A stretch of 64,000 nucleotides of DNA from Pseudocercospora fijiensis CIRAD86 (Eukaryota > Ascomycota > Dothideomycetes > Mycosphaerellales > Mycosphaerellaceae), in assembly GCF_000340215.1 (NCBI RefSeq), contig NW_006921533.1, positions 4,800,979-4,864,978 of the forward strand. The letters are read 5' to 3'. The notes beneath the pieces were generated by a model. The model had not been told where the DNA came from. It worked only from the letters and a program-made list of their open reading frames with translations, and did no database searches. A program made the position numbers and the translations under genes. Shown here piece after piece: positions 1 through 64,000 of this stretch. How positions within the stretch are numbered: position 1 is the first letter of the stretch; every line of letters begins with the position of its first letter.

Positions 1-770
1 CCTTAATAGCCTCTAGGACCTCTTTATACTTCCTAAAGGTCTTAGGATTAGCTTCGCTAAGCTTATAGCAACGGAAGATACGCTTAGCTATAGACTATAG
101 CAACCCTTTAAGGAGTAGCCTCGTTCTCTAAGAATTCTCGAGGTCCTACTAGTCGATGCCGTCCGCTAACTTAACAAACTCGCGGACGTACTCCTTTAGG
201 TCGTTATCTTCGGTATGCCTCTCTATATAGAGGTTCTTAAGCTACGTACGACTGCCTTTAATACGACGGCTATCGCGATCCTAATACTCCCTTATAAAGG
301 CCTACTTAAAGACCTCCTAGTCGGCATTAGACTTGTCGTCCTTTTCTAGGTAGCTAACTAGGGTTCTAAGGGTTCGGTAAAGCTTAGTAATAGTAGTCCT
401 CGTAAGGGACCGGACCTTGTACTAGTCCGACTCCTCTTCGAGTCCGTACTTAGCTAAGTTGTCCTTAAAGCGTTCTACGTACGCCGTAGCGTTCTACCCT
501 TCGAATAAAGGGTTCCTACTGCTTCCTAGCTCTAGCGGGCGACGCCTGTTCTAATAGAGAAGGTTAGTTTGCCCTTAAATTATCTTTATAACGATATTAT
601 AGAGAGCCTCGGGCATAGAAGGCTCGATAGCCCCTAGGTCGATAGCGCTTATAACAACTAGTCGTCGCCTGATTTCTTCGTTAATAGGGTCCGGTAGGTT
701 ATTAGATTCCGAAGATTCTGCTAATTCGTAATACTCGCTTTCGCTAGAGCTTATTTGATTGTTATAAAGT
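1..770 (-). pseudogene. RIPed retrotransposon gag-like remnant, truncated by window edge
   Basis: The minus-strand frame reads through TAG/TAA stops as a charged, helical protein with a segment like DWEVFK-AFIREY-DRDSRRIKG followed by LYIERHTEDNDLKEYVREF. This resembles the helical gag region of fungal LTR retrotransposons (alternating acidic/basic helices, no enzyme motif). The N-terminal part is acidic and starts near 770. The pol part would lie left of base 1. No LTR could be delimited between 780 and 1,850. Assignment rests on overall character only; a DNA-transposon accessory protein is possible. Confidence 0.4.
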
Positions 771-1849
771 AGTTAAAATAAAATGCTATAGGAAAGTGTT
801 TTTAGTATATATTATAGATTTAGCTTGTTTCGATATTGCTATACGAGAAAATAGTATACTAGGCTATTTTCTTCTAATATTACCCCTAGGGTAGCATTAG
901 AGTTTAGCCTCTTAGGGGTCGCCTAGACACCCCTAGGAGCTTTAATTTAGTAAACTTAAACAAAAGCCGCTCGGAGGAAGGAACTATAATCTCTATTTAT
1001 ACCTAGATCCTAGAAACTAGCCGCTTTACTAACTATCGTTATCTCCTTTAGCTAGGCGGGGGGCGGGGACTTTCTTTTTCTAGTAGAAGGCTTAGCACTA
1101 TCCGAACGAGGTAGCGAATCCCGAAACAATCTACCTAGTTAATAGAGGAACTGTCTAGGCATCCGACCTATAATCTAGAAATTGCTATCGTATAGATAGT
1201 CTTAGCGGGGCCCGCTAAGGTCGATAGGTAATTAATCTATCTCCCTCTCTTAGGCTAGGCGGTAGCTTATCTCGAGTAAGCGGTACTAAATAGGTCTTCG
1301 ACCCGGAGCCGAGTCCTTAGAAGCTAGCTATAGTTATAGACTAGGCCCTAAGCTATAATAGTCCTAAGGGTTTGCAGCTTTTCGGGGTTAAAGCGATGCC
1401 CTCGTTAAGAGGTTTCTCTACTTGTCGTAACGGCCCCTTAAGATACTTCGGTATCGTCCGTATCGTAGGCTCTTATCGTACCCTCGCTTCGGTTATAGCT
1501 ATTCGTACCTAGAGACCACCTTTAACATACCCGAACCTGTTAGATATAAAGAGATAGCCCTACCTTCGGCTCTAATAAAGGACGGAAACTAATACTACTA
1601 CTACTACTTATAGTAATAGTATAGGCTACCGAGGGTAATATAACCTATAGCAATATAGGCAGCTATGTTTAGCAAGATAGGATAACGAGACTGTCGCTTA
1701 GGCTAATAACTAGAGCCCTATAATATAGGCATTGTAGAAGTGTAATATAAACAATGTACTATACGAGGTTAATAATCTGTCTACTTCTATAGAAGGAGGC
1801 CTCTTATATAGGCTTAAAACTGGCCTATAGGTATAGGGCCGGTTACTAG
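771..1849. other. RIPed stretch without recognisable gene
   Basis: CpA/TpG-depleted sequence between the gag-like remnant and the helicase remnant. I see no protein family, only a short GC-rich run near 1,056-1,072 and several CTA/TAG-rich segments. It may contain the LTR and leader of the element to its left, but no repeat pair within the window supports that. Confidence 0.5.
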
Positions 1850-4770
1850 CTAATACTAGCTAGAAAGAGTAAATACAAAGCCTAGTTCTAGTAGCGCTAC
1901 GATAAGATCTTCGATCCTACGACATTACTTAAGCAAGTATAGCAATTAGTCTACGATACGATACGTACCCTAGAAGCTATTAATATACATCGCGATATCG
2001 TTACCTAAGGACTACGAAAGGTTCTCGACAAGATACATCTAGGTAAGGGCTATATACTAAAGGAATCCTAGATCTATAGTGTCTAGGCTCTCGTATTTGC
2101 CTGCTCTAATATAATAATAATAGCGAAGACTAGCGAAGGCAAGAGTTTGCCTTTTTAGGCCTTTAGCCTATTAATAGGTATAGTAGTTATTAAGATTATA
2201 CTATTAAATCGTCTCGGTAAGGAGCATATAGAGGATATACGCGAGACTGCTCGACAAGCTAACTACTTAATTAATATAGTTAATATTACCGTAGAGAATA
2301 AGAGTATAGATCGTAACCTATTTTAGAAGATTATAGATAGCAAGGTCTACTATATTATCCCTAGTCTAGAAACTATAGCTAGCGAGGACTTCCGAGCTAT
2401 TATTCGAGACCTAAAGGCCCGGGCTCGAATTAGTTTAGTTGTAATCGACGAGATATACCTAGTAGCGAAGTAGAAGGAATTTCGCAAGGAATATGCCTAG
2501 ATCTTCTCTCTACGGAAGCTGCTACGTACCGATACGGTATAGTTAGGCTATTCTGCTACTAGTAAGTAGATCGAGCTAAGCTAAGCTAAACTAAACTAAA
2601 CTAAGCTAAGCTAACTATCGCTAGTATCTAAGGAAATAGAGGGATTTATAGCTAAGAATAGTAGCTTCCGACCTCTTAGAAATAAACCGTATAAGACAAA
2701 GGTTCTCCGTAGTAGTATTAATCGACTAGACACTATATACATCCTACGTACTATTAATAAGGACGAGCTTAGCTGCTACGACTACTTATACTTCGTAGTT
2801 AATAATAGCGTCGGTCTAGAAAAGAAGGCGACACCTTAGGGCATTAAGAAGGCTCTACTATTTATCGATAGTCGGAAGTCGGTCTAAGAGCTCGCTAATA
2901 CTATTCGTAGCTAGCTTATTGCCGCGACTGCTAAATGCACCGATCCGAAGAAGCGATATACCTAGGATAATAAGGGCGTTAATATATATACTACTATTTT
3001 ATTCTATACTAGTAGTATAGCTAAGCGCGACTAGACCCGTCGATATAAGTAATATAGCCGTACTATAGATAGCCCCGATAGTCTATCGAACATTCGTATT
3101 ATAATCGCGACGACTGCGTTTAGCGTTAGTCTAAATATTCTAGATATCGAGATTGTCGCCTAGGTTAAGTATCCGATTACTCGAGACATTAAGGATCTAA
3201 TATAGCGGCTTAGTCGTATTAGTCGTGCCCTTCTATAGTAGGGCAAGCGAAGTATAGCCTTAGTCTTCTTGCTATACCTAGTTAATAATAGCAAGAAGCA
3301 GCCTCGCCCGGACTCTTATTACTCGGCGATTAGAGTTAATACTCGAAAATCCTAATAGCATCGCTATACGCTAGGCCGTTCCTTAGGTCTATTACAATTA
3401 TAGATCCCCGGAGAAGATACTAAGGGAGACGGCGATACGAGTGCTACTAGCGATATAGATATAGATATAGATATAGATGCTAGCATAGATCCCTAGTATT
3501 AGACTAAAGTAGAGATAGCTGCCCGCGAGAAGATTCTAAAGATCTAGGTATATTTCTAGAATAATCGATATCGAGACTATAGTATCTACCCTTATAAGGT
3601 AATCCTCTAGTACCTTAGCGAGGATAAAGTAATATATCTATAAGACCTACTATCGAGCGAGTACTACTATAATGCCTATAACCCTAACCTAGATCTCCTT
3701 TATAATAGTAGGCTACTAGTAGAAGCTATAGGTCCGATCTTCCGCAAGCTAGGAAATAGGACACGTCCGGCTATTGCCTTCTAGAAGCTATAGGCGTAGT
3801 TGTCTTCTAAGAATAACAAGTACCTAGAATAGACTTATCGTTGCATATTTAACCTCCCGTTAAAGACTATTCTAGAAGACCGAAGACTCTAGAGTATATG
3901 TAATATATTTACTGCTACTAGCTAGTTCGAGTAATAGGAGAATATAGTCGTTAATTAGCGGCTCCTTAAGTAGAAATCGGTAGAGTTTATCGACTAGTTT
4001 AAAGCTCTAAATATCGACTAGCGCCTATTTGCGTTATATAAGCTAATTAATAAGATTAAGCGGATTAGTACGAGTGTCTTTACTAAGTAGAAGGCTAGTC
4101 TTAACGCGAAAGCTAAGAAGCGCGTAGACAAACAATAAGCTATCGCTACTACTACTTCTACCGCTACTAGACTAATATCTAGTTCTTAATCCGCGGCTAG
4201 CCGATTATTACTAAATCCTCCGATAGTATCTCTAGTACAGCGCCTTGCTATATAGAACGCCGCGCGAAATGCCGTCTAGGCCGGTATTATAGAGTCCTTA
4301 CGTAGCGAGGCAGCGAGAATAGGTCTTCGTATAAATTAGATCGAGAGAGCGACTACTACTACTGCTTCCGGTCCTAGTACCGGCCCTCGCCTACCTAGTC
4401 GCATAGTTAAGCTAAGGGTAGTACTTCTAGGCAATCTAGCCTCTACCTTTCTATCCGCTTCGGCTATTGCTATAGGTGCTACTATCGCTCGTAGTCCGGA
4501 TAATCCGCGTAATAAGCGTTCTACCTCTATAAGTCTAGCAACAAGCTAGGTACCTCGATATAGAGCGCGCCGGATTAATTAAGTTAAATCGGAGCGAGCT
4601 AAGAGAGCCGAGCAGTTATTAAGTACAGTTACTCGCACTACTAAGGAGAGAGGTAGCCGTAAGCTACGTAGGAACCGTACGCTATTAGAAGCTAGTCTCC
4701 GTCTTATAGGCTAGTTACTAGGTAGCTCGCCGATAGGATTACTAAGCCGTCGCCGCTAACTCTACCTAGT
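1850..4770 (+). pseudogene. RIPed RecQ-like DEAH helicase of a repeat element
   Basis: The plus frame decodes, across many TAG/TAA codons, as a superfamily 2 helicase. It shows a Walker A-like TSEGKSL near 2,130-2,150, motif II VVIDEIY near 2,440-2,458, motif III GYSAT near 2,546-2,560, and a C-terminal helicase lobe near 3,100-3,260 (DIEIVAQVKYP, then DLIQRLSRISRALLQQGKRS). This pattern fits the RecQ-type helicases found in fungal repeats and subtelomeres (TLH-like). A long basic C-terminal region follows to about 4,770. The stops are all TAR, as expected from RIP at CAR or TGG codons. Not functional. Relationship to the DUF6589-like gene downstream is unknown. Confidence 0.6.
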
Positions 4771-4779
4771 TAAGCTGCT

Positions 4780-5370
4780 TCTACGAGAGCTAGCGTATAG
4801 TACCTAGTTTAGCTGCTTCTGCGAGAGCTAGCGCTAGAATTAGCGGTAAAATAGCGCTAGAATTAGCGGTAAAATAGCACTAGAAATAGTACTAGAATTG
4901 GCGCTAGAAATAGCGCTAGAAATAGCACTAGAATAGCACTAGAATTGGCGCTAGAAATGGTACTAGAATAGCACTAGGATAGTAGTAGAGTTAGTAGTAG
5001 AGTTAGCATTTAATAAGGTCCTTCCTTACTACTCTTCTATTATATCCTTATAAGCTCGCTAAGTCCTTATCCTATCCCCGGAAAAGTAAGCTATAACACT
5101 ACGCTCGATCGTAGGTTATATACTATACTATCTTCTAGATCGGATAGGTTATACACTATAATATCTTCTAGATTAGATATCGGTAGCAGTATTAAGCTGC
5201 TTCTACGAGAGCTAGCGTATAGTGCCTAGTTTAGCTGCTTCTACGAGAGCTAGCGTATAATATAGGATGCCTAGTTTAGCTGCTTCTACGAGAGCTAGCG
5301 TATAATATAGGATACCTAGTTTAGCTGCTTCTGCGAGAGCTAGCGCTAGAGATAGCGCTAGAATTAGCAT
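4780..5370. repeat. Minisatellite: AGCTGCTTCTACGAGAGCTAGCG and GCGCTAGAATTAGCGGTAAAATA units
   Basis: Two interleaved tandem families follow the helicase remnant. One unit, about 38-50 bp, contains AGCTGCTTCTACGAGAGC and recurs at about 4,783, 4,811, 5,195, 5,231, 5,276 and 5,321. The other is a short GCTAGAAATAGCAC-type unit repeated between 4,835 and 5,000. Copies differ by a few substitutions and indels. Confidence 0.8.
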
Positions 5371-5824
5371 TTAATAAGGTCCTTCCTTAGTACCCTTCTA
5401 TTATATCCTTATAAGCTCGCTTAGTAGGCTCTTCTATTATGTCCTTATAAGCTCGCTAAGCAGGCTTTTCTATTATGTTCTTTGCGACGAGGGTTTATAG
5501 ATAGTCGTAGGTATCGATAGTCGTATATATCGATAGTATATAAGAGCTAGGCGAGAAGCGTAAATTCGAGGAAGCGACAAGGATACCGAGTCCCGCTAAG
5601 ACCCTAGATTTAGTATAGTAGAGCGCTTAATTAGTAGGATTAAACGTTATAGCTGCTTCCTTCCGCGCATTTATAATACCGACTTTTACGACTTTTATAA
5701 TAGTATTACTAGTATAGCGAGATACGTCGATTTAGCGCGTTTCTAGTAAATAGCGCTAATAAAAGTGTCTAATACGATAACGACGGCCGCCTTAGGCACT
5801 AAGAACCGCGTCCGAAACCCGAGA

Positions 5825-6018
5825 AGTTACTAATACTAGCGAGAAGTTACTAGCGAGAAGTTACTAGCGAGACTAGCGAGAAGTTACTAGCGAGACTAGC
5901 GAGACTAGCGAGACTAGCGAGACTAGCGAGACTAGCGAGACTAGCGAGACTAGCGAGACTAGCGAGACTAGCGAGACTAGCGAGACTAGCGAGACTAGCG
6001 AGACTAGCGAGACTAGTA
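5825..6018. repeat. 9-bp tandem repeat (ACTAGCGAG)n
   Basis: About twenty near-perfect head-to-tail copies of a 9-bp unit, the last sixteen or so identical. On the minus strand this gives an artificial Ser-Leu-Ala repeat ORF, which I do not consider a gene. The near identity of units inside RIP-degraded DNA suggests expansion after, or independent of, RIP. Confidence 0.9.
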
Positions 6019-7854
6019 CTATACTTATTATACCGCATGCTCTTATAGGCACTATAATATATACGGTAAGGATAGATATATAGGGCGATAATATATATCG
6101 AGCGTAAGCACTCTTCGAGAAGCTACGACAGCCCTCTTACGTTAACGCCCTCTATTGCTTAGACTCTCCCTAGAACGATCATTCCGATAACTAGTTACTA
6201 TATAAGGCAGAGAAAACGAACAGTAGCGTCCGGGGATCTAATTAACTAGCGGTACTAAGCGGCTATAGAAGCATATACTCCGAAGTATACTAGAATTATA
6301 TATAGCCTATATACTACGCGCAATACGCAATAATTAACGCATTCTATTACTAACTATAGTACGAGGTATATAGGAAGGGACTTATTAAGCGAAACAATAA
6401 CAGCTTATTTGCTAAAGCGACACTTATTAGTACTTAGACAACAATAGAGTATAACCGCGCCCTTAGTGTTAGAGACACCGTAGAAAAGGGTTGTCGAGCG
6501 CGTTACAGTCGTATAGCAATATTAATGCGCTTGCTAGAAGAGGAGGCGTACTATAGTCGAATAGTAGTCTTAATGCGCAAAGGGCTACAGTCGTATAGCA
6601 GTGCTACAGTCGTATAGCAGTAAAGACTAAAACTAAGACTAAGCGCCTTCGGGCTTAAGTATACTAGAGGCCCTTACGTACTAAGGTTATTATAACTAAT
6701 AGTCCTAACGAAGGCGTTACGCCGACTTAACTAGATACGCGTATATTATCCTATAAAGAATCCGAACGTAGGAAGCCTATAGCCGCTACTTAAGGTATAC
6801 CTTACTAAAGAGTTTTTACCGAGTTAGGCCTAGCCGCTACTTAAGGTATACCTTACTAAAGAGTTTTTACCGAGTTAGACCTATAGCAATACTACGAACC
6901 TATCCTATCTACTTAGTAGGAAGGCGCTACCTTTAGCTACTTTCGGTATACCTTACTAAAGAGTTTTTACCGTTAGCTACCGTCGGATAAGCTATATCTA
7001 TCTAAGACCTCTACGACGTTCTAATAAAAACTATGCTCTTTCGGTTAAATGCGCAGTCGACGCCCGCTAAAGCTATAGTATACCTACTCGCTAGGAGAGT
7101 CGCCTTCGTAACGTCTTACGTCGACAAAGCCTATTAGAGACTAAAAGGACTAAACAAACTACCTACCGAGGAACCTTAACTATTAGATAAGCGGCTCTAT
7201 CGGTAGCAAGCCGTAGAACTAGCAAGGAATAGTATTAATCGCTATAGAGCTACCTATATACGACAAGGAGGTATCGACACTATTATATACGCCGATAGCT
7301 AGTATATTGCTAGGGGTGTTAGTATATTAGTATGTTAGTATATATAGAAGAAGAAGAAGAAGAAGAAGAAGTTAAACTAGGAAGCGTAGGTCTATATTAG
7401 CGCATCGTAGGTAAGGTTTGCCTCTACTAATAGGATTGCGCTATTTAGCTATAATAGCAAGGCAACAATAACGGCTATACATTATCGCACTTTTAACGCA
7501 ATAGCCGCCGACTGCTGCTAGTTAAATGCCTAAGGCTAGAATTGCTAGCGACTAGAGGCATAGGCAAGGACTTCGTATTAGGCTATAGCTAATTAAAAAA
7601 GCTCTTTACTAAAATTACCGGAGGCCTCCTTTAGTATTAGGCGCTCTAAATTCATATAGGAACTAAGTCTAAAGCAAAGCTAATAGTAGAGACCGCTACT
7701 CCCGCTAGTTAGAGTAACGCTAGTTATTAAGCTATTATCGTACGCCCGCATCCCCGACGAGGCACGCACTCTAGTCTACTACCGACGAGGGTCTACTACC
7801 GGCTAGGCGCATACTCTAGTCTACCGCTATTACTTCGCCGCTAGGCGCGTACTC
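6019..7854. other. RIPed sequence of unknown origin with short direct repeats
   Basis: No family is recognisable. A segment of about 50 bp (GCCGCTACTTAAGGTATACC followed by TTACTAAAGAGTTTTTACCG) occurs at about 6,781, 6,833 and, in shortened form, at 6,946. An AAG/AGA microsatellite lies at about 7,347-7,371. Neither strand gives a convincing decoded frame. Confidence 0.5.
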
Positions 7855-8210
7855 GCCTAGCCTAGCTAGCTATTAAGCTATTATCGTACGCCTAGCCTAG
7901 CTAGCTATTAAGCTATTATCGTACGCCTAGCCTAGCTAGCTATTAAGCAATTATCGTACGCCTAGCCTAGCTAGCTATTAAGCTATTATCGTACGCCTAG
8001 CCTAGCTAGCTATTAAGCTATTATCGTACGCCTAGCCTAGCTAGCTATTAAGCTATTATCGTACGCCTAGCCTAGCTAGCTATTAAGCAATTATCGTACG
8101 CCTAGCCTAGCTAGCTATTAAGCAATTATCGTACGCCTAGCCTAGCTAGCTATTAAGCAATTATCGTACGCCTAGCCTAGCTAGCTATTAAGCTATTATT
8201 ATACGCCTAG
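7855..8210. repeat. 35-bp tandem array, about ten copies
   Basis: The unit GCCTAGCCTAGCTAGCTATT-AAGCTATTATCGTAC is repeated head to tail about ten times. Two variants alternate (AGCTATTATC and AGCAATTATC). There are no spacers, so this is a minisatellite, not CRISPR. It ends in a shorter repeat, GCACTAGAAGATAAA, at about 8,211-8,250. Confidence 0.9.
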
Positions 8211-8422
8211 CACTAGAAGATAAAGCACTAGAAGATAAAGCACTAGAAGCTAACAGCCTATGTTAATTAGTATAGCAAGGAACGGTAGCTAAGCGATAGA
8301 TATAGTAGGTTGGATTTCTATATACCGAATGTATTATCCTCTTAGTTAAGCTCGTTAAGATAGGTAGTTGTTTGCGGCTCTTATGCCTCTTATACCCCCT
8401 TATCTCCTTACTCCTCTCCTAA

Positions 8423-11149
8423 CTACCTAGTACGACGGTCGACGGCACTAGCCTACGTAGAGTTACTACTATCGACGGTAGAATCCTCGATAGCGCTAAG
8501 GTCGCTAGTAGCTACCCGCTTAGCAATAGTAGTAGCCTCTATCTCCTCGTCTATCGATATAGTGCTATAACCCTAATAGTACTGCGTATTACCCTTCGTT
8601 AAAGTCGGCTACCTTCTCTAAGATCTGTATACCTCCGAGCTGCTAGATATTATTAGAGACGTTTGCCGCTAGGGTTTCCGTATAGCTTTGTATACCTATT
8701 AGAGTATAACTTTCTCGGCTCTACTAAATACGGTCGATAGAGGTATCCTTATAGGTATAATAGCTACTTAGCTTGATCCTAGTTAGATTAGTTATTATAG
8801 CACGCAAGACCCTAGACGGCTCCCGATTTAAGGCTACCTTCTTAAATGTAGCCTATATATTATAGGTCGAATTAGCGTATCGGTTAATATCCTCGGAATA
8901 CTCGTAATTATAGAGCTCGAGACACTTATTAGCTGCGACGGTATATCCCTTATTACCGTTTATAGAGACTACACTCGACGTTAGGATTGCTTTTTAAGCT
9001 ACTAGATTAGTACTAGGACTAAGCAACTAGCGTAGGTAGGTTATTAGACGGCTATAGTTGCCTTAACGAGCACTAAAGAATAAGGGGATTAGGAAGTCGA
9101 CTAATCTACGAAGATAGCCGATATTTATATTCCGAATAGACTTACGTAACGTAAGGAATTACTCGATCTCCTTTAGTATTCGAGCTATAGTCGTAAACTG
9201 CGGATCTATACCTAGTTAGCCGCGCTAGGCAGCTAGAGATAACGTATCGTTATATATCTTATTAACAAGATAGATATACTAATTACGAGTAAGTCGAGAG
9301 ATAGCGGCCTCTACTATTTCTATACGACTATCCTCGCTAGCGATAATTACTCGGCCTTTATCGATAAGCTACTAAATAACGAGACCGATAATACGAGATC
9401 GGAAGCTCGTCTTTAATAGCTACTAAACCTCGAAGAACTTAGCCTTGTCCTTGCTAATCTTATTGTCTCTATACTAAAAGGTAGTATTAGCCTTTAACGT
9501 CTAGGATACTAGTAATAGCTCCCTATCTCTATTGTTGTCCTAATAGGTCCGTAACAATGTAAGGCCGCAGTTTATTATAGTATAGAACTAGGTAGGAGAG
9601 AATAAGAGATTGTCTCGCTTATCGTACGTATCCTTACTCTCGACACTCTTATTACGGACAGATAGGCCGTATAGAACAGTTATCTAGTCGCTATTGCAGA
9701 TAATTAGCGGTCTATTAGGTCTATTCTTAAAGTCCTTATCTTAATCTAGGTCTATAAAGTTAAGAAGGATATTATCCTAGACTGCGTATATACCTATAAT
9801 CGTAGCCTCGTCGTTAAAGGATAGTAGTATAGAAAGCACCTTAGTCTAGGTAGCCGGTATCTTATCGATAACTAGCTACTTCGGACGACTAATAGTATTA
9901 CTATTATCGTTATCGTCGTTACTAGCCTCTACTGCCTCCTTCTTAAACATAGCTTTAACGGCCTTCGGGAAAGTATATGCGATAGCCTCGTTAATATAGA
10001 ATAGGGCGGTCTTCTTGCTAATCTTAGTAATCTTAACTATCTCGGTACTAGCAGTTAGATTAGCTACATCCTTTAGAACCTATACCTAGGCCTTATCCTC
10101 GTATATATTCTTAAAGATATTATCTAGATCGAGAGGCTTATCGTAATAGATTATGCCCTTCTTTAAACCGCCCTCTAGGATGCTCTTATTCTCTATAAGG
10201 TACGATATAGTAATACTTAACATTTCGTTAGTCTCGCTACCGCGCTAGACAGTACAGGTCTTTATACGATTAAAGTTGTCGATAGTCTTACTATACTGCT
10301 TATTAGGATCGTTCGCTAGCTCGCTAATCTTCTATATCTAGACCTCTATATTCTTGCCTATAAGAATCTGCATAGTGCGATACGAAGGAACAAGCCCTAG
10401 GTTACTAAGATACTCGAGTATTCGCCGGCTAGCACTATTGCTAACTAGAAAGATGCTAAGCGCCTTCGGGAAATACAAGGCGTTTACGTATACTATCGAA
10501 AACAGGACCTGCGAGGTAATTATTATAATCTGCTTCTAGATCTAGTTATACTTATCGATAAAGGTCTCCTAGTATTGCTTTTAATCTCGCCGTAGGTTAG
10601 GTAATAGTTCCTCGCTAAGAAGTTGATACTAGGTTAGTACGATCTCTTTAATAGTAGTGCTTATACTACTAAGGTTAAACTTAGTATAACTAAAGTCTAG
10701 ATTATATATACTAAAGTAGTCTCGGCTAATAAGGCTCTTTAGTTCTTTGCGGACAATACGACCGCTAAATAGACGCTCTTCTAGAAAGACGTCTAGAAGC
10801 GACTAGAGATTTCTCTCGTACTGCTTTAAGCGCTTAGTCGACCGATAAGGCTATAACTAGCCGTCTTCTACCGTAGATTTTGCTATACCTAGCTTGCCGA
10901 CTAGATACTTAATAAGATATAGTATAGAGATACGGCTCTTCTTTATTAAGGCTTTAATCTCCTCGTACCGCTTATTAAGGGTTGTCCTAGTCTATTCGTT
11001 AGTCGCTACTCGGCGCTGTTCTATAGCGGCCTTTTCGTCTAATTCCTCTTTACTACTATCGCGAGCCTCGAGGTTCTCTTTATCGTTAGATATCTCCTCG
11101 TCGTCCTCGCTAAGGTCTTTATCTATAGATACCTTATCCTAAAAGTTAC
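8423..11149 (-). pseudogene. DUF6589-like repeat-element gene, 3' part (split by hAT insertion)
   Basis: The minus frame decodes over about 900 codons with TAR stops. Recognisable parts are an acidic/charged N-terminal linker, a segment like TIDNFNRIKTCTVQRGSETN followed by EMLSITISYLIENKS, then IYYDKPLDLDNIF, AIAYTFPKAVKA, and KAKFFEVQQLLKTSFRSRII. The order and spacing resemble the DUF6589 proteins common in fungal repetitive DNA, whose function is not established. The 5' 264 bp lie beyond the hAT element at 20,712-20,975. Joining the flanks at the 8-bp duplication keeps the reading frame. The end is placed at the TAG at 8,423-8,425 after an acidic tail. Family assignment is tentative. Confidence 0.5.
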
Positions 11150-11284
11150 TAGACCCCGTAGTAGTTCGGTTTCCGAACCACTAAACGTATATAGTTTGGT
11201 TTCTTAGCGGCGAACTAGCTCCCTAGTTCTAGTTTGGTTTTTTCGAACTATATAGATTCCTAGTTTGAACTAGAGACTGTATTA

Positions 11285-11605
11285 GTTTTACTATAAGGAC
11301 ACTCTTATTCGACTACCGGCTACGATTGCCGGCTATAATAGTAACTCTGTTATATTTACTACGCTCTTTTGCCGTTGCTAGGGCGTAGTTGCCGTTGCTA
11401 GGGCGTAGTTGCCGTTGCTAGGGCGTAGTTTTGCTATAAGGACACTCTTATTCGACTACCGGCTACGATTGCCGGCTATAATAGTTACTAGGTTGTATTT
11501 ACTACGCTTTATTACCGTTGCTAGGGCGTAGTTGCCGTTACTAGGGCGTAGTTGCTGTTGCTAGGGCGTAGTTACTATTGCCGGGGCGTAGTTGCCGTAG
11601 TTACG
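11285..11605. repeat. Subterminal repeats of the hAT element (20-bp GCCGTTGCTAGGGCGTAGTT)
   Basis: Two copies of a longer block that starts TATAAGGACACTCTTATTCG and runs on for about 40 bp lie at 11,291 and 11,434. Each is followed by three or four tandem copies of the 20-bp unit. Subterminal repeats of this kind are usual for hAT ends, where they can bind transposase; that role is inferred here. Confidence 0.75.
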
Positions 11606-11749
11606 AAAGCTTACCTATATAACGTTACGTAGGCGGCAACAATTAGGGCTTCGCGATATTCTTATACTTTCAACTTCTTCCTCTATACCTACACCGATAA
11701 CAACTACTATACGCTGCGCCCCCGCCCCTTTCCCTTATAATAGCAAGAG

Positions 11750-13250
11750 AGAAGCGCGCCGCGCGCTAAATAGAAGATAGAACTAAAGACCGCGAGTTTG
11801 TTTTGCCTAAGCGTCTAACTAAAAAGCGTAAGACTAAAGAGGAGTACTCTACGAAGAAGAATTCCGTACGAGACCGCGAGAGAAAGGATAAGATAGATAA
11901 GGATAAAAGAGCTAAGGATAAGAGAAGAAAGGCGCGGAATAAGGCATTCTATCGATAGCTAGCGCCTATAGAAAAAAGTAAAGGTTAGAATAAGAAGACA
12001 ACCTAAGAGAAGGCTAAGAGGAGGAAAGAATTGCGGCTAGTTTTCGAGCGTAAAGTTCTAGTAGCGTAAGTCAATCTAGCTAGCGGCCGTAGCTAGTAGC
12101 TATAGCTAGCAGCCGTAGCTAGCAGCTATAGCCGGCATATTTTTCTTTAACACGTTAACTAATAGCATTTAGACCTATAGCCGCTACCTCTATCGATACG
12201 ACCGATAATAACGGAGATGTTTAGATAGCCGAGAACAACAATACTAGAGTTCAAGATACCGCGATAGAGCTTAATACTACGAATAAAGGAACTAAAAAAA
12301 GCGAGGAGATACTATACGTCGATCTAGTAATAAGTATAGTCTTAGGGCCTAACGCTATAGACGATAAGCGCTAGGAGTAGATCGAGCATAGTCAAAGAGA
12401 CGAGATACTAGTAAAGGGCTAAGGTATAAGTCCTATCAATCTAGAAAATCATAGTTAAAGCTACTACGAAAAGCTAGCAAGGATTAGAATCGAGACTAGT
12501 CGTCTTTATATCCTCGATATAGAGTAGAAGTTTCTTTATTAGTATTAGAGCGAAGCCTTTGTATCTATAAAGGCAAAGTAGCTTGCGATTAATGCGATCG
12601 GGGCTAGGTATCTAGGGACGGTAGAAGTATTACTATAGGAGGAAGGGGTACAGGTAATTATTCTATACTCGGCATATATAGCCGGCGTTCGTAGCCGGCA
12701 GATACTAACAGTTAAATAGAAAGCGTTTCTCGAAGGCAGAGTGCTACTGCTATATAAAATCTTTACTAAAGCAGAGAGGGCTTGTATCCGGAATCTAAGC
12801 TACTAGTAGGATAGGTTAGCGTTAGAATTCTCTAAATCTCTATATAAGCCTCCGAAGGATTACCTATTTCAGCGATACGGCTTTATCTCGACTACTCCGT
12901 AGGTACCCGAAGAAGCTCGAGCGCTCTTTAAGGTCTTTACTAAGAAGCGGAAGGAGTTCGAGGATTAGGATTAGTTAATAGAGCTATTAGTTAGTCTTAG
13001 GTTTCGTAGTTAGACTCGGCCTAAGCATTTGCTTATCGAGTGTCTTATACCGAAAGAGGATAGATTAAGACTAAAAACGAGCTTAGATTCGTTAGATATA
13101 GTAGCTCGGTTCCGTTAGTAAGAGAGAGCCGCCGTATAGAAGGCAAAATTCAGGTAGTTAGGGTAGCTAGGAAAGAAATTCTAGTAGTTAGGCTAGCTAG
13201 GGTAGCTAGGAAAAAAAATCTAGTAGTTAGGTAGCTAGGAAACAAAAAAA
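11750..13250 (+). pseudogene. Unknown cargo ORF of the hAT element (RIPed)
   Basis: The plus strand decodes as a lysine/arginine-rich stretch (11,760-12,060), then from about 12,180 a long frame interrupted only by TAR stops. Pieces include AIELNTTNKGTKKSEEILYV, SYYEKLARIRIETSRLYILD and PPKDYLFQRYGFISTTP, ending in a Gln-Leu-Gly repetitive tail near 13,200. I do not recognise the family. Length is about 330 codons for the main frame. It lies directly upstream of the transposase and has the same orientation. Confidence 0.4.
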
Positions 13251-13382
13251 AAGGTAGCTAGCTATTTACTACCTAGCTATTCCTAACGATACGATGCTAT
13301 AAAAGAAAGGGTGTTTCTCTATAGCTACTAGTATATATCTACTACTCCTAAGTCCTTACCTTACCGTACGAAACCTTAAAAC

Positions 13383-16300
13383 ATGCCGACCGACATTGTA
13401 TATACACTAGGCGCTATACTAGGAAGGGTAATAACGAGACGATAGTCGAAACAGTCTAGTATACGAGCGAGATTGCGACAACGTCGAGAGGAGGTCGTAT
13501 ACTTACCTTCGAGCCTATCGAGTCCTAGACTACGATTAGGGCTAGATTTATCCTCTCCGAATCCTAGTAGTAGGAATTCATTATAAGGTACTACTACCTA
13601 GTCCTTACCTTTACGGAGTCTAAGTAGAAGGTTATTCGGAGATATAAGAATATCGAGTATTAACCCGGAAATCTTCGAAAAGGCTAGCTAGGCGTATCTT
13701 TAGAAACCCGAGTATATAGAGCAGTTCAATTAATAGGTCTATAAGATATAGTTCCCTTTATACTTACGTTCGAAGGAGTATAAACTCCGGAAGTACTCGA
13801 TACGATAGGGGAGTAAGGAGCGAACGGACATATTCTAGAAGTTCTTTATAGAGGGGGTATTACACCGTTATACGACTTCTCGACTTAAAGGTTAACTAGT
13901 AATTGTCTACAACTTCTACGGTTTAATCTTAAAACACCCGAAACTAGGGGATAGGAACTTATCGCCTACGAACTATCTCTATTCTAAACAGTATCGGGAA
14001 TCTTAAGGAGAGAGGAGAGTTAATATAGATATAGCGTTCTAGAAAGAGGTATATCTTCTAAAATGCCGGCTACAGCTACCGGCTATAGCTACCGGCTATA
14101 GATTCCGGCTACCTAAATTAACCGTAGAGATCTAGCTAATTATTATAGGCTACGCTTAAGGAAGCTCTAGGATTAAAGGCTACCGATTTCTCCCCCGAAG
14201 ACTTCAAGTAACTAGCAAACGAAATGCTAGCTATAAACGGTCTTCCGGAAGACTTCTACGAAAGGGAGTCTATATAGAAGATATACCTATATCTTACAAA
14301 CTACCCTCCCCTATTTCTCGGCGCGACAACCTAGCGTATTATATTCGAAAAGAACAAAGAGGCTACGTTAGACGACATTCGGGAGATCCTCCGTAATACT
14401 CGCCGAGTAGCTATTACTATTAATAGCTAGTTAAGCCGGACTATAAGAGCCTCCTTCCTCTCGATTATACTATACTTTATTAATTCGGATTAGAAACTCT
14501 AGGAACTTATAATCGGATTCCCTAAAATTCTAGGTTCCTATACTAGTAAAGACATAGCGAAGCTTGTCTATACGGTAATAGATAGGGTTAGCGTAACAAC
14601 GAAACTGATCTCGATTACTATAGACAACGCTAGTAATAATCGAACATTGTATAAGGCGTTATATATACAATTCACTCGTATATGTCTTTAAAATTACTAA
14701 TTGTATCGATAGGGTCGAGTGCGTAGAGGAGATTATAAGGTCTATAATCTAGCTTAATCTTCCGAATATTAAGCTCGCTACGATTCCGGATACGTACGAC
14801 AATACGCACGATAATAATAATAAAGAGGAGCCTATTAATAGCCCTAGCCCTATTAAATCGGAGCCGACGTCGTTACTAGTTATATCCCTATAGAAGTTTC
14901 CCTACCTCGCTTATATAGTTCAAATCGCGATCCGAGCCCTCTTTAAGACGCTTAAAATTGCACTATTAAACGACGACTAATAGAAGATCCTAGATAAGGA
15001 TAAAGCAAAGTCGAAAGTCGAGAAACTTATTATAGCAATAAGACGGGATAAGGTAGAGAGCCTCGCTCTCGTTTTATATAAGGTATAACTTTTGTCCGTA
15101 GCCGGCACCTATAGCCGGCAACCTAGTATAGTTCTAACTCTTTTTCTCTAGCTTCGTCGTCTAGCAATATATACGAACTCGAGCTTATAGAGATATAACC
15201 GATTCGAGGCTATTTAAAAGAACCTAATCGAGCGCCCTAAAACCGATGCCTAGAATATCGTATAGAATAAGCGATAGCAAAAGCGGCCTCCTTAGCGCTT
15301 ACTCCGTTTTACCTAAGACGTTAAGACCCGGTTCGATTCGACTTTCTATATAGTTACGAGGGGATATACTTTACGTACTGCTCTCGAGATCTATTAGAGT
15401 TCCGAGGGTATTAAGTAGCTCGGCCTTACCGCCGCCGAATAGCGCTAAGCAGAGTATCTCGTCGATATTAGTAAGTATTACGCGAAGGTTACTACTACGA
15501 TTAAAAGAACCCGAGGACCGACGATCTACCTTGTCTTTACGTACTACAACTAGCTCTTTAACGAGCTCGAGGAAACCGTAGCTAAGCTAGCTAAGAAGAG
15601 CGTTCCCTAGAAAGTAGCTATAACGAAAGCTATAGACACCTCCTATACTAAGTTGTATAAATATTATAGTGCTACCTTTAACTCGTTCGGGGATATCTAT
15701 AGCGTTACGTACTTGCTTAATCCGGTAGAAAAGGATATATACTAGCAGAGGCCGGAATAGAAGGCGGACGAGGTATAGCCGAAGCATTACTAGACTATTC
15801 TAGAAAAGATATTCTACGAGCGTCGGAAAGAAACTAGTCTAAATATAGCTCCTATAAAGAAAAAGAAGGTTTAGAAGGCTCCGATATTATACCTGTTTCG
15901 TAGGTAGGAAGTAGAGGCAGAAGAGGAAGCAACTACTAAAGTAAATAAAGAAGAGTTCGATCTCTATCGGCGCGCGAGTAAGTATAAACCCGTAGGCTCG
16001 GAAAGAGGGCTAATAATCTCTAGATCTTACCGGTCTTCTAGACGAATTTAGAGACGATATTCTCGCTATATAGCAGCGGTTAGAGCCTAAGTTTCTAACG
16101 ATAGCGTCGGTCGCTCGGGACGTCCTCGCTATCCTAAGCGTAGGTATAGGCTATAAGAGGTCTTTTAGTATCGCTCGTTACTAGGGCCGCTTTAATCGAA
16201 TATACTCGCCTACTACCTTCGAATCTATTATAGTATTCCGATACTATCTCCTCTACTAGAATCGCTAAGGCAGGTTACTAAAGATTATACTAAAGGAGTT

Positions 16301-16500
16301 AATCGAGGAATTAGAAAACCTTAAGATCGAAGAAACCTAGGAGCGCGAAGAGAATACGAAATTTAGTCTAAGCGAAACCCTAATTAGCGATAACGAAGAG
16401 GAGGAGGGCGGAGGTAGAAGGCGATACCGGGTCGAGAAGCGGAAACGTATATAGGCTTAGAGCAGCTTTAAGGAGACGAAGCGTTTACGTATAAGGTAAT
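13383..16500 (+). pseudogene. hAT transposase (RIPed)
   Basis: The decoded plus frame contains the hAT catalytic-core block around 14,455-14,665: FLSIILYFINSD-KL-ELI, GFPKILGSYTSKDIAKLVY and LISITIDNASNNRTLYKAL, matching the conserved DNASNN region. Near 16,075-16,250 lies the C-terminal dimerisation region, with FLTIASVARDVLAIL and a serine/arginine-rich helix followed by TFESIIVFRYYLL. TAA/TAG codons interrupt it throughout, as RIP predicts. The N-terminal zinc finger was not resolved. The gene explains mobility of the 9.56-kb element. Not functional in this copy. Confidence 0.7.
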
Positions 16501-16667
16501 ATAGCCGGCGTATATAGCCGGTATATATCCGAAATGTGTTTCGAATTCCTAGGACTTAAACAGACTAGTTGCTATAGCAACCGACCCCGCTTACCTACGG
16601 ACTATTTCTAATTCTCTATTCGCTCTTCCTCTCCTTCTTCCCTTTCCCTATATTCTTAAAGACAAAT

Positions 16668-17460
16668 ATGCCTTAAGGATTCGGCTCTTCGGGCCTTCCT
16701 AAGCCGGCTACCTCCCCTTCCTTAAGCTACTATCCTTTATTCGAATCTAACGATAACCTAATAAGGCGGTTTAATAGAAGACTATTTGTTCTAGAAGGTA
16801 AGAAGCATTAATATCTCCTTACGATTATATGCTTATTAATTTTCTAGGTCCTACCGATATACCCTCGTCGCCTAAACGCGCAGATAAATATCTTTAGAGG
16901 CTAAAGGGTAAGGGTAAAGTAAGCTAAGTATAGGGAGACTATAGCGAGAACGAGATATCGGAAGAGCAAGGCTCTCCGTAGTATATACGAAGGAAGGGGG
17001 TTCCTCGGAAAACAGTACCGAAAAATAAGAAGGCTATAGGTAGATAGGAGAAGGCTAAAAAGAGTAGGCGGACGAAGACTATCGCGAAGAAAAGTTATCT
17101 TTCTATTAAAAGAAAGGGAACAAGGCAGGACTCGACGATAAAGAAGCGGCGCTTTAAACTAGATACTATTGCCCTTCGCTAGATCCGGCTTTTCTAAAAC
17201 AAAAGAGGGACCGAGCTTTTAATCCCTAAGACTCCCTTCTAGCGACTCGTCCGAGAAATTACATTAGATTTTCGGTCTAATATACGATTTACGGCTAAGG
17301 CGATTAGTGCTCTTTAGGAAGCTACGGAGGCATTTCTCGTAACCGAGCTTAAGCTTTTAAACCTCCTTGCTATCTATACGAAGCGGGTTACTCTTCAAAA
17401 TAAAGATATATAGCTTCTAGCTAAAATTCGGCGTCGGTTTATAGCGGATTAGTTAGAAAT
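16668..17460 (+). pseudogene. Histone H3-like protein gene 1, hAT cargo (RIPed)
   Basis: An ATG at 16,668 opens exon 1. A GTAAGA...TTTCTAG intron (16,798-16,847) joins in frame to exon 2. After a long Lys/Arg-rich tail, the frame from about 17,146 decodes as a histone fold of H3 type: RRFK-DTIALR-IRLF, TELLIPKTPF-RLVREI, DFRSNIRF, EATEAFLV and AIYTKRVTLQNKDI. TAG/TAA codons fall at positions where H3 has Gln (RYQ, PFQRL, LQEA, DIQL). The CENP-A-type insertion between alpha1 and alpha2 is not visible, so it is closer to canonical H3 than to CenH3, though divergent. It may extend into the following ORF. Inactive in this copy. Confidence 0.65.
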
Positions 17461-17539
17461 TGTATTTAGTTGTTAGATTAACCTAGGAGGAGGCCCATTT
17501 TCGTATCCTTTTGCCGGCTACAGGTACCGGCTATATTTC

Positions 17540-18200
17540 TGATTTTATCTCCGCGCCGTCCCTAAATCTAAGGTACGAAGTAGAAACCTAGCGCTCTATA
17601 TTCACCCGGCTATTACAGAGACGAGCTACATTTAGATTAGTTTCTTCGTATATCGCGACCTAGCGGGTAGTAAGCGAAAGGGCGATAGAACGTTTATAAT
17701 ACGTCTCTATTTAGACCTAAAACACAAAGGTCCTAAGGAGCCCTAGCATCCTAACTATAAGGAGATTCTTTAGTATTAGCACTTTGATCCTCTATACTAC
17801 GAGGTAGATAGCAAGCCTACGAGAGAGAAACTTTAACGAGAAATTCTCTATAATACGTAGCGCTATTGCATAGCTACAGATACGTACTAAGTCCGGTAAC
17901 TCGAAGAAGAATTAAGACAGCGTATTAGCGACCGAGAAAGAGATCGATAGTATACTAGTAGAGTCGAGGTCTTATAAGCGAAGCATAAGATAATATAGGC
18001 TCTTAGTCGTATAGAGTAACGTACTATATAAATAACTAGGCGTACTACTCTTATTCACTTACGACCTATATCCTAGGATACTCTTCTCGTACTTTTTATA
18101 CTCTTTTCTAATACCTCACCTATAAGCGCTCCGCGACAACCGAGTAAATATAAGCTATAGGGTTTCCGCTCGGTACCTTAGCCTCCGAGATAGGGCGGAG
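17540..18200 (+). pseudogene. Unknown ORF or 3' exon after H3-like gene 1 (RIPed)
   Basis: From about 17,563 a frame with TAR stops decodes through AVPKSKVRSRNLALYIHP, FFVYRDLAGSKRKGDRTFII and LYLDLKHKGPKEP, then a Gln/Arg-rich helical region (about 17,870-18,030). A GCCGGC-motif pair at 17,515-17,535 separates it from the histone-like frame, as these motifs do inside a clear intron of H3-like gene 2. It could therefore be a further exon of H3-like gene 1 or a separate gene. Family not recognised. Confidence 0.35.
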
Positions 18201-18744
18201 TTGAATTTAGAGCGATAGCCGGCACTTATAGCCAGTATATAGAGACGGTAGTAGGCCTTTTCCTACTAAATAACTAGCTTGTTTAGTATAGCCTACCTAA
18301 TATTTCTTATATTTACTAGTAATAGGCCTAGGTTACTTATAAGATTACTATAGCTAGTAAAGGCATTACTAAAGAATATCTATACTATAGTAAGATACTA
18401 TTATTACGCCGGCTATTTATTAAAAGGAGGCTTTCGCCTATTACTATACCGGCTATATATGCCGGCTATATTTCAAAGTCTCCCGTACCTGCCTTTTTTA
18501 GCCGTACCTGCCTTTTTTAGCCGTACCTGCCTTCTTTCCTTGCTCTAACGTTACTATAATATAGGCTTGCGCGAAGCTTACTCTATTACCTAGCGATACC
18601 GCGACATTACCGCTATATTCAACCTTCGCATCGATACCTATACCTCTACGCTCTATATCTACTACCTCCGTAATACCCTCGCTCCGCGCGCGCCTTCGTA
18701 TACCTTCGCAACGCACTTTTTTCCTTAATTCGACGACTTTTATA

Positions 18745-19437
18745 ATAGCGAGTCTACTTAACTAAGTTACGACGCCTCGTAAGAAGGGACCTAGTACTTC
18801 TACGGGTCGCAATAAGACCGGAAATAGTAGAACGAGTATAGTATATTAACGTAAGAGGGCTGCTACTACTACCGCTAGCTCCGGTACTAGAAAGGGCGTC
18901 GCGAGTAAGGCTCCGCGCAAGACAACGGCGGGCAAGGCTCTACGTAAGACGATAACTAGCGCTTCTACTACTAGTAGCAATCGTACGAAGCGTCGATAGC
19001 GCCTAGGAAGTAAGTCCTATTTATAGCCGGTAGCGTAGCCGGCAGCGTAGCCGGCAGCGTAGCCGGCATTCTTACTGTCTTTTTACTAATCCTTCTTTAG
19101 CCGTAGCCCTCCGTAAGATTCGGCAGTATTAGAAGAGTTCTTAGCTCCTAATCCGCAAAACTCCTTTCTAACGACTTATTCGCGAAATTGCCTAGGATTA
19201 TAGAACGGACCTTCGCTTCTAAGCCTCCGCGATAGGCGCCCTTTAAGAGGCTATAGAAGCCTACCTAGTTCGTATCTTCGAATATATATTTCTCTTCTAC
19301 CTCTTTTCGGACTATACTAATACTATTTTAGCGGTTAACCTTATAGCTATCTACGCGAAGCGTATAACGATTATAGACAAGGATTTTAAAGCACTCGATT
19401 AGATTCTAAAAGGCTAGAATGTCTATATTCGAGACGG
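18745..19437 (+). pseudogene. Histone H3-like protein gene 2, hAT cargo (RIPed)
   Basis: The likely start is ATA at 18,745, a former ATG altered by RIP (TpG to TpA). The first exon encodes a basic tail with KAPRKTTAGKALRKT, similar to the H3 tail. A GTAAGT...TTTAG intron (19,010-19,100) joins so that the protein reads LGTVALRKIRQY, matching the H3 core entry. Exon 2 continues KSS-LLIRKTPF-RLIREIA-DY, TDLRF-ASAIGAL-EAIEAYL, and later AIYAKRITIIDKDF. The stops sit at five glutamines that are invariant in H3. A second intron around 19,275-19,340 is probable but its donor is not clear. Inactive in this copy. Confidence 0.75.
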
Positions 19438-19849
19438 TACTAGGTAGGATAGATGTTCTAGTAGAAAGGATGTTCGTAGTATTATCTATAAGCTTTTCTA
19501 TATACGAAATAAGCCGCTATTATACGGCGCTATATACCGCGCTCTAAATACTCTCTAAGTATATATATATAGTATAGTATACTTTATTAGCCGTACGGAA
19601 TAGAAGTCTCCCAAAATCCCGTTAGTACTAAGGAGTAAAAAGGCCGGCTACGCTGCCGGCTACGCTGCCGGCTACGCTACTAGCTACGCTACTAGGTTTT
19701 TCAAAGAACTAAAAGAAGATAGACATTCCGGTTGATTTGTATTAGTTTAGATTTTTATAAAAAGAAAACAGGGAAAAATAAGGAAGGTTAAAGAGCCTAA
19801 TAGTTATAGTTATAGGCACTATCCCTGTTTTCTAGAGCATATTATACAC

Positions 19850-20281
19850 CTGCCTTCGCAACTCTACCTAATACTCCCTCTAAATATCCTTATACTCTAC
19901 CTACTAAAAATTCAACTAGGTACCTAGACCTGCAGCTGCCTCTATATCTTTTACTATCTTCTATAGGTTGAAGGCCTCTTCTATAGTAGCCTCTACCTCC
20001 TTATATAATACGAAGTTACTACCTGCCCTACCCTTTATATCTCCTAAATAACTAAGAGTTCTAAGGAACGAACTAGCATTCGGCCTTAGTATAGCGAGTA
20101 ACTAGTAGAACGTTCTATAGAGCTGCCTTATAGCTCTTTTATATACTATACCGATACCGAGGGAGGAGCTATCCTAGTACTTAATATTGTCGAATAGTTC
20201 GGTAGGAAAGTATATAAACTTCTTAAGGAGGAGGACTTCTAGGGAAATCGATAAGTTCTGCCTAGATCTAGATAAAGACAT
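19850..20281 (-). pseudogene. Small unknown ORF of the hAT element, minus strand
   Basis: An ATG at 20,281 (minus) opens a frame beginning MSLSRSRQNLSISLEVLLLK, continuing with FIYFPTELFDNIKY and LRPNASSFLRTLSYLGDIKG, with four or more TAR stops. It retains more TG/CA than its surroundings, so RIP is lighter here. About 130 codons, mostly helical, with no recognised domain. It is convergent to the H3-like genes. Confidence 0.4.
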
Positions 20282-20711
20282 TCTACTAAGCAGTTAGGGA
20301 ATTAAACTGTAAACGAAAGGATAAAATTCATACCTAAGGAGTGCAGTTTCCGAACTAAACTATAATGCCTTGTATATATATATGTGCTTTTAATTAGTTA
20401 GTGCCCTTAGCTAATTGTCTATAGATTTAAGGTTATATAAGTACCTTTATACAACTACGTAGCCTAAGTAGGATTCGAAAATTCTATAAGTACTAAGGAC
20501 TAAAAATGCCGGCTACGCTGCCGGCTATACTACTAAGTCTTACAAAGGGCTTGCTTAAAGCTACGTATACATTCGTACACTTCTTAAAAACCGATAAATT
20601 ATATAGTTCGAACTAGCTACTTATATAGTTGCTTAGCAAACTAACCTAAACCAAACTAGAGTTTCGGCTTAGCAAACCAAACTAAACTAAACCGAACTAC
20701 TACGAGGTCTA

Positions 20712-20975
20712 AAAGTTACTAATCTTATCTATCCCGGCTAGTCTAACTAATTCATCTAGAGGGTTAGAGAGAATACTACCGCTACTTAGATAGATTAGTA
20801 GATCGGTCTATACGCCTATAAGAATAGTCTGTTCCTTAGGTCCTTTAGGCAAAGCAGCATCGTCGTCGTCTAGGCTAGTTATATTCTTATTATAGTTATA
20901 AGCGATAGTACTACCGACTAGGTTATTATTAGATAGTAGAACTAAGGTTAAGGAGGATAGATCGTCGCTCGACAT
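20712..20975 (-). pseudogene. DUF6589-like repeat-element gene, 5' part
   Basis: An ATG on the minus strand at 20,975 opens a frame starting MSSDDLSSLTLVLL, passing LDDDDAALPKGPKEQTILIG and ending in DELVRLAGIDKISNF. That frame continues directly into DKVSIDKDLSEDDEE on the other side of the hAT element at 11,149 once the transposon and one copy of AAAGTTAC are removed, with a single TAG (former CAG) at the junction. This shows that the two pieces are one gene interrupted by the insertion. Confidence 0.6.
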
Positions 20976-20994
20976 ATTAGTAGCGGTAGTAGCT

Positions 20995-21265
20995 ATAGTA
21001 GCAGCGGTGCTAGTAGTAGTACTAGTAGCTATAGTAGCGGTCTCCTAGCTATAGTAGTAGCTATAGTAGCGGTCTCCTAGCTATAGTAGTAGCTATAGTA
21101 GTAGTAGTACTAGTAGCGGTACTAGTAGCTATAGTAGTAGCTATCTCCTAGCTATAGTAGTAGCGGTAGTAGTAGCGGTCTCCTAGCTATAGTAGTAGTA
21201 CTAGTAGCGACTTTTAGGTAGCTATAGTAGTAGTACTAGTAGCGACTTTTAGGTATTTTAACCTT
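20995..21265. repeat. GTA/GCTATAGTAGTAG minisatellite upstream of DUF6589-like gene
   Basis: Tandem units built from AGCTATAGTAGTAGC and CGGTCTCCT, with a repeated block GTACTAGTAGCGACTTTTAG at 21,200 and 21,232. It lies immediately 5' of the ATG at 20,975 on the minus strand, in what would have been the promoter of the DUF6589-like gene. Confidence 0.8.
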
Positions 21266-21770
21266 AGCTTTAGAGTCGCGTCTACTATATAGTAGCAACT
21301 TAATAACTATATCTCGGATAGACTTATACTATATATAAAAGGTATTTAGAAATAGTCTACGAAGGACCTCGAAGTATCAAGTTAGCTATAGGAAGGTTAT
21401 CGATTACCCTTAAAGGCTATAGAGTAGTTAGTAGGTATCGGACGGAATTTTCGCCTATTTAAATAATAATTACTAGCGTTAGGAGAAGGACCTCTAAGTG
21501 TTAGCTAGGCGATGCGGTATATTATATATTAAGGTGTTTCTAGTAGTATAGCTAGCCGCCTAGTAATCCGGATAGCTATAGTCGAGTCGGCTTAGTAGAA
21601 TAGCGAAAACTTAACGCGCTAACGTTATATAGACTTATTTAGTAGGTAGAATAAAGCGCAATTAGTAGGGCTACAATCTCTGCTATTTAGATTGTTATAT
21701 TTGTATAGTCGCGAAAAAGTAGTATATCGTAGGCTAGTTTAGTACGGCTTATTCTTAGGCTTGTAGGCGA

Positions 21771-22702
21771 AGAATTATTAGGTGTATTTGTGATTGGCTA
21801 GTCGGAAAGTTCGGAAGCTAGCCCTAATTACTAATCTATCACGTGCACTCGGTCGCAGTTTGATTCTTCATGCCTACAAGCCTGATGGGAGGTAGGGCTG
21901 AAACTCGGACTTTTGTAAGAAGACACCTTGCCCGCGGAAGTGGGCGTCCATCTTGCATCAGCACATCCACAACTTCTCTCACGCGCGATCTTACAGCCCG
22001 ACGACTTCGGGGCGCGTCGAACCGCGGCGACGCTGAGCTTTCACCGCCTGCCAGTAATAGCCATATATCTGGACCGCAGAATCACGTGTCGCAACGTTCG
22101 CTGCAGCGCTGTTGTTATGCGTATGGCTCCTGAACATGCTACAAATTGCAAGCCACACAACGACTTAACACAAGCCAGTGACGAGTTCGCGAATGGAATA
22201 GTCAGGAACGCCTGAACCAGCAGAAGAGTACGTGAAGTGGAGAGGGTATGAGCATGGCATGCTGGATAAGACATGGTCGCTGTTCGACCACGGACACATC
22301 ACAGTATATCGAAGGTCAAAATGAAGACCTCGTCGATCATCCGACGGCGCCCTAGAGATGAGAATGCAGTAACGAAAAGGGCGTCATATTGATTGGTACA
22401 GAAGATGGATAAGCTGATGTTTCCAACAACTCCGCCCTGTGCTGTTAGACACGAGGTCCCAACGAATGTCGAGCGGACTACGACTCTGAGATATACGATT
22501 TGGTCGCGAGTGCTAGGGCACGGAGAAGTAGTTCAAGGATAGAAGTCTATTAATGAGGTCTAGCCTGATGTAAGTTTTATTACTTCTATTAGTAGTATGC
22601 TAACCACATCTAGGGTGAAGTGTTGTTTTTCTGGATACGAGTATAATGCAACCTAACCTCTACACTCAACATCTTCAGGCTAACAGCAAGACCACCTACA
22701 CT
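21771..22702. other. Transition from RIPed block to gene-bearing DNA; no gene supported
   Basis: CA and TG dinucleotides return here. Several short overlapping ORFs exist on both strands (about 61-95 codons), but none shows a domain, signal peptide or splice structure. The last 150 bp act as the upstream region of the secreted-protein pseudogene; a TATA-like GAGTATAATG lies near 22,640. Confidence 0.5.
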
Positions 22703-23058
22703 ATGCGGTCTATACTTACCTTCGCTATTACTATCGCTCTCGCATTAACGGCTTCGACTGATACTGGAAATAAATGTCTTTGTTAAACTCTCAGAATTTG
22801 CAAAGAGAAAAAAGCTCACGGATGTATACACTGTAACTCCGAACACAAGGCAGAATGTGTGGATCTTCCGGATGAAATAGATACCCGGTACTGTCAGAAG
22901 GAGTGCACTAGACTGGGATATCCCTCATTCTGGTAGAAAACGGAGTAAGTAGCGTGCCTGCAAATTTTGGACTGGTTCCTAATATACGATATCATAGCAC
23001 ACTCGACGACAGATGTGTTTGCAGCACAGATGATGCTCGCACCTGCAGAGAACATTGA
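22703..23058 (+). pseudogene. Small secreted cysteine-rich protein gene inactivated by two RIP-type stops
   Basis: ATG at 22,703 starts a signal peptide (MRSILTFAITIALALTAS) followed by a cysteine-rich sequence. In-frame stops are TAA at 22,784-22,786 and TAG at 22,934-22,936. Both become Gln codons by reversing a single C-to-T change at a CpA site. A consensus donor GTAAGT at 22,945 and an acceptor CAG at 23,012 join in frame to a second exon ending TGA at 23,058. The two exons would hold eleven cysteines. The gene lies about 0.9 kb from the RIP-saturated block, so RIP leakage is the simplest explanation. It looks like an effector-type secreted protein; no homologue is recognised. Confidence 0.6.
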
Positions 23059-23323
23059 TGCGGTACACGGGCTGTAGCCGAGCTTGCGTTACAGGTGTGC
23101 TTTATAGCGCTTCTTCCTTTCCGCCGCAAGATCTGTTCGGAATTCGAATTCAGCCAACTATTACATAGTCAAGATTTCGAACATTCAAAGGGGAGACGAG
23201 AGACGGTTCGCAATTTGGTCTCCGGGTCGGTTTCCTGTAGGTACTGCATTTACACCCTGTAGACTAGAGTCCACTTGCACACGAACTACTGTGCTACGGC
23301 GGACTCCCAGCAATGCCATTATA

Positions 23324-23508
23324 CAGTACGATTAAGCGAGATGGCGGACGGCGGTAATCCCTGAAAACGGGATCTAACTAGTAGAAGCTAGCGTACTGCC
23401 TAAAGGAATTATCCGTACCTTTAAAAGGTTTACGTCTAACGCTTCCAAGCTAGCTGCCGTTTACGGGGATTACCCCCGTCCGCCAGCTCGCTTAATCGGG
23501 GTGTACTG
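23324..23508. mobile_element. MITE, 185 bp, with TA target duplication (Tc1/mariner-like)
   Basis: Inverted ends start CAGTAC and share a long imperfect inverted repeat: ATTAAGCGAG-TGGCGGACGG on the left (23,331 on) matches the reverse complement of the right end (to 23,497), with continuing similarity GGTAATCCC. A TA dinucleotide flanks both sides (23,322-23,323 and 23,509-23,510). The short TA-rich interior has no coding capacity. TA duplication and CAGTAC termini fit a non-autonomous Tc1/mariner-type element. Confidence 0.75.
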
Positions 23509-23765
23509 TAAAGAACTTCGGGCTCTGTGCCCGGCCAATACATCCAATCAAGAGGATGCACAACCCGATCTGAGCAAACCAGACCCGTGCATCCCCCATA
23601 GCCGATGGTTGGCTTCGCCAAAAACGGTTATCCCACCCGCCTGTACACTCGGCCGAACCCCAGCTGGTCAATCGTGCCCAGTGCACTAAGACTTCACGTT
23701 TTCCAGATATATCTGTGCTGGCGACATTGAAGGAGCCTCATACATTCTCGACACATTCGCTCGCC

Positions 23766-25132
23766 ATGACTTCAAACAATAAATCCTACGTCATTGTCGG
23801 AGCCGGTGTCTTTGGAGTTTCGACAGCGTATCACTTGAAAAAACAATATCCTAATGCAGACATCACTATAGTCGACCGGGACGCATACGATGCCGACTCG
23901 CGCGTAGCAGCCTCGTGGGACTGGAACAAGGTCGTGCGAGCGGATTACGACGACATTGTATACTGCCAACTCGCTCTCGAATCACAAGATGTGTTCAAAT
24001 CAGACCCGCTCTGGAAACCATACTTTCACGAGACTGGTATTTACTGGATATGCCGGGATGACTACGCTGACAAGGTCATTGATAACTATAAGAAGCTCGG
24101 CCGCAGAGCTGAACTTCAGTCCGTTTCGATAGAGGATGCCAAGAAGATGCACAATGGGCTCTTCGATCTTGCAGATTACGACAGAGCCAAGTCAGTGCTC
24201 GTCAACAAGACCAGCGGCTGGGCGGCAGCGGGAGATTGCCTACGCGCTGTCACGAAGTGGTGCCTGGATCAGGGTATCAAGTATGAGGTAGCGGAAGTGG
24301 CGTCGCTGCAGTTCAGTGGCGATAGATGTGTCGGAGTGAGGACGACGACTGGCAAGACAATCAGCGGCGACCAGATCATCCTCAGCTCAGGTGCGTACAC
24401 GCCCAAGTTACTAGAGCTCGCAGCTCAAGCAAGCGGGAACATTGAGCTTCGAGCTGGGCGAAGAATCACTGCGGCTGGTATTACGACCGGTATGACGACT
24501 CTAAAGGGAAAAGACATCGAGACGTTTGCAGATATGCCTGTGGGTGTGCAAGGTTACACCGCCGCCACTGGTCCATTCATCGGGAGCCTGCCACCTACCA
24601 AAGACAATGAGCTCAAATGGTGGGGCCAGACCATCTTTGAGAACACCCAAGAACTCTTCCCAGGACGGTGGGTATCGTATCCTCCTCCAAAGCAGGACTA
24701 TGGTCAGTGGGATGCTTCGAGGAGGATGAGAGAAGACATCGACCACGCCAACCACGTCTTCTATGGCAAGAAGGGAGCGAATTGGCAGATGGAGAAGTAC
24801 CGAGTCTGCTGGTGAGTTTGACCATCTTCCATACTCGGTCTATGTGCTGACGCAACATCAGGGATGCTTTCACCACCGACGCAGACTTCATTATTTCGCC
24901 ACACTCAGCTGCGAAAGGTCTCTATGTTGCCACGTGTGGTAACTTCCATGGCTGGAAGTTCTTCCCTGTCATCGGCAAGTATGTTGCACAGATGCTGGAC
25001 GGCAAGCTATCACCAGAACTGGCGCAGAAGTGGGCTTGGGACCGAGCAAGACCAGATCCGAGCGAAAACGCAGATTATCCGCGAGCGCAGCTTTCTACAC
25101 TGTTGGATCCAGTGAGGACATCGAAGTTGTAG
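23766..25132 (+). CDS. FAD-dependent fructosyl-amine/sarcosine-type oxidase, peroxisomal
   Basis: Spliced CDS of exons 23,766-24,811 and 24,862-25,132, 438 residues, the usual size of fungal fructosyl amino acid oxidases. The N-terminus has the dinucleotide-binding motif VIVGAGVFGVSTAYH. The conserved Cys348 in RVCWDAF corresponds to the cysteine that binds FAD covalently in the MSOX/amadoriase family. The exon 2 segment FIISPHS...GLYVATCGNFHGWKF is the family's C-terminal block. The protein ends in SKL, a PTS1 peroxisomal signal. The 50-bp intron has a CTGAC branch and CAG acceptor. The ATG at 23,766 is chosen because upstream sequence offers only a GTG. Substrate (fructosyl amino acids, sarcosine, pipecolate or saccharopine) cannot be told from sequence. 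Confidence 0.88.
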
Positions 25133-25358
25133 ACATGCAGCTATGACTTCTGAAAGCTCATTTCGGAAGACTCTGCATAGTTTCAGCTTGAAGGTGCTTG
25201 GGCGCGTTTCGCAGGACAGTCATGAATGATGACAAGTCCGATGCCGATTCGGATGCGAGATTTGATGTTTTCGAGGATAGTCTCGAGGCGTTTGGAAGCG
25301 CTGGCGTATTGCAGTCAGGATACAGCATAGCGGCCCGGAGTTCCGCAGGTATAGACCT

Positions 25359-26321
25359 CTAATCAACCTTCTCGCGTAGTACAGCCTCCAGATGTGTACC
25401 AAGGTCCTCATAGCTGATCTCACCGTCATCGCTATGTTTCGCAGCAGCAGCTTTCTCATAAGCTTTCAGCATATCTTGCCGTTGCACTCGAACGATCCAG
25501 CCGAGACTTGTGGCAATGGTAATCGAATCGTCCGCATTCTTGCCCAGCACACCTGCTGCCTTCAGGATCTTCTCCAACCAAACGTCATCAGCATCACCGC
25601 CCACCTGTCTCGCAACCTCGAACACATTACTCATCTGCCGTTCCTGCAGTTGCTCCCGTACAAGATCAATCGCTTGCTCACGCCTTTGCATCTCCTGCTC
25701 TCTTTCCTTGCGTTCCTGTTCCCGCCGCTGCTCCCGTTCTTTCGCTTTCTTCTCATCCAGTTTGGCTTCCACGGCCTTCCTTCGCTCTCTCTCGATCGAC
25801 TGTGCCTTCTCCCGTTCCGATGCGCCTTCTGCGTCTTTGGCCCTCTGAGCTTCGCCCTGAGAGCGTTGAAACTCATGGTAGGCTCTTCTCTGGTCTCGAC
25901 GTGCCAAAGCTTTAGCTTTCTTGGCTCCAACGTTCCTCTGCGGACGGCCATTTGCGGGTCCAGCGACAGGCACACGGTTAGCAGGACCATCCAGATCTCC
26001 ATTGACTGCTCCATTAAAGTCATCTTCGTTCACATTGACTGGCTCTCCAACGCCATTGTCTTGATGGGTCGGGTCAGGATCATGTTGGTCCGCGACTTGT
26101 TCATCGGCGCTCGGTACTTCCGGGCCATCGTCATCTTGTCCAACAGGCGGCTGCTCCGGGATGGATGGATTCAGATGCCTGCGCTGGACATATTCCTGAA
26201 TTTGCGGTGCAAAGTACAGCAAGCTGCAAATAACGCCGAGATGGAGGAGATCCTGGACGAGTGGGGTTCCTGGAGTTGCAAACGGCAAGAGTCTGTTGAG
26301 GAAGCTTACGAGGGAGGTCAT
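25359..26321 (-). CDS. Single-pass membrane coiled-coil protein (DDRGK1-like architecture)
   Basis: ATG at 26,321; 320 residues, no intron needed. A hydrophobic segment at about residues 20-38 (VQDLLHLGVICSLLYFA) is followed by an acidic linker (about 60-120). Next come a long Lys/Arg/Glu-rich coiled coil (about 130-235, with KKAKALARRDQRRA and REQRREQERKEREQEMQRRE) and a folded C-terminal region (FEVARQVGGDADDVWLEKIL...SLGWIVRVQR). This order, membrane anchor, charged coiled coil, then winged-helix-like end, resembles DDRGK1/UFBP1, but the DDRGK signature itself is absent. Likely an ER or other endomembrane protein; function unknown. Confidence 0.65.
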   Translation of the reverse strand: MTSLVSFLNRLLPFATPGTPLVQDLLHLGVICSLLYFAPQIQEYVQRRHLNPSIPEQPPVGQDDDGPEVPSADEQVADQHDPDPTHQDNGVGEPVNVNEDDFNGAVNGDLDGPANRVPVAGPANGRPQRNVGAKKAKALARRDQRRAYHEFQRSQGEAQRAKDAEGASEREKAQSIERERRKAVEAKLDEKKAKEREQRREQERKEREQEMQRREQAIDLVREQLQERQMSNVFEVARQVGGDADDVWLEKILKAAGVLGKNADDSITIATSLGWIVRVQRQDMLKAYEKAAAAKHSDDGEISYEDLGTHLEAVLREKVD

Positions 26322-27199
26322 TCTGTAATAATAAGACGGAGAAGGAACTTCAGCTCGTCGAGTACTGCGTTGAACAGCCGTCGGAAAGACTGCGCTGCGC
26401 ACGAGCAGAGTCAAATGAGAGGATTGTGTGCCATTAATGCTCCACTAGACTAGAGCGTATGTTGAATCTCTCGTCCAACACAGATGTTCTTGCTTCCCCT
26501 GCTAGATGGCTCGTAGTCTCTGTTGGGGTGTTTTGACCACTTCCATTGATGGAATAGAAAAGTTGAAGCCAAGCCAGGAGGAATCCACGACTGCATAATA
26601 ACAAGTTGCAGCGGACCGCGGGCCGACGCGCAACCTTCTTCTCGGTCTCACTATTTCCTCGTCAATTTTTGAAGAAAGAATGTAGGTAACGACCACTGCC
26701 CAGCACACCCAGACAGCCACCAAGGTGATCAGGCTCGGTTGTTTGATATTGCCTTCGCCATCTCAGCTCCAACTCAGTGGCCGTCATCTTGTTGTGACAT
26801 TTCCGACAGCAAATCTTTGCAAAGTCAACGATGCCACATGTTCCACTGTGTCTCGTGCATCGAGCACAGCGTGAGCAATCATGAAAGATACTCTCGGTCA
26901 TAAAAAGCTATGCCGGCCACATGCTTCGCAAGCCAACTGTATCGCCATGGTACTCGAAACATATTCTGCATACTGGCAGCCCTGGAGCTTTGTTGTGCCT
27001 TTATCAATCGGCCACCTAGACCCGATCTCGGCCCGTTGGAGCAGCAGAGTGGGGAAGTGAAGTGACTAATATTGCACACCATTCTCAGAGCAACCCCCCT
27101 GCAGCATTGATTGTATATCAGGCTCCCAACCAACTCCCTTCTGGCCTTGTTCCTTAGAACTCTCAATCACACACTGAGGGTGAGGCGGACTTCAACAAG
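26322..27199. other. Intergenic region with a weak Cys-rich ORF
   Basis: The stretch separates the membrane protein (minus) from the methyltransferase (plus) and would hold both promoters. The only candidate gene is a 79-codon minus ORF at 26,662-26,901, listed separately. No RNA gene or repeat was seen. Confidence 0.4.
26662..26901 (-). CDS. Possible small zinc-ribbon-like protein (doubtful)
   Basis: ATG at 26,901; 79 residues. The N-terminal third has clustered cysteines (CSRCARC, then CCRKC about 18 residues later), spacing that could bind zinc. The C-terminal third is less convincing. A neighbouring frame (about 26,640-26,720) encodes a hydrophobic helix followed by arginines, so an unresolved intron or a different exon structure is possible. 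No homologue recognised. Confidence 0.3.
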   Translation of the reverse strand: MTESIFHDCSRCARCTRHSGTCGIVDFAKICCRKCHNKMTATELELRWRRQYQTTEPDHLGGCLGVLGSGRYLHSFFKN

Positions 27200-28073
27200 A
27201 TGCCACCGAATCAAGCACAAACAGAACCGAGTGGCCCCTTCAACCTCCTTCGACCGCTTCATCTGCTCGCATACTCTGCATACTACATCATCCCCACGAT
27301 CATCAGCTTGATCCTCAACCTCAATTTCAAGCCATTCTTCTCCATCGACGACTTCAAAGATGTCTGGTTCGCAAAATTCTGGGAGTTCTTTGGACCTCTG
27401 TCTCGAGAAAACGCAGCTCCTGCTGTAATGCCTTTGCTTCAGAACAGTGCCCAAGGCGTCTGCCTTGACATTGGCCCGGGTACTGGGCAATGGGTGTATC
27501 TATTTGCTCGTGCCGACAATCCATCGATTACAAAAATATATGGTGTGGAGCCTAATGTAGGAATGCATGCCGCGTTGAAGGAAAACGCAAAGAAAGCCGG
27601 TCTTGGAGACATCTACGAGGTAATTGGTTGTGGTGCGGAGGAGCTCAGGACCAAAGGTGGCATTGAACCTGGCTCCATCGACACAATTATCACGGTCCAA
27701 TGCCTTTGCTCTATTCCGACGCCACAGATCATCATCCAGGAGCTGTATCCGCTACTCAAGCCTGGTGGCACCTGGCTGGTGTATGAACACATTAAGACCA
27801 AGTATGAAGGCTATTTAGTCTGGTATTGGCAAAGTGTGATGCCCTACAATAACCTGGGAGGCTCATGTGCTGACATTTTCAGGATACGTCAATTACATTT
27901 GGCCGCACTTTTTCAATGGCTGCGATATCCAACGACCAACCGATGAATGGCTGCTCACAGCTGGCGAGTGGGAGGAGGTAAAACTCCGGCCTGGCAACGC
28001 TGAGGGACCATACGATGTTGTTCCGCACGTCATCGGAACGTTGACCAAGAAGAAGTTCACGCAGTTGAACTAG
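27200..28073 (+). CDS. Class I SAM-dependent methyltransferase, METTL7/type-11-like
   Basis: Exons 27,200-27,833 and 27,883-28,073 give 274 residues. The N-terminal 45 residues hold a hydrophobic helix (YIIPTIISLILNL), suggesting membrane attachment. Motif I is CLDIGPGTGQW at residues 88-98, followed by the acidic IYGVEPN that binds the SAM ribose, then TVQCLCSI and LLKPGGTWLVYEH (post-II). After the 49-bp intron the C-terminus reads YVNYIWPHFFNGC and GEWEEV, as in METTL7-type methyltransferases. The intron has a GCTGAC branch and TTTTCAG acceptor. Substrate unknown; a lipid or small-molecule thiol are family precedents. Confidence 0.85.
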
Positions 28074-28391
28074 ACCTGGTCGGTTCGGAGCAAGCAGATT
28101 GGATGAGGACTGCTCGTCATAGGGATATTCTGCTTTACCAGAAACCATCGATGCAACTTTGGGTGGGGCGGTCGACTCTACGACCATGGAAATTATGGGA
28201 ACGGCATAGTGAAGGCCGTAAACGTGAGTTAATCTTTGAAAAGTGGAATACACAGATGGCCATGTTGGCCGGTTGAGAAAGCAGCGTTAGATTGACGTTC
28301 AAGTACTTTGATGAAGCGAGAAGTCCATTCTGATCAGAGCGAACGCACTCCAGCCCATTGAATTGATCTGTCAAGATTTTCACGGTATCCT
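28074..28391. other. Convergent intergenic spacer
   Basis: Between the 3' ends of the methyltransferase (plus) and the secreted protein (minus). Only short shadow ORFs; no terminator or RNA structure recognised. Confidence 0.5.
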
Positions 28392-28862
28392 TCAGCTCTC
28401 GGGCATCCCATCAAATCTGCAGCTGATCGAATAGGACTCATACGGAAAGCCAGTCGCAGTACCCCAGCAGTCTCCATCCTGGCCACCGCCCACCTGTGCT
28501 CCGGTATCTTCACCACGACCTTCACAATACCTACTCCCATAAATATTCACCTCACAGATATCTTTCGGAGGACCATTTGCCAAACCCAGAGGGTATTGTA
28601 TTACGCGAACAGAGCTCGAGTTCATGTTGTGCGAGCACTGATTGAAGCTCACTGACGGGAAGCATTCAATCGGAGAACATAGCGTTGGCATGACTCCCAT
28701 CGTCCACCAAAAATCTTGTCGATACACAAAGTCGTCGGAATCGCAGGTGCTGCCGTTGAAGAACTCCAGGGAGACTCCCATAGGCGGCGAGAGTGGACTG
28801 GCATTGATTGAAGTGAATGTCGCTGCTGCTGCTGCAAGGTAGAGAACGGCGGATGGATGCAT
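28392..28862 (-). CDS. Small secreted cysteine-rich protein, 156 aa
   Basis: ATG at 28,862 starts a signal peptide (MHPSAVLYLAAAAATFTSINA). The same frame continues open upstream, but the first 163 codons there lack character and the signal peptide fixes the start. The mature part has eight cysteines (STCDS, TLCSP, IECFP, NQCSH, DICEV, RYCEG, GDCWG, ISCRF), enough for four disulfides, and a glycine-rich stretch before the end. No catalytic domain is visible. Small size, secretion and even cysteine count are typical of fungal effector candidates or apoplastic proteins. No intron needed. No homologue recognised. Confidence 0.65.
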   Translation of the reverse strand: MHPSAVLYLAAAAATFTSINASPLSPPMGVSLEFFNGSTCDSDDFVYRQDFWWTMGVMPTLCSPIECFPSVSFNQCSHNMNSSSVRVIQYPLGLANGPPKDICEVNIYGSRYCEGRGEDTGAQVGGGQDGDCWGTATGFPYESYSISCRFDGMPES

Positions 28863-29442
28863 CGTTGGATAGACAGATAGTCTGATACGATTGGCAGTAG
28901 GGCTTTTGTTTGTCTTCCGCGGTGGTGACTTCCTTCCCGGATGGGACATAGAGACTCTTTTTATGTTGATCTTGGTCCCGACAGTACAACAGTCCTTGAT
29001 GTTCGTGATCGGGGAACAAAGCGTGCTAGCCATCATCGTTGACAGAACTGTTACATGACGGTCATCTGTGTCAGGTAATGCATCAGCGTACAATGTTTGA
29101 AGATTTGGAATGCACACCACTTCTTTGCGCCTAGTCGCTGAAGTCAATCTTGCCAGGCTTCTGGTGTTTGGCATGTTCTGCTGCTGTAAAGTGGCGGGAA
29201 GCAAACCTGCAAAGCAACGACGGTGACGCTTATGCGGCACCTTCTCCAGCTGTCTGTCTGGCCCGGGATAGCGCAAGTGCAGAGCAATGACATCGGCAAG
29301 AAACCCGAGAGATAGATGGCGCGAGGCTGGGAGAACTTCTAGATGACTCAAGAGCTCGTTTCCTCGAGGTCTCTATCTCACAAAGTGGAACTCTGCGATC
29401 AAGCCTGTTGATCGCATAAGTTCATCTCCTTCCAATCCACGG
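28863..29442. other. Intergenic region between two secreted-protein genes
   Basis: 580 bp upstream of the 28,392-28,862 gene and downstream of the next minus-strand gene. The minus frame is open over most of it but shows no conserved feature, so I treat it as promoter and UTR. Confidence 0.45.
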
Positions 29443-29960
29443 TCAACCGTTCCACTCGGCTTCGATCATCTCGGCCTCGTTGACTGTTCTCTTGCCGATT
29501 CCAGCCGGACCATAAGCTCTGCCATCCCAGCACCATATCCTCGCACTTGCATAGACATAGTTATGGCAGGCTGTGTTTTTGGGAGTCCACCTCCACCCTT
29601 CACAATTGCTGCCGGAATGCTACAAGGTGATAGATCGAGGGTCAGCAAATGTCTCACAATCGACCACGCTCAAGTTATTGCCATCTTACCAAGCTCACTC
29701 TACACTTTTCTCCGCCAATTATCTGGACGCTGCCAATGAGGTCGCCGGCTTGTACAGGATGGCATTCACCATCAGTTTCATAGTTGTCGTGAGTATTGAA
29801 GGAGCGATGGATGATAGCAGAGTTGGGTAGTGGCGTGGAAGGATCACAGCCCGTGCCTGAGTAGGGCATCACCGTATCCACGTACCAGGCAAAAGGATTG
29901 ACCGTCTCTTGTGCCTCGATAGCTGCGGGAGAAGACGCGGCCGCAGAGGGAGTGCGCGTC
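29443..29960 (-). CDS. Cysteine-rich, probably secreted protein; 5' exon not resolved
   Basis: Two exons are convincing: 29,690-29,960 and 29,443-29,619, separated by a 70-bp intron (donor GTAAGA, branch TGCTGAC, acceptor TTGTAG) that keeps the frame. The first exon encodes an Ala/Ser/Pro-rich stretch then GTGCDPSTPLPNS, DGECHPV and GEKCRVSL. The second encodes SNCEGWRWTPKNTACHNY and IWCWDGRAYG, ending at TGA. Six cysteines in total. The frame closes at 29,966 (TGA), just after an AATAG that could be an acceptor, so the signal-peptide exon must lie further upstream and was not identified. Resembles small secreted proteins; family unknown. Confidence 0.5.
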
Positions 29961-30408
29961 CTATTTCATGGTGTGATCATGTTGCTGCTCTTGCACCAGT
30001 TTGATTGCGAAGAATGTGTGTCAGGCTTCTCGATCGGGAGTTCAGGAGAGCTGTCCGTCGCAACTCGCTGCTTCGAGCGACGTAGGCTCAGCGGAGGTCT
30101 GTCTGGATGCGCTGAGCGCTGCGAGCATGCTCTGTGCCATGTACGTGAGTCGGCGCTGCTTCTCATTGCCAGATGTGCGACCGAGGGATCGGCTACGGGT
30201 GCGCGCTGCTCAAAGGGCAGTGGTGATGGGAGGTGAAGGATGTTGAAGGGAAGGGAAGACGACGAGACTGAAGGCCAAACATACAATTCTTCTAGCGTGA
30301 AAACGCGGGTTGGAAGTCGGATAATTATCCGCGACATGCGGTCAAGATTTGGTAAGCCGTCTAATCACATGATGGCCACGAATTTTCTCGACCTCAATCA
30401 CCCACCCA
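29961..30408. other. Spacer probably containing the missing 5' exon of the secreted-protein gene
   Basis: No single ORF is persuasive. A minus ORF of 123 codons (29,966-30,337) lacks an obvious signal peptide. The first exon of the 29,443-29,960 gene is expected here. Confidence 0.35.
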
Positions 30409-30936
30409 TCACTCCTCTCCGCCGTTGCCGTTGATCGCCTCCTTCAAAGCAGCCATTCGCCTGCCGTACTCCTCCCAGTGCTTGCCTGCGTTGCATTTGG
30501 TCACATGCTCAGCAGCCCTGACGACTCGTTCTTTTGCTGCAGCATGCATAACAGCGAAGTCGCGTTCCTCGGCGAGACTGGCCTTTTCCTCCTCGAGGCA
30601 CTCTGTCTTTGCCTGTGCCTCCTGCAGCTGCTGTCCCAGGGCTTTGATCGTGGCCTTCAGCTTGGCCGTCTGGCTGCTTTCCTTCTCAAGCTTGCTGATC
30701 TTCCCTTCCGCTTCCTCAACTGCTTGTGTGAGAATGCTTGTCCTCCATCTGTACCTCTCCAGTCTCTGCTCGAAATCTTGCACAATCTCCTGCTTTTCCG
30801 ACTCCACGTCTCTGCGGACGGCTTGGAGCTCGGCCGCATGACGCTCAACTCGAGCAGTCAAAAGACGCCTGTCCTGTCGCAAAGCTTCGAGCTCTCCGGG
30901 CCATTCGACTGATGGTGAGGCCATGGGCGCAGTCAT
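30409..30936 (-). CDS. Coiled-coil protein, hypothetical, 175 aa
   Basis: ATG at 30,936, TGA/TAG end at 30,409; no intron. Nearly the whole protein is predicted helix with heptad-like spacing (ERHAAELQAVRRDVESEKQE, LKATIKALGQQLQEAQAKTE, LEEEKASLAEERDFAV). The short C-terminal part has a single Cys and ends NGNGGEE. No enzyme motif, signal or membrane segment. Probably a structural or scaffold coiled coil; no specific family recognised. Confidence 0.55.
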   Translation of the reverse strand: MTAPMASPSVEWPGELEALRQDRRLLTARVERHAAELQAVRRDVESEKQEIVQDFEQRLERYRWRTSILTQAVEEAEGKISKLEKESSQTAKLKATIKALGQQLQEAQAKTECLEEEKASLAEERDFAVMHAAAKERVVRAAEHVTKCNAGKHWEEYGRRMAALKEAINGNGGEE

Positions 30937-31230
30937 GTACTATTTGCTGCTCGTATGGTTCAAAGAATAGGTGTCTCTTCGAATCGATAAGGATGATGTT
31001 GATGTTACTTTTGCGTTCCGTCCGTGGAAAATAACGGTCATCAACACGCTTTTGTGATGAATTGTGGCTTCAGATTGACTCGTCACTCACTTCAGGAGCT
31101 CTTTAGTCTTCACATCGTGTCTTGACCTCGCTCGTGATTCGACTTGTTCCGATAGGCTGTGTACACGAGGACTTTCTTGACACCAAACAACCTGTCAGTT
31201 TCAATACCCATCACTGAGAGATTACAGCAC
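30937..31230. other. Divergent spacer upstream of the SDR-like gene
   Basis: I searched this interval for an exon encoding the missing SDR nucleotide-binding motif (TGxxxGxG) and found none in any frame. Confidence 0.5.
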
Positions 31231-31941
31231 ATGACCTCCAATGGAGCGGAAGTTGTTAAGGCCATCGAAGCAGCGGGCGGCAAAGGCGTCTTCGTCGCAT
31301 GCGATCTGTTGGAAATCCAAGCTATCCGAGACCTTCATGCTAAGGTAGCGTCGGAATACAAGCGCATCGATGTCGCCGTCAACGCCGCAGGCACTGCCTC
31401 TGGAATAGGCAAGCTGGAGACTGTAGGGCTAGAGAAGTTCGAGCGCCTGATGCACCTCAACGTTACCGCAGTCTTCGTTTGCATGCAAGAGCAGGCGAAA
31501 ATCATGCTCCAGCAACCCAAGCAGAACGACGATCAGCCTTGCCATATCATCAATTTCACGTCCATCTATGGCGAACAAGGTTGTGCTATGGGTGTTGCAT
31601 ATTGCGCGTCGAAACACGCCATCATTGGTATGACGAAGTCGGCAGCGCTGGAGTATGCTCATAGAGGCATCAGGGTGAATGCCTTGGCTCCTGGTATCAT
31701 TCCCACAGGCATGGTGAATGAAATGGTAGCGGAAGGTTTAAATGATCCAGATTTCGCGGAGTCTGGTCAATATCTGGTCCGATTGTATCCTCAGCAGCGC
31801 TTTGGAACACCGGATCAGGTGGGCAAGGCGGTCAACTGTCTTGTTGGCACAGATTGGACGACAGGGACGACGTTGATAATGGACGGTGGTTTCCTGGCTG
31901 GAAAATTACCACAAGGGTTGTTCTGGCCTAAGGACGAGTAG
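31231..31941 (+). pseudogene. Short-chain dehydrogenase lacking its N-terminal cofactor motif
   Basis: From the first ATG at 31,231 the protein is 236 residues. It has the SDR motif NAAG (51-54), the catalytic serine S111 in INFTSIYG and the YxxxK pair Y124/K128 (YCASKHA), plus the usual C-terminal PGII-T and DGGFLAG. What is missing is the first beta-alpha-beta unit with TGxxxGxG, about 35 residues; the frame upstream of the ATG has only a GTG start and no such motif. It is therefore either a 5'-truncated gene or one whose first exon has been lost. The remaining sequence is otherwise intact, so truncation is recent or the protein has another role. Confidence 0.6.
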
Positions 31942-32021
31942 CTTTCGAAAAGACGATGGTATTCGAGCCGTGTTGGTTGGTATCATATATCATTTTAGAA
32001 TGGTTGCTGGGCCCATATGTA

Positions 32022-33173
32022 TCAGCATATATCACTAGCGCAATCCTTAGCAGAGTCCTGCAACCTCTGAGCATCCAGCAAGCTCGCCTTCTCTGGCGGC
32101 ACTGGTGCGTTGTATGACTCGCCAGATTTCATCAACAGCTCGACAATGCCAGATCCGCTCGCGAATGAATACATCTTGGCGAATCTTGTCCGGAATCGAT
32201 AGCTGAAAGCTGTACCCCTTGGAACATAGACGATCTCGCCGCTGTGAAGGCTTGTTGGAGGTGCAGAGCCAATATCGAATTGTACTGCACCTTCAACGAC
32301 CTGGAAAGCATGATGGGTCTCTGGAAATCGGAGTTGGCGGCCTGCTGCGAATAGATCGGTCTCCGCGTGCTGCTTCGAGCCTTCGATGCTGCCAATGACG
32401 AATTTGCCATCCGACTCTGCTGTAGTGATCAATGGCCTAACTACAGCTCCTCCAGCCAGATATGCCGGACCCGTAGCATTCTTCAAGAAGTACGGCTCAA
32501 GCTTTCCAGGTAGTTTGTTTTCGGTGTCCTTCCACGGCGTTGGGCCCAAGTGCTTATGTTGTGGTAGTGGAATCATGTCGAACCGCTCAGCTGCGGCTTT
32601 AAGTTTGGGGATCAGGACTTCGAATATGTTACGCTGGTCATCCAATGGCCAGAGAGGACCATCGTATGGTTCGCCGATGAATCGAAAGAATTCCTCCCAA
32701 CCGCCTGGCACGATCAGGCCTACCATTTCGGAATGATCTCCCAGGATTTGATATTGATGTATCGTGCCCTACACGGTGTCAGTGTTGGAAGGAGCTGGCT
32801 GGCACATGATCAAGCATACCGGCGGAACACTCGCAAAGTCACCTGGACCCATTGTTCGTGCCTCGTCATTGGCCCAGACGTTGACGCTGCCTTTCAAGCA
32901 GAGGAACACATCGTGAGTCTTGGCATGATAGTGAAAGCCGACGGGATCACTCTGACTGCCACTGCTGCCAACGACAGCGAAAGCATTGTCTGTCTCCTTG
33001 CCAGTGACGAGCAGCCTTGTTGCAGACTTGGATAGGGGAATGTAGATGATCTCGCCGTCCTGGGATGAGATTACATATGGCTTGCCAGACACGCCAGGCG
33101 GCAAGTCCGTCGCTCTCAGGACGGTGTCGCCATTTTGAGCATTGGCAGGAGCGGTAACGGTCATGGTAGCCAT
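32022..33173 (-). CDS. Bicupin dioxygenase, quercetin 2,3-dioxygenase-like
   Basis: Exons 32,820-33,173 and 32,022-32,768 give 366 residues. The 51-bp intron (GTATGC donor, TGTAG acceptor) is phase 0. The first cupin has metal ligands HYHAKTHDVF followed by GSVNVWANDEARTMGPGDFASVPP and HQYQILG. The second shows HHAFQVVEGAVQFDIG and GEIVYVPRGTAFSYRF. This two-cupin layout is that of fungal quercetinase/RmlC-type dioxygenases, which open the flavonol ring in a metal-dependent reaction. In the first site the usual Glu ligand position is taken by Asp/His-like residues (THD), common in the fungal branch. There is no signal peptide, so it is likely intracellular. Divergent from the hydrolase gene across a 614-bp spacer. 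Confidence 0.8.
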
Positions 33174-33787
33174 TGTCTTCTGAGGGAGGAGATGGTAAAG
33201 TGCAGCTAGGGGAAGAGAAGGCGAAGCAGCAGATTCTGGTGGTAAGCCAGCCTAGTTCTATACATGCTGCCACGCGGTCTAGACAGGCACGATGGATGTT
33301 TCATTGCTTCTCCAGCCGGCCTGACTACACGGCGCAAGCCCTAAGTTAGCTACCATGACCAGAACAGCATGGTGAGTGGACGGTAGCGCGGATGGAGGCG
33401 GAGTGCCATCCTCTTCGGCAGTTGACATTCCGAAGCCCTACTTTCTCCGACAGGCCTTTGCCCGGTCGTACGAAGGAACGGATTTGGGGGCTGCTCGACC
33501 ATGTCTACTGGGCCACTCAACGACATCCACCACCGCCCGCTCTGCATTGCCGATACTCGAACCCGGTGATCGCACATCTCCTAACATGTGTCGTTGGTCT
33601 TCAGAGCTTCGGTACGGCCGATCGAGACAGCCGGCGTGAGCATCTGCAAGATCGATGCCAACCTGCAGTCTAACACCGGTAACTAGAGGCACGTTTTCGT
33701 TCGTCGACATCTCTCTACAGTGAACATAGATCTCTCTTGGCCTGAAATATCAGCAGCTCTCGAGGAAACACTCATACCCCAGCAGCG
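33174..33787. promoter_or_regulatory. Shared divergent promoter region between bicupin dioxygenase and hydrolase genes
   Basis: The two start codons (33,173 minus and 33,788 plus) face away from each other across 614 bp. The short ORFs inside overlap on both strands and lack coding features. A shared promoter is inferred from arrangement only; no factor site was identified. Confidence 0.5.
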
Positions 33788-34774
33788 ATGGAGCATCTTC
33801 CCGCACTAGGCACAGCCATCGGAGAAATCGTCAAGCCAACATTGCAGCTCTACGAACCCTTATTGCTCCAGAATGCCGAAACAATACGATCAGTGCCGAA
33901 GCAGACTCGGCAATATGGACCTCACGAACGACAAAGTCTGGACATCTACACGCCTGAAAAGCCGAACATGACCAATGGTCGTAAACCAGTACTAATGTTC
34001 CTGTACGGCGGAGGCCTGGTCATGGGACACAAGACACTACCAGGATACGCTGGAGACTTGTGTCATGCAAACATCGCCTCGTTCTACGCACTCAAATTTG
34101 GCTATACCGTGGTAGTTCCCGACTATCGATTGGTAGGAAAGCACGATGCTGTCTTTCCGTCGGGAGGCGAGGATATAGCCTTGGCCGTAGAGTGGCTGCT
34201 CGCGAATCCCGCGGTCGCTGGCGAGGAGCCTTTAGATCTCTTTCTTATGGGAAACTCTGCAGGAGGTCTGCACCTTTGCACGTTCCTGCTACATCCCTCG
34301 TTCGAGGCAACTCGATCAAAAGTCTTGTCTGGAAACGCCACACGGTTGAGAGGCGTCATACTGCTCTCGGTGCCCTTCAGCTTCGATCACGCCAAATCTG
34401 ATCGAGCTGCAGTGAATGAGGCCTATTTTGGCAGCGACATGGGAAAGACTAAATCGCCTCTTGGACTCCTCCGATCAGCTGCAAAACAAGGAACCATCGA
34501 TTTCGCTCACGCAGGCACACGCATCTTCGTTCTGAATGGCGATCTTGACCCTGTTGACGAGATCATGCACCCTCGAGATGAGTTTGTCAAAGAATGGATG
34601 TCGATCAACACTGTAGAGAGCCGACGTGCTCTTGCAGTCGATATGATGCTCGGACATAACCATATTTCCCCATTCGCCTCCCTTGGAACTGGTGCGGATG
34701 AAGAGGAAGCTTGGGGTTATCAAGTAGGTACATTCTGTGAGAACATAAGAAAGTTCAAGCCTTCCGTGAGATGA
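33788..34774 (+). CDS. Alpha/beta hydrolase (hormone-sensitive lipase/esterase-like)
   Basis: ATG at 33,788; 328 residues, no intron. The oxyanion-hole motif is YGGG (73-76, replacing HGGG). The nucleophile elbow is GNSAGG with Ser157, the acid is in LNGDLDPVD (Asp252 or Asp254) and the general base is His290 or His292 in MLGHNH. PDYRL at 111-115 is typical of the alpha/beta hydrolase-3 group. No signal peptide. It probably cleaves a small ester or acts as a thioesterase. Its divergent pairing with the bicupin dioxygenase suggests a shared catabolic or secondary-metabolite pathway, which is an inference. Confidence 0.85.
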   Translation: MEHLPALGTAIGEIVKPTLQLYEPLLLQNAETIRSVPKQTRQYGPHERQSLDIYTPEKPNMTNGRKPVLMFLYGGGLVMGHKTLPGYAGDLCHANIASFYALKFGYTVVVPDYRLVGKHDAVFPSGGEDIALAVEWLLANPAVAGEEPLDLFLMGNSAGGLHLCTFLLHPSFEATRSKVLSGNATRLRGVILLSVPFSFDHAKSDRAAVNEAYFGSDMGKTKSPLGLLRSAAKQGTIDFAHAGTRIFVLNGDLDPVDEIMHPRDEFVKEWMSINTVESRRALAVDMMLGHNHISPFASLGTGADEEEAWGYQVGTFCENIRKFKPSVR

Positions 34775-35131
34775 GTCTGCAGTCAAACGCGCATAACAGA
34801 CGTTTACTGTCTACGAATTTACATATACAATTGTTCTCGAGTGTCGGCCGCCATTGCTTCCAGACCGATTGGTCGGTCACTAGTCACCCGGTCCGGTTCG
34901 AATCTGGCAGCTCTTTCCTCCACCTGCTCTTTCCTGCCTCAAGCTTTATCGCGCGATAGGCCAACAATACAAAACATTTCTACAGACCACCCATAGACCT
35001 GAATCAAAGATCCACTCACAACGATCGCTTAGAGAAAGGCTATCCATCGTCTGCAGCACCACGAAACTCGCGGCAAGACCCTACTACAACACCTCAATAA
35101 CTTCCCCAAGACGACAAACACATCCACCACC
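34775..35131. other. Intergenic spacer; no gene seen
   Basis: 357 bp between the hydrolase and the reductase gene, both on the plus strand. It contains a GGTTCGAATCT string that resembles a tRNA B box but no cloverleaf forms around it. The last 100 bp are rich in C and A, as in fungal 5' leaders. Confidence 0.5.
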
Positions 35132-36381
35132 ATGGGCTCCCTAGAAAGAAAATCCCGCGTCCTACTAATAGGCACAGGCGGAGTCGGCACCATGGCCGCA
35201 TACGCCTTAGAAACGGGCCACAAAGCCGAAGTGACCGCAATCTGCCGCTCAAACTACAACGTCGTATCATCCCAAGGCTTCACAATCGACTCTATCGACC
35301 ACGGACCCGGAATCACAGGCTTCAAACCCACACATATCCGCAACACAATCCCAAACCTGCAACAAGAAAAAGACCTCGAACCTTTCGACTTCATGGTCGT
35401 GTCCACGAAAAATGTCCCAGATGTAAAACCTACGGTCTTGGACCTGATACGCCCGGCGGTGACGCCCGGCGTCACGACGATTGTGTTGTTACAAAATGGA
35501 CTGAATATCGAGAAACCGATCATCGAAGAGTTTCCTGAAAATGTCGTTTTGTCTGGTGTGGCGTTTCTGGGAGCGACGGAAGTGTCGCATGGAGTGATTC
35601 GACATGATGATGCGGATCGGACGAAATTAGGTCCTTTCGCCGGACAGACGGTCGCGCCAGAAAAAGCGGAAGCAGAGGCTCGGAAATTTATTGATTTGTA
35701 TATGGCTTGTGGGAAGGTGAGTTGGGAGTATGATGACGATGTGACATTTACGAGGTGGCGGAAGTTGGTGTACAACTCTTCCTTTAATTCGGTTGCGGCG
35801 GTGCTGGGGATGGACACGGCGAGGATGAGGATGTCGGAGATCGTGATTGATGATCTGTGAGTAGACCAAAGGACAGAAGCCCTTATCCTGCACATTCCCG
35901 CCTTGTAGCCCTCTTGTCTCACTCTCCATCGCCAATCGAGTCACCTGGTCGCAAAAGGCTCTTTCTCGCTTAGGACATCTGCTAATGCTTCTACCCTTCA
36001 CTTTTAGGATCCGACCTGCTATGCTGGAGATCATCGCAATTGCAAAGGCTGCTGGAGTTGATCTGCCGAAGGGAATTGATGATACGGTGATCAGATGTGA
36101 TCCGACTGACACGGCTTTTGTGCCCAGCATGGGGCAGGATGCACTCAAGGTGAGAGGCAGTGACCGCGTGATGCCGCAGGCAAGGGCTGACATTGTGCTA
36201 GGGCAATTACATTGAAATGGAGAACATCGTTGGCGAGCCAGTGCGCGAAGCAGAACGTTTAGGCGTACCAGCGCCGACGTTGCGTACAATCTACGGCTTC
36301 CTAAAGGGTATCCAGCTGAAGACGAAAGAAGCCAAGGGTTTGTGGAAGCCGCAATTCGAGAAAGGGAACCCCTACGCTTGA
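35132..36381 (+). CDS. Ketopantoate reductase-like (ApbA/PanE family) NAD(P)-dependent reductase
   Basis: Three exons, 35,132-35,856, 36,008-36,149 and 36,202-36,381, give 348 residues. The N-terminus has the Rossmann motif LLIGTGGVGTMAAY (G14-G19). TKNVPDVKPT and LLQNGLNIEKP are the conserved NADPH/substrate blocks, WRKLVYNSSFNSVAAVLG begins the all-helical C-terminal domain, and EMENIVGEPVREAERLGVPAPTLRTIY closes it. Introns are 151 and 52 bp with GTGAGT/TTTTAG and GTGAGA/GCTAG ends. The family includes 2-dehydropantoate 2-reductase; this may be a paralogue acting on another 2-oxo acid, as fungi usually hold several. Confidence 0.85.
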
Positions 36382-36898
36382 ACCGATCGTGTGAGAACCG
36401 CGCCCAGGAAGCCCAAACTCAGCACAGACTTCATGAGACCGGGTTCATTTCTGAGAAAGCCGGAACCAGTGCCCGTTCCATGGAAACGCAACAGCGGCTT
36501 AGGATTTTGCAGGCAAGAGTTCATGAATAGAACCAATCGACGACGACCTGCACGTGTGAGATGACAGAGGAGAAGACGCGCGCACATTTTCTTGGTGATC
36601 TTTTTCCCATGTTCATTCATGTACACTGTCAGAAGCATGCAGCTTCCTTGCCGTGTTGTGATGCAGAGCCACTATTTGCAGCTCATCAGCGAAGCGACGA
36701 GACATACGTGTCTCGCCGCGATGTCCAAGACCTCACCCTTCTGTGCTGTGTGCCAGATTGAACTCCATTTGATGCTGCACCCGACTCCAACTCCAAGCCC
36801 ACTCTCATACAACTCCGCCCTGCCCTTGCTGCCGTTGCCATAGCACACCGTCGAAGAAGACGGATTTACGGAGTAACGTACCTGTAGAGAAGTGGCAA
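36382..36898. other. Convergent intergenic region; no gene supported
   Basis: 517 bp between the 3' ends of the reductase (plus) and the splicing factor gene (minus). Overlapping short ORFs only. Confidence 0.5.
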
Positions 36899-38846
36899 CT
36901 AGACGTTGGCCGCCTTCGGAAAGTTCATGTGGTAGACGGCGTCGACCACGTATTGAGCAGTCAACATGCGTCCGCCGAACCAGCGACCGTTGAGGCCTTT
37001 GAAGGCGTTCTCGCCACCTTGAACGCGGTCGAATTTGACGTAGACCTCGCCGTCATTGTTGTCTAGAGCCAAGTCAATGTGGACAACCTTGCCATACTTT
37101 GCCTCGCATTCTCCTTTGACGTCTTCTTTGAGTTCTTTCTGCCAGTTTGGATCGGTCTCACTGGATCTTAATGTCAGCATGGTTTCGCAAGGTGTGTCAG
37201 CGGTTGAGTACATACGTGTTCTGATCATACATATTCTTGATCAAGACACAGCGAGTGGCAGCTGCCTGCTCGACGACAGGCTTCTTCTGTTGAGTCTTTG
37301 GTGCCATCTTCTGCTCAGGTTCGTCAGTTCGGGCCAGCTTGCGCATGAGAGCGTCACGGCTGTAGTTGCTGAAGTTGACACCGCCGACGTCGGTGTCGTC
37401 AAGTGCGGACGCTCCGCCAGTCTTGTCGACATCGCGAGCAGCTGGCCTGTCGAAGTTGCCTGTACCACCAGCGTGAGCACCCCGACCACCCATGCCGGAG
37501 AATTGGGAACCCTGGAAATTGTGTGCTTGTTGAGCCTGAGCGCCAAAGCGCTGAAGGAGGGAATTGGTGGACTCGGGAGTGAACTTGTCGTTACCGAGAC
37601 CCACACGGATGGGTCGACCAGCAAGCTCGAAGCCGTTCATTTTCTCGAGCGCTTCCTTTGCTTGAGCGGGGTCGATGAACCTGGTGGACAATAAGTATAT
37701 GTAGTAAATGAGAGGTTTGGGTCACTTACTGCACAAAGCCATAGCCCTTGGAGCGACCGGCCTCCTCTTTCTGCAGTTGCACGAACTCAAGCTCGCCGAA
37801 AGGCTCAAAGACGTTCTTCAAGTCATCCTCTGTAATAGAGAAGTGAATGTTGCCGACGTAGAGGCGGTGGAATGGAATGCCGTTGGACTGAGTGGCAGTT
37901 CCTTCGGTGTTGCGAGCTTGTCGGTTCTTTTCTGCTTCGGTAAGCTGAGCGATGATAGGGATGCCCAATAATTTCTGTCCGGTGAGTTGAATGGCCTTTT
38001 GGACTGACTCCTCTTCTTTGAACTCGACGTAACCAACACTGCGATAGAAGTCAGCATACGAAGTCATAACACGTGCGTGAGATGAACATACCCTTTGGAG
38101 CGGCCGCTAACACGATCCTTCACAATTTGCGCATCAACCACATCGCCGACTTGCTGGAAGAACTCTTTCAATTCGCGTGAGCGAAGACGGGCAGCAAGCT
38201 GCTGCACGAAAACTGTGCGTCTGTCGCGCTCATCATCAGTAGGTTCTGGCGTCTTACGCTTGGTTCCACGGTGAGGCGATGGTCTCCGCTCGCAGTGTCG
38301 GTCGCGGCCACCACGTCGGTCGTCGCGATCCCGAGGTCGACGATCGTCGCGCTCACGTGGTCGGTAACGATCATCGTCAAGAGACGTGCGGCCACCGCCA
38401 CGGTAGTAGTCTCCACCTGCGCGGTCTAGGCGATCGCGAGAGCGATGGTTTTCGCGGCGACCCTCTGGTCGTGGGGAGCGGCTTCGACGCCTGCTGCGCT
38501 CGCTTCCGTTAGCACTGGCCTTGTCACTGCCCCCGTTGCCTGCGTCTTCGTCGGCGATATCTTTGGATCTGCGGGCCCTGCGCTCGTCATTCTCTTCCCT
38601 CTCGCTCATATACCTGTCTTTGGAGGATCGTCCTCGACGGTCGCGTAGTCCATCATCTGGACGGTCGAGGCGCAGTGGATCGTTGCGCGATGGAGAACCT
38701 AGAGTAGCGTCTGGCGTAGAGCCATGCATGTGGACATCGGAGGCGCCATTGCTGCCAGCCTTCTCGGCAGCGATGCGGGCTTTTGCTTTCTTCTCTTCGT
38801 TTTCGAGGAGGTCGGACAATTCTAGATAAGTCGGTGGGTTGGCCAT
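36899..38846 (-). CDS. rsd1: RBM39/Rsd1-type splicing factor with RS region, two RRMs and UHM
   Basis: Four exons (38,092-38,846; 37,730-38,038; 37,216-37,680; 36,899-37,166) with introns of 53, 49 and 49 bp give 598 residues. The N-terminal 200 residues are rich in Arg, Ser and Asp ([26 protein letters not shown]). RRM1 starts [12 protein letters not shown] and has RSKGVGYVEF. RRM2 starts [17 protein letters not shown] and has [10 protein letters not shown]. The C-terminal domain is a UHM with the signature RWF in [16 protein letters not shown], which binds tryptophan ligand motifs of splicing factors. This order is that of human RBM39/CAPERalpha and fission yeast Rsd1. Nuclear, acts in 3' splice-site recognition with U2AF. 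Start chosen at [14 protein letters not shown]. Confidence 0.92.
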
Positions 38847-39612
38847 CTTGACAGTGTGTCGATCGATGCTCACAGTGTGCAGATCGCGATGTTTACGGCG
38901 GGGATTTGAAGTATCGAATTTTCGAGGTGCGGTGCGGTGGTCGTGAATGAGGCCGCCGCAGCCAGTCAAAGGAGGCTGACGGATGCCGCTGTGAAGTTTG
39001 TGAGTGTCGCCGCTGGTGACCAGGTGCAGTGGACTGTGTGATACCCTTCACGGCTGGATGCAGGCGCTCGCAGCAGTCACTGTGAGATAAGAGTGTTGGT
39101 GATGTTGGATGTAGCAGGGAAGTGAGCTTGTGAAGTGCAAAGTCGAGGCGCAAAGAAAGAGGTGAGAATTCGGCTACCGAGTGCCGGCCTGCACGGTTGC
39201 ACCTGCACGTGCCCTGCCTAGAATATTAAGCTTTGACCGCCTCGAAACGGTTTTAACTCTATACCAATTGTGAAGGCAATCGGTCACAGGCATCACCGCC
39301 CCTCACTAGCATCGCTACTGCGGCTAGAGCAGCGCTGTGGCAGCACTGTCGCATTACTTTGATGGACATGTATACAATACTGCATTGCGTGAAGTCCGTC
39401 ACCATTATTCGAGCTCATAGAACTCACAACGAAGTCAATCATCTCACCTTGCACTTGGTCGATTCTTCCATTGGTGATTATCATTATCTACAGATAAATC
39501 TATGTACAATCAGTATTCGCTGTGTTGGTATCTTCTGCCCTGCAACGCCGTCTTCAATGCTTCTAACGCGATGCCATGCTATGCTGTCTTCTGTGCTCGA
39601 TAGAATCCATGT
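38847..39612. other. Upstream region of the splicing factor gene; no gene seen
   Basis: 766 bp holding the promoter of rsd1 (minus) and the 3' flank of SCS7 (minus). Short ORFs show no conserved features. Confidence 0.5.
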
Positions 39613-40896
39613 CTAGTTAGTTTTGAGAACCTTGGGCGCTGGTGGAGGCGCCAGTTCCGTCTTGAATACCCTGTCCCAGAAGCGACTGGTGACGCCAAAG
39701 CCATTCTCGTAATCCATGAAATGATGTTGGAGATGGTACCTCTTCAACTCACGGTAGTATGCGGGCAGGCTAGCAAAGGTCAGTATAAAGAGAGGTAAGA
39801 GGTCTGAAAGCTGTACTCACTTCTTGTGGTGCAGGAAGTAATGGGTCATGTCGTAGCATGTGTATCCAAAAATGCCTCCACAGAAAACAGCGACTGCTGC
39901 ATACCAGTCATAGAAGAAGACTGTGTGTGCCAATTTCCAAAATGGTGTCGCCAGAACCAGGAACAAAGTGGGTGGCATTACAAGCCGTAAGCGGTCCATG
40001 GGTAGGTAGTGGTGGATGCCATGAAGCAGGAAGTGCAAGGTAATGGCATATCGGTTGTCTGGTAGGTGGTCGTCAAGATGGAACAAGCATCGATGCAGGA
40101 CATATTCGACCAGAGTCCAAATGCAGAGTCCAGCGATCCAGTATGCTACGAGAATGTGAGGGCTGAAATATTGCGCACCGAGAAATGTCCCGTATGCGAC
40201 AGGCGGCCACCAGAATGTTGGCACGATCCACCAAGGTGTCTTCGACAAAGGCTCAAGGAAGTTGCCAAATAGCGGTGCGCTCTCGCCGCCCTTGTAATGT
40301 CGTGGCCGATGTACTTGTTCCAGGTAGAACTTCTTGCTGAAGCCGCCGTTGAAGACTTGCATCAGAAGTGGTCTTTCCAAGTCCAAAAATTTGTGTTTCT
40401 TGTAGTCCATCCTCGCGTCGGTCTCCTTGTTCAAATCTTCTTCCGAGCTCATTCCTGTTGCCTCGTACACAGGCTTGTCCTCTGTGCTTCCATGCATAAC
40501 AGCCTGGTCTCTGGCCCTTACTTCTGCAGCTGCGCCATTGCTAGCCTTGTCCAATTCCTTCATGCCTTTCGCGCTGGGCTCCATCGGTAGCACGCTGAAC
40601 GGATCATTGCTCTTCTCCACGGCATCGAGCACTTTCTGCGTCGCGACGAAGCCTACGAGGTAATCGTCGAGAATCTCCCAGGCTGCTTCGCTATGCGCGT
40701 GTGAAATCTCATCCTCCATTGCTTCCTTGACATCCTTGCCGCCATACTGCAGTATCAAATCACCTCCGCCCGGATGGTCTTCCAGAAAAGGCGTGATATC
40801 GTAGACTTTTGTGCCGACAGTAACATAACACGACTTCTCGGTATTATGCGACGCGACCTCTGCGGATGGCAGCGTCGGGAGCATTCGACCAGGCAT
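39613..40896 (-). CDS. SCS7: Sphingolipid fatty acid 2-hydroxylase (Scs7/FA2H)
   Basis: Exons 39,821-40,896 and 39,613-39,769 (51-bp intron) give 410 residues. The N-terminal cytochrome b5 domain shows YDITPFLEDHPGGGDLI (heme ligand His41) and ISHAHSEAAW (second ligand). The C-terminal integral membrane hydroxylase has the di-iron histidine clusters EYVLHRCLFH, LHFLLHGIHHYLPMD, THYFLHH and YHLQHHFMDYENGFGVTSRFWD. The enzyme adds the alpha-hydroxyl to very-long-chain acyl groups of ceramides in the ER. The ATG at 40,896 (MPGRMLPTLP) is used because the open frame further upstream offers only TTG. Domain order and residues are complete. Confidence 0.93.
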
Positions 40897-41155
40897 CTTT
40901 GCGAATTGAGTTCGAGGGACTGATGGCAGAGTTTCCAGGAAAAGTTGACTCGAGACACAAGAGGCGCGCAAAGGCCTTCTAAGGAGTTGTCAGCGACTCG
41001 GTGGCGTTTTGACGGCTCGACCACAGTGACACCGCGACGACCCTGCATGCAGGAAATTGACCTCAGCCGATCTGTCTGGTGGTGGAACGACGGCTGGCGA
41101 TTCGTCCGTTGCTGCCCAGATTCCTTCCGCCCTTTTCCGCTGCTGACTTCTGACT

Positions 41156-41545
41156 TCACCTTGCGCTGCGTACAGCAACCCGCTCACCAGGGAGAACAGA
41201 AGGCAACAAATACAGGAAATACGTGGCGGACACTCGGTACTCTGCTGATGCATTCGCAAATGTCCTGCGCGTCTTCCGGAATCGGATTCGGCACGAGACC
41301 CCTAGTCCAAAGCAAGTTATCGCGAAGACACTCTCAGGCACGAGGAAATACGGCTGGTCATTGACATTGGCCTGACAGCATTTGTAGAAAGGCTGTTCAC
41401 GGTTCAAAGGAGAGAATGTAAGGACCACTCCGAAAATCTGATGTACATACTGTTCCCAGAGGTAGGTTCCAGAAGGGGACTCGAATTGATCACCAAGACT
41501 GCTGTAAATGACTTCTTTCGTGGACGTTTCGGAGTTAATGGACAT
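41156..41545 (-). CDS. Hypothetical protein, 129 aa (doubtful)
   Basis: ATG at 41,545, frame open to 41,156. The sequence begins MSINSETSTKEVIYSSLG and has a moderately hydrophobic middle (IFGVVLTFSPL, SVFAITCFGLGVSC). No domain, signal or splice evidence supports it. It would lie upstream of SCS7, and part may be its 5' UTR in antisense-free arrangement. Reported only because the frame is open and the composition is not obviously noncoding. Confidence 0.25.
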   Translation of the reverse strand: MSINSETSTKEVIYSSLGDQFESPSGTYLWEQYVHQIFGVVLTFSPLNREQPFYKCCQANVNDQPYFLVPESVFAITCFGLGVSCRIRFRKTRRTFANASAEYRVSATYFLYLLPSVLPGERVAVRSAR

Positions 41546-41876
41546 TGTCACTCCATATTGTGCACGTATACAGACTCGAGTGACTGAGCAGGCAAGTTGG
41601 AATGCTGCAGAAGAGCGGATCAAAGCGCAAGCAAAGAGTGCTGCTGCAGTTCAGGTGCAGGCAGAGACTCGACTCATTGCTCCATGCTGAGTCTGATGCT
41701 TCTGTTGCTGCGACTCGGTAAGAATGCTTCAAATGCTTCCAAGTTTGATTTGGGGGAGGCGTGTTCAAGTCGCTTCAAGCGCTGCCTTAGGTGCCGCATC
41801 CCGTGAGCTCAACGCAGACATCTCTAGATCAAGCCAGTAGCTTCACGACCCATTATCTTGTCCTTCCAGCTCTGAC

Positions 41877-43521
41877 ATGAGCAGAATGCCCGAGACACGA
41901 TCCGAAGCATGGAGAAGGTTATCGGCCAGCGGTAGTCGTGAGCGCAATCACGGCGACGACCGTCTCGGCCCTCGCCCTCACGACTCATACGAATTGGTTG
42001 ACTGTGGCAGAACTCCAATGCTGTATCCGCCCGCATCATACCAGCAGGAATCGTCACTGCGCGAGTACAGTGGCCGCCACCCGACCGATGACGACCACTT
42101 ACCGACCAGCTGCATCTCACCGCAGCCAGACGACACACATCCATGTCCTGATTGCGATATGTTCGACTCGCCCAGACCCAACTATCTCGCCAATGAACGC
42201 AGCGCAATCGCAATCCCTCGCATTCGGCCCACCGACTCTGATGCCTTCACTTCCCGCTACAGTCGTCGCATTCCTGAACTCAACATTGATATGTACGACC
42301 TCGACGAATCGCAAGTCAGCTCACTCGACAAGGGCGACGATCGCATGTACCATTTTGGCCACAAGGTAAGCAGATAACATCCTATTCTCCTATCCGTAAT
42401 TGACTAATTCGTTCTAGGCTGGCGGCACGTACTCTGGCACGTTTGTAGAGGATGAGCCACTGGCACCTGAGATCCAAGCCATTATCGAGAAGATGCTCGA
42501 CAAGAAGAAGATCGTAAAGCTTATCTCTCATCAGATCAACCGGTAGTAGAGACTAACGCTCTCCTAGAAGATGAGGAACGAAGCTGGCGCAGCAATTGCG
42601 CAGCACACGCGAATCCTGCTGTCGACAGGCTCGACTCTGTTTCTGGAGCGAACAACGAGCTACAACGATACTGGTCCGGATATGTATTGCAAGCTTCCAG
42701 GCTGCCTATCTCGCGCCGACTGCATTCCGCCTGCTACGTACTTCTTCGCTCTCAGACAGCGAGGCGGACCTGTGAGGACAGAAGACTTCTGTCTCTGTCT
42801 GGCTTGTATGGAGTGGCTGTGGAAGGGTAACTTTGCCAAAGTGCCTCGCCATCCAGGAATCGTGATTGGGGAGGGAAGCATTGACCCGAAAAGTCTCTTC
42901 GAAGAGAGCGCGCCGGAAGAGGATGACACGGTAACTGCTCGCACACCACGCTGCCCTTGTCAAGACTGCGAGCCGACCATACCTCAGATCGACGGCACTT
43001 CGGACTCACCATCGTACAACGAGCAAGCATCAGGAATGGGCAACTTAATCAACACATCCAAGCATGCACCGCGCTCTCCTGAATTACAAGTCCTAACACC
43101 AGGCTACACGCAGATCGAGTCAGACGACGAAGAAGACACCTTTGACTCGCCACGCTCGATGGACTCTAATGGCGAGTGGTTCTACCCACCAACACGCTTC
43201 CAATACATCGCCGCATTCGTAAAGCCAGGCGTGTCCTTGACACAAAAAGAGAAATCTGCAGTTTGGCTTTGGAAAGCCGCTTCACAGGACCAACTGCGCT
43301 GGAACAGACACATGAGAGATACCGAATGCCGCCGCAAGCACTACTCAGGACTGAAGGAAGCCGAGCAAGAGAAAGGTCCAGACTTCAAGATCGAGGATAC
43401 TGAGCATACTGAAGGGGAGGTGACTTACTGGGAAGAAGAAACTGGTGTTCGCAAGAAATATTGCCATGGGAACGACTTGTCTGAGATTTTGAATAAAGCG
43501 GCAAAGAAGGTTGATGTTTAG
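41877..43521 (+). CDS. Fungal hypothetical protein, three-exon model, 512 aa
   Basis: Exon 1 is 41,877-42,365 and exon 2 starts at 42,418 after a GTAAGC...TTCTAG intron. Two readings are possible. Reading through gives a 205-aa protein stopping at 42,546, with a second ORF starting 24 bp later at 42,571 (316 aa, to 43,521). Alternatively a 54-bp intron (42,514-42,567; donor GTAAAG, branch GACTAAC, acceptor CCTAG) joins both in frame into one 512-aa protein. I prefer the second, because the join gives a continuous helix (EKMLDKKKIKMRNEAGAA). The protein has a polar N-terminus, a Cys-rich middle (MYCKLPGCLSRADC, CLCLACMEW) and a charged C-terminus. No family recognised. Confidence 0.6.
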
Positions 43522-44041
43522 AACTCGTCACAAGAAGCCGTTGGAGATTTTTTGTCTGGTAGGTGTCAGGCCCTATTTTACTACCTTTGGCATGACCGCT
43601 AGCTAGCACGATAAGCTTCAAAATGGTGCTGCTGTGCGATCTCACTCAAGTGAACTGATGAGCCGCAGCCACTCCCAAAGAATTTCAAAACGTTGATGAA
43701 TGTTGGGTTACATGCTCCTACGGCTCTCTAAATCCGTCCGTCTGCTTATATATACAGAGTGATCGACATCGACATCGTGCATCTGCCCCACAATACCAAC
43801 AGCCCAAACTCAAAGAAGAATGTGCAGATCGGTAACAATTATGATAACGACTGTGCTTCAAAATGAATGCGCCGAGAAAGCTGGCAAAGAACCGCTAGCT
43901 AATTCTCGGAGGTCGCGAGAGTGGCACGAAGAATGAGTGAAGAATATCCGAAAGATGCCAACGCTGGTGGACATGCGTTGCCTGGAAGACAAGTTCAGTA
44001 AACAATAATACCCTCGCATTGCAGAAGAATCAAAGACTCAC
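43522..44041. other. Convergent intergenic region; no gene seen
   Basis: 520 bp between the ends of the plus-strand hypothetical gene and the minus-strand gene ending at 44,042. No RNA gene, repeat or ORF with coding character. Confidence 0.5.
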
Positions 44042-45087
44042 TCAAAGATGATCCAATTTTCTCCAACCCTCTTGCAAGTGCGGCGGCTTCTTGTCCATAT
44101 TCCATTGCCTGCGGAGCCTTGGGTTCAATCGAGCGAAGTACTCCAACAGGACAGTAGAGCTCGCATCGCTCGCAGGCGTCGTAGCGCCATCAGGAGTCGG
44201 AGTCTGCGACGGCGCAGCACGCTTCTTGCCAGCACCTCTACCAAGAGAGTTGCTATAAGGATGTTCCTGTGCGTATTCCATTCTTCTGGTGTCTCCCCAG
44301 TCCGACACCTCATCGAGCAGATCATTGCTGGGTTGCTCGGATGTATCAGAAGACGGTCCAGCACTTTCTCCGAGCGAGTCATTACGAGCTTGTCCCAGGG
44401 CACTCGCGAGCTTGTTTGCAGCATCCGCGTTTGTCATTTCCTCGAACTCCTCGGTCACTGGCGGCGTTGCGACGTGCACACCAAGAGGGACAGGGACATT
44501 TAGCCCGCCGATGGCGAGAGGCGCGGAAGGCACGAAATTGCCCTAAACGTGTCAGACTCTGATATCAAAAGCTCAAATGGCTGCGAAGAGGATACCTCAA
44601 TCGAAGACGGTCCAGGCTGTGATCGTCCTGGCTCCTGAGACGATGCATCCTCATCCGCCATGCGTCTCTGCTTTCCAGATCGTCGTCTTGCGGCAGACTC
44701 ATCATCGGCCGCGTGTCCACTCTCATTGTCACTCTCATCTCGCTTCAGTGGATTCAGTGACCCGCTTTTCCAGTTTCGACGACGCACCTTATCTGCCGCT
44801 CTCTTCTAGATCTCTGCAGCAGCTGATTCACTTTTGGCAGTTGTTGCCTTCTGCGCACCTGCTTCGTGAAGTCTTCCTGTTGGCAGCCTGTTAGCAAGAT
44901 CGGAACGTATGGCGTGATGCTCACAGGCTTGAGTGTGGTCACAGCCGGCGCATTTTGCTAAGGATTCCGTGTAGAGTAAGCGACGATTATCGGGGAACAC
45001 TCCTCGCTGCTGCCGAGCTAAGGGATACGAGATATTTCGATTGTGATTAGGGTGATCAGATCTATTCTTTCGACACTGTCGAGGCAA
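44042..45087 (-). CDS. Hypothetical Cys/charged protein with in-frame TAG; 5' end unresolved
   Basis: The 3' exon (44,042-44,545) joins through a phase-0 intron (donor GTATCC at 44,600, acceptor GTTTAG near 44,546) to upstream coding sequence: KRAADKVRRRNWKSGSLNPL, an acidic, Ser-rich middle, and an end with PRLRRQWNMDKKPP. The same frame continues upstream past a TAG at 44,806-44,808 into KCAGCDHTQACEHH and NRLPTGRLHEAG, which also look coding. The TAG may be removed by a 66-bp intron (donor GTGCGC within the codons for EAG, acceptor CGGCAG), which restores frame. The first exon with ATG was not found; an ATG at 45,405 with MPEADLGMRRDFFALEAL is a candidate. Function unknown. Confidence 0.45.
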
Positions 45088-45784
45088 CAGTGCGCACCGT
45101 CTCTACCCCTCCTGATCCATCTCCGTGCTTTGTGCTTGTGCCAGTGCTATCATTGCTATGCATGCTGTATCATCACTTCCTTGTTTCGGTGTCAGACAAA
45201 AGGGTCCAATTGTGTTGGGCGGGTATCCATGCGTGCAGGTGCTGGCGTGAGTGCGTGTCGTGTCGTGTGCTGTTGTAACATGGGTCGTGCTTCGGGGAAG
45301 CGTTTCGGGGTGGGTGGGTGGCAGCAAGTGAACCCTGATCTTTCCACGGCGTAGTGCCTCAAGAGCAAAGAAGTCACGTCTCATTCCAAGGTCTGCCTCG
45401 GGCATGAACAGCGGAGACAAGGGCGGAAATCACAGCGTGCACTCGCGGGGAAAAGGTCCGTGGCGGTGGATGGTGGCCTTTCTTGGACTGCTCATGGTCC
45501 TGTCGTTTTCATCGACATTGGGCACTGCTGATTTGAGCATCAGCTAGGGCTGGACCTGAGCATGAGCAACACGCAGCTATACGTGCAGCTATGCAGGGCG
45601 GCAGCTTCGATGGTATGATTTCTCAAGACATCTGGGCGTTGCCTCCAAGGGCTTCATGGCGTCAGTGAATGGCGTAGTGATAGATATATGTCAGGTGCTG
45701 GTGGATCTCGATGCACGGAAGACAACCCAGGCGTAGCGTCACTGATTTCAGTCACGCACGATGCGCAAGGTCACTTCCAGCGTC
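45088..45784. other. Region between hypothetical gene and KAP95 3' end
   Basis: May contain the first exon of the 44,042-45,087 gene (candidate ATG at 45,405 on the minus strand). Otherwise no gene, RNA or repeat recognised. Confidence 0.4.
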
Positions 45785-48682
45785 TCAGATCACTGGCAGC
45801 TTGAGTAGAATCTTACCTGACTGTCGCTTGATCTGCTCGCGAGCCCAGCGAGCAGTGTCCTGGGTGCGCGAAGAGAACTCCTTGTTGGCACGAGTCTCGC
45901 GTGCCATGACAGTGAGCCATTCGTTTCGGAAGAGGTGGCTGAATTCGCCATTGGGAAAGGCTTCTGCGAGGTCACTGGAGAAAAGTCAGCTCAATATCAA
46001 CAGTAGTGCATATGCGAATGCTTACCCAACAACACCCATGCTTGATCGGAGCAGTGCTTCGGTGCGATTTGGATCTGAGTATACGCTATTCAGAAGCTGG
46101 AAAATTGACTCCACGTAGGGCTGCAGGAGTTGCTCTGTGACAATATTAGCCGTGCATGCTTGTGGGGCATTGGAACGATAGGTACGTACGTTTTTGAGAG
46201 CTCCTTAGAGCCATGACGATGCCACTCCAGGCATCCATAATACCTTCCCGAAGCGAGACGATGTAATCGAGCATCTCGAAGTTGGAAGCATTCTCCTGGG
46301 TACTGATGCCTGCAGCTTGTTGCAGCACCTGAGCAACAACAGAAAGATAGGTCTCGAAGGCGCCAGTGATGGCTTGAGCAATGTCGCCAAATGACTGCAG
46401 AATCGCTGGCTTGAACTGATTACCCAAAGTCGTGCTTCGCAGGTTGTTCAACAAGCTGTTCATGAACGCATCGCAGTAAGGCTGCACCTTCGCATCGAGC
46501 GCACGCGCGATGTCGGTGACAAGTCCTATCGCGAGAGAGCAGAGCTGCGGCTCTTCCTGGTTGTTCAGTGCATTCAGCAGGTATGGCTGGAACTGTTGCA
46601 TGTACTTCTCGAAGTCGCCCTCAAGCGCGTTCGCCAGCGACCCGATCGTAGCGAAGACAGTGTCAGGGACACTTGACTTCCCTGGCAGAGCACCAAGAAG
46701 TTGCAGAGAAAGTCCCATAATGCGGTCGGCTTGAGGTGCGATTTCGGCTTCCAGACGTTGCACGATGGCCATGATGACTGATGTGAGCGAAGTCTGCATC
46801 TCGTCGAGCGTGAGCTTGTCCTCGACGGAGACGACTTGCTGCAGTAAGGGAAGTGTCTTCTCCAGGCGTGCGATGATTTCATTGCTCAGAGCAGCCACCA
46901 TCTTAATACAATCGTTGGCAGCGTTCGTAACGAAGGCGTTGAGTACTTCGTACGCAGCAGTCCGCAACATGTTGTCATTGGTGTTCTCAGTGAGCTGCAA
47001 AAGGTGCTGTACGCTGGCCTGGAAGTGTTGCGATAAAGCATTGGTCTGGCATCCAGGGTCTCCAGCGAAACGATCCGCAAGGTTCATGAGAGCCCAGCAG
47101 CAGGAGCTTGCCATCTTGGGGCTTGATGCTAGGCCCTGGAAAAGAGCTGTGATAAGTGGTTGGAGGTGCTCGTTGCGATCAATAGACTCCGAGACAGCCT
47201 CACAGATGCGGCCAAGTGCGAATGCTGCGGAATCTCTGACGTGAACGGAGGAGTCGCCCATCATGCTAATCAGGACCGGAAGAGCCTGCTTGACGAGCGG
47301 ATCCAGGACCTTCTCATCTGGACCTTCCATCATCGCCCCGAAAGCGGATACTGCAGCATCACGGTAGTGCCAGTCCTCGTTGCGCAGGTTCTTTTCCACG
47401 AAGCCGAGGACAGATGGAACGATTTGACTGCCGACAGCTTGCGCCCAGAGCTGAACACACTGGTATGCGGCGCGAGAAATGTTGTATTCATCATCGCCGG
47501 CATCTTCGTCTTGCTTGGTGAGAAGCTCGAGGAGTACGGGAACGACTTCCTGAGTCGCAACGCGTGCGAAATTAAAGTACGGCCGAAGCTCGGTGCTGCC
47601 CTCTGCTTGCGCTTGGGCGTTGTCGTCTTCGATGCTGATTTCCTCTTCGCAAACGGTGCACCAGAATTCGACTGCGAGTTTGGCCACATCCTCCTCGTCA
47701 CTCTTCATGCCTTGAATGGTCAAGCCGAAGAGTGCCTTCTCCATGTAAAATCGCATCTTTTCGTAGTACAGGCCCATGATACGGTTCAAGCAGCCGTAAG
47801 CTCCTTGCTGTATACGGTTGTCGGCTGCCTGGGTGGCCTCGCAAATGACTTGCATGATGTAATTGCGTTCGCCTTCGTTCTCGAAATTTGTTCGCACGAA
47901 CTCAAGCGAGTCTCCCAAAGCAGTGATGGCGGCATTTCGGATGTCGTTGTTGGCTTCCTCTTTTCGTGCACCCTGAACCACAGCCGTCAGGATGGCGTTG
48001 CTGTGCTGTGCAAGGCTATCTCTGAGGTCCTGATCTTCCGTTTCGCAGATGAAGCCTATTGTGGTAAGAGAAGACTGCTTCTTCTGGTCGCTGCCGTTGC
48101 CGACGTTCTCCACGAGAGTGGGCATCAATTCTGGCCACAGCTCTCGCGGCAGCTCTATTGCTGCAACAGATGCAATGAACTGGGCGGCGGATTGCCCTGC
48201 TCGCTGGTCGTTCGAACCCAGCGTCTGCAATGCATTGCTCTTCACCTGCGATTTGACGCTGCCGTCGATTTGCTCCAGCCATCGGGACTGTACTTGTCGG
48301 AGTGTGCCGAAGTCTCGTGCGGAGAAGGAGTTCTTGAGGGCGAGACCGGCGGCTATACGCACTGTCGAGGGGGCTTGCTCGTTGGCAAGAGCGCCGGAAA
48401 GGGCTGTAAGGTAGCCCGACTGTGTCCGCGCAGTTAGTACATCATCGGTCTTGGCTTGGCAGGAGGAGAGGAAGGAACTTACGAAGTCCTGTTCAGCGGC
48501 GGTTCGAAGCTGGTTCTCGGCCTGTGAACGAGTGTTGGCATCTGTACCCGCATCAGTATCGAGCCTCACCGCAGTGCGCGCCAAGGGCAGCAGCCGCGTG
48601 TGACTCCCTGTGGGAGCGCGTTGCTGCTGTTTCCTCACTTACCTGGGTCGAGTGTGCCGTTCAGGACGGCGTTGACATCCAT
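45785..48682 (-). CDS. KAP95: Importin subunit beta-1 (karyopherin beta, Kap95)
   Basis: Five exons: 48,643-48,682; 48,483-48,541; 46,190-48,419; 46,026-46,134; 45,785-45,974, giving 875 residues, the usual length. The protein starts MDVNAVLNGTLDPD and contains the importin-beta N-terminal repeat followed by a chain of HEAT repeats, with family blocks such as VRIAAGLALKNSFSARD, HYRDAAVSAFGAMMEGPDEK and VHVRDSAAFALGRICE. It carries importin-alpha/cargo through the nuclear pore and is released by RanGTP. The 63-bp second intron has no in-frame stop, so an unspliced reading inserts 21 residues after AEQDF; GTAAGT, CTAAC and CACAG show it is an intron. The last codons after KRQSG may alternatively be spliced to a different C-terminus. 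Confidence 0.93.
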
Positions 48683-49411
48683 GCTGGGCAGGCGTGGGGT
48701 CAACGGGCGGATGTGGTGGTGACGGCGAGCTTCGTTGCTCTTGTGCTCAAATTGTCATGAAGGTGTGTAGTTTTTTGGTGGAGTGCATGCACCGCTGCTG
48801 AGTGTGGCGTGCGCGCAGGCAGGGTCCAGTCCAATCAATTGGCGACTCAGGCGTTGAGAGTTCGCGGTAAGATGTTGGTTAGAATTCTGTCGGTTCTGTC
48901 GTGCTGAATCTTAATAAGTGAAGCCCTGATGCGCTGTGATGGCGGGAGGAGAAGCAGACCACGGTATGGGCGAGAGGGAGAAGTTGCGCTGAGGGAAGGA
49001 AAATTGCGCTTCTTCGTTCTGGCCGTTGGCGTTGGCGTTGGCGGTGGCGCTGTTGCTCCGTCAATCAAGCGTGGGTCCTGCGACGGCGATTTTGAGAGCC
49101 CCTCCATCTGCCACTTCCTCGCGCCTCATCAATTGCTACCGCGTACTAACGAGCATGAAAGAGGACTGAGATCATGCACATGCAGGTTTCACGTCAGATG
49201 CAATATTCATTTGGGCCTGTCTCAGGCAAGTCTTCACGCTGTGGGTATCTCACTAAATCAAAAACTCCAAGTCAGGCAGCGGGCGGTCGATGCAATCTGT
49301 ATACCACAATGCTCTCCAGCCCATCAGGAATGCCTTTCCGACCCGTTTCCACGATTCATATACAAGCATACCGTCTACAAGTGCTGCAGGTTCTGGCACG
49401 CTGTTGCTTCC
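48683..49411. other. KAP95 upstream region; no gene seen
   Basis: 729 bp between the KAP95 start (minus) and the end of the next minus-strand gene. Open frames on both strands (for example 48,929-49,471 plus) show no coding features and cross the neighbouring gene. Confidence 0.5.
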
Positions 49412-50086
49412 CTATTGCACGTCCATCGGCATCAAAAAGGGTGCTTCCTCGAAGTCCCCATTGTCATTTAGAATTTGCGCATTGTTCTTTCCAGTCCGGC
49501 ATTTCATTCTTGCGATCGGACGGAGTGCATCTGGTTCTTGCGCTACTGCATCCTCGGATTCGTCGAAGAATGCGTCCATGTCGTTCTCGGCTTCATCTTC
49601 ATACGTGCGCTTCTTTGCGCCCAAGCTCGAAGACGTGCTCATGGAGCTGCTCTGCGTTGATGGAATTGTGCTTTGCGACATTGAAAGTGATGGCATGCCT
49701 TCATTGTCGTAATCCTCGCATTGGCGCATGGCCGCAGGTGCCGAGGAGGGAGGCACATCTTGTACGGCCCATCCACCTGTCTTGTGTAGCCCACAGAATG
49801 GTTGTAGTTCTTGACGAGGGATTATGCGCACCGGAGCTGACGACGCCGGCAGAACGCAAGCATCCGCTGAGCCGTAGACCTTCGGGGATTGTGCATCGCT
49901 CATAGCTTTTCGGACACGCATTCCAACATTGACCAGCGACGACTGAACATCTTCCGGGAGTGCTGGCGACATTGGCGATCGCGGCTGTGCGTTACCGGAG
50001 ACATGGCGACCGAAGTATGAGTTGAGAGTGGTTTGGTTCGAAGGCTGGTATTGGCGTTTGCGGGTATGGCTTGAGGAGGTTGTCAT
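49412..50086 (-). CDS. Ribonucleotide reductase inhibitor-like protein (Spd1/Dif1 type) with PIP-box
   Basis: ATG at 50,086; 224 residues, no intron. The N-terminus reads RKRQYQPSNQTTLNSYFGRH, which matches the conserved start of fungal RNR-inhibitor proteins. QTTLNSYF (residues 18-25) fits the PCNA-interacting PIP-box QxxLxxYF. The rest is Ser/Pro-rich and disordered, with an acidic stretch (YEDEAENDMDAFFDESED) and a conserved-looking end. In fission yeast, Spd1 restrains RNR and is degraded through CRL4-Cdt2 on PCNA; the PIP-box here suggests the same control. Start at MTTSSSH is chosen because the open frame upstream has no motif and begins with another sense frame of low quality. Confidence 0.65.
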   Translation of the reverse strand: MTTSSSHTRKRQYQPSNQTTLNSYFGRHVSGNAQPRSPMSPALPEDVQSSLVNVGMRVRKAMSDAQSPKVYGSADACVLPASSAPVRIIPRQELQPFCGLHKTGGWAVQDVPPSSAPAAMRQCEDYDNEGMPSLSMSQSTIPSTQSSSMSTSSSLGAKKRTYEDEAENDMDAFFDESEDAVAQEPDALRPIARMKCRTGKNNAQILNDNGDFEEAPFLMPMDVQ

Positions 50087-50367
50087 GACTGCGAGAGCGC
50101 CGCAACAGTCAGGTGGTGCACATGAGAGAGAAGTTGGAAGAGGAGATGCCGGAGGTTGACGCGGTCCTTTACGCGTGCTGCGGATAAGCTTTATGAGGTG
50201 GTTGGGATTGGACAAAGCTCTTTTCAGCACGCAGCAAGAGCGATGTCGACTTTCTTTCTTTGTAGCTGTGTACGATGCACGTGACCGAATCGGAACACGA
50301 ACTTGACGCGACGGATGACCGCACGGATCAAGCTGCGATCGGTTCTCTCCGACCCCTAACGTGGAAG

Positions 50368-50640
50368 TTACCGTACGCTCATCAGCGACAGTAGTAGTAT
50401 GTATATGACTTGCTGACAACGAGATCGCTCGTCTTCCACTGATGTCGTGTTGGCACCATTCGTCTTCGCCATCCCCACCACATATGTATCTAGTTCCACG
50501 GCGTCGCTCACGGACTGGCCTGGCTCACGCTCTCGCATGGCTTGCTTCGGAACTTCGTCTTGCTTCTTCTTCATCTTTGTTTTCGTTCCTTCGAACCTAC
50601 ACTTCTCGAGCCTCATTTCCTGTTCTGCGGCCGCCAGCAT
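50368..50640 (-). CDS. Hypothetical Lys/Glu-rich ORF, probably the 3' exon of a larger gene
   Basis: ATG at 50,640; 90 residues beginning MLAAAEQEMRLEKCRFEG, highly charged in the first half, ending in a short hydrophobic stretch. The same frame continues open upstream to about 50,730 (RAEREERGLISRDFTEPAPK), just after a CTGACCCCAATACAAG that could be a branch and acceptor. An upstream ATG at 50,829 (MATKRAADT) may be exon 1. The complete exon structure was not resolved and no family is recognised. Confidence 0.3.
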   Translation of the reverse strand: MLAAAEQEMRLEKCRFEGTKTKMKKKQDEVPKQAMREREPGQSVSDAVELDTYVVGMAKTNGANTTSVEDERSRCQQVIYILLLSLMSVR

Positions 50641-51155
50641 ATCTTTTGGTGCTGGTTCTGTGAAGTCACGGCTGATAAGTCCGCGTTCTTCTCGCTCAGC
50701 TCGACTCTGAGCCGCTGGTCGCCCATGTGTCTTGTATTGGGGTCAGAAATGATGACTGCGCAGATTTGCTCCGTGGCCAAGCCAGTCTTCGAAACCACAG
50801 AGTATCGGCTGCACGCTTGGTGGCCATGATGATCGGCGTGTCGCGAAGTCTGGACCTTGCAGATAGGTAAAAAAAATGCCAACAATTTATGCTGATCTGG
50901 CGTTGCGAATTGGATCGAAGTGAAGTCAAAGTGAGAAAAGCGATGGTGACTTCCCTCAGTATAGGCACATGAAACATCTACAGTTCACATGCTCACACAG
51001 GTGGTCAAGGTCATCATACAGGCGCAGCACGTGGATCATATGCTGCCTGCCAAACCTCACTTATCGCCGGCGTTTAAGCAGAACACGATGCTCATCAAAC
51101 CATCACGGCTCAGCATCGTTCAGCGGAGTTGGTCGCGTCGTCGCAAACGACCAAC

Positions 51156-52145
51156 ATGGACAATCGACGCCGGTCCAGGAGACACGCAGCCATTTGCTAT
51201 GATTCGAACGGGCGCGAATGTATTGCCGATCAACTGCGCCTTACGCGCACCGAGTTCGAAGCCTGGCTTGCTCTGCCGACTGTACATACTCACACTCTAT
51301 TGTGGTACAATCTCTGCGTCGTGGGACGAAGGCGTTTCAAAGACGGACGGGAGTGGATCGAGACCGGTGAGAACGGCTATTTTTACAACCGCAGCTTTCT
51401 CGAGGATGATTTACTGCTGATGTGCCTGGAAGAGGGTGATGTTGAAGAAGGAGTCGCAGGGAAGTTCTCAGATCAGAATACAAGCACATTCGACTGGATC
51501 ACCCAAGAAGTTTGGGCTCGCACCATCTGGCGCATTGTTCAAAGCAACCGCGGACCGGGACACATATTCGCAACCCAGGCGGTCAATCATCCAGCGGCAG
51601 CGTACGGCGCGGTCATCGATCTTTTGACGATCGCATTCCATTCCATTGTATTCCGCGGCGGCGAGTCAATCTGGCACAAATTGATCTTGAGTGGCGATGA
51701 GACTCAGACACCACCCACGCCATCTACGAACACGACCGACACCGCTCTCGACGGCGAGGTTGCTCTAGACCACCGTTCGGAAACCGAAGGGTCGAGCAGC
51801 GATTCCGAAGAAACAAGCAGTGGAAGTTCTGATGATATTTCCATGCTCGACAGCGATGAGGACTTTGAGCTGCCACAGACTCCAGAAAAGGCTTCGAAGA
51901 TCACTCAACCGCCGCAGACTCCCGGCGCTCCCAAGAAGGCGAAGACTCAAGTCTCAAGCGAGGAAATGATGCAAAGGTGGCTTCACACGTCTGCTGATGA
52001 CCAGGAAGTTGATGACAACATCGTCGTAGCACCGGGCAGAACAACTGAGGGTACTTTGCATCTCGTCGACCAAGAGGGGATGCCAATTACGGGATATCGG
52101 CTCGCATCCAAGTCTTCGGAGGAAACTGGCATGCAGGTGGAATAA
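51156..52145 (+). CDS. Hypothetical fungal protein, 329 aa
   Basis: ATG at 51,156 (MDNRRRSRRHAA); the open frame upstream begins with TTG only. The first 190 residues look globular, with Trp-rich blocks (LLWYNLCVVGRRRFKDGREW, FDWITQEVWARTIWRIV, FHSIVFRGGESIWHKLIL). The last 140 are acidic, Ser/Pro-rich and disordered (SSSDSEETSSGSSDDISML, PQTPEKASK, QTPGAPKKAK), with TP motifs that could be phosphorylated. No intron, signal or membrane segment. No known domain recognised. Confidence 0.65.
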   Translation: MDNRRRSRRHAAICYDSNGRECIADQLRLTRTEFEAWLALPTVHTHTLLWYNLCVVGRRRFKDGREWIETGENGYFYNRSFLEDDLLLMCLEEGDVEEGVAGKFSDQNTSTFDWITQEVWARTIWRIVQSNRGPGHIFATQAVNHPAAAYGAVIDLLTIAFHSIVFRGGESIWHKLILSGDETQTPPTPSTNTTDTALDGEVALDHRSETEGSSSDSEETSSGSSDDISMLDSDEDFELPQTPEKASKITQPPQTPGAPKKAKTQVSSEEMMQRWLHTSADDQEVDDNIVVAPGRTTEGTLHLVDQEGMPITGYRLASKSSEETGMQVE

Positions 52146-52674
52146 GAAATGAGAGGCGGCAAGTGGTTGCGAGATCGATGACGGCTGGAACGAGACATCG
52201 ATGGCTTTACATCGTCCTCAGTCGGCGGATGGACTAAAGCATTGAGACTGCGTGTTGATACTGACGCGCTGGAAGCCCAGGGTGAGGCAAATGAAGTGAC
52301 GCTTTTCGATTTTTTAATGGCTCAGCAGCGGCGGAGGCGCCAATTTCGGCTCCAGTGTATCTTAGAAGTCCTTCTCGACAAAGTCCGAAAGCAGTGATGT
52401 CTAGCATGCTGATAAATGCTTCAGGTTACAGTAGTAGTGCGAATGATGTATTTATCAAGGTCATGGCGGACTGTATCGTCGATCTGAATCCCCTTTCTTG
52501 CCTTGAATCCAGCTAGCCAACCATTCGTAAAGGCCGGATGAGGCCTATTGCAGCAATACCAAGGACGCCTTTGCCAATACCAAACTGCCCGATGTACGAT
52601 CCACTATCCGATACCTAGGTACCGCGCGAGCCGACAATTCCAATTTAATGCCCGTGCGCGCGATACCCTCCTTT
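52146..52674. other. Intergenic region; no gene seen
   Basis: 529 bp between the 3' ends of the convergent 51,156-52,145 gene and the secreted peptide gene. No feature beyond short shadow ORFs. Confidence 0.5.
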
Positions 52675-52926
52675 CTAGCATCCGGTACAACATTGGGTCT
52701 ATTTAAACTGTCAGTAGTACTCCCAGATAACAACGGTGTCAACATTACTTACGCAGCCGGTCGTGCAACGGGTACAAGCCGAACTGCTCCAGCACCAAAG
52801 ACAATTATACCGCTTCTCTAGCCTATACTCTCCGAGACCAAAATAGTTGTCCGGATTCCTTGGACGTATTGAAGCTGAAGCGGTCGCAGTTAGGAGAGCT
52901 GCGACTACAATAGAGAAGGTCTTCAT
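52675..52926 (-). CDS. Secreted Cys-rich peptide with Kex2 site, 65 aa
   Basis: Exon 1 (52,753-52,926) encodes a signal peptide (MKTFSIVVAALLTATASA), a short propeptide ending EKR (residues 37-39) and the start of a cysteine-rich mature peptide. A 54-bp intron (GTAAGT donor, TACTGACA branch, AAATAG acceptor) leads to a seven-codon exon 2 (52,675-52,698) with three more cysteines and a TAG stop. Without splicing the frame would run 13 codons further and lose that pattern. The predicted mature peptide has 26 residues with eight cysteines spaced C-x2-C-x5-C-x2-C-x3-C-x2-CC-x2-C. Such Kex2-released, disulfide-rich peptides are typical of fungal secreted effectors or antimicrobial-like peptides; the activity is unknown. 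Confidence 0.65.
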
Positions 52927-53895
52927 GTTTCCCGGCTTAAGCGGAACGGTTTAGGTGTTATTTGTATTCGTCTTCTATACAATTGCCTGTACGAAGGAAA
53001 GAAATAGATTAACTATACGATCAGAAGAGGAAGAGTTTTTATAACACATTCACCTACCACTGCCGCGGCGCGCCAATACTCAGCCGTCCAGCCCTTGTGT
53101 ATCGTTATTAGTTGTAGATCCCATTGATGCCTAAAAAGTTCTTTTCGATAAGTTACTAGTTCTAAGGTTTTGAGGCTTGCAACGTCTGCGGGAAAGCTGT
53201 CAACATGCCAGTTTCTGTTCGAAGTGCGTTGCTAATAACTTATGCAAGCAAAAGACCGGGACCCCGGGCGCTACAAAATTCTAGAATCGGCTGTGAAAGA
53301 TTTAACTGTAAAGGGAGAGTGCACGTACCAACGTTGTTGGGTCCTGCATGTGCCAACGGTCGGCACATGCTGCAGCGGCTTGTAAAGAAGAGTTTAGGGT
53401 ACCAGGTCCCCGTATTCATTATTCAAATCAAGACTGGCCCTTCGCGGCCTGCAGGCTGCAGGAGCAGTGCTGGCTGTCGCTTGGGGGTCCGGGCCTTGCT
53501 TTGGGGTGTCTGGCTCGTTCCAGCCCTCTATCCGCCAGTTTGTGACCCGCAAGCGCTTCAGTTTCCAGTCAATGTGTCTGCAAGCGACGACCGAAGGCAT
53601 AGACGTCTGAACACGTTGGAAGGCTAAAAGGCTTGGGCTTGACCATCCAAAAGCTTGACCAACCAAGCAAAAGGCGATTTCATTGGCAGAGATCCCTGCC
53701 AGCCAGAATTTGGGGAGAAAACAGTTAGCCTTCCGAGGTGTTCAGACGCTGTATACACATCATATCTGCGCACTGGAGCACGGACGTTGCTTGGGTGGAC
53801 GTTAGCAGAAGTTTTGTTGGTCTTTGGTGAAAGGGGAGGGGGGGTTCTATTCTTGCTAGTTGATGCGCAAGCGCCTTCGTAATTAGAGTCTTTAG
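52927..53895. other. Region between peptide gene and Harbinger element; no gene supported
   Basis: Contains an inverted repeat (listed separately) and several overlapping ORFs (for example 53,205-53,627 plus) without coding character. The GC content is higher than in the RIPed blocks and CA/TG are present. Confidence 0.5.
53604..53748. repeat. Inverted repeat forming a 145-bp hairpin-like unit
   Basis: CGTCTGAACACGTTGGAAGG at 53,604 pairs with the reverse complement of the segment ending at 53,748, differing only at a three-base step (GTT versus CTC). The arms are about 23 bp and the interior (about 98 bp) itself contains a GCTTGG...CCAAGC pair. It could be a MITE remnant or a fold-back element. 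No target duplication was confirmed. Confidence 0.6.
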
Positions 53896-54149
53896 GGTTG
53901 TGTATACCTCCTGCGGGAATAGGAATTTCCGGTCGGAACGTAGAATAGAATATCTAAGCATTCGGAATTCCTGAAATCCACTAATTTGTAGGTATACGAG
54001 TAGGATTATCGAATTGTCCGTACTCTTATAATCGGCCCTTAGTTCCTTCCTCGAACCCTATCGCGAACGCGTCTCCTACTATTTCTATAGCTGTTTCTCG
54101 TACTATTGCTAGTATATACCGCATATTCTAACTCTTAACGAACCCCCTA

Positions 54150-55440
54150 GTATTTAGTATAGCGAAGACTCCTACGAAGAAACCTAGCGTAGGTAGGACG
54201 GCTTTAAATTCGAATAAGAAGAAGGCGACGGCGTAGTAGAAGAAGAAGTTAGAGGATATCGGCTCGCAGTTTCTACGACTAGCTCGTTATAAGTCAACCT
54301 ATATTAAGGCTATACTTCTTAGCCTTAAGAAGTTCAAAGACAATAGCAAAATAACCGATAATTAAACCTTTAAGGCTACCGACTAGCGTACGCTCGCTAC
54401 GTATATATCGCTAAAGTATAAGGTATTTTTTAAGTAGGACTTACTAAAGGGCAAATAGCGTAAGATAAAGAAGGAGTTTAGGCCGTATACGAGGCACCTA
54501 AAGCATATTAGCGGGTAGAGTAGTAACTACCCTCCGCGGCCGGAAAACGAGGAGATTATACGTACGTACTTCGATAGTAACGAAGAGTATCGAGAGTTTA
54601 AGAACGCGGCGCCGGACTTCGCGATAGAAATAGAAAAGATATATAGACGAGACGTTGCGACTAGCGATAACGCGATAAGTAGATAGCGACTAGCGGACGT
54701 AGATTCTAATAGTAGTAAGGGTAAGAGTAAGGGTAAGCCTATAGAAGAGATTAGCTTAGAAGCCGAGTTGCCGGACGAGGAGGTAGAGGTTATTAACGAG
54801 CTAGAAGACGTCGATTTAAGCGGCTTATCTAACTACGAGAGATAGACAATTATTGCCGCTCGGAATACGAGGGCTAATAAGAAGTAGAAGTAGAAGGCGG
54901 TAGCTAAGAAGAAGGTAGAAGCCGGTTACTCGAAGGACTTTAAATAGTCGCTAAAGAAGGCTATACTACTATTCTAGCAAACTATAGCAACCTTAGCTAA
55001 GTTAGTCGACAAGCCGGCTATATAAACTAGCGCTATCTCGATAGTTAGTAACTACTTTATAGACGACGACGTCCTTCTAAATGTTTCCTTTAAGGACAAG
55101 ATACTTATCCTTACCGAGATTGGTACCGAGAATAGTCCTATTAAGTACGCTTAGCTAACTGTTAGTTAGCTTTAAGATACTAAGAAAACCGAGCTATTCT
55201 CGAAGTACTTTATCGCCCTTCTTACTTGTATTAAGTAGGCTTAATAGGCTTAATTAGCGCGTAAAGAACAGCTACGATAATAGCACTAATAGTAGCAGAT
55301 ACGGCCTTAGCTTATAGGTAACTATCCGCCGCAGAATAGATAGTATTAAGTGGAATATAGGAGGCTAGGTTAAGTTAGAAGAATTAGCTAAAGTCGAGGT
55401 TAGCTTTCCGAGTCCGAGCTAATATTTTATATTTAGGAGC
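54150..55440 (+). pseudogene. Harbinger accessory ORF (RIPed)
   Basis: The plus frame with TAR stops decodes as a charged protein: AKKKVEAGYSKDFK, IATLAKLVDKPAI, SIVSNYFIDDDVLLNVSFKD, and earlier an acidic stretch LPDEEVEVINELEDVDLSGL. Autonomous Harbinger elements carry a second Myb/SANT-like or DNA-binding gene besides the transposase. Position and charge fit, but no Myb signature could be confirmed through the mutations. Confidence 0.45.
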
Positions 55441-55849
55441 TCGGAGAGTGCAGTCTTTATACTAATAATAATATAGGGGTTGTAATTGATTCGACTTTGT
55501 TAGCATTCGACTAGGCTTTAACGAACTTTACGTAATTTGCTATTATATAAAGTATAAATTCTATACTCTTTACTTCCTAAAGTTAACCCCGCTAAGACCG
55601 CACTAAAGTAACGTTAAGCATACTCGTAACTGCTAACTAGAGAAACCGAGACCTAGTTTAGAGATAACAATATACGACTAATAGCTATATATAGGAAAGA
55701 ATACTATATTCGCTACCTAAAACGCCCCTCTCGTCCCCCGCTAAATATACTAGGTAGCCTACGACCTCTATATACTATTCCTCGTCCTTCTCCTACGCTC
55801 TACGTATATCTAGACTATATATTTCGAGATAACGCAAGTAACTTAACTA

Positions 55850-56920
55850 CATTCTAACGGCTATATCTTCTCTAAATTGCTATCCTTTATTACCGAGACC
55901 TATATTGCCTAGATCGTTATCTTCTAGCTCTAACAACCCTTTATAATCGTCCTTATTATAAGGTACGTCGTCGAGGTCGTCGAATAGGTAAGTCTCTTCG
56001 TTTAGCGGCTAAGAGCTATGCCCGACAATAAAGTTATAAAGGACAAAGTAGGCGGTAATAAACCTTAGTTGCGCTATAAGCGAATAGCCTCTATAAGCGC
56101 CTTAAGCTAGTATTTTAAACCGCTTCTTTAATACGCCGAAGAGTCGCTCGATAACGTTATAGAGCTAAGAGTGCCGTAGGTTATATAACTCTTCCTTCGT
56201 CTCCGGCCGCAGTTTAGACTTAATCTGTTCTCGAAGGTAATACCTTATCGACTAGTATAGTACTAACAATCGCTTCTTATTAAAGGAGTATCTAGCGTCG
56301 GCAAGATAATAGCGGTTCTTAGGCACGTTAAAGCCTTGCCTTACTATACGGTCGTATATAGTAGTGTCCGCCGCTAACCCTTTATAACTAACTAAGATAT
56401 AGTGCAACTTTATATTAAACCTATAGGCCGCTATTACGTTAGTAGAAACCTATTCTTTGCGATTACGCTATAACGACTAATCTTCCGCTAACAAAGTTAT
56501 AGGTATATAAGAGCCGTTAAGGGCACCGAGCGCACTATAGAAGAAGTTAAACTTGCTAGGCTCTTTACTAGCGCCGAAGGTATATAGCTTCTCGTATAAT
56601 AACTCGTTACCTCGCGGCACCTATATATATTCGCTTTATAGTCGATAGAAGATCTTGCTTACTTCCTTTATAACGCGCGTAAAGGTTTTAAACGAGTGCT
56701 AATATATCCTTCGTAGTATCCTAATCGAGGTATTGTTCCTTAGGAAGTCGTAGAAGATTATAGTCTTCTCGGCGGTCGAAACGGTACTATTACCTATTAA
56801 TCTACTTTCCTCGAGCTTCGTAATTAGGTCCTTTAATACTACCTATCGTAGGCTAGTTACTATATAATAATAGTCTTCTAGACTATTAAGATACCGAAAT
56901 ACCTCCCTCCTACCCTTTAA
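55850..56920 (-). pseudogene. Harbinger DDE transposase, HARBI1-like (RIPed)
   Basis: The decoded minus frame contains GNSTVSTAEKTIIFYDFLRN, FKTFTRVIKEVSKIFYRL, FFYSALGALNGSYIPI (first catalytic region), RNRKE-VSTNVIAAYRFNIK, GLAADTTIYDRIVRQGFN (second Asp region), YYLADARYS, and LYNVIERLFGVLKKRFKIL (third acidic residue region). This order is that of the HARBI1/DDE_Tnp_4 family. Stops are TAG/TAA, mostly at likely Gln or Trp positions. Inactive in this copy. Confidence 0.7.
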
Positions 56921-57414
56921 GGGCTCTATTAGCGTTTAAACTACGCCTATAGGCCTATACTACCGTTTCCGACCGCTTCGAGAACGCGACGAGTACTAGA
57001 AAGCCGTCGAGGTAGTAAGCGTAGCTCTAGCGACCGTACTAACGATAAGAGCGAGAATAATAGGGTTGTCTATAGCGACTTTAATATAATAGCTAAAAGA
57101 GATAGTATTTAGCAAAGGTATATAATATATATATATGCGTTAAAGGGCTATATACGCGACTACGATACGGTCTCCTTAGCTATTACTAATTATAGCAGTT
57201 AAATCCTCGATTTCGAGTAGGTATAGGCTATTCCGACTTTCTAAGCCTAAACTAGTCCAAATACGGCAAACCGCGACCGTAGGCCTATACACTATATCGA
57301 ATATCCTATTCCTACGCTTATAGTCGGATATTGAGGTATACGAGTTAGATATTCTATATAGGAATAGTAGAAACCTACAGGAATGGAATATCCGACCCCT
57401 AGGTATATACAACC

Positions 57415-58021
57415 TAGAGTGCGTCTACTTCTACCCCGGTGGATCGGTTGGAGATGATGGCTTTGAGTTATGCCGGCCTCTGAGTTCTTCGCTTGACAGG
57501 CCTAGACGAGAGCTTGGCGGGTCCCGAAACAAGGGGGTCACCCTGTATCTCAGTATCTGTCCGATCATCTCATCCGGCAAACGCCCATGGCAACGATCCG
57601 TCCACCTCGTTGGCAATAGTGAACATCCTATGACGACTTGGTGGCGATACCTCCTACTCTGTGCTCATCCTTCACAATTTCTCTGCTGAGCTCGATTCAT
57701 CATGATCAGAGAGAATCATCATCCAGTAAAGTTGGATGCTTGGCCCGTTTAGGGCGATCCAGCAGTCTTTAATCCCTCCTATGAGACAGTGGAAGGGTTC
57801 GGGATGTTGCTTGGAGCTTACGAGATGCAGGCGAAATCCCTCCGCGAGCAATGGGCGGAGAAGAAATGCAAAATTGGAATACTCATAGGAAGCCCAATTC
57901 TACGCTCAGTCGCGGCCAGGACACTGTGTTAACGCTAACCCAGGTATATCTACGGAGCTCGTGATATAGATCCGAGATCGATCGAGAGAGTCCGAAATTT
58001 CGCGCATAATGGTTCCAGGGA
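57415..58021. other. Right flank of Harbinger element; no intact gene
   Basis: CA and TG return about 20 bp after the element. A few open frames exist on the minus strand (57,431-57,616; 57,883-58,182), but none joins convincingly to the degraded gene upstream. Confidence 0.45.
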
Positions 58022-59300
58022 TTAGGAATGTCTCTCCACCACCCTCTCATCCGCTGTTCCAGATGTGACACTATGTTTGTCCCGGCTAGTGGCAATCGGC
58101 ATCTCAGCATCATCGTACGGGGCCTGCTTGCCGCTGGTAGACTGTGCGCCACCCTTTCGATGTTCCACTGCGACATCATCATTGTTGTCTAACAAATCTG
58201 ACTCTCCAGGCCACTATGTCCGTCGTCTCATATCATCCGGAGGAGTTTCAGGTCGGTCCAAGTCTTGCAAGGCTTCGCGGCTGGTAGGAACTGGGGGAAC
58301 AGCATTCGCAGGGTTCTCTGGGCTTGCTCGTTGCTCTCGGTCTGTTTCGCTAGAGTCCTGCACGCCTGCTCCGAACTCGATATCTTCAGTTGCTTTCAGG
58401 AATGACCTACGAGACTTCTCTTCTCTCTGACCTCCAGTCGCTTGTCCTTGCACAGAGGTCTCAGTAGAGAGTGGAATGGTGACGTGGTGAGACCGCTTGG
58501 CGGCATGTCTCCGAAGAGTGTTCGCAACTATATTATGTCTTGAACGAAGACTTGTCCTCTTCGATATTCTATAGATGGCCACTTCAGGAGCAACGCTCTG
58601 GCCAGGCCACTTGGTATAACGTCTATGAGCTGTATCTCCTGTCTTTCTCGTGGTGTGGAAGCTTTGTGGTGTTTTTATTAGTCTTCTGCCCTGGTTGTGA
58701 CTTGTCGCATCTTTGCTCCTGCTAGACATCCTCGTCATTATGTGAGCTCCGTTGACGTTCTCGGAGGCTGATTGCCGCTGAGCACGAACGTCTTCTTCAG
58801 AAGGAAGCTAGGCCGTCTAGCTGGGTAGGGTTCCTTCGTCTTGCAACAAAGATTTCCTGGTGTGGCTGGCAATCTCTGCAGCTTCTGCGCGAATGCGTTC
58901 GGCATCCTCCTCGTTCCGATGTGCTCGGTCTCCCATAAGAACATCAAAGTCCTCTTGATGGTCTTCTCGTGCATCTGTTTGCGCGCCACCACCTTGTACA
59001 TCGTGTCTATCCAGAGGAATATTATCATGCTCCTGTACTTCTTCAGCTCTTTAACGGACGGCCTCTTCCGCTCGGTAAGCATTGCCAGCCAAGTGCTGGC
59101 AGAAATGGCATCATCTCGCCTTGTGGCATCGATGTGATTGCGGAGGATGTCGCCATCGGAGGATTTCTGCTCATTCGAGTACGCATATCGGAGGTGATGT
59201 TGTGCGCGCAGAGGAAGGGAAGCGAAGGGCTGAGGTCATACGCCAGCGACGAAAAGGGTTCGGGCACAGGATTGATTTTCCTATCTCAGCGAGGGTCGGC
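58022..59300 (-). pseudogene. Hypothetical gene degraded by CAR-to-TAR stops beside the Harbinger element
   Basis: One minus frame reads as continuous coding sequence from about 59,095 to 58,022: HLAGNAYRAEEAV, EHDNIPLDRHDVQGGGAQTD, EDFDVLMGDRAHRNEEDAER, RIRAEAAEIASHTRKSLL, then SEEDVRAQRQSASENVNGAH, ESDLLDNNDDVAVEHRKGGA. It is broken by one TAA near 59,055, two TAGs near 58,805-58,815, and a TAG at 58,214-58,216; each is one CpA transition from a Gln codon. A frame break lies further upstream (about 59,100), where DILRNHIDATRRDDAIS is in another frame. The protein is acidic and polar with no recognised domain. Confidence 0.5.
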
Positions 59301-59878
59301 CCGAAAACTCTGGCCAGCACCGAGAATAATAGCGGCGTAGGGATTATGGCACGTGGTAGGCAAGAATTCTTGAATTGTCCACTGTTCCAAGGATCGTCCG
59401 CTCCGGATCTACTCCCTGCTCACGTGGCTTGGTCCTTGGTCTTCGACAATAGGACCTGCAGCTTTGGTTTGACCGATTCCCTGGGCTATTGTTGCCGTGT
59501 CGTTGTCTGGGCGGTGAAGGAATCTTCCGCCCGACCTCACCGCTGCCCGCGTCCACATCATCTGCTCCGTCACAGCAGGTACCTGACCATGCTTCATTCT
59601 GAGAAGCCGTTGCCATCTGGCAAGAACGACTCTGCCCAGGCTGCGTCACCGAACTCATATCTGGGCCTGAATCAGCCAGTGTCGCCGCGGTCCACACCAA
59701 AATGTATGTCACTTATGTCGCTTCTCCCCTCATATATGTGCCTACCTATCCATCACAGTCTTGGAACACTACCGTCATGTGACACTTGGACGAGCACCTC
59801 GGTCCTACCTTGACTTGACTGCGCACACGAGCCTTTCATATTTTACCCCTCAGTCCACAAGACATACATCTGCTTATC
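59301..59878. other. Upstream region of choline kinase gene; no gene supported
   Basis: Open frames on both strands lack coding features. The final 100 bp, rich in C/A/T, are the likely leader of the choline kinase gene. Confidence 0.4.
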
Positions 59879-62152
59879 ATGTCGCCTACAGCTGTGTCAA
59901 TCTCTCGGCGTACTGAGACCATCTCGCCTCTGATTCTTGGACAGCAGAAGAGCGTCGACGATTTTCAGATTGGCAGCAATGGGACCAAGCTACCACAGGT
60001 GAAGAGTCCGAAGGATAAGCGCCTCTCCGGCAGACCATCACTGGTGTCCAGTCCGTCGTTGAAGTCCTCTCAAGCACCACTGGATGGCACGGCACCAGAC
60101 GACAATGAGCAAACTACCGCTCGGAATGAGGCACACGGCCACCATGAATCGCTCGATCATCTCGTTGACCAGATATCCGCGTGGATCCTCGAGAAGCGGG
60201 ACAAACGACACCGACGTAAGGCAAATCGTGCTGCACGCAAGGCTGCGGAAGCCGAGATAGATGCCATCCGCACTTCAGAGAGGCGCCATTCTGATGCTTC
60301 GGATGAATCTGTGGATCTTGAAAAACTCGAACGCATTGTCAAACAGAACCTGAACTTCCGAAAGCCTTCAATGCGAAGAGGCTCGATTCTGAGGAGCAAG
60401 ACTTCTATGCGCAGACTGCTCCGAAAGCAATCTAGCGCTTCCGATTCGGAATACCTCGATGGCGAGATCGTTGTGCCAACGTGTGATGTATGTCTCGACA
60501 ATTCGAAGACCCTGGCTTACTCTGGTGGCGGTGGTGCCTCCGACCTGTCTTCGGATGAGGAGAGCCCGGAGCTCAAACGAGGTGCTTCGATCCGTGACTA
60601 CGATGCATGGGCAAAGTTCAAGTTCGAGATTGTGCGACTCGCACAAACCTTGCACATCAAGGGCTGGCGAAAAGTGCCAATGGAAAGGAGTGCAGGTATC
60701 GAAGTGCAGCGGCTGAGCGGTGCTCTGACGAATGCTGTGTATGTGGTCTCGCCACCATGCGATCTGGAGCTCGCGAAACAAGATGAGGCTGGCAATGTCG
60801 TGAAAATCCGCAAGCCGCCACCAAAGCTTCTACTCCGTATCTATGGTCCGCAAGTGGAGCACTTGATCGACCGTGATGCCGAGTTGGCCATATTACGACG
60901 TCTTGCTCGGAAGAAGATCGGGCCGCGACTCCTAGGTTGTTTCGCCAACGGTCGCTTCGAGGAGTTCTTCCATGCCAAGCCTCTCACTCCAGAGGAATTG
61001 AGATGTCCCGACACCAGTCGCCAGATTGCAAAGCGCATGCGAGAGCTTCATGATGGTATGGAACTTCTTGAGCAGGAACGCGATGATGGGCCTTTCGTTT
61101 GGCGGAACTGGGACAAATGGCTAGACCGTGTCGAGCAGATTGTTACATGGATGGACGAGCAGGTCAAGCAGCTGGAGCCTGGCACCAAGCCAACTGGATC
61201 CAAGACTTGGCTGCGAAGAGGACACATCTGTGGTCTGCCTTGGCCAGAGTTTCGTGCTGTGGTGGAGAAGTATCGTGACTGGCTCACATCCCAGTACGGC
61301 GGTGCCAAGCAGATGCGAGAGAAGTTAGTATTTGCGCACAACGATACGCAGTACGGCAACATCCTTCGCATGGTGCCGACGGGCGAGAGTCCACTTCTTC
61401 TGCCGGCCAATACGCACAAACAGCTGGTCGTGATCGACTTCGAATATGCGAGTGCCAATACCAGGGGTCTGGAATTTGCCAACCACTTCACCGAGTGGGG
61501 ATACAACTACCATGACGAGAAGAAGCCATACGCGTTTCTGCCGCAAATGTACCCAACACCAGAAGAGCAAGATCGATTTATCCGATCATATGTGAGGCAC
61601 CGACCGCAATTCAATGTCTCTACGCCCAAGATGGCCCCAGCCGATCCCGAGACGCCGGGTGATGTGTCTAGGAGACCAACTACCAGTATCTCGGATTTCA
61701 TGCTTGACGCCAGGAATCCGCAGCAGCCATCGCCTGCCCAAACATCCTTGTCAGAAGAAGAGATGGCTCGGAAAGCAGCAGAAGATGGAGCAGTCAAGCG
61801 ACTTATGGAAGAGACTCGCTGGTGGAGACTGGCGAATTCTGCTCAATGGGTGGCCTGGGGTCTCGTACAGGCCAAAGTACCAGGCATGCCAGCCTTTGAT
61901 GCCACAACTCCAGATCCTCAACACGAGGGAGAGAGTGCAGAGGAGCTGCTTGGTGAAGGGCACGAATTCTACAAGGAGATGGTCCAGAAGCAGCAGGGAG
62001 AGGATGTCGAAGAGGAAGAGGAATTCGACTACCTCGGATATGCTCAGCATCGTGCCATGTTCTTCTGGGGCGATGCGATACAACTAGGTCTGGTGAAGCC
62101 TGAAGATCTGCCCGAGGAGAGCAGGGAGAAGATCAAGATGGTTCCGTACTAG
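59879..62152 (+). CDS. CKI1: Choline/ethanolamine kinase (Cki1-like)
   Basis: ATG at 59,879; 757 residues, no intron. The long N-terminal part is basic and Ser-rich, as in other fungal choline kinases, and includes RKPSMRRGSILRSKTSMRRL, probably phosphorylated. The kinase part starts near residue 240 and shows HLIDRDAELAILRRLARKKI, the Brenner motif AHNDTQYGN (His487, Asp489) and the choline kinase motif VIDFEYASANTRGLEFANHF (Asp520). The C-terminal segment SAQWVAWGLVQAKVP and FDYLGYAQHRAMFFW closes the fold. It phosphorylates choline or ethanolamine with ATP as the first step of the Kennedy pathway in the cytosol. An insertion rich in Pro/Ser (about 575-640) interrupts the C-terminal lobe. 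Confidence 0.92.
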   Translation: MSPTAVSISRRTETISPLILGQQKSVDDFQIGSNGTKLPQVKSPKDKRLSGRPSLVSSPSLKSSQAPLDGTAPDDNEQTTARNEAHGHHESLDHLVDQISAWILEKRDKRHRRKANRAARKAAEAEIDAIRTSERRHSDASDESVDLEKLERIVKQNLNFRKPSMRRGSILRSKTSMRRLLRKQSSASDSEYLDGEIVVPTCDVCLDNSKTLAYSGGGGASDLSSDEESPELKRGASIRDYDAWAKFKFEIVRLAQTLHIKGWRKVPMERSAGIEVQRLSGALTNAVYVVSPPCDLELAKQDEAGNVVKIRKPPPKLLLRIYGPQVEHLIDRDAELAILRRLARKKIGPRLLGCFANGRFEEFFHAKPLTPEELRCPDTSRQIAKRMRELHDGMELLEQERDDGPFVWRNWDKWLDRVEQIVTWMDEQVKQLEPGTKPTGSKTWLRRGHICGLPWPEFRAVVEKYRDWLTSQYGGAKQMREKLVFAHNDTQYGNILRMVPTGESPLLLPANTHKQLVVIDFEYASANTRGLEFANHFTEWGYNYHDEKKPYAFLPQMYPTPEEQDRFIRSYVRHRPQFNVSTPKMAPADPETPGDVSRRPTTSISDFMLDARNPQQPSPAQTSLSEEEMARKAAEDGAVKRLMEETRWWRLANSAQWVAWGLVQAKVPGMPAFDATTPDPQHEGESAEELLGEGHEFYKEMVQKQQGEDVEEEEEFDYLGYAQHRAMFFWGDAIQLGLVKPEDLPEESREKIKMVPY

Positions 62153-62787
62153 AGCGGTCTAGCAAGACACGGTGAGCAGGAAGGTATTGGGCAGCGAAGT
62201 GTATATATGAGCCTCCATCTTTTTCATATCGGCTGTATGATACTGTGTATATCAAGCCATCCCATCCATACCGGGCGGTCTTGTCGAGTGACGTCAACTG
62301 TTTATGTCGCGTTGGCGTGGATGCAATGCCTTCGCCGGTATGTGCTGGTCGTAAGAAAGACACATATCGATGCATGTTGAACTACAAGAATGTGTCACCA
62401 GGTCGCTTGGGGCTTGTCGCTTCAGTGCATGTTGAATTACACATTGCAAGGCATAGGTAGTCGCATTGGGTGGTAATCCGTAATTCCGACACCGCGTGGC
62501 CGACAACGCTTAGATCTATTGCAGTGTCCATCATTTCGCATCTCAAATCCCCAGTTCTGCTGAATATGAGTTGGAGCGGATTTGTCAAAGGGTACTGGGC
62601 AAGAAAGACATGAAGGCGGTTGAGAGGACGGAAAGCAGCGAAGAAGACAAGATGCATCTGCTTTCCCCTCGTGCACGAGCCACTGAGGTGGCCGGCACAG
62701 CGGACCGAGCTCCGGCTCGGAAGCTGGGAATCGTTTTTTTTTAGTTCGTCTGAAGATGAAGTCGCATTCGATGTACCATACCGTAGC
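62153..62787. other. Intergenic region between CKI1 and DRS1; no gene seen
   Basis: About 600 bp, with a partial duplication TGCATGTTGAACTACA/TGCATGTTGAATTACA at 62,372 and 62,429. A T9 run lies near 62,733, just before the DRS1 start. Confidence 0.5.
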
Positions 62788-64000
62788 CATGGCTTTCGTT
62801 GATGACCTGGTCGGCACACTGTCGGATGGCGACAATATTTCAGATGAAGAAATATCAGAAGAAGAAGAAGAAGAAGTAGTGGAAGTCGCACCAAAGGGCA
62901 AGAAGAGAAAACGAGAAGAAAAGCGAGAGCAGAGCCCGGTGAAGAAGCAGAAAGATGATACAGATGCGAAAGATCCAGACCTCAACCCGAACTTCGAGTT
63001 CGAAAGTGCTGGAGGCTCTGCTGCATTAGATGATCTGGATATATGGGCGCAAAGCGGCAGCACAGCTGCACAGGACAACATCGATGCCATCATAGCTCGC
63101 AAGCGTAGTGCGAAGAGTGGCGCAAATAAGGCTGCTGTCGAGGAAGTAGCCGAGATTGAGGAGGATCTAGAAGATGAGGACCCAGTATCTGACGAAGATT
63201 CGGAAGGAGCGGACAGTGATGAGGGCGAATTCTCTACCGCCATCGAGTTTGGAGACGGCGAGGTCGATGGAGATTCAGAGGAGGAGGACGGAAGCGACGA
63301 TGAAGATAAAGAGGAAAAGGGCTTGGTATCTGGCGACGAGGAAGAGGAGACAGAAGTTGCTCACGCAGTGCCGCATCCTGATGATGCGGCAGACTCAGGC
63401 TCAGAGGACGGTGAGGATGCCATTGAAGCGGAACGGCGCAATGCCTTCTTCGCTGCTGAAGAGACGAAAAGTGCGAAAGCAACTGCGACTGCCTTTCACT
63501 CCATGAACTTGTCGCGACAGATATTGAAGGGCCTGGCCGCTGTAGGGTTTGACAAGCCCACACCTATCCAGGCCAAGACCATACCTGTCGCTCTCGAGGG
63601 CAAGGATCTCGTAGGAGGCGCCGTCACAGGATCTGGAAAGACTGCTGCATTCCTTATTCCTATACTGGAGCGTCTGTTATACCGACCAAGAAACGCTGCG
63701 ACCACTCGCGTGGCCATCCTCATGCCCACCCGTGAGCTTGCCTTACAGTGCTTCAACGTTGCCAAAAAGCTTGCTGCTCATACCGATATCACTTTCGGTC
63801 AAGCAATTGGTGGTCTAAACTCGCGCGAACAAGAGAAGCAGTTGAAGCTCAGACCCGACATCGTCATTGCCACTCCTGGACGATTCATTGATCTCGAGCG
63901 CAACTCTGCCTCTTTCGCTGTCAACACGATCGAGATTCTCGTTCTGGATGAGGCAGATCGTATGCTTGAGGAAGGGTTCGCCGATGAGCTGAACGAAATC
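62788..64000 (+). CDS. DRS1: DEAD-box RNA helicase Drs1 (DDX27), 5' part, truncated by window edge
   Basis: The ATG at 62,788 lies in a strong context (GCCATGG) and gives [16 protein letters not shown]; an in-frame ATG at 62,755 would add 11 residues. The N-terminal 220 residues are acidic with lysine patches. The helicase core then shows the Q motif [14 protein letters not shown], motif I AVTGSGKT (about 63,618-63,641), motif Ia [10 protein letters not shown], motif Ib TPGRFID and motif [10 protein letters not shown] (about 63,941-63,964). The frame is open to base 64,000. The FHSMNLSR entry and acidic N-terminus fit Drs1, a nucleolar helicase for 27S pre-rRNA processing and 60S assembly. 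Confidence 0.88.

What the first reader, a model, noticed from the sequence alone, without database searches (positions are those of the whole stretch)
16668..19437. A hAT transposon carrying two histone H3-like genes
Two separate RIPed genes inside the hAT element decode as histone H3-fold proteins. Gene 1 has TELLIPKTPF-RLVREI and AIYTKRVTLQNKDI. Gene 2 has an H3-like tail (KAPRKTTAGKALRKT), an intron whose removal yields LGTVALRKIRQY, then LLIRKTPF-RLIREIA. In gene 2, stops lie at five glutamines invariant in H3 (YQK, PFQR, AQD, FQA, LQE), which is what RIP of CAR codons predicts, so the reading is not a chance match. The genes differ in tail and intron position, so they are not a recent tandem copy. 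I know of no described DNA transposon that carries H3 genes. Possible roles are chromatin evasion, altered nucleosomes at the element, or targeting, all speculative.
Basis: partly seen in the sequence, partly recalled or inferred. Interest (0 to 1): 0.92.

Follow-up and report, generated by a model that had tools for sequence, protein, structure and literature searches.

The report
RIP-killed hAT transposon carrying histone H3
This is one of many mutated copies of a fungal jumping gene that carries two histone H3-like genes, a case already published for the banana pathogen Pseudocercospora fijiensis; the fresh point is that at least one of the two histone genes appears to have introns, which argues against the published idea that it came from a processed transcript.

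Summary
Window 11150-20711 is a 9,562-bp hAT-type element with inverted ends (22 of 23 bases alike), an exact 8-bp target duplication and two RIP-mutated H3-fold genes (Pfam Histone E 1.5e-22 and 3.6e-19, X at every stop). The 3.2 kb across both genes recurs at 97% or more in all 40 scored candidates of 679, the window's own included, so it is no local host-gene insertion. The novelty claim fails: Dhillon et al. 2019 (PMC6710886) described this family in P. fijiensis, and Manning et al. 2013 (PMC3538342) an H3-bearing hAT in Pyrenophora. Additions here: the published 16-residue insertion in the second H3 copy looks like a 48-nt intron; another intron in that gene lies one codon from a host H3 intron, same phase, which argues against the published retrocopy origin for that gene; both genes occur in three diverged groups of copies. 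Transversion tests for selection were inconclusive, and 19 of 23 in-frame stops show no copy with a glutamine codon among 30. Verdict: already known, with a modest correction.

The parts
11150..20711 (+). hAT-type element, 9,562 bp
   Evidence: limits from alignment with two other insertions
11142..11149 (.). left copy of the 8-bp target duplication
   Evidence: identical to the right copy
20712..20719 (.). right copy of the 8-bp target duplication
11150..11172 (+). left inverted end
   Evidence: 22 of 23 bases match the right end reversed
20689..20711 (-). right inverted end
14140..16510 (+). transposase region, broken by RIP; dimerisation-like stretch about 16056-16175
   Evidence: PF05699 E 0.096 in the window copy, 0.0013-0.0044 in 5 other copies tried out of 10 translated; all below the curated cut-off. 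No DUF659 match in the pieces given
16668..17452 (+). H3-like gene 1 with a long N-terminal part; probable intron 16798-16847; probable natural end 17450-17452
   Evidence: PF00125 E 1.5e-22; H3 in solved structures 2.1e-25; acceptor in 30 of 30 copies, donor variable
18751..19417 (+). H3-like gene 2 (start uncertain); probable natural end 19415-19417
   Evidence: PF00125 E 3.6e-19 for the 3' piece; H3 in solved structures 6.6e-25; the tail piece alone has no Pfam match
19010..19100 (+). intron A of gene 2, 91 nt, one codon from host H3 intron 2 and in the same phase
   Evidence: donor in 29 of 30 copies, branch site and acceptor in 30 of 30; alignment gaps of 1, 12, 13 and 34 nt between groups; host exons
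19284..19331 (+). intron B of gene 2, 48 nt: the published 16-residue insertion
   Evidence: acceptor in 30 of 30 copies, canonical donor in 12 of 30; falls at a 16-residue gap against H3

Best explanation
[quoted passage not shown] 2019). Shown here: an element with inverted ends and an 8-bp duplication, present in many copies, with two divergent H3-like genes beside a hAT-like transposase region, and in-frame stops in the H3 genes of all 30 copies aligned. Inferred: a hAT transposase moved the element by cut and paste with 8-bp staggered cuts; the H3 genes were acquired as gene sequence and travelled as cargo; RIP then broke the copies, so this copy makes neither histone nor transposase today. 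Gene 2 has two likely introns, one within a codon of a host H3 intron, so at least gene 2 more likely came from genomic H3-type DNA than from a processed transcript. Gene 1 lacks that intron and has a long N-terminal extension; its origin is open.
For: Length, inverted ends, 8-bp duplication, two H3-like genes and RIP match the published family. Genome of 73.9 Mb with the intact three-exon, 136-residue H3 on contig 6, as published for scaffold 6. Flanking choline-kinase gene: best hit P. musae at 89%. High copy number: 150 of 150 scored histone candidates over the cut-off, 148 of them with stops inside; 40 of 40 scored DNA candidates near full length. Intron signals in 30 copies, length change of intron A between groups, position relative to the host intron.
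Against: The species is inferred, no record of P. fijiensis itself was seen. Intron B is 48 nt, open in frame in the window copy, and canonical at its donor in only 12 of 30 copies; none of the five other-group copies aligned has a canonical donor there. Introns of gene 2 differ less by transversions between groups than its exons do, 1 of 138 against 59 of 504 for group I against II, unusual for introns. No splicing data were seen. Intron A is one codon off the host intron, not at the identical base, so independent gain is possible. The C1 copy has no exact target duplication.
Confidence: 0.85

Rival explanations
1. Published reading: a processed transcript (retrocopy) of the single host H3 gene was captured once by a hAT and passively amplified; the 16-residue insertion in the second copy is a coding mutation.
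For: PMC6710886 reports exon-exon junctions without intron sequence in a de-RIPed, manually edited consensus (passages). Gene 1 runs through the host intron-2 site without an intron.
Against: Gene 2 is interrupted by a stretch with donor, branch site and acceptor, of group-variable length, one codon from host intron 2; the insertion itself carries intron signals.
Confidence: 0.2
2. The H3 variants are working genes of the element, kept by selection because they help the element (own chromatin, target sites or evasion of silencing).
For: Both genes kept in three diverged groups of copies; group-level exon gaps are multiples of three, while intron A gaps are not; no TGA and no gap inside the H3 frames of 30 copies; an H3-bearing hAT also in Pyrenophora, with transcripts of the H3-like gene reported.
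Against: Transversion-only ratios 0 to 3.3 with few changes, no consistent sign of purifying selection; in-frame stops shared widely, 19 of 23 stop columns without any glutamine codon among 30 copies; two single copies have 1-nt exon gaps.
Confidence: 0.15
3. Chance similarity or a single local insertion of a host histone gene into an unrelated repeat.
For: None found.
Against: E-values of 1e-18 or better with stops masked; the 3.2 kb spanning both genes recurs in all 40 scored candidates.
Confidence: 0.01

Closest known systems
H3-carrying hAT family of Pseudocercospora fijiensis and five other Mycosphaerellaceae (Dhillon et al. 2019, PMC6710886)
   Same: About 9.5 kb, inverted ends, 8-bp duplication, one or two H3-like copies per element, a 16-residue insertion in the second, RIP of the copies, intact three-exon H3 elsewhere.
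   Different: The paper calls the genes a transcript or retrocopy without introns and found no dimerisation domain; here gene 2 shows two likely introns and a weak dimerisation match.
H3L-bearing hAT of Pyrenophora tritici-repentis (Manning et al. 2013, PMC3538342)
   Same: hAT element with an H3-like gene and a further ORF between inverted ends.
   Different: 5.6 kb and 2.3 kb forms, one H3-like gene, little RIP; [quoted passage not shown] Not compared here.
Host histone H3 of this genome (contig 6, L001)
   Same: H3 fold; an intron within one codon of gene 2 intron A, same phase.
   Different: Identity, stops left out: gene 1 fold 50 of 88, gene 2 exon pieces 41 of 54 and 11 of 18.

Membership tests
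hAT DNA transposon | short terminal inverted repeats | tested here: met
   22 of 23 bases
hAT DNA transposon | 8-bp target site duplication | tested here: met
   exact in 2 of 3 copies examined at both ends, window included; not exact in the third
hAT DNA transposon | C-terminal dimerisation domain (PF05699) | tested here: inconclusive
   E 0.096 in the window, 0.0013-0.0044 in 5 other copies, all under the curated cut-off; a genome search lists 47 matches, none in the window
hAT DNA transposon | transposase catalytic residues | not tested
   reading frames broken; not assigned
P. fijiensis H3-hAT family (PMC6710886) | 9.5-9.9 kb with 20-bp inverted ends and 8-bp duplication | tested here: met
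   9,562 bp; two others 9,603 and 9,568 bp
P. fijiensis H3-hAT family (PMC6710886) | one or two H3-like copies, the second with 16 extra residues | tested here: met
P. fijiensis H3-hAT family (PMC6710886) | letter-for-letter match to the published element consensus | not testable with these tools
   the consensus is in a supplementary file; no look-ups in supplements were allowed
P. fijiensis H3-hAT family (PMC6710886) | DUF659 domain in the transposase | tested here: not met
   no match at E up to 1 in the pieces given, stops as X; the paper reports it in 277 of 471 elements, so this lowers the claim little
histone H3 | significant match to the histone profile and to H3 chains | tested here: met
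CENP-A (centromeric H3) | closer to CENP-A than to H3 | tested here: inconclusive

The most novel reading that the evidence does not exclude
The two H3 variants are intron-bearing genes of the transposon itself, kept in frame through the splitting of at least three groups of copies and paralleled by another H3-bearing hAT in Pyrenophora; hAT elements of Dothideomycetes may repeatedly recruit H3 variants, one with a long new N-terminus, to change the chromatin on their own DNA or at target sites before RIP destroys them.
Probability: 0.15. Interest if true: 0.75.

Novelty: already known. Interest (0 to 1): 0.3.

Why it matters
The element shows how a transposon can carry an essential type of gene and how RIP then kills the copies while the host gene survives; that was published in 2019. 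If the intron evidence holds, the published retrocopy origin needs correcting for one of the two genes, and the question whether the H3 genes were useful to the element rather than dead weight is reopened.

Tried and rejected
Local host insertion and chance match: rejected. A C-terminal extension of gene 1 through 17540-18120: dropped; the frame has a stop at the end of the fold in all 30 copies, the stretch has no Pfam match, and most of it has no counterpart in the group II locus L003. Proof of selection by transversions: inconclusive. Proof that copies were broken before they spread: one search shows 326 TpA pairs fixed in 30 copies against 215 variable sites; the spectrum rises towards fixation, so saturating RIP would explain it as well. 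Homologues of the first ORF: none of 1292 candidates. Homologues of gene 1: 2 of 108 candidates. Literature: one search listed 4 papers and one search listed 4, with the two cited papers in both; one search returned 0. Of the others listed, PMC4994206 was seen in passages only and merely cites Manning et al.; PMC8616336, PMC6082228 and PMC12030055 were seen as listings only.

Full report
What is there. The window is contig 2, 4800979-4864978, of a 73,937,190-base genome in 30 contigs. Window 1-22000 has RIP-type dinucleotide bias; 22001-54000 has not. Comparison with two other insertions gives the element's limits, 11150-20711, 9,562 bp; the other two are 9,603 and 9,568 bp. The ends are inverted (22 of 23 bases) and the window copy is flanked by an exact 8-bp duplication, as is the copy on contig 8; the copy on contig 1 is not exactly so.

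The two histone genes. With X at every stop, gene 1 matches PF00125 at 1.5e-22 and the 3' piece of gene 2 at 3.6e-19; the gene-2 tail piece alone has no match. The nearest solved chains are histone H3 (the best 60 of 176 and of 175 were shown). Identities with the intact host H3, stops left out, are 50 of 88 (gene 1 fold), 41 of 54 and 11 of 18 (two gene-2 pieces); gene 1 against gene 2 is 32 of 49 and 12 of 22. So they are not a recent tandem copy. Gene 1 has a long N-terminal part before the H3 fold that is recognisably shared between the groups aligned.

Copy number. A histone-profile search of the genome scored 150 of 772 first-look candidates; all 150 are over the cut-off and, as I read the list, 148 carry stops inside, the window's gene 1 among them. 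A DNA search with 3.2 kb across both genes scored 40 of 679 candidates; all 40, the window's own included, are near full length at 97% or more. A search with 431 bp of gene 2 scored 40 of 448, all 40 full length at 98% or more. Counts are lower bounds because only the best candidates are scored.

Prior publication. Dhillon et al. 2019 (PMC6710886; I read the abstract, the Results and part 1 of 2 of the Discussion, and passages) report in P. fijiensis 471 elements with 784 H3-like copies, 133 full-length ones of 9.5-9.9 kb, 20-bp inverted ends, 8-bp duplication, one or two H3 copies per element, a 16-residue insertion in the second, RIP of the copies, and an intact three-exon 136-residue H3 on scaffold 6. 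Manning et al. 2013 (PMC3538342; passages) report a hAT with an H3-like gene in Pyrenophora. In the present genome the intact H3 is on contig 6 with three exons and 136 residues. A flanking choline-kinase gene has P. musae as best hit at 89%. That the window is P. fijiensis is an inference, a strong one; no record of that species itself was seen.

Introns. Gene 2 breaks off at 19009 and resumes at 19101. The 91 nt between begin with a donor in 29 of 30 aligned copies and hold a branch site and acceptor in 30 of 30; between groups this stretch shows gaps of 1, 12, 13 and 34 nt. The site is one codon from host H3 intron 2 and both are phase 1. The published 16-residue insertion is the 48 nt at 19284-19331: acceptor in 30 of 30 copies, canonical donor in 12 of 30, the other 18 altered at its first base in the RIP manner; it lies where gene 2 has a 16-residue gap against H3. 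By arithmetic on these coordinates the three exon lengths keep one frame. Gene 1 has a less certain intron at 16798-16847: acceptor in 30 of 30, GT donor in 14 of 30.

Groups of copies. Sorted by identity, the copies fall into at least three groups (I as the window, II as L003, III as the 80-85% matches). A motif search found both H3 folds in 5 of 8 sequences examined (group I, three of group II, one of group III) and one of the two in the other 3, all group III. Exon gaps in the alignments are 3, 3, 9, 15, 21 and 21 nt in gene 1 and 3 and 30 nt in gene 2; two single copies also have 1-nt gaps (six sequences per gene; gap placement depends on the alignment).

Transposase. A dimerisation-like stretch, which the paper did not find, gives PF05699 E 0.096 in the window and 0.0013-0.0044 in 5 of 5 other copies given (of 10 translated), all under the curated cut-off. 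A genome-wide search with PF05699 lists 47 matches from 84 candidates, all scored; none lies in the window. No DUF659 match appeared in the pieces given.

Results against a functional reading. Transversion-only ratios (RIP makes transitions) run from 0 to 3.3 with few changes. Introns of gene 2 have fewer transversions than its exons: 1 of 138 against 59 of 504 for I against II (Fisher 8e-6), 2 of 117 against 58 of 474 for II against III (2e-4), 3 of 117 against 33 of 474 for I against III (0.08); I cannot explain this. Of 23 in-frame stop columns of the window copy in the pieces examined (two probable natural ends and one column beyond included), 19 show no glutamine codon in any of 30 copies, so I cannot show that the H3 frames were open when the family spread; saturating RIP would give the same.

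Conclusion. The intron evidence is a modest correction to the published account of how gene 2 was acquired.

Noticed in passing
window 19020-19090, 19640-19690, 20480-20530: The GCCGGC-type tandem repeat inside intron A recurs, also inverted, downstream in the element; it pairs as an inverted repeat with the 3' part, and similar motifs lie in other likely introns of the element.
   Followed up: no
window 19830-20290, minus strand: A protein-like reading frame on the opposite strand near the right end; no Pfam match over its cut-off.
   Followed up: partly
window 17600-18200: A stretch between the two H3 genes found at 97% or more in all 40 scored candidates of 408, mostly without counterpart in the group II locus L003.
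   Followed up: partly
window 12150-13240: A first, RIPed ORF of unknown function upstream of the transposase; no Pfam match and no homologue among 1292 candidates.
   Followed up: partly
gene 2, window 18760-19417, compared between groups: Introns changed less than exons by transversions, unexplained; it could mean fast protein change or constraint on the introns.
   Followed up: partly
window 54000-57000: A second RIPed island between non-RIPed stretches.
   Followed up: no
window 1507-1859: 353 bp that match, at 95%, the flank of the contig 8 copy of the element, so probably another repeat family.
   Followed up: no
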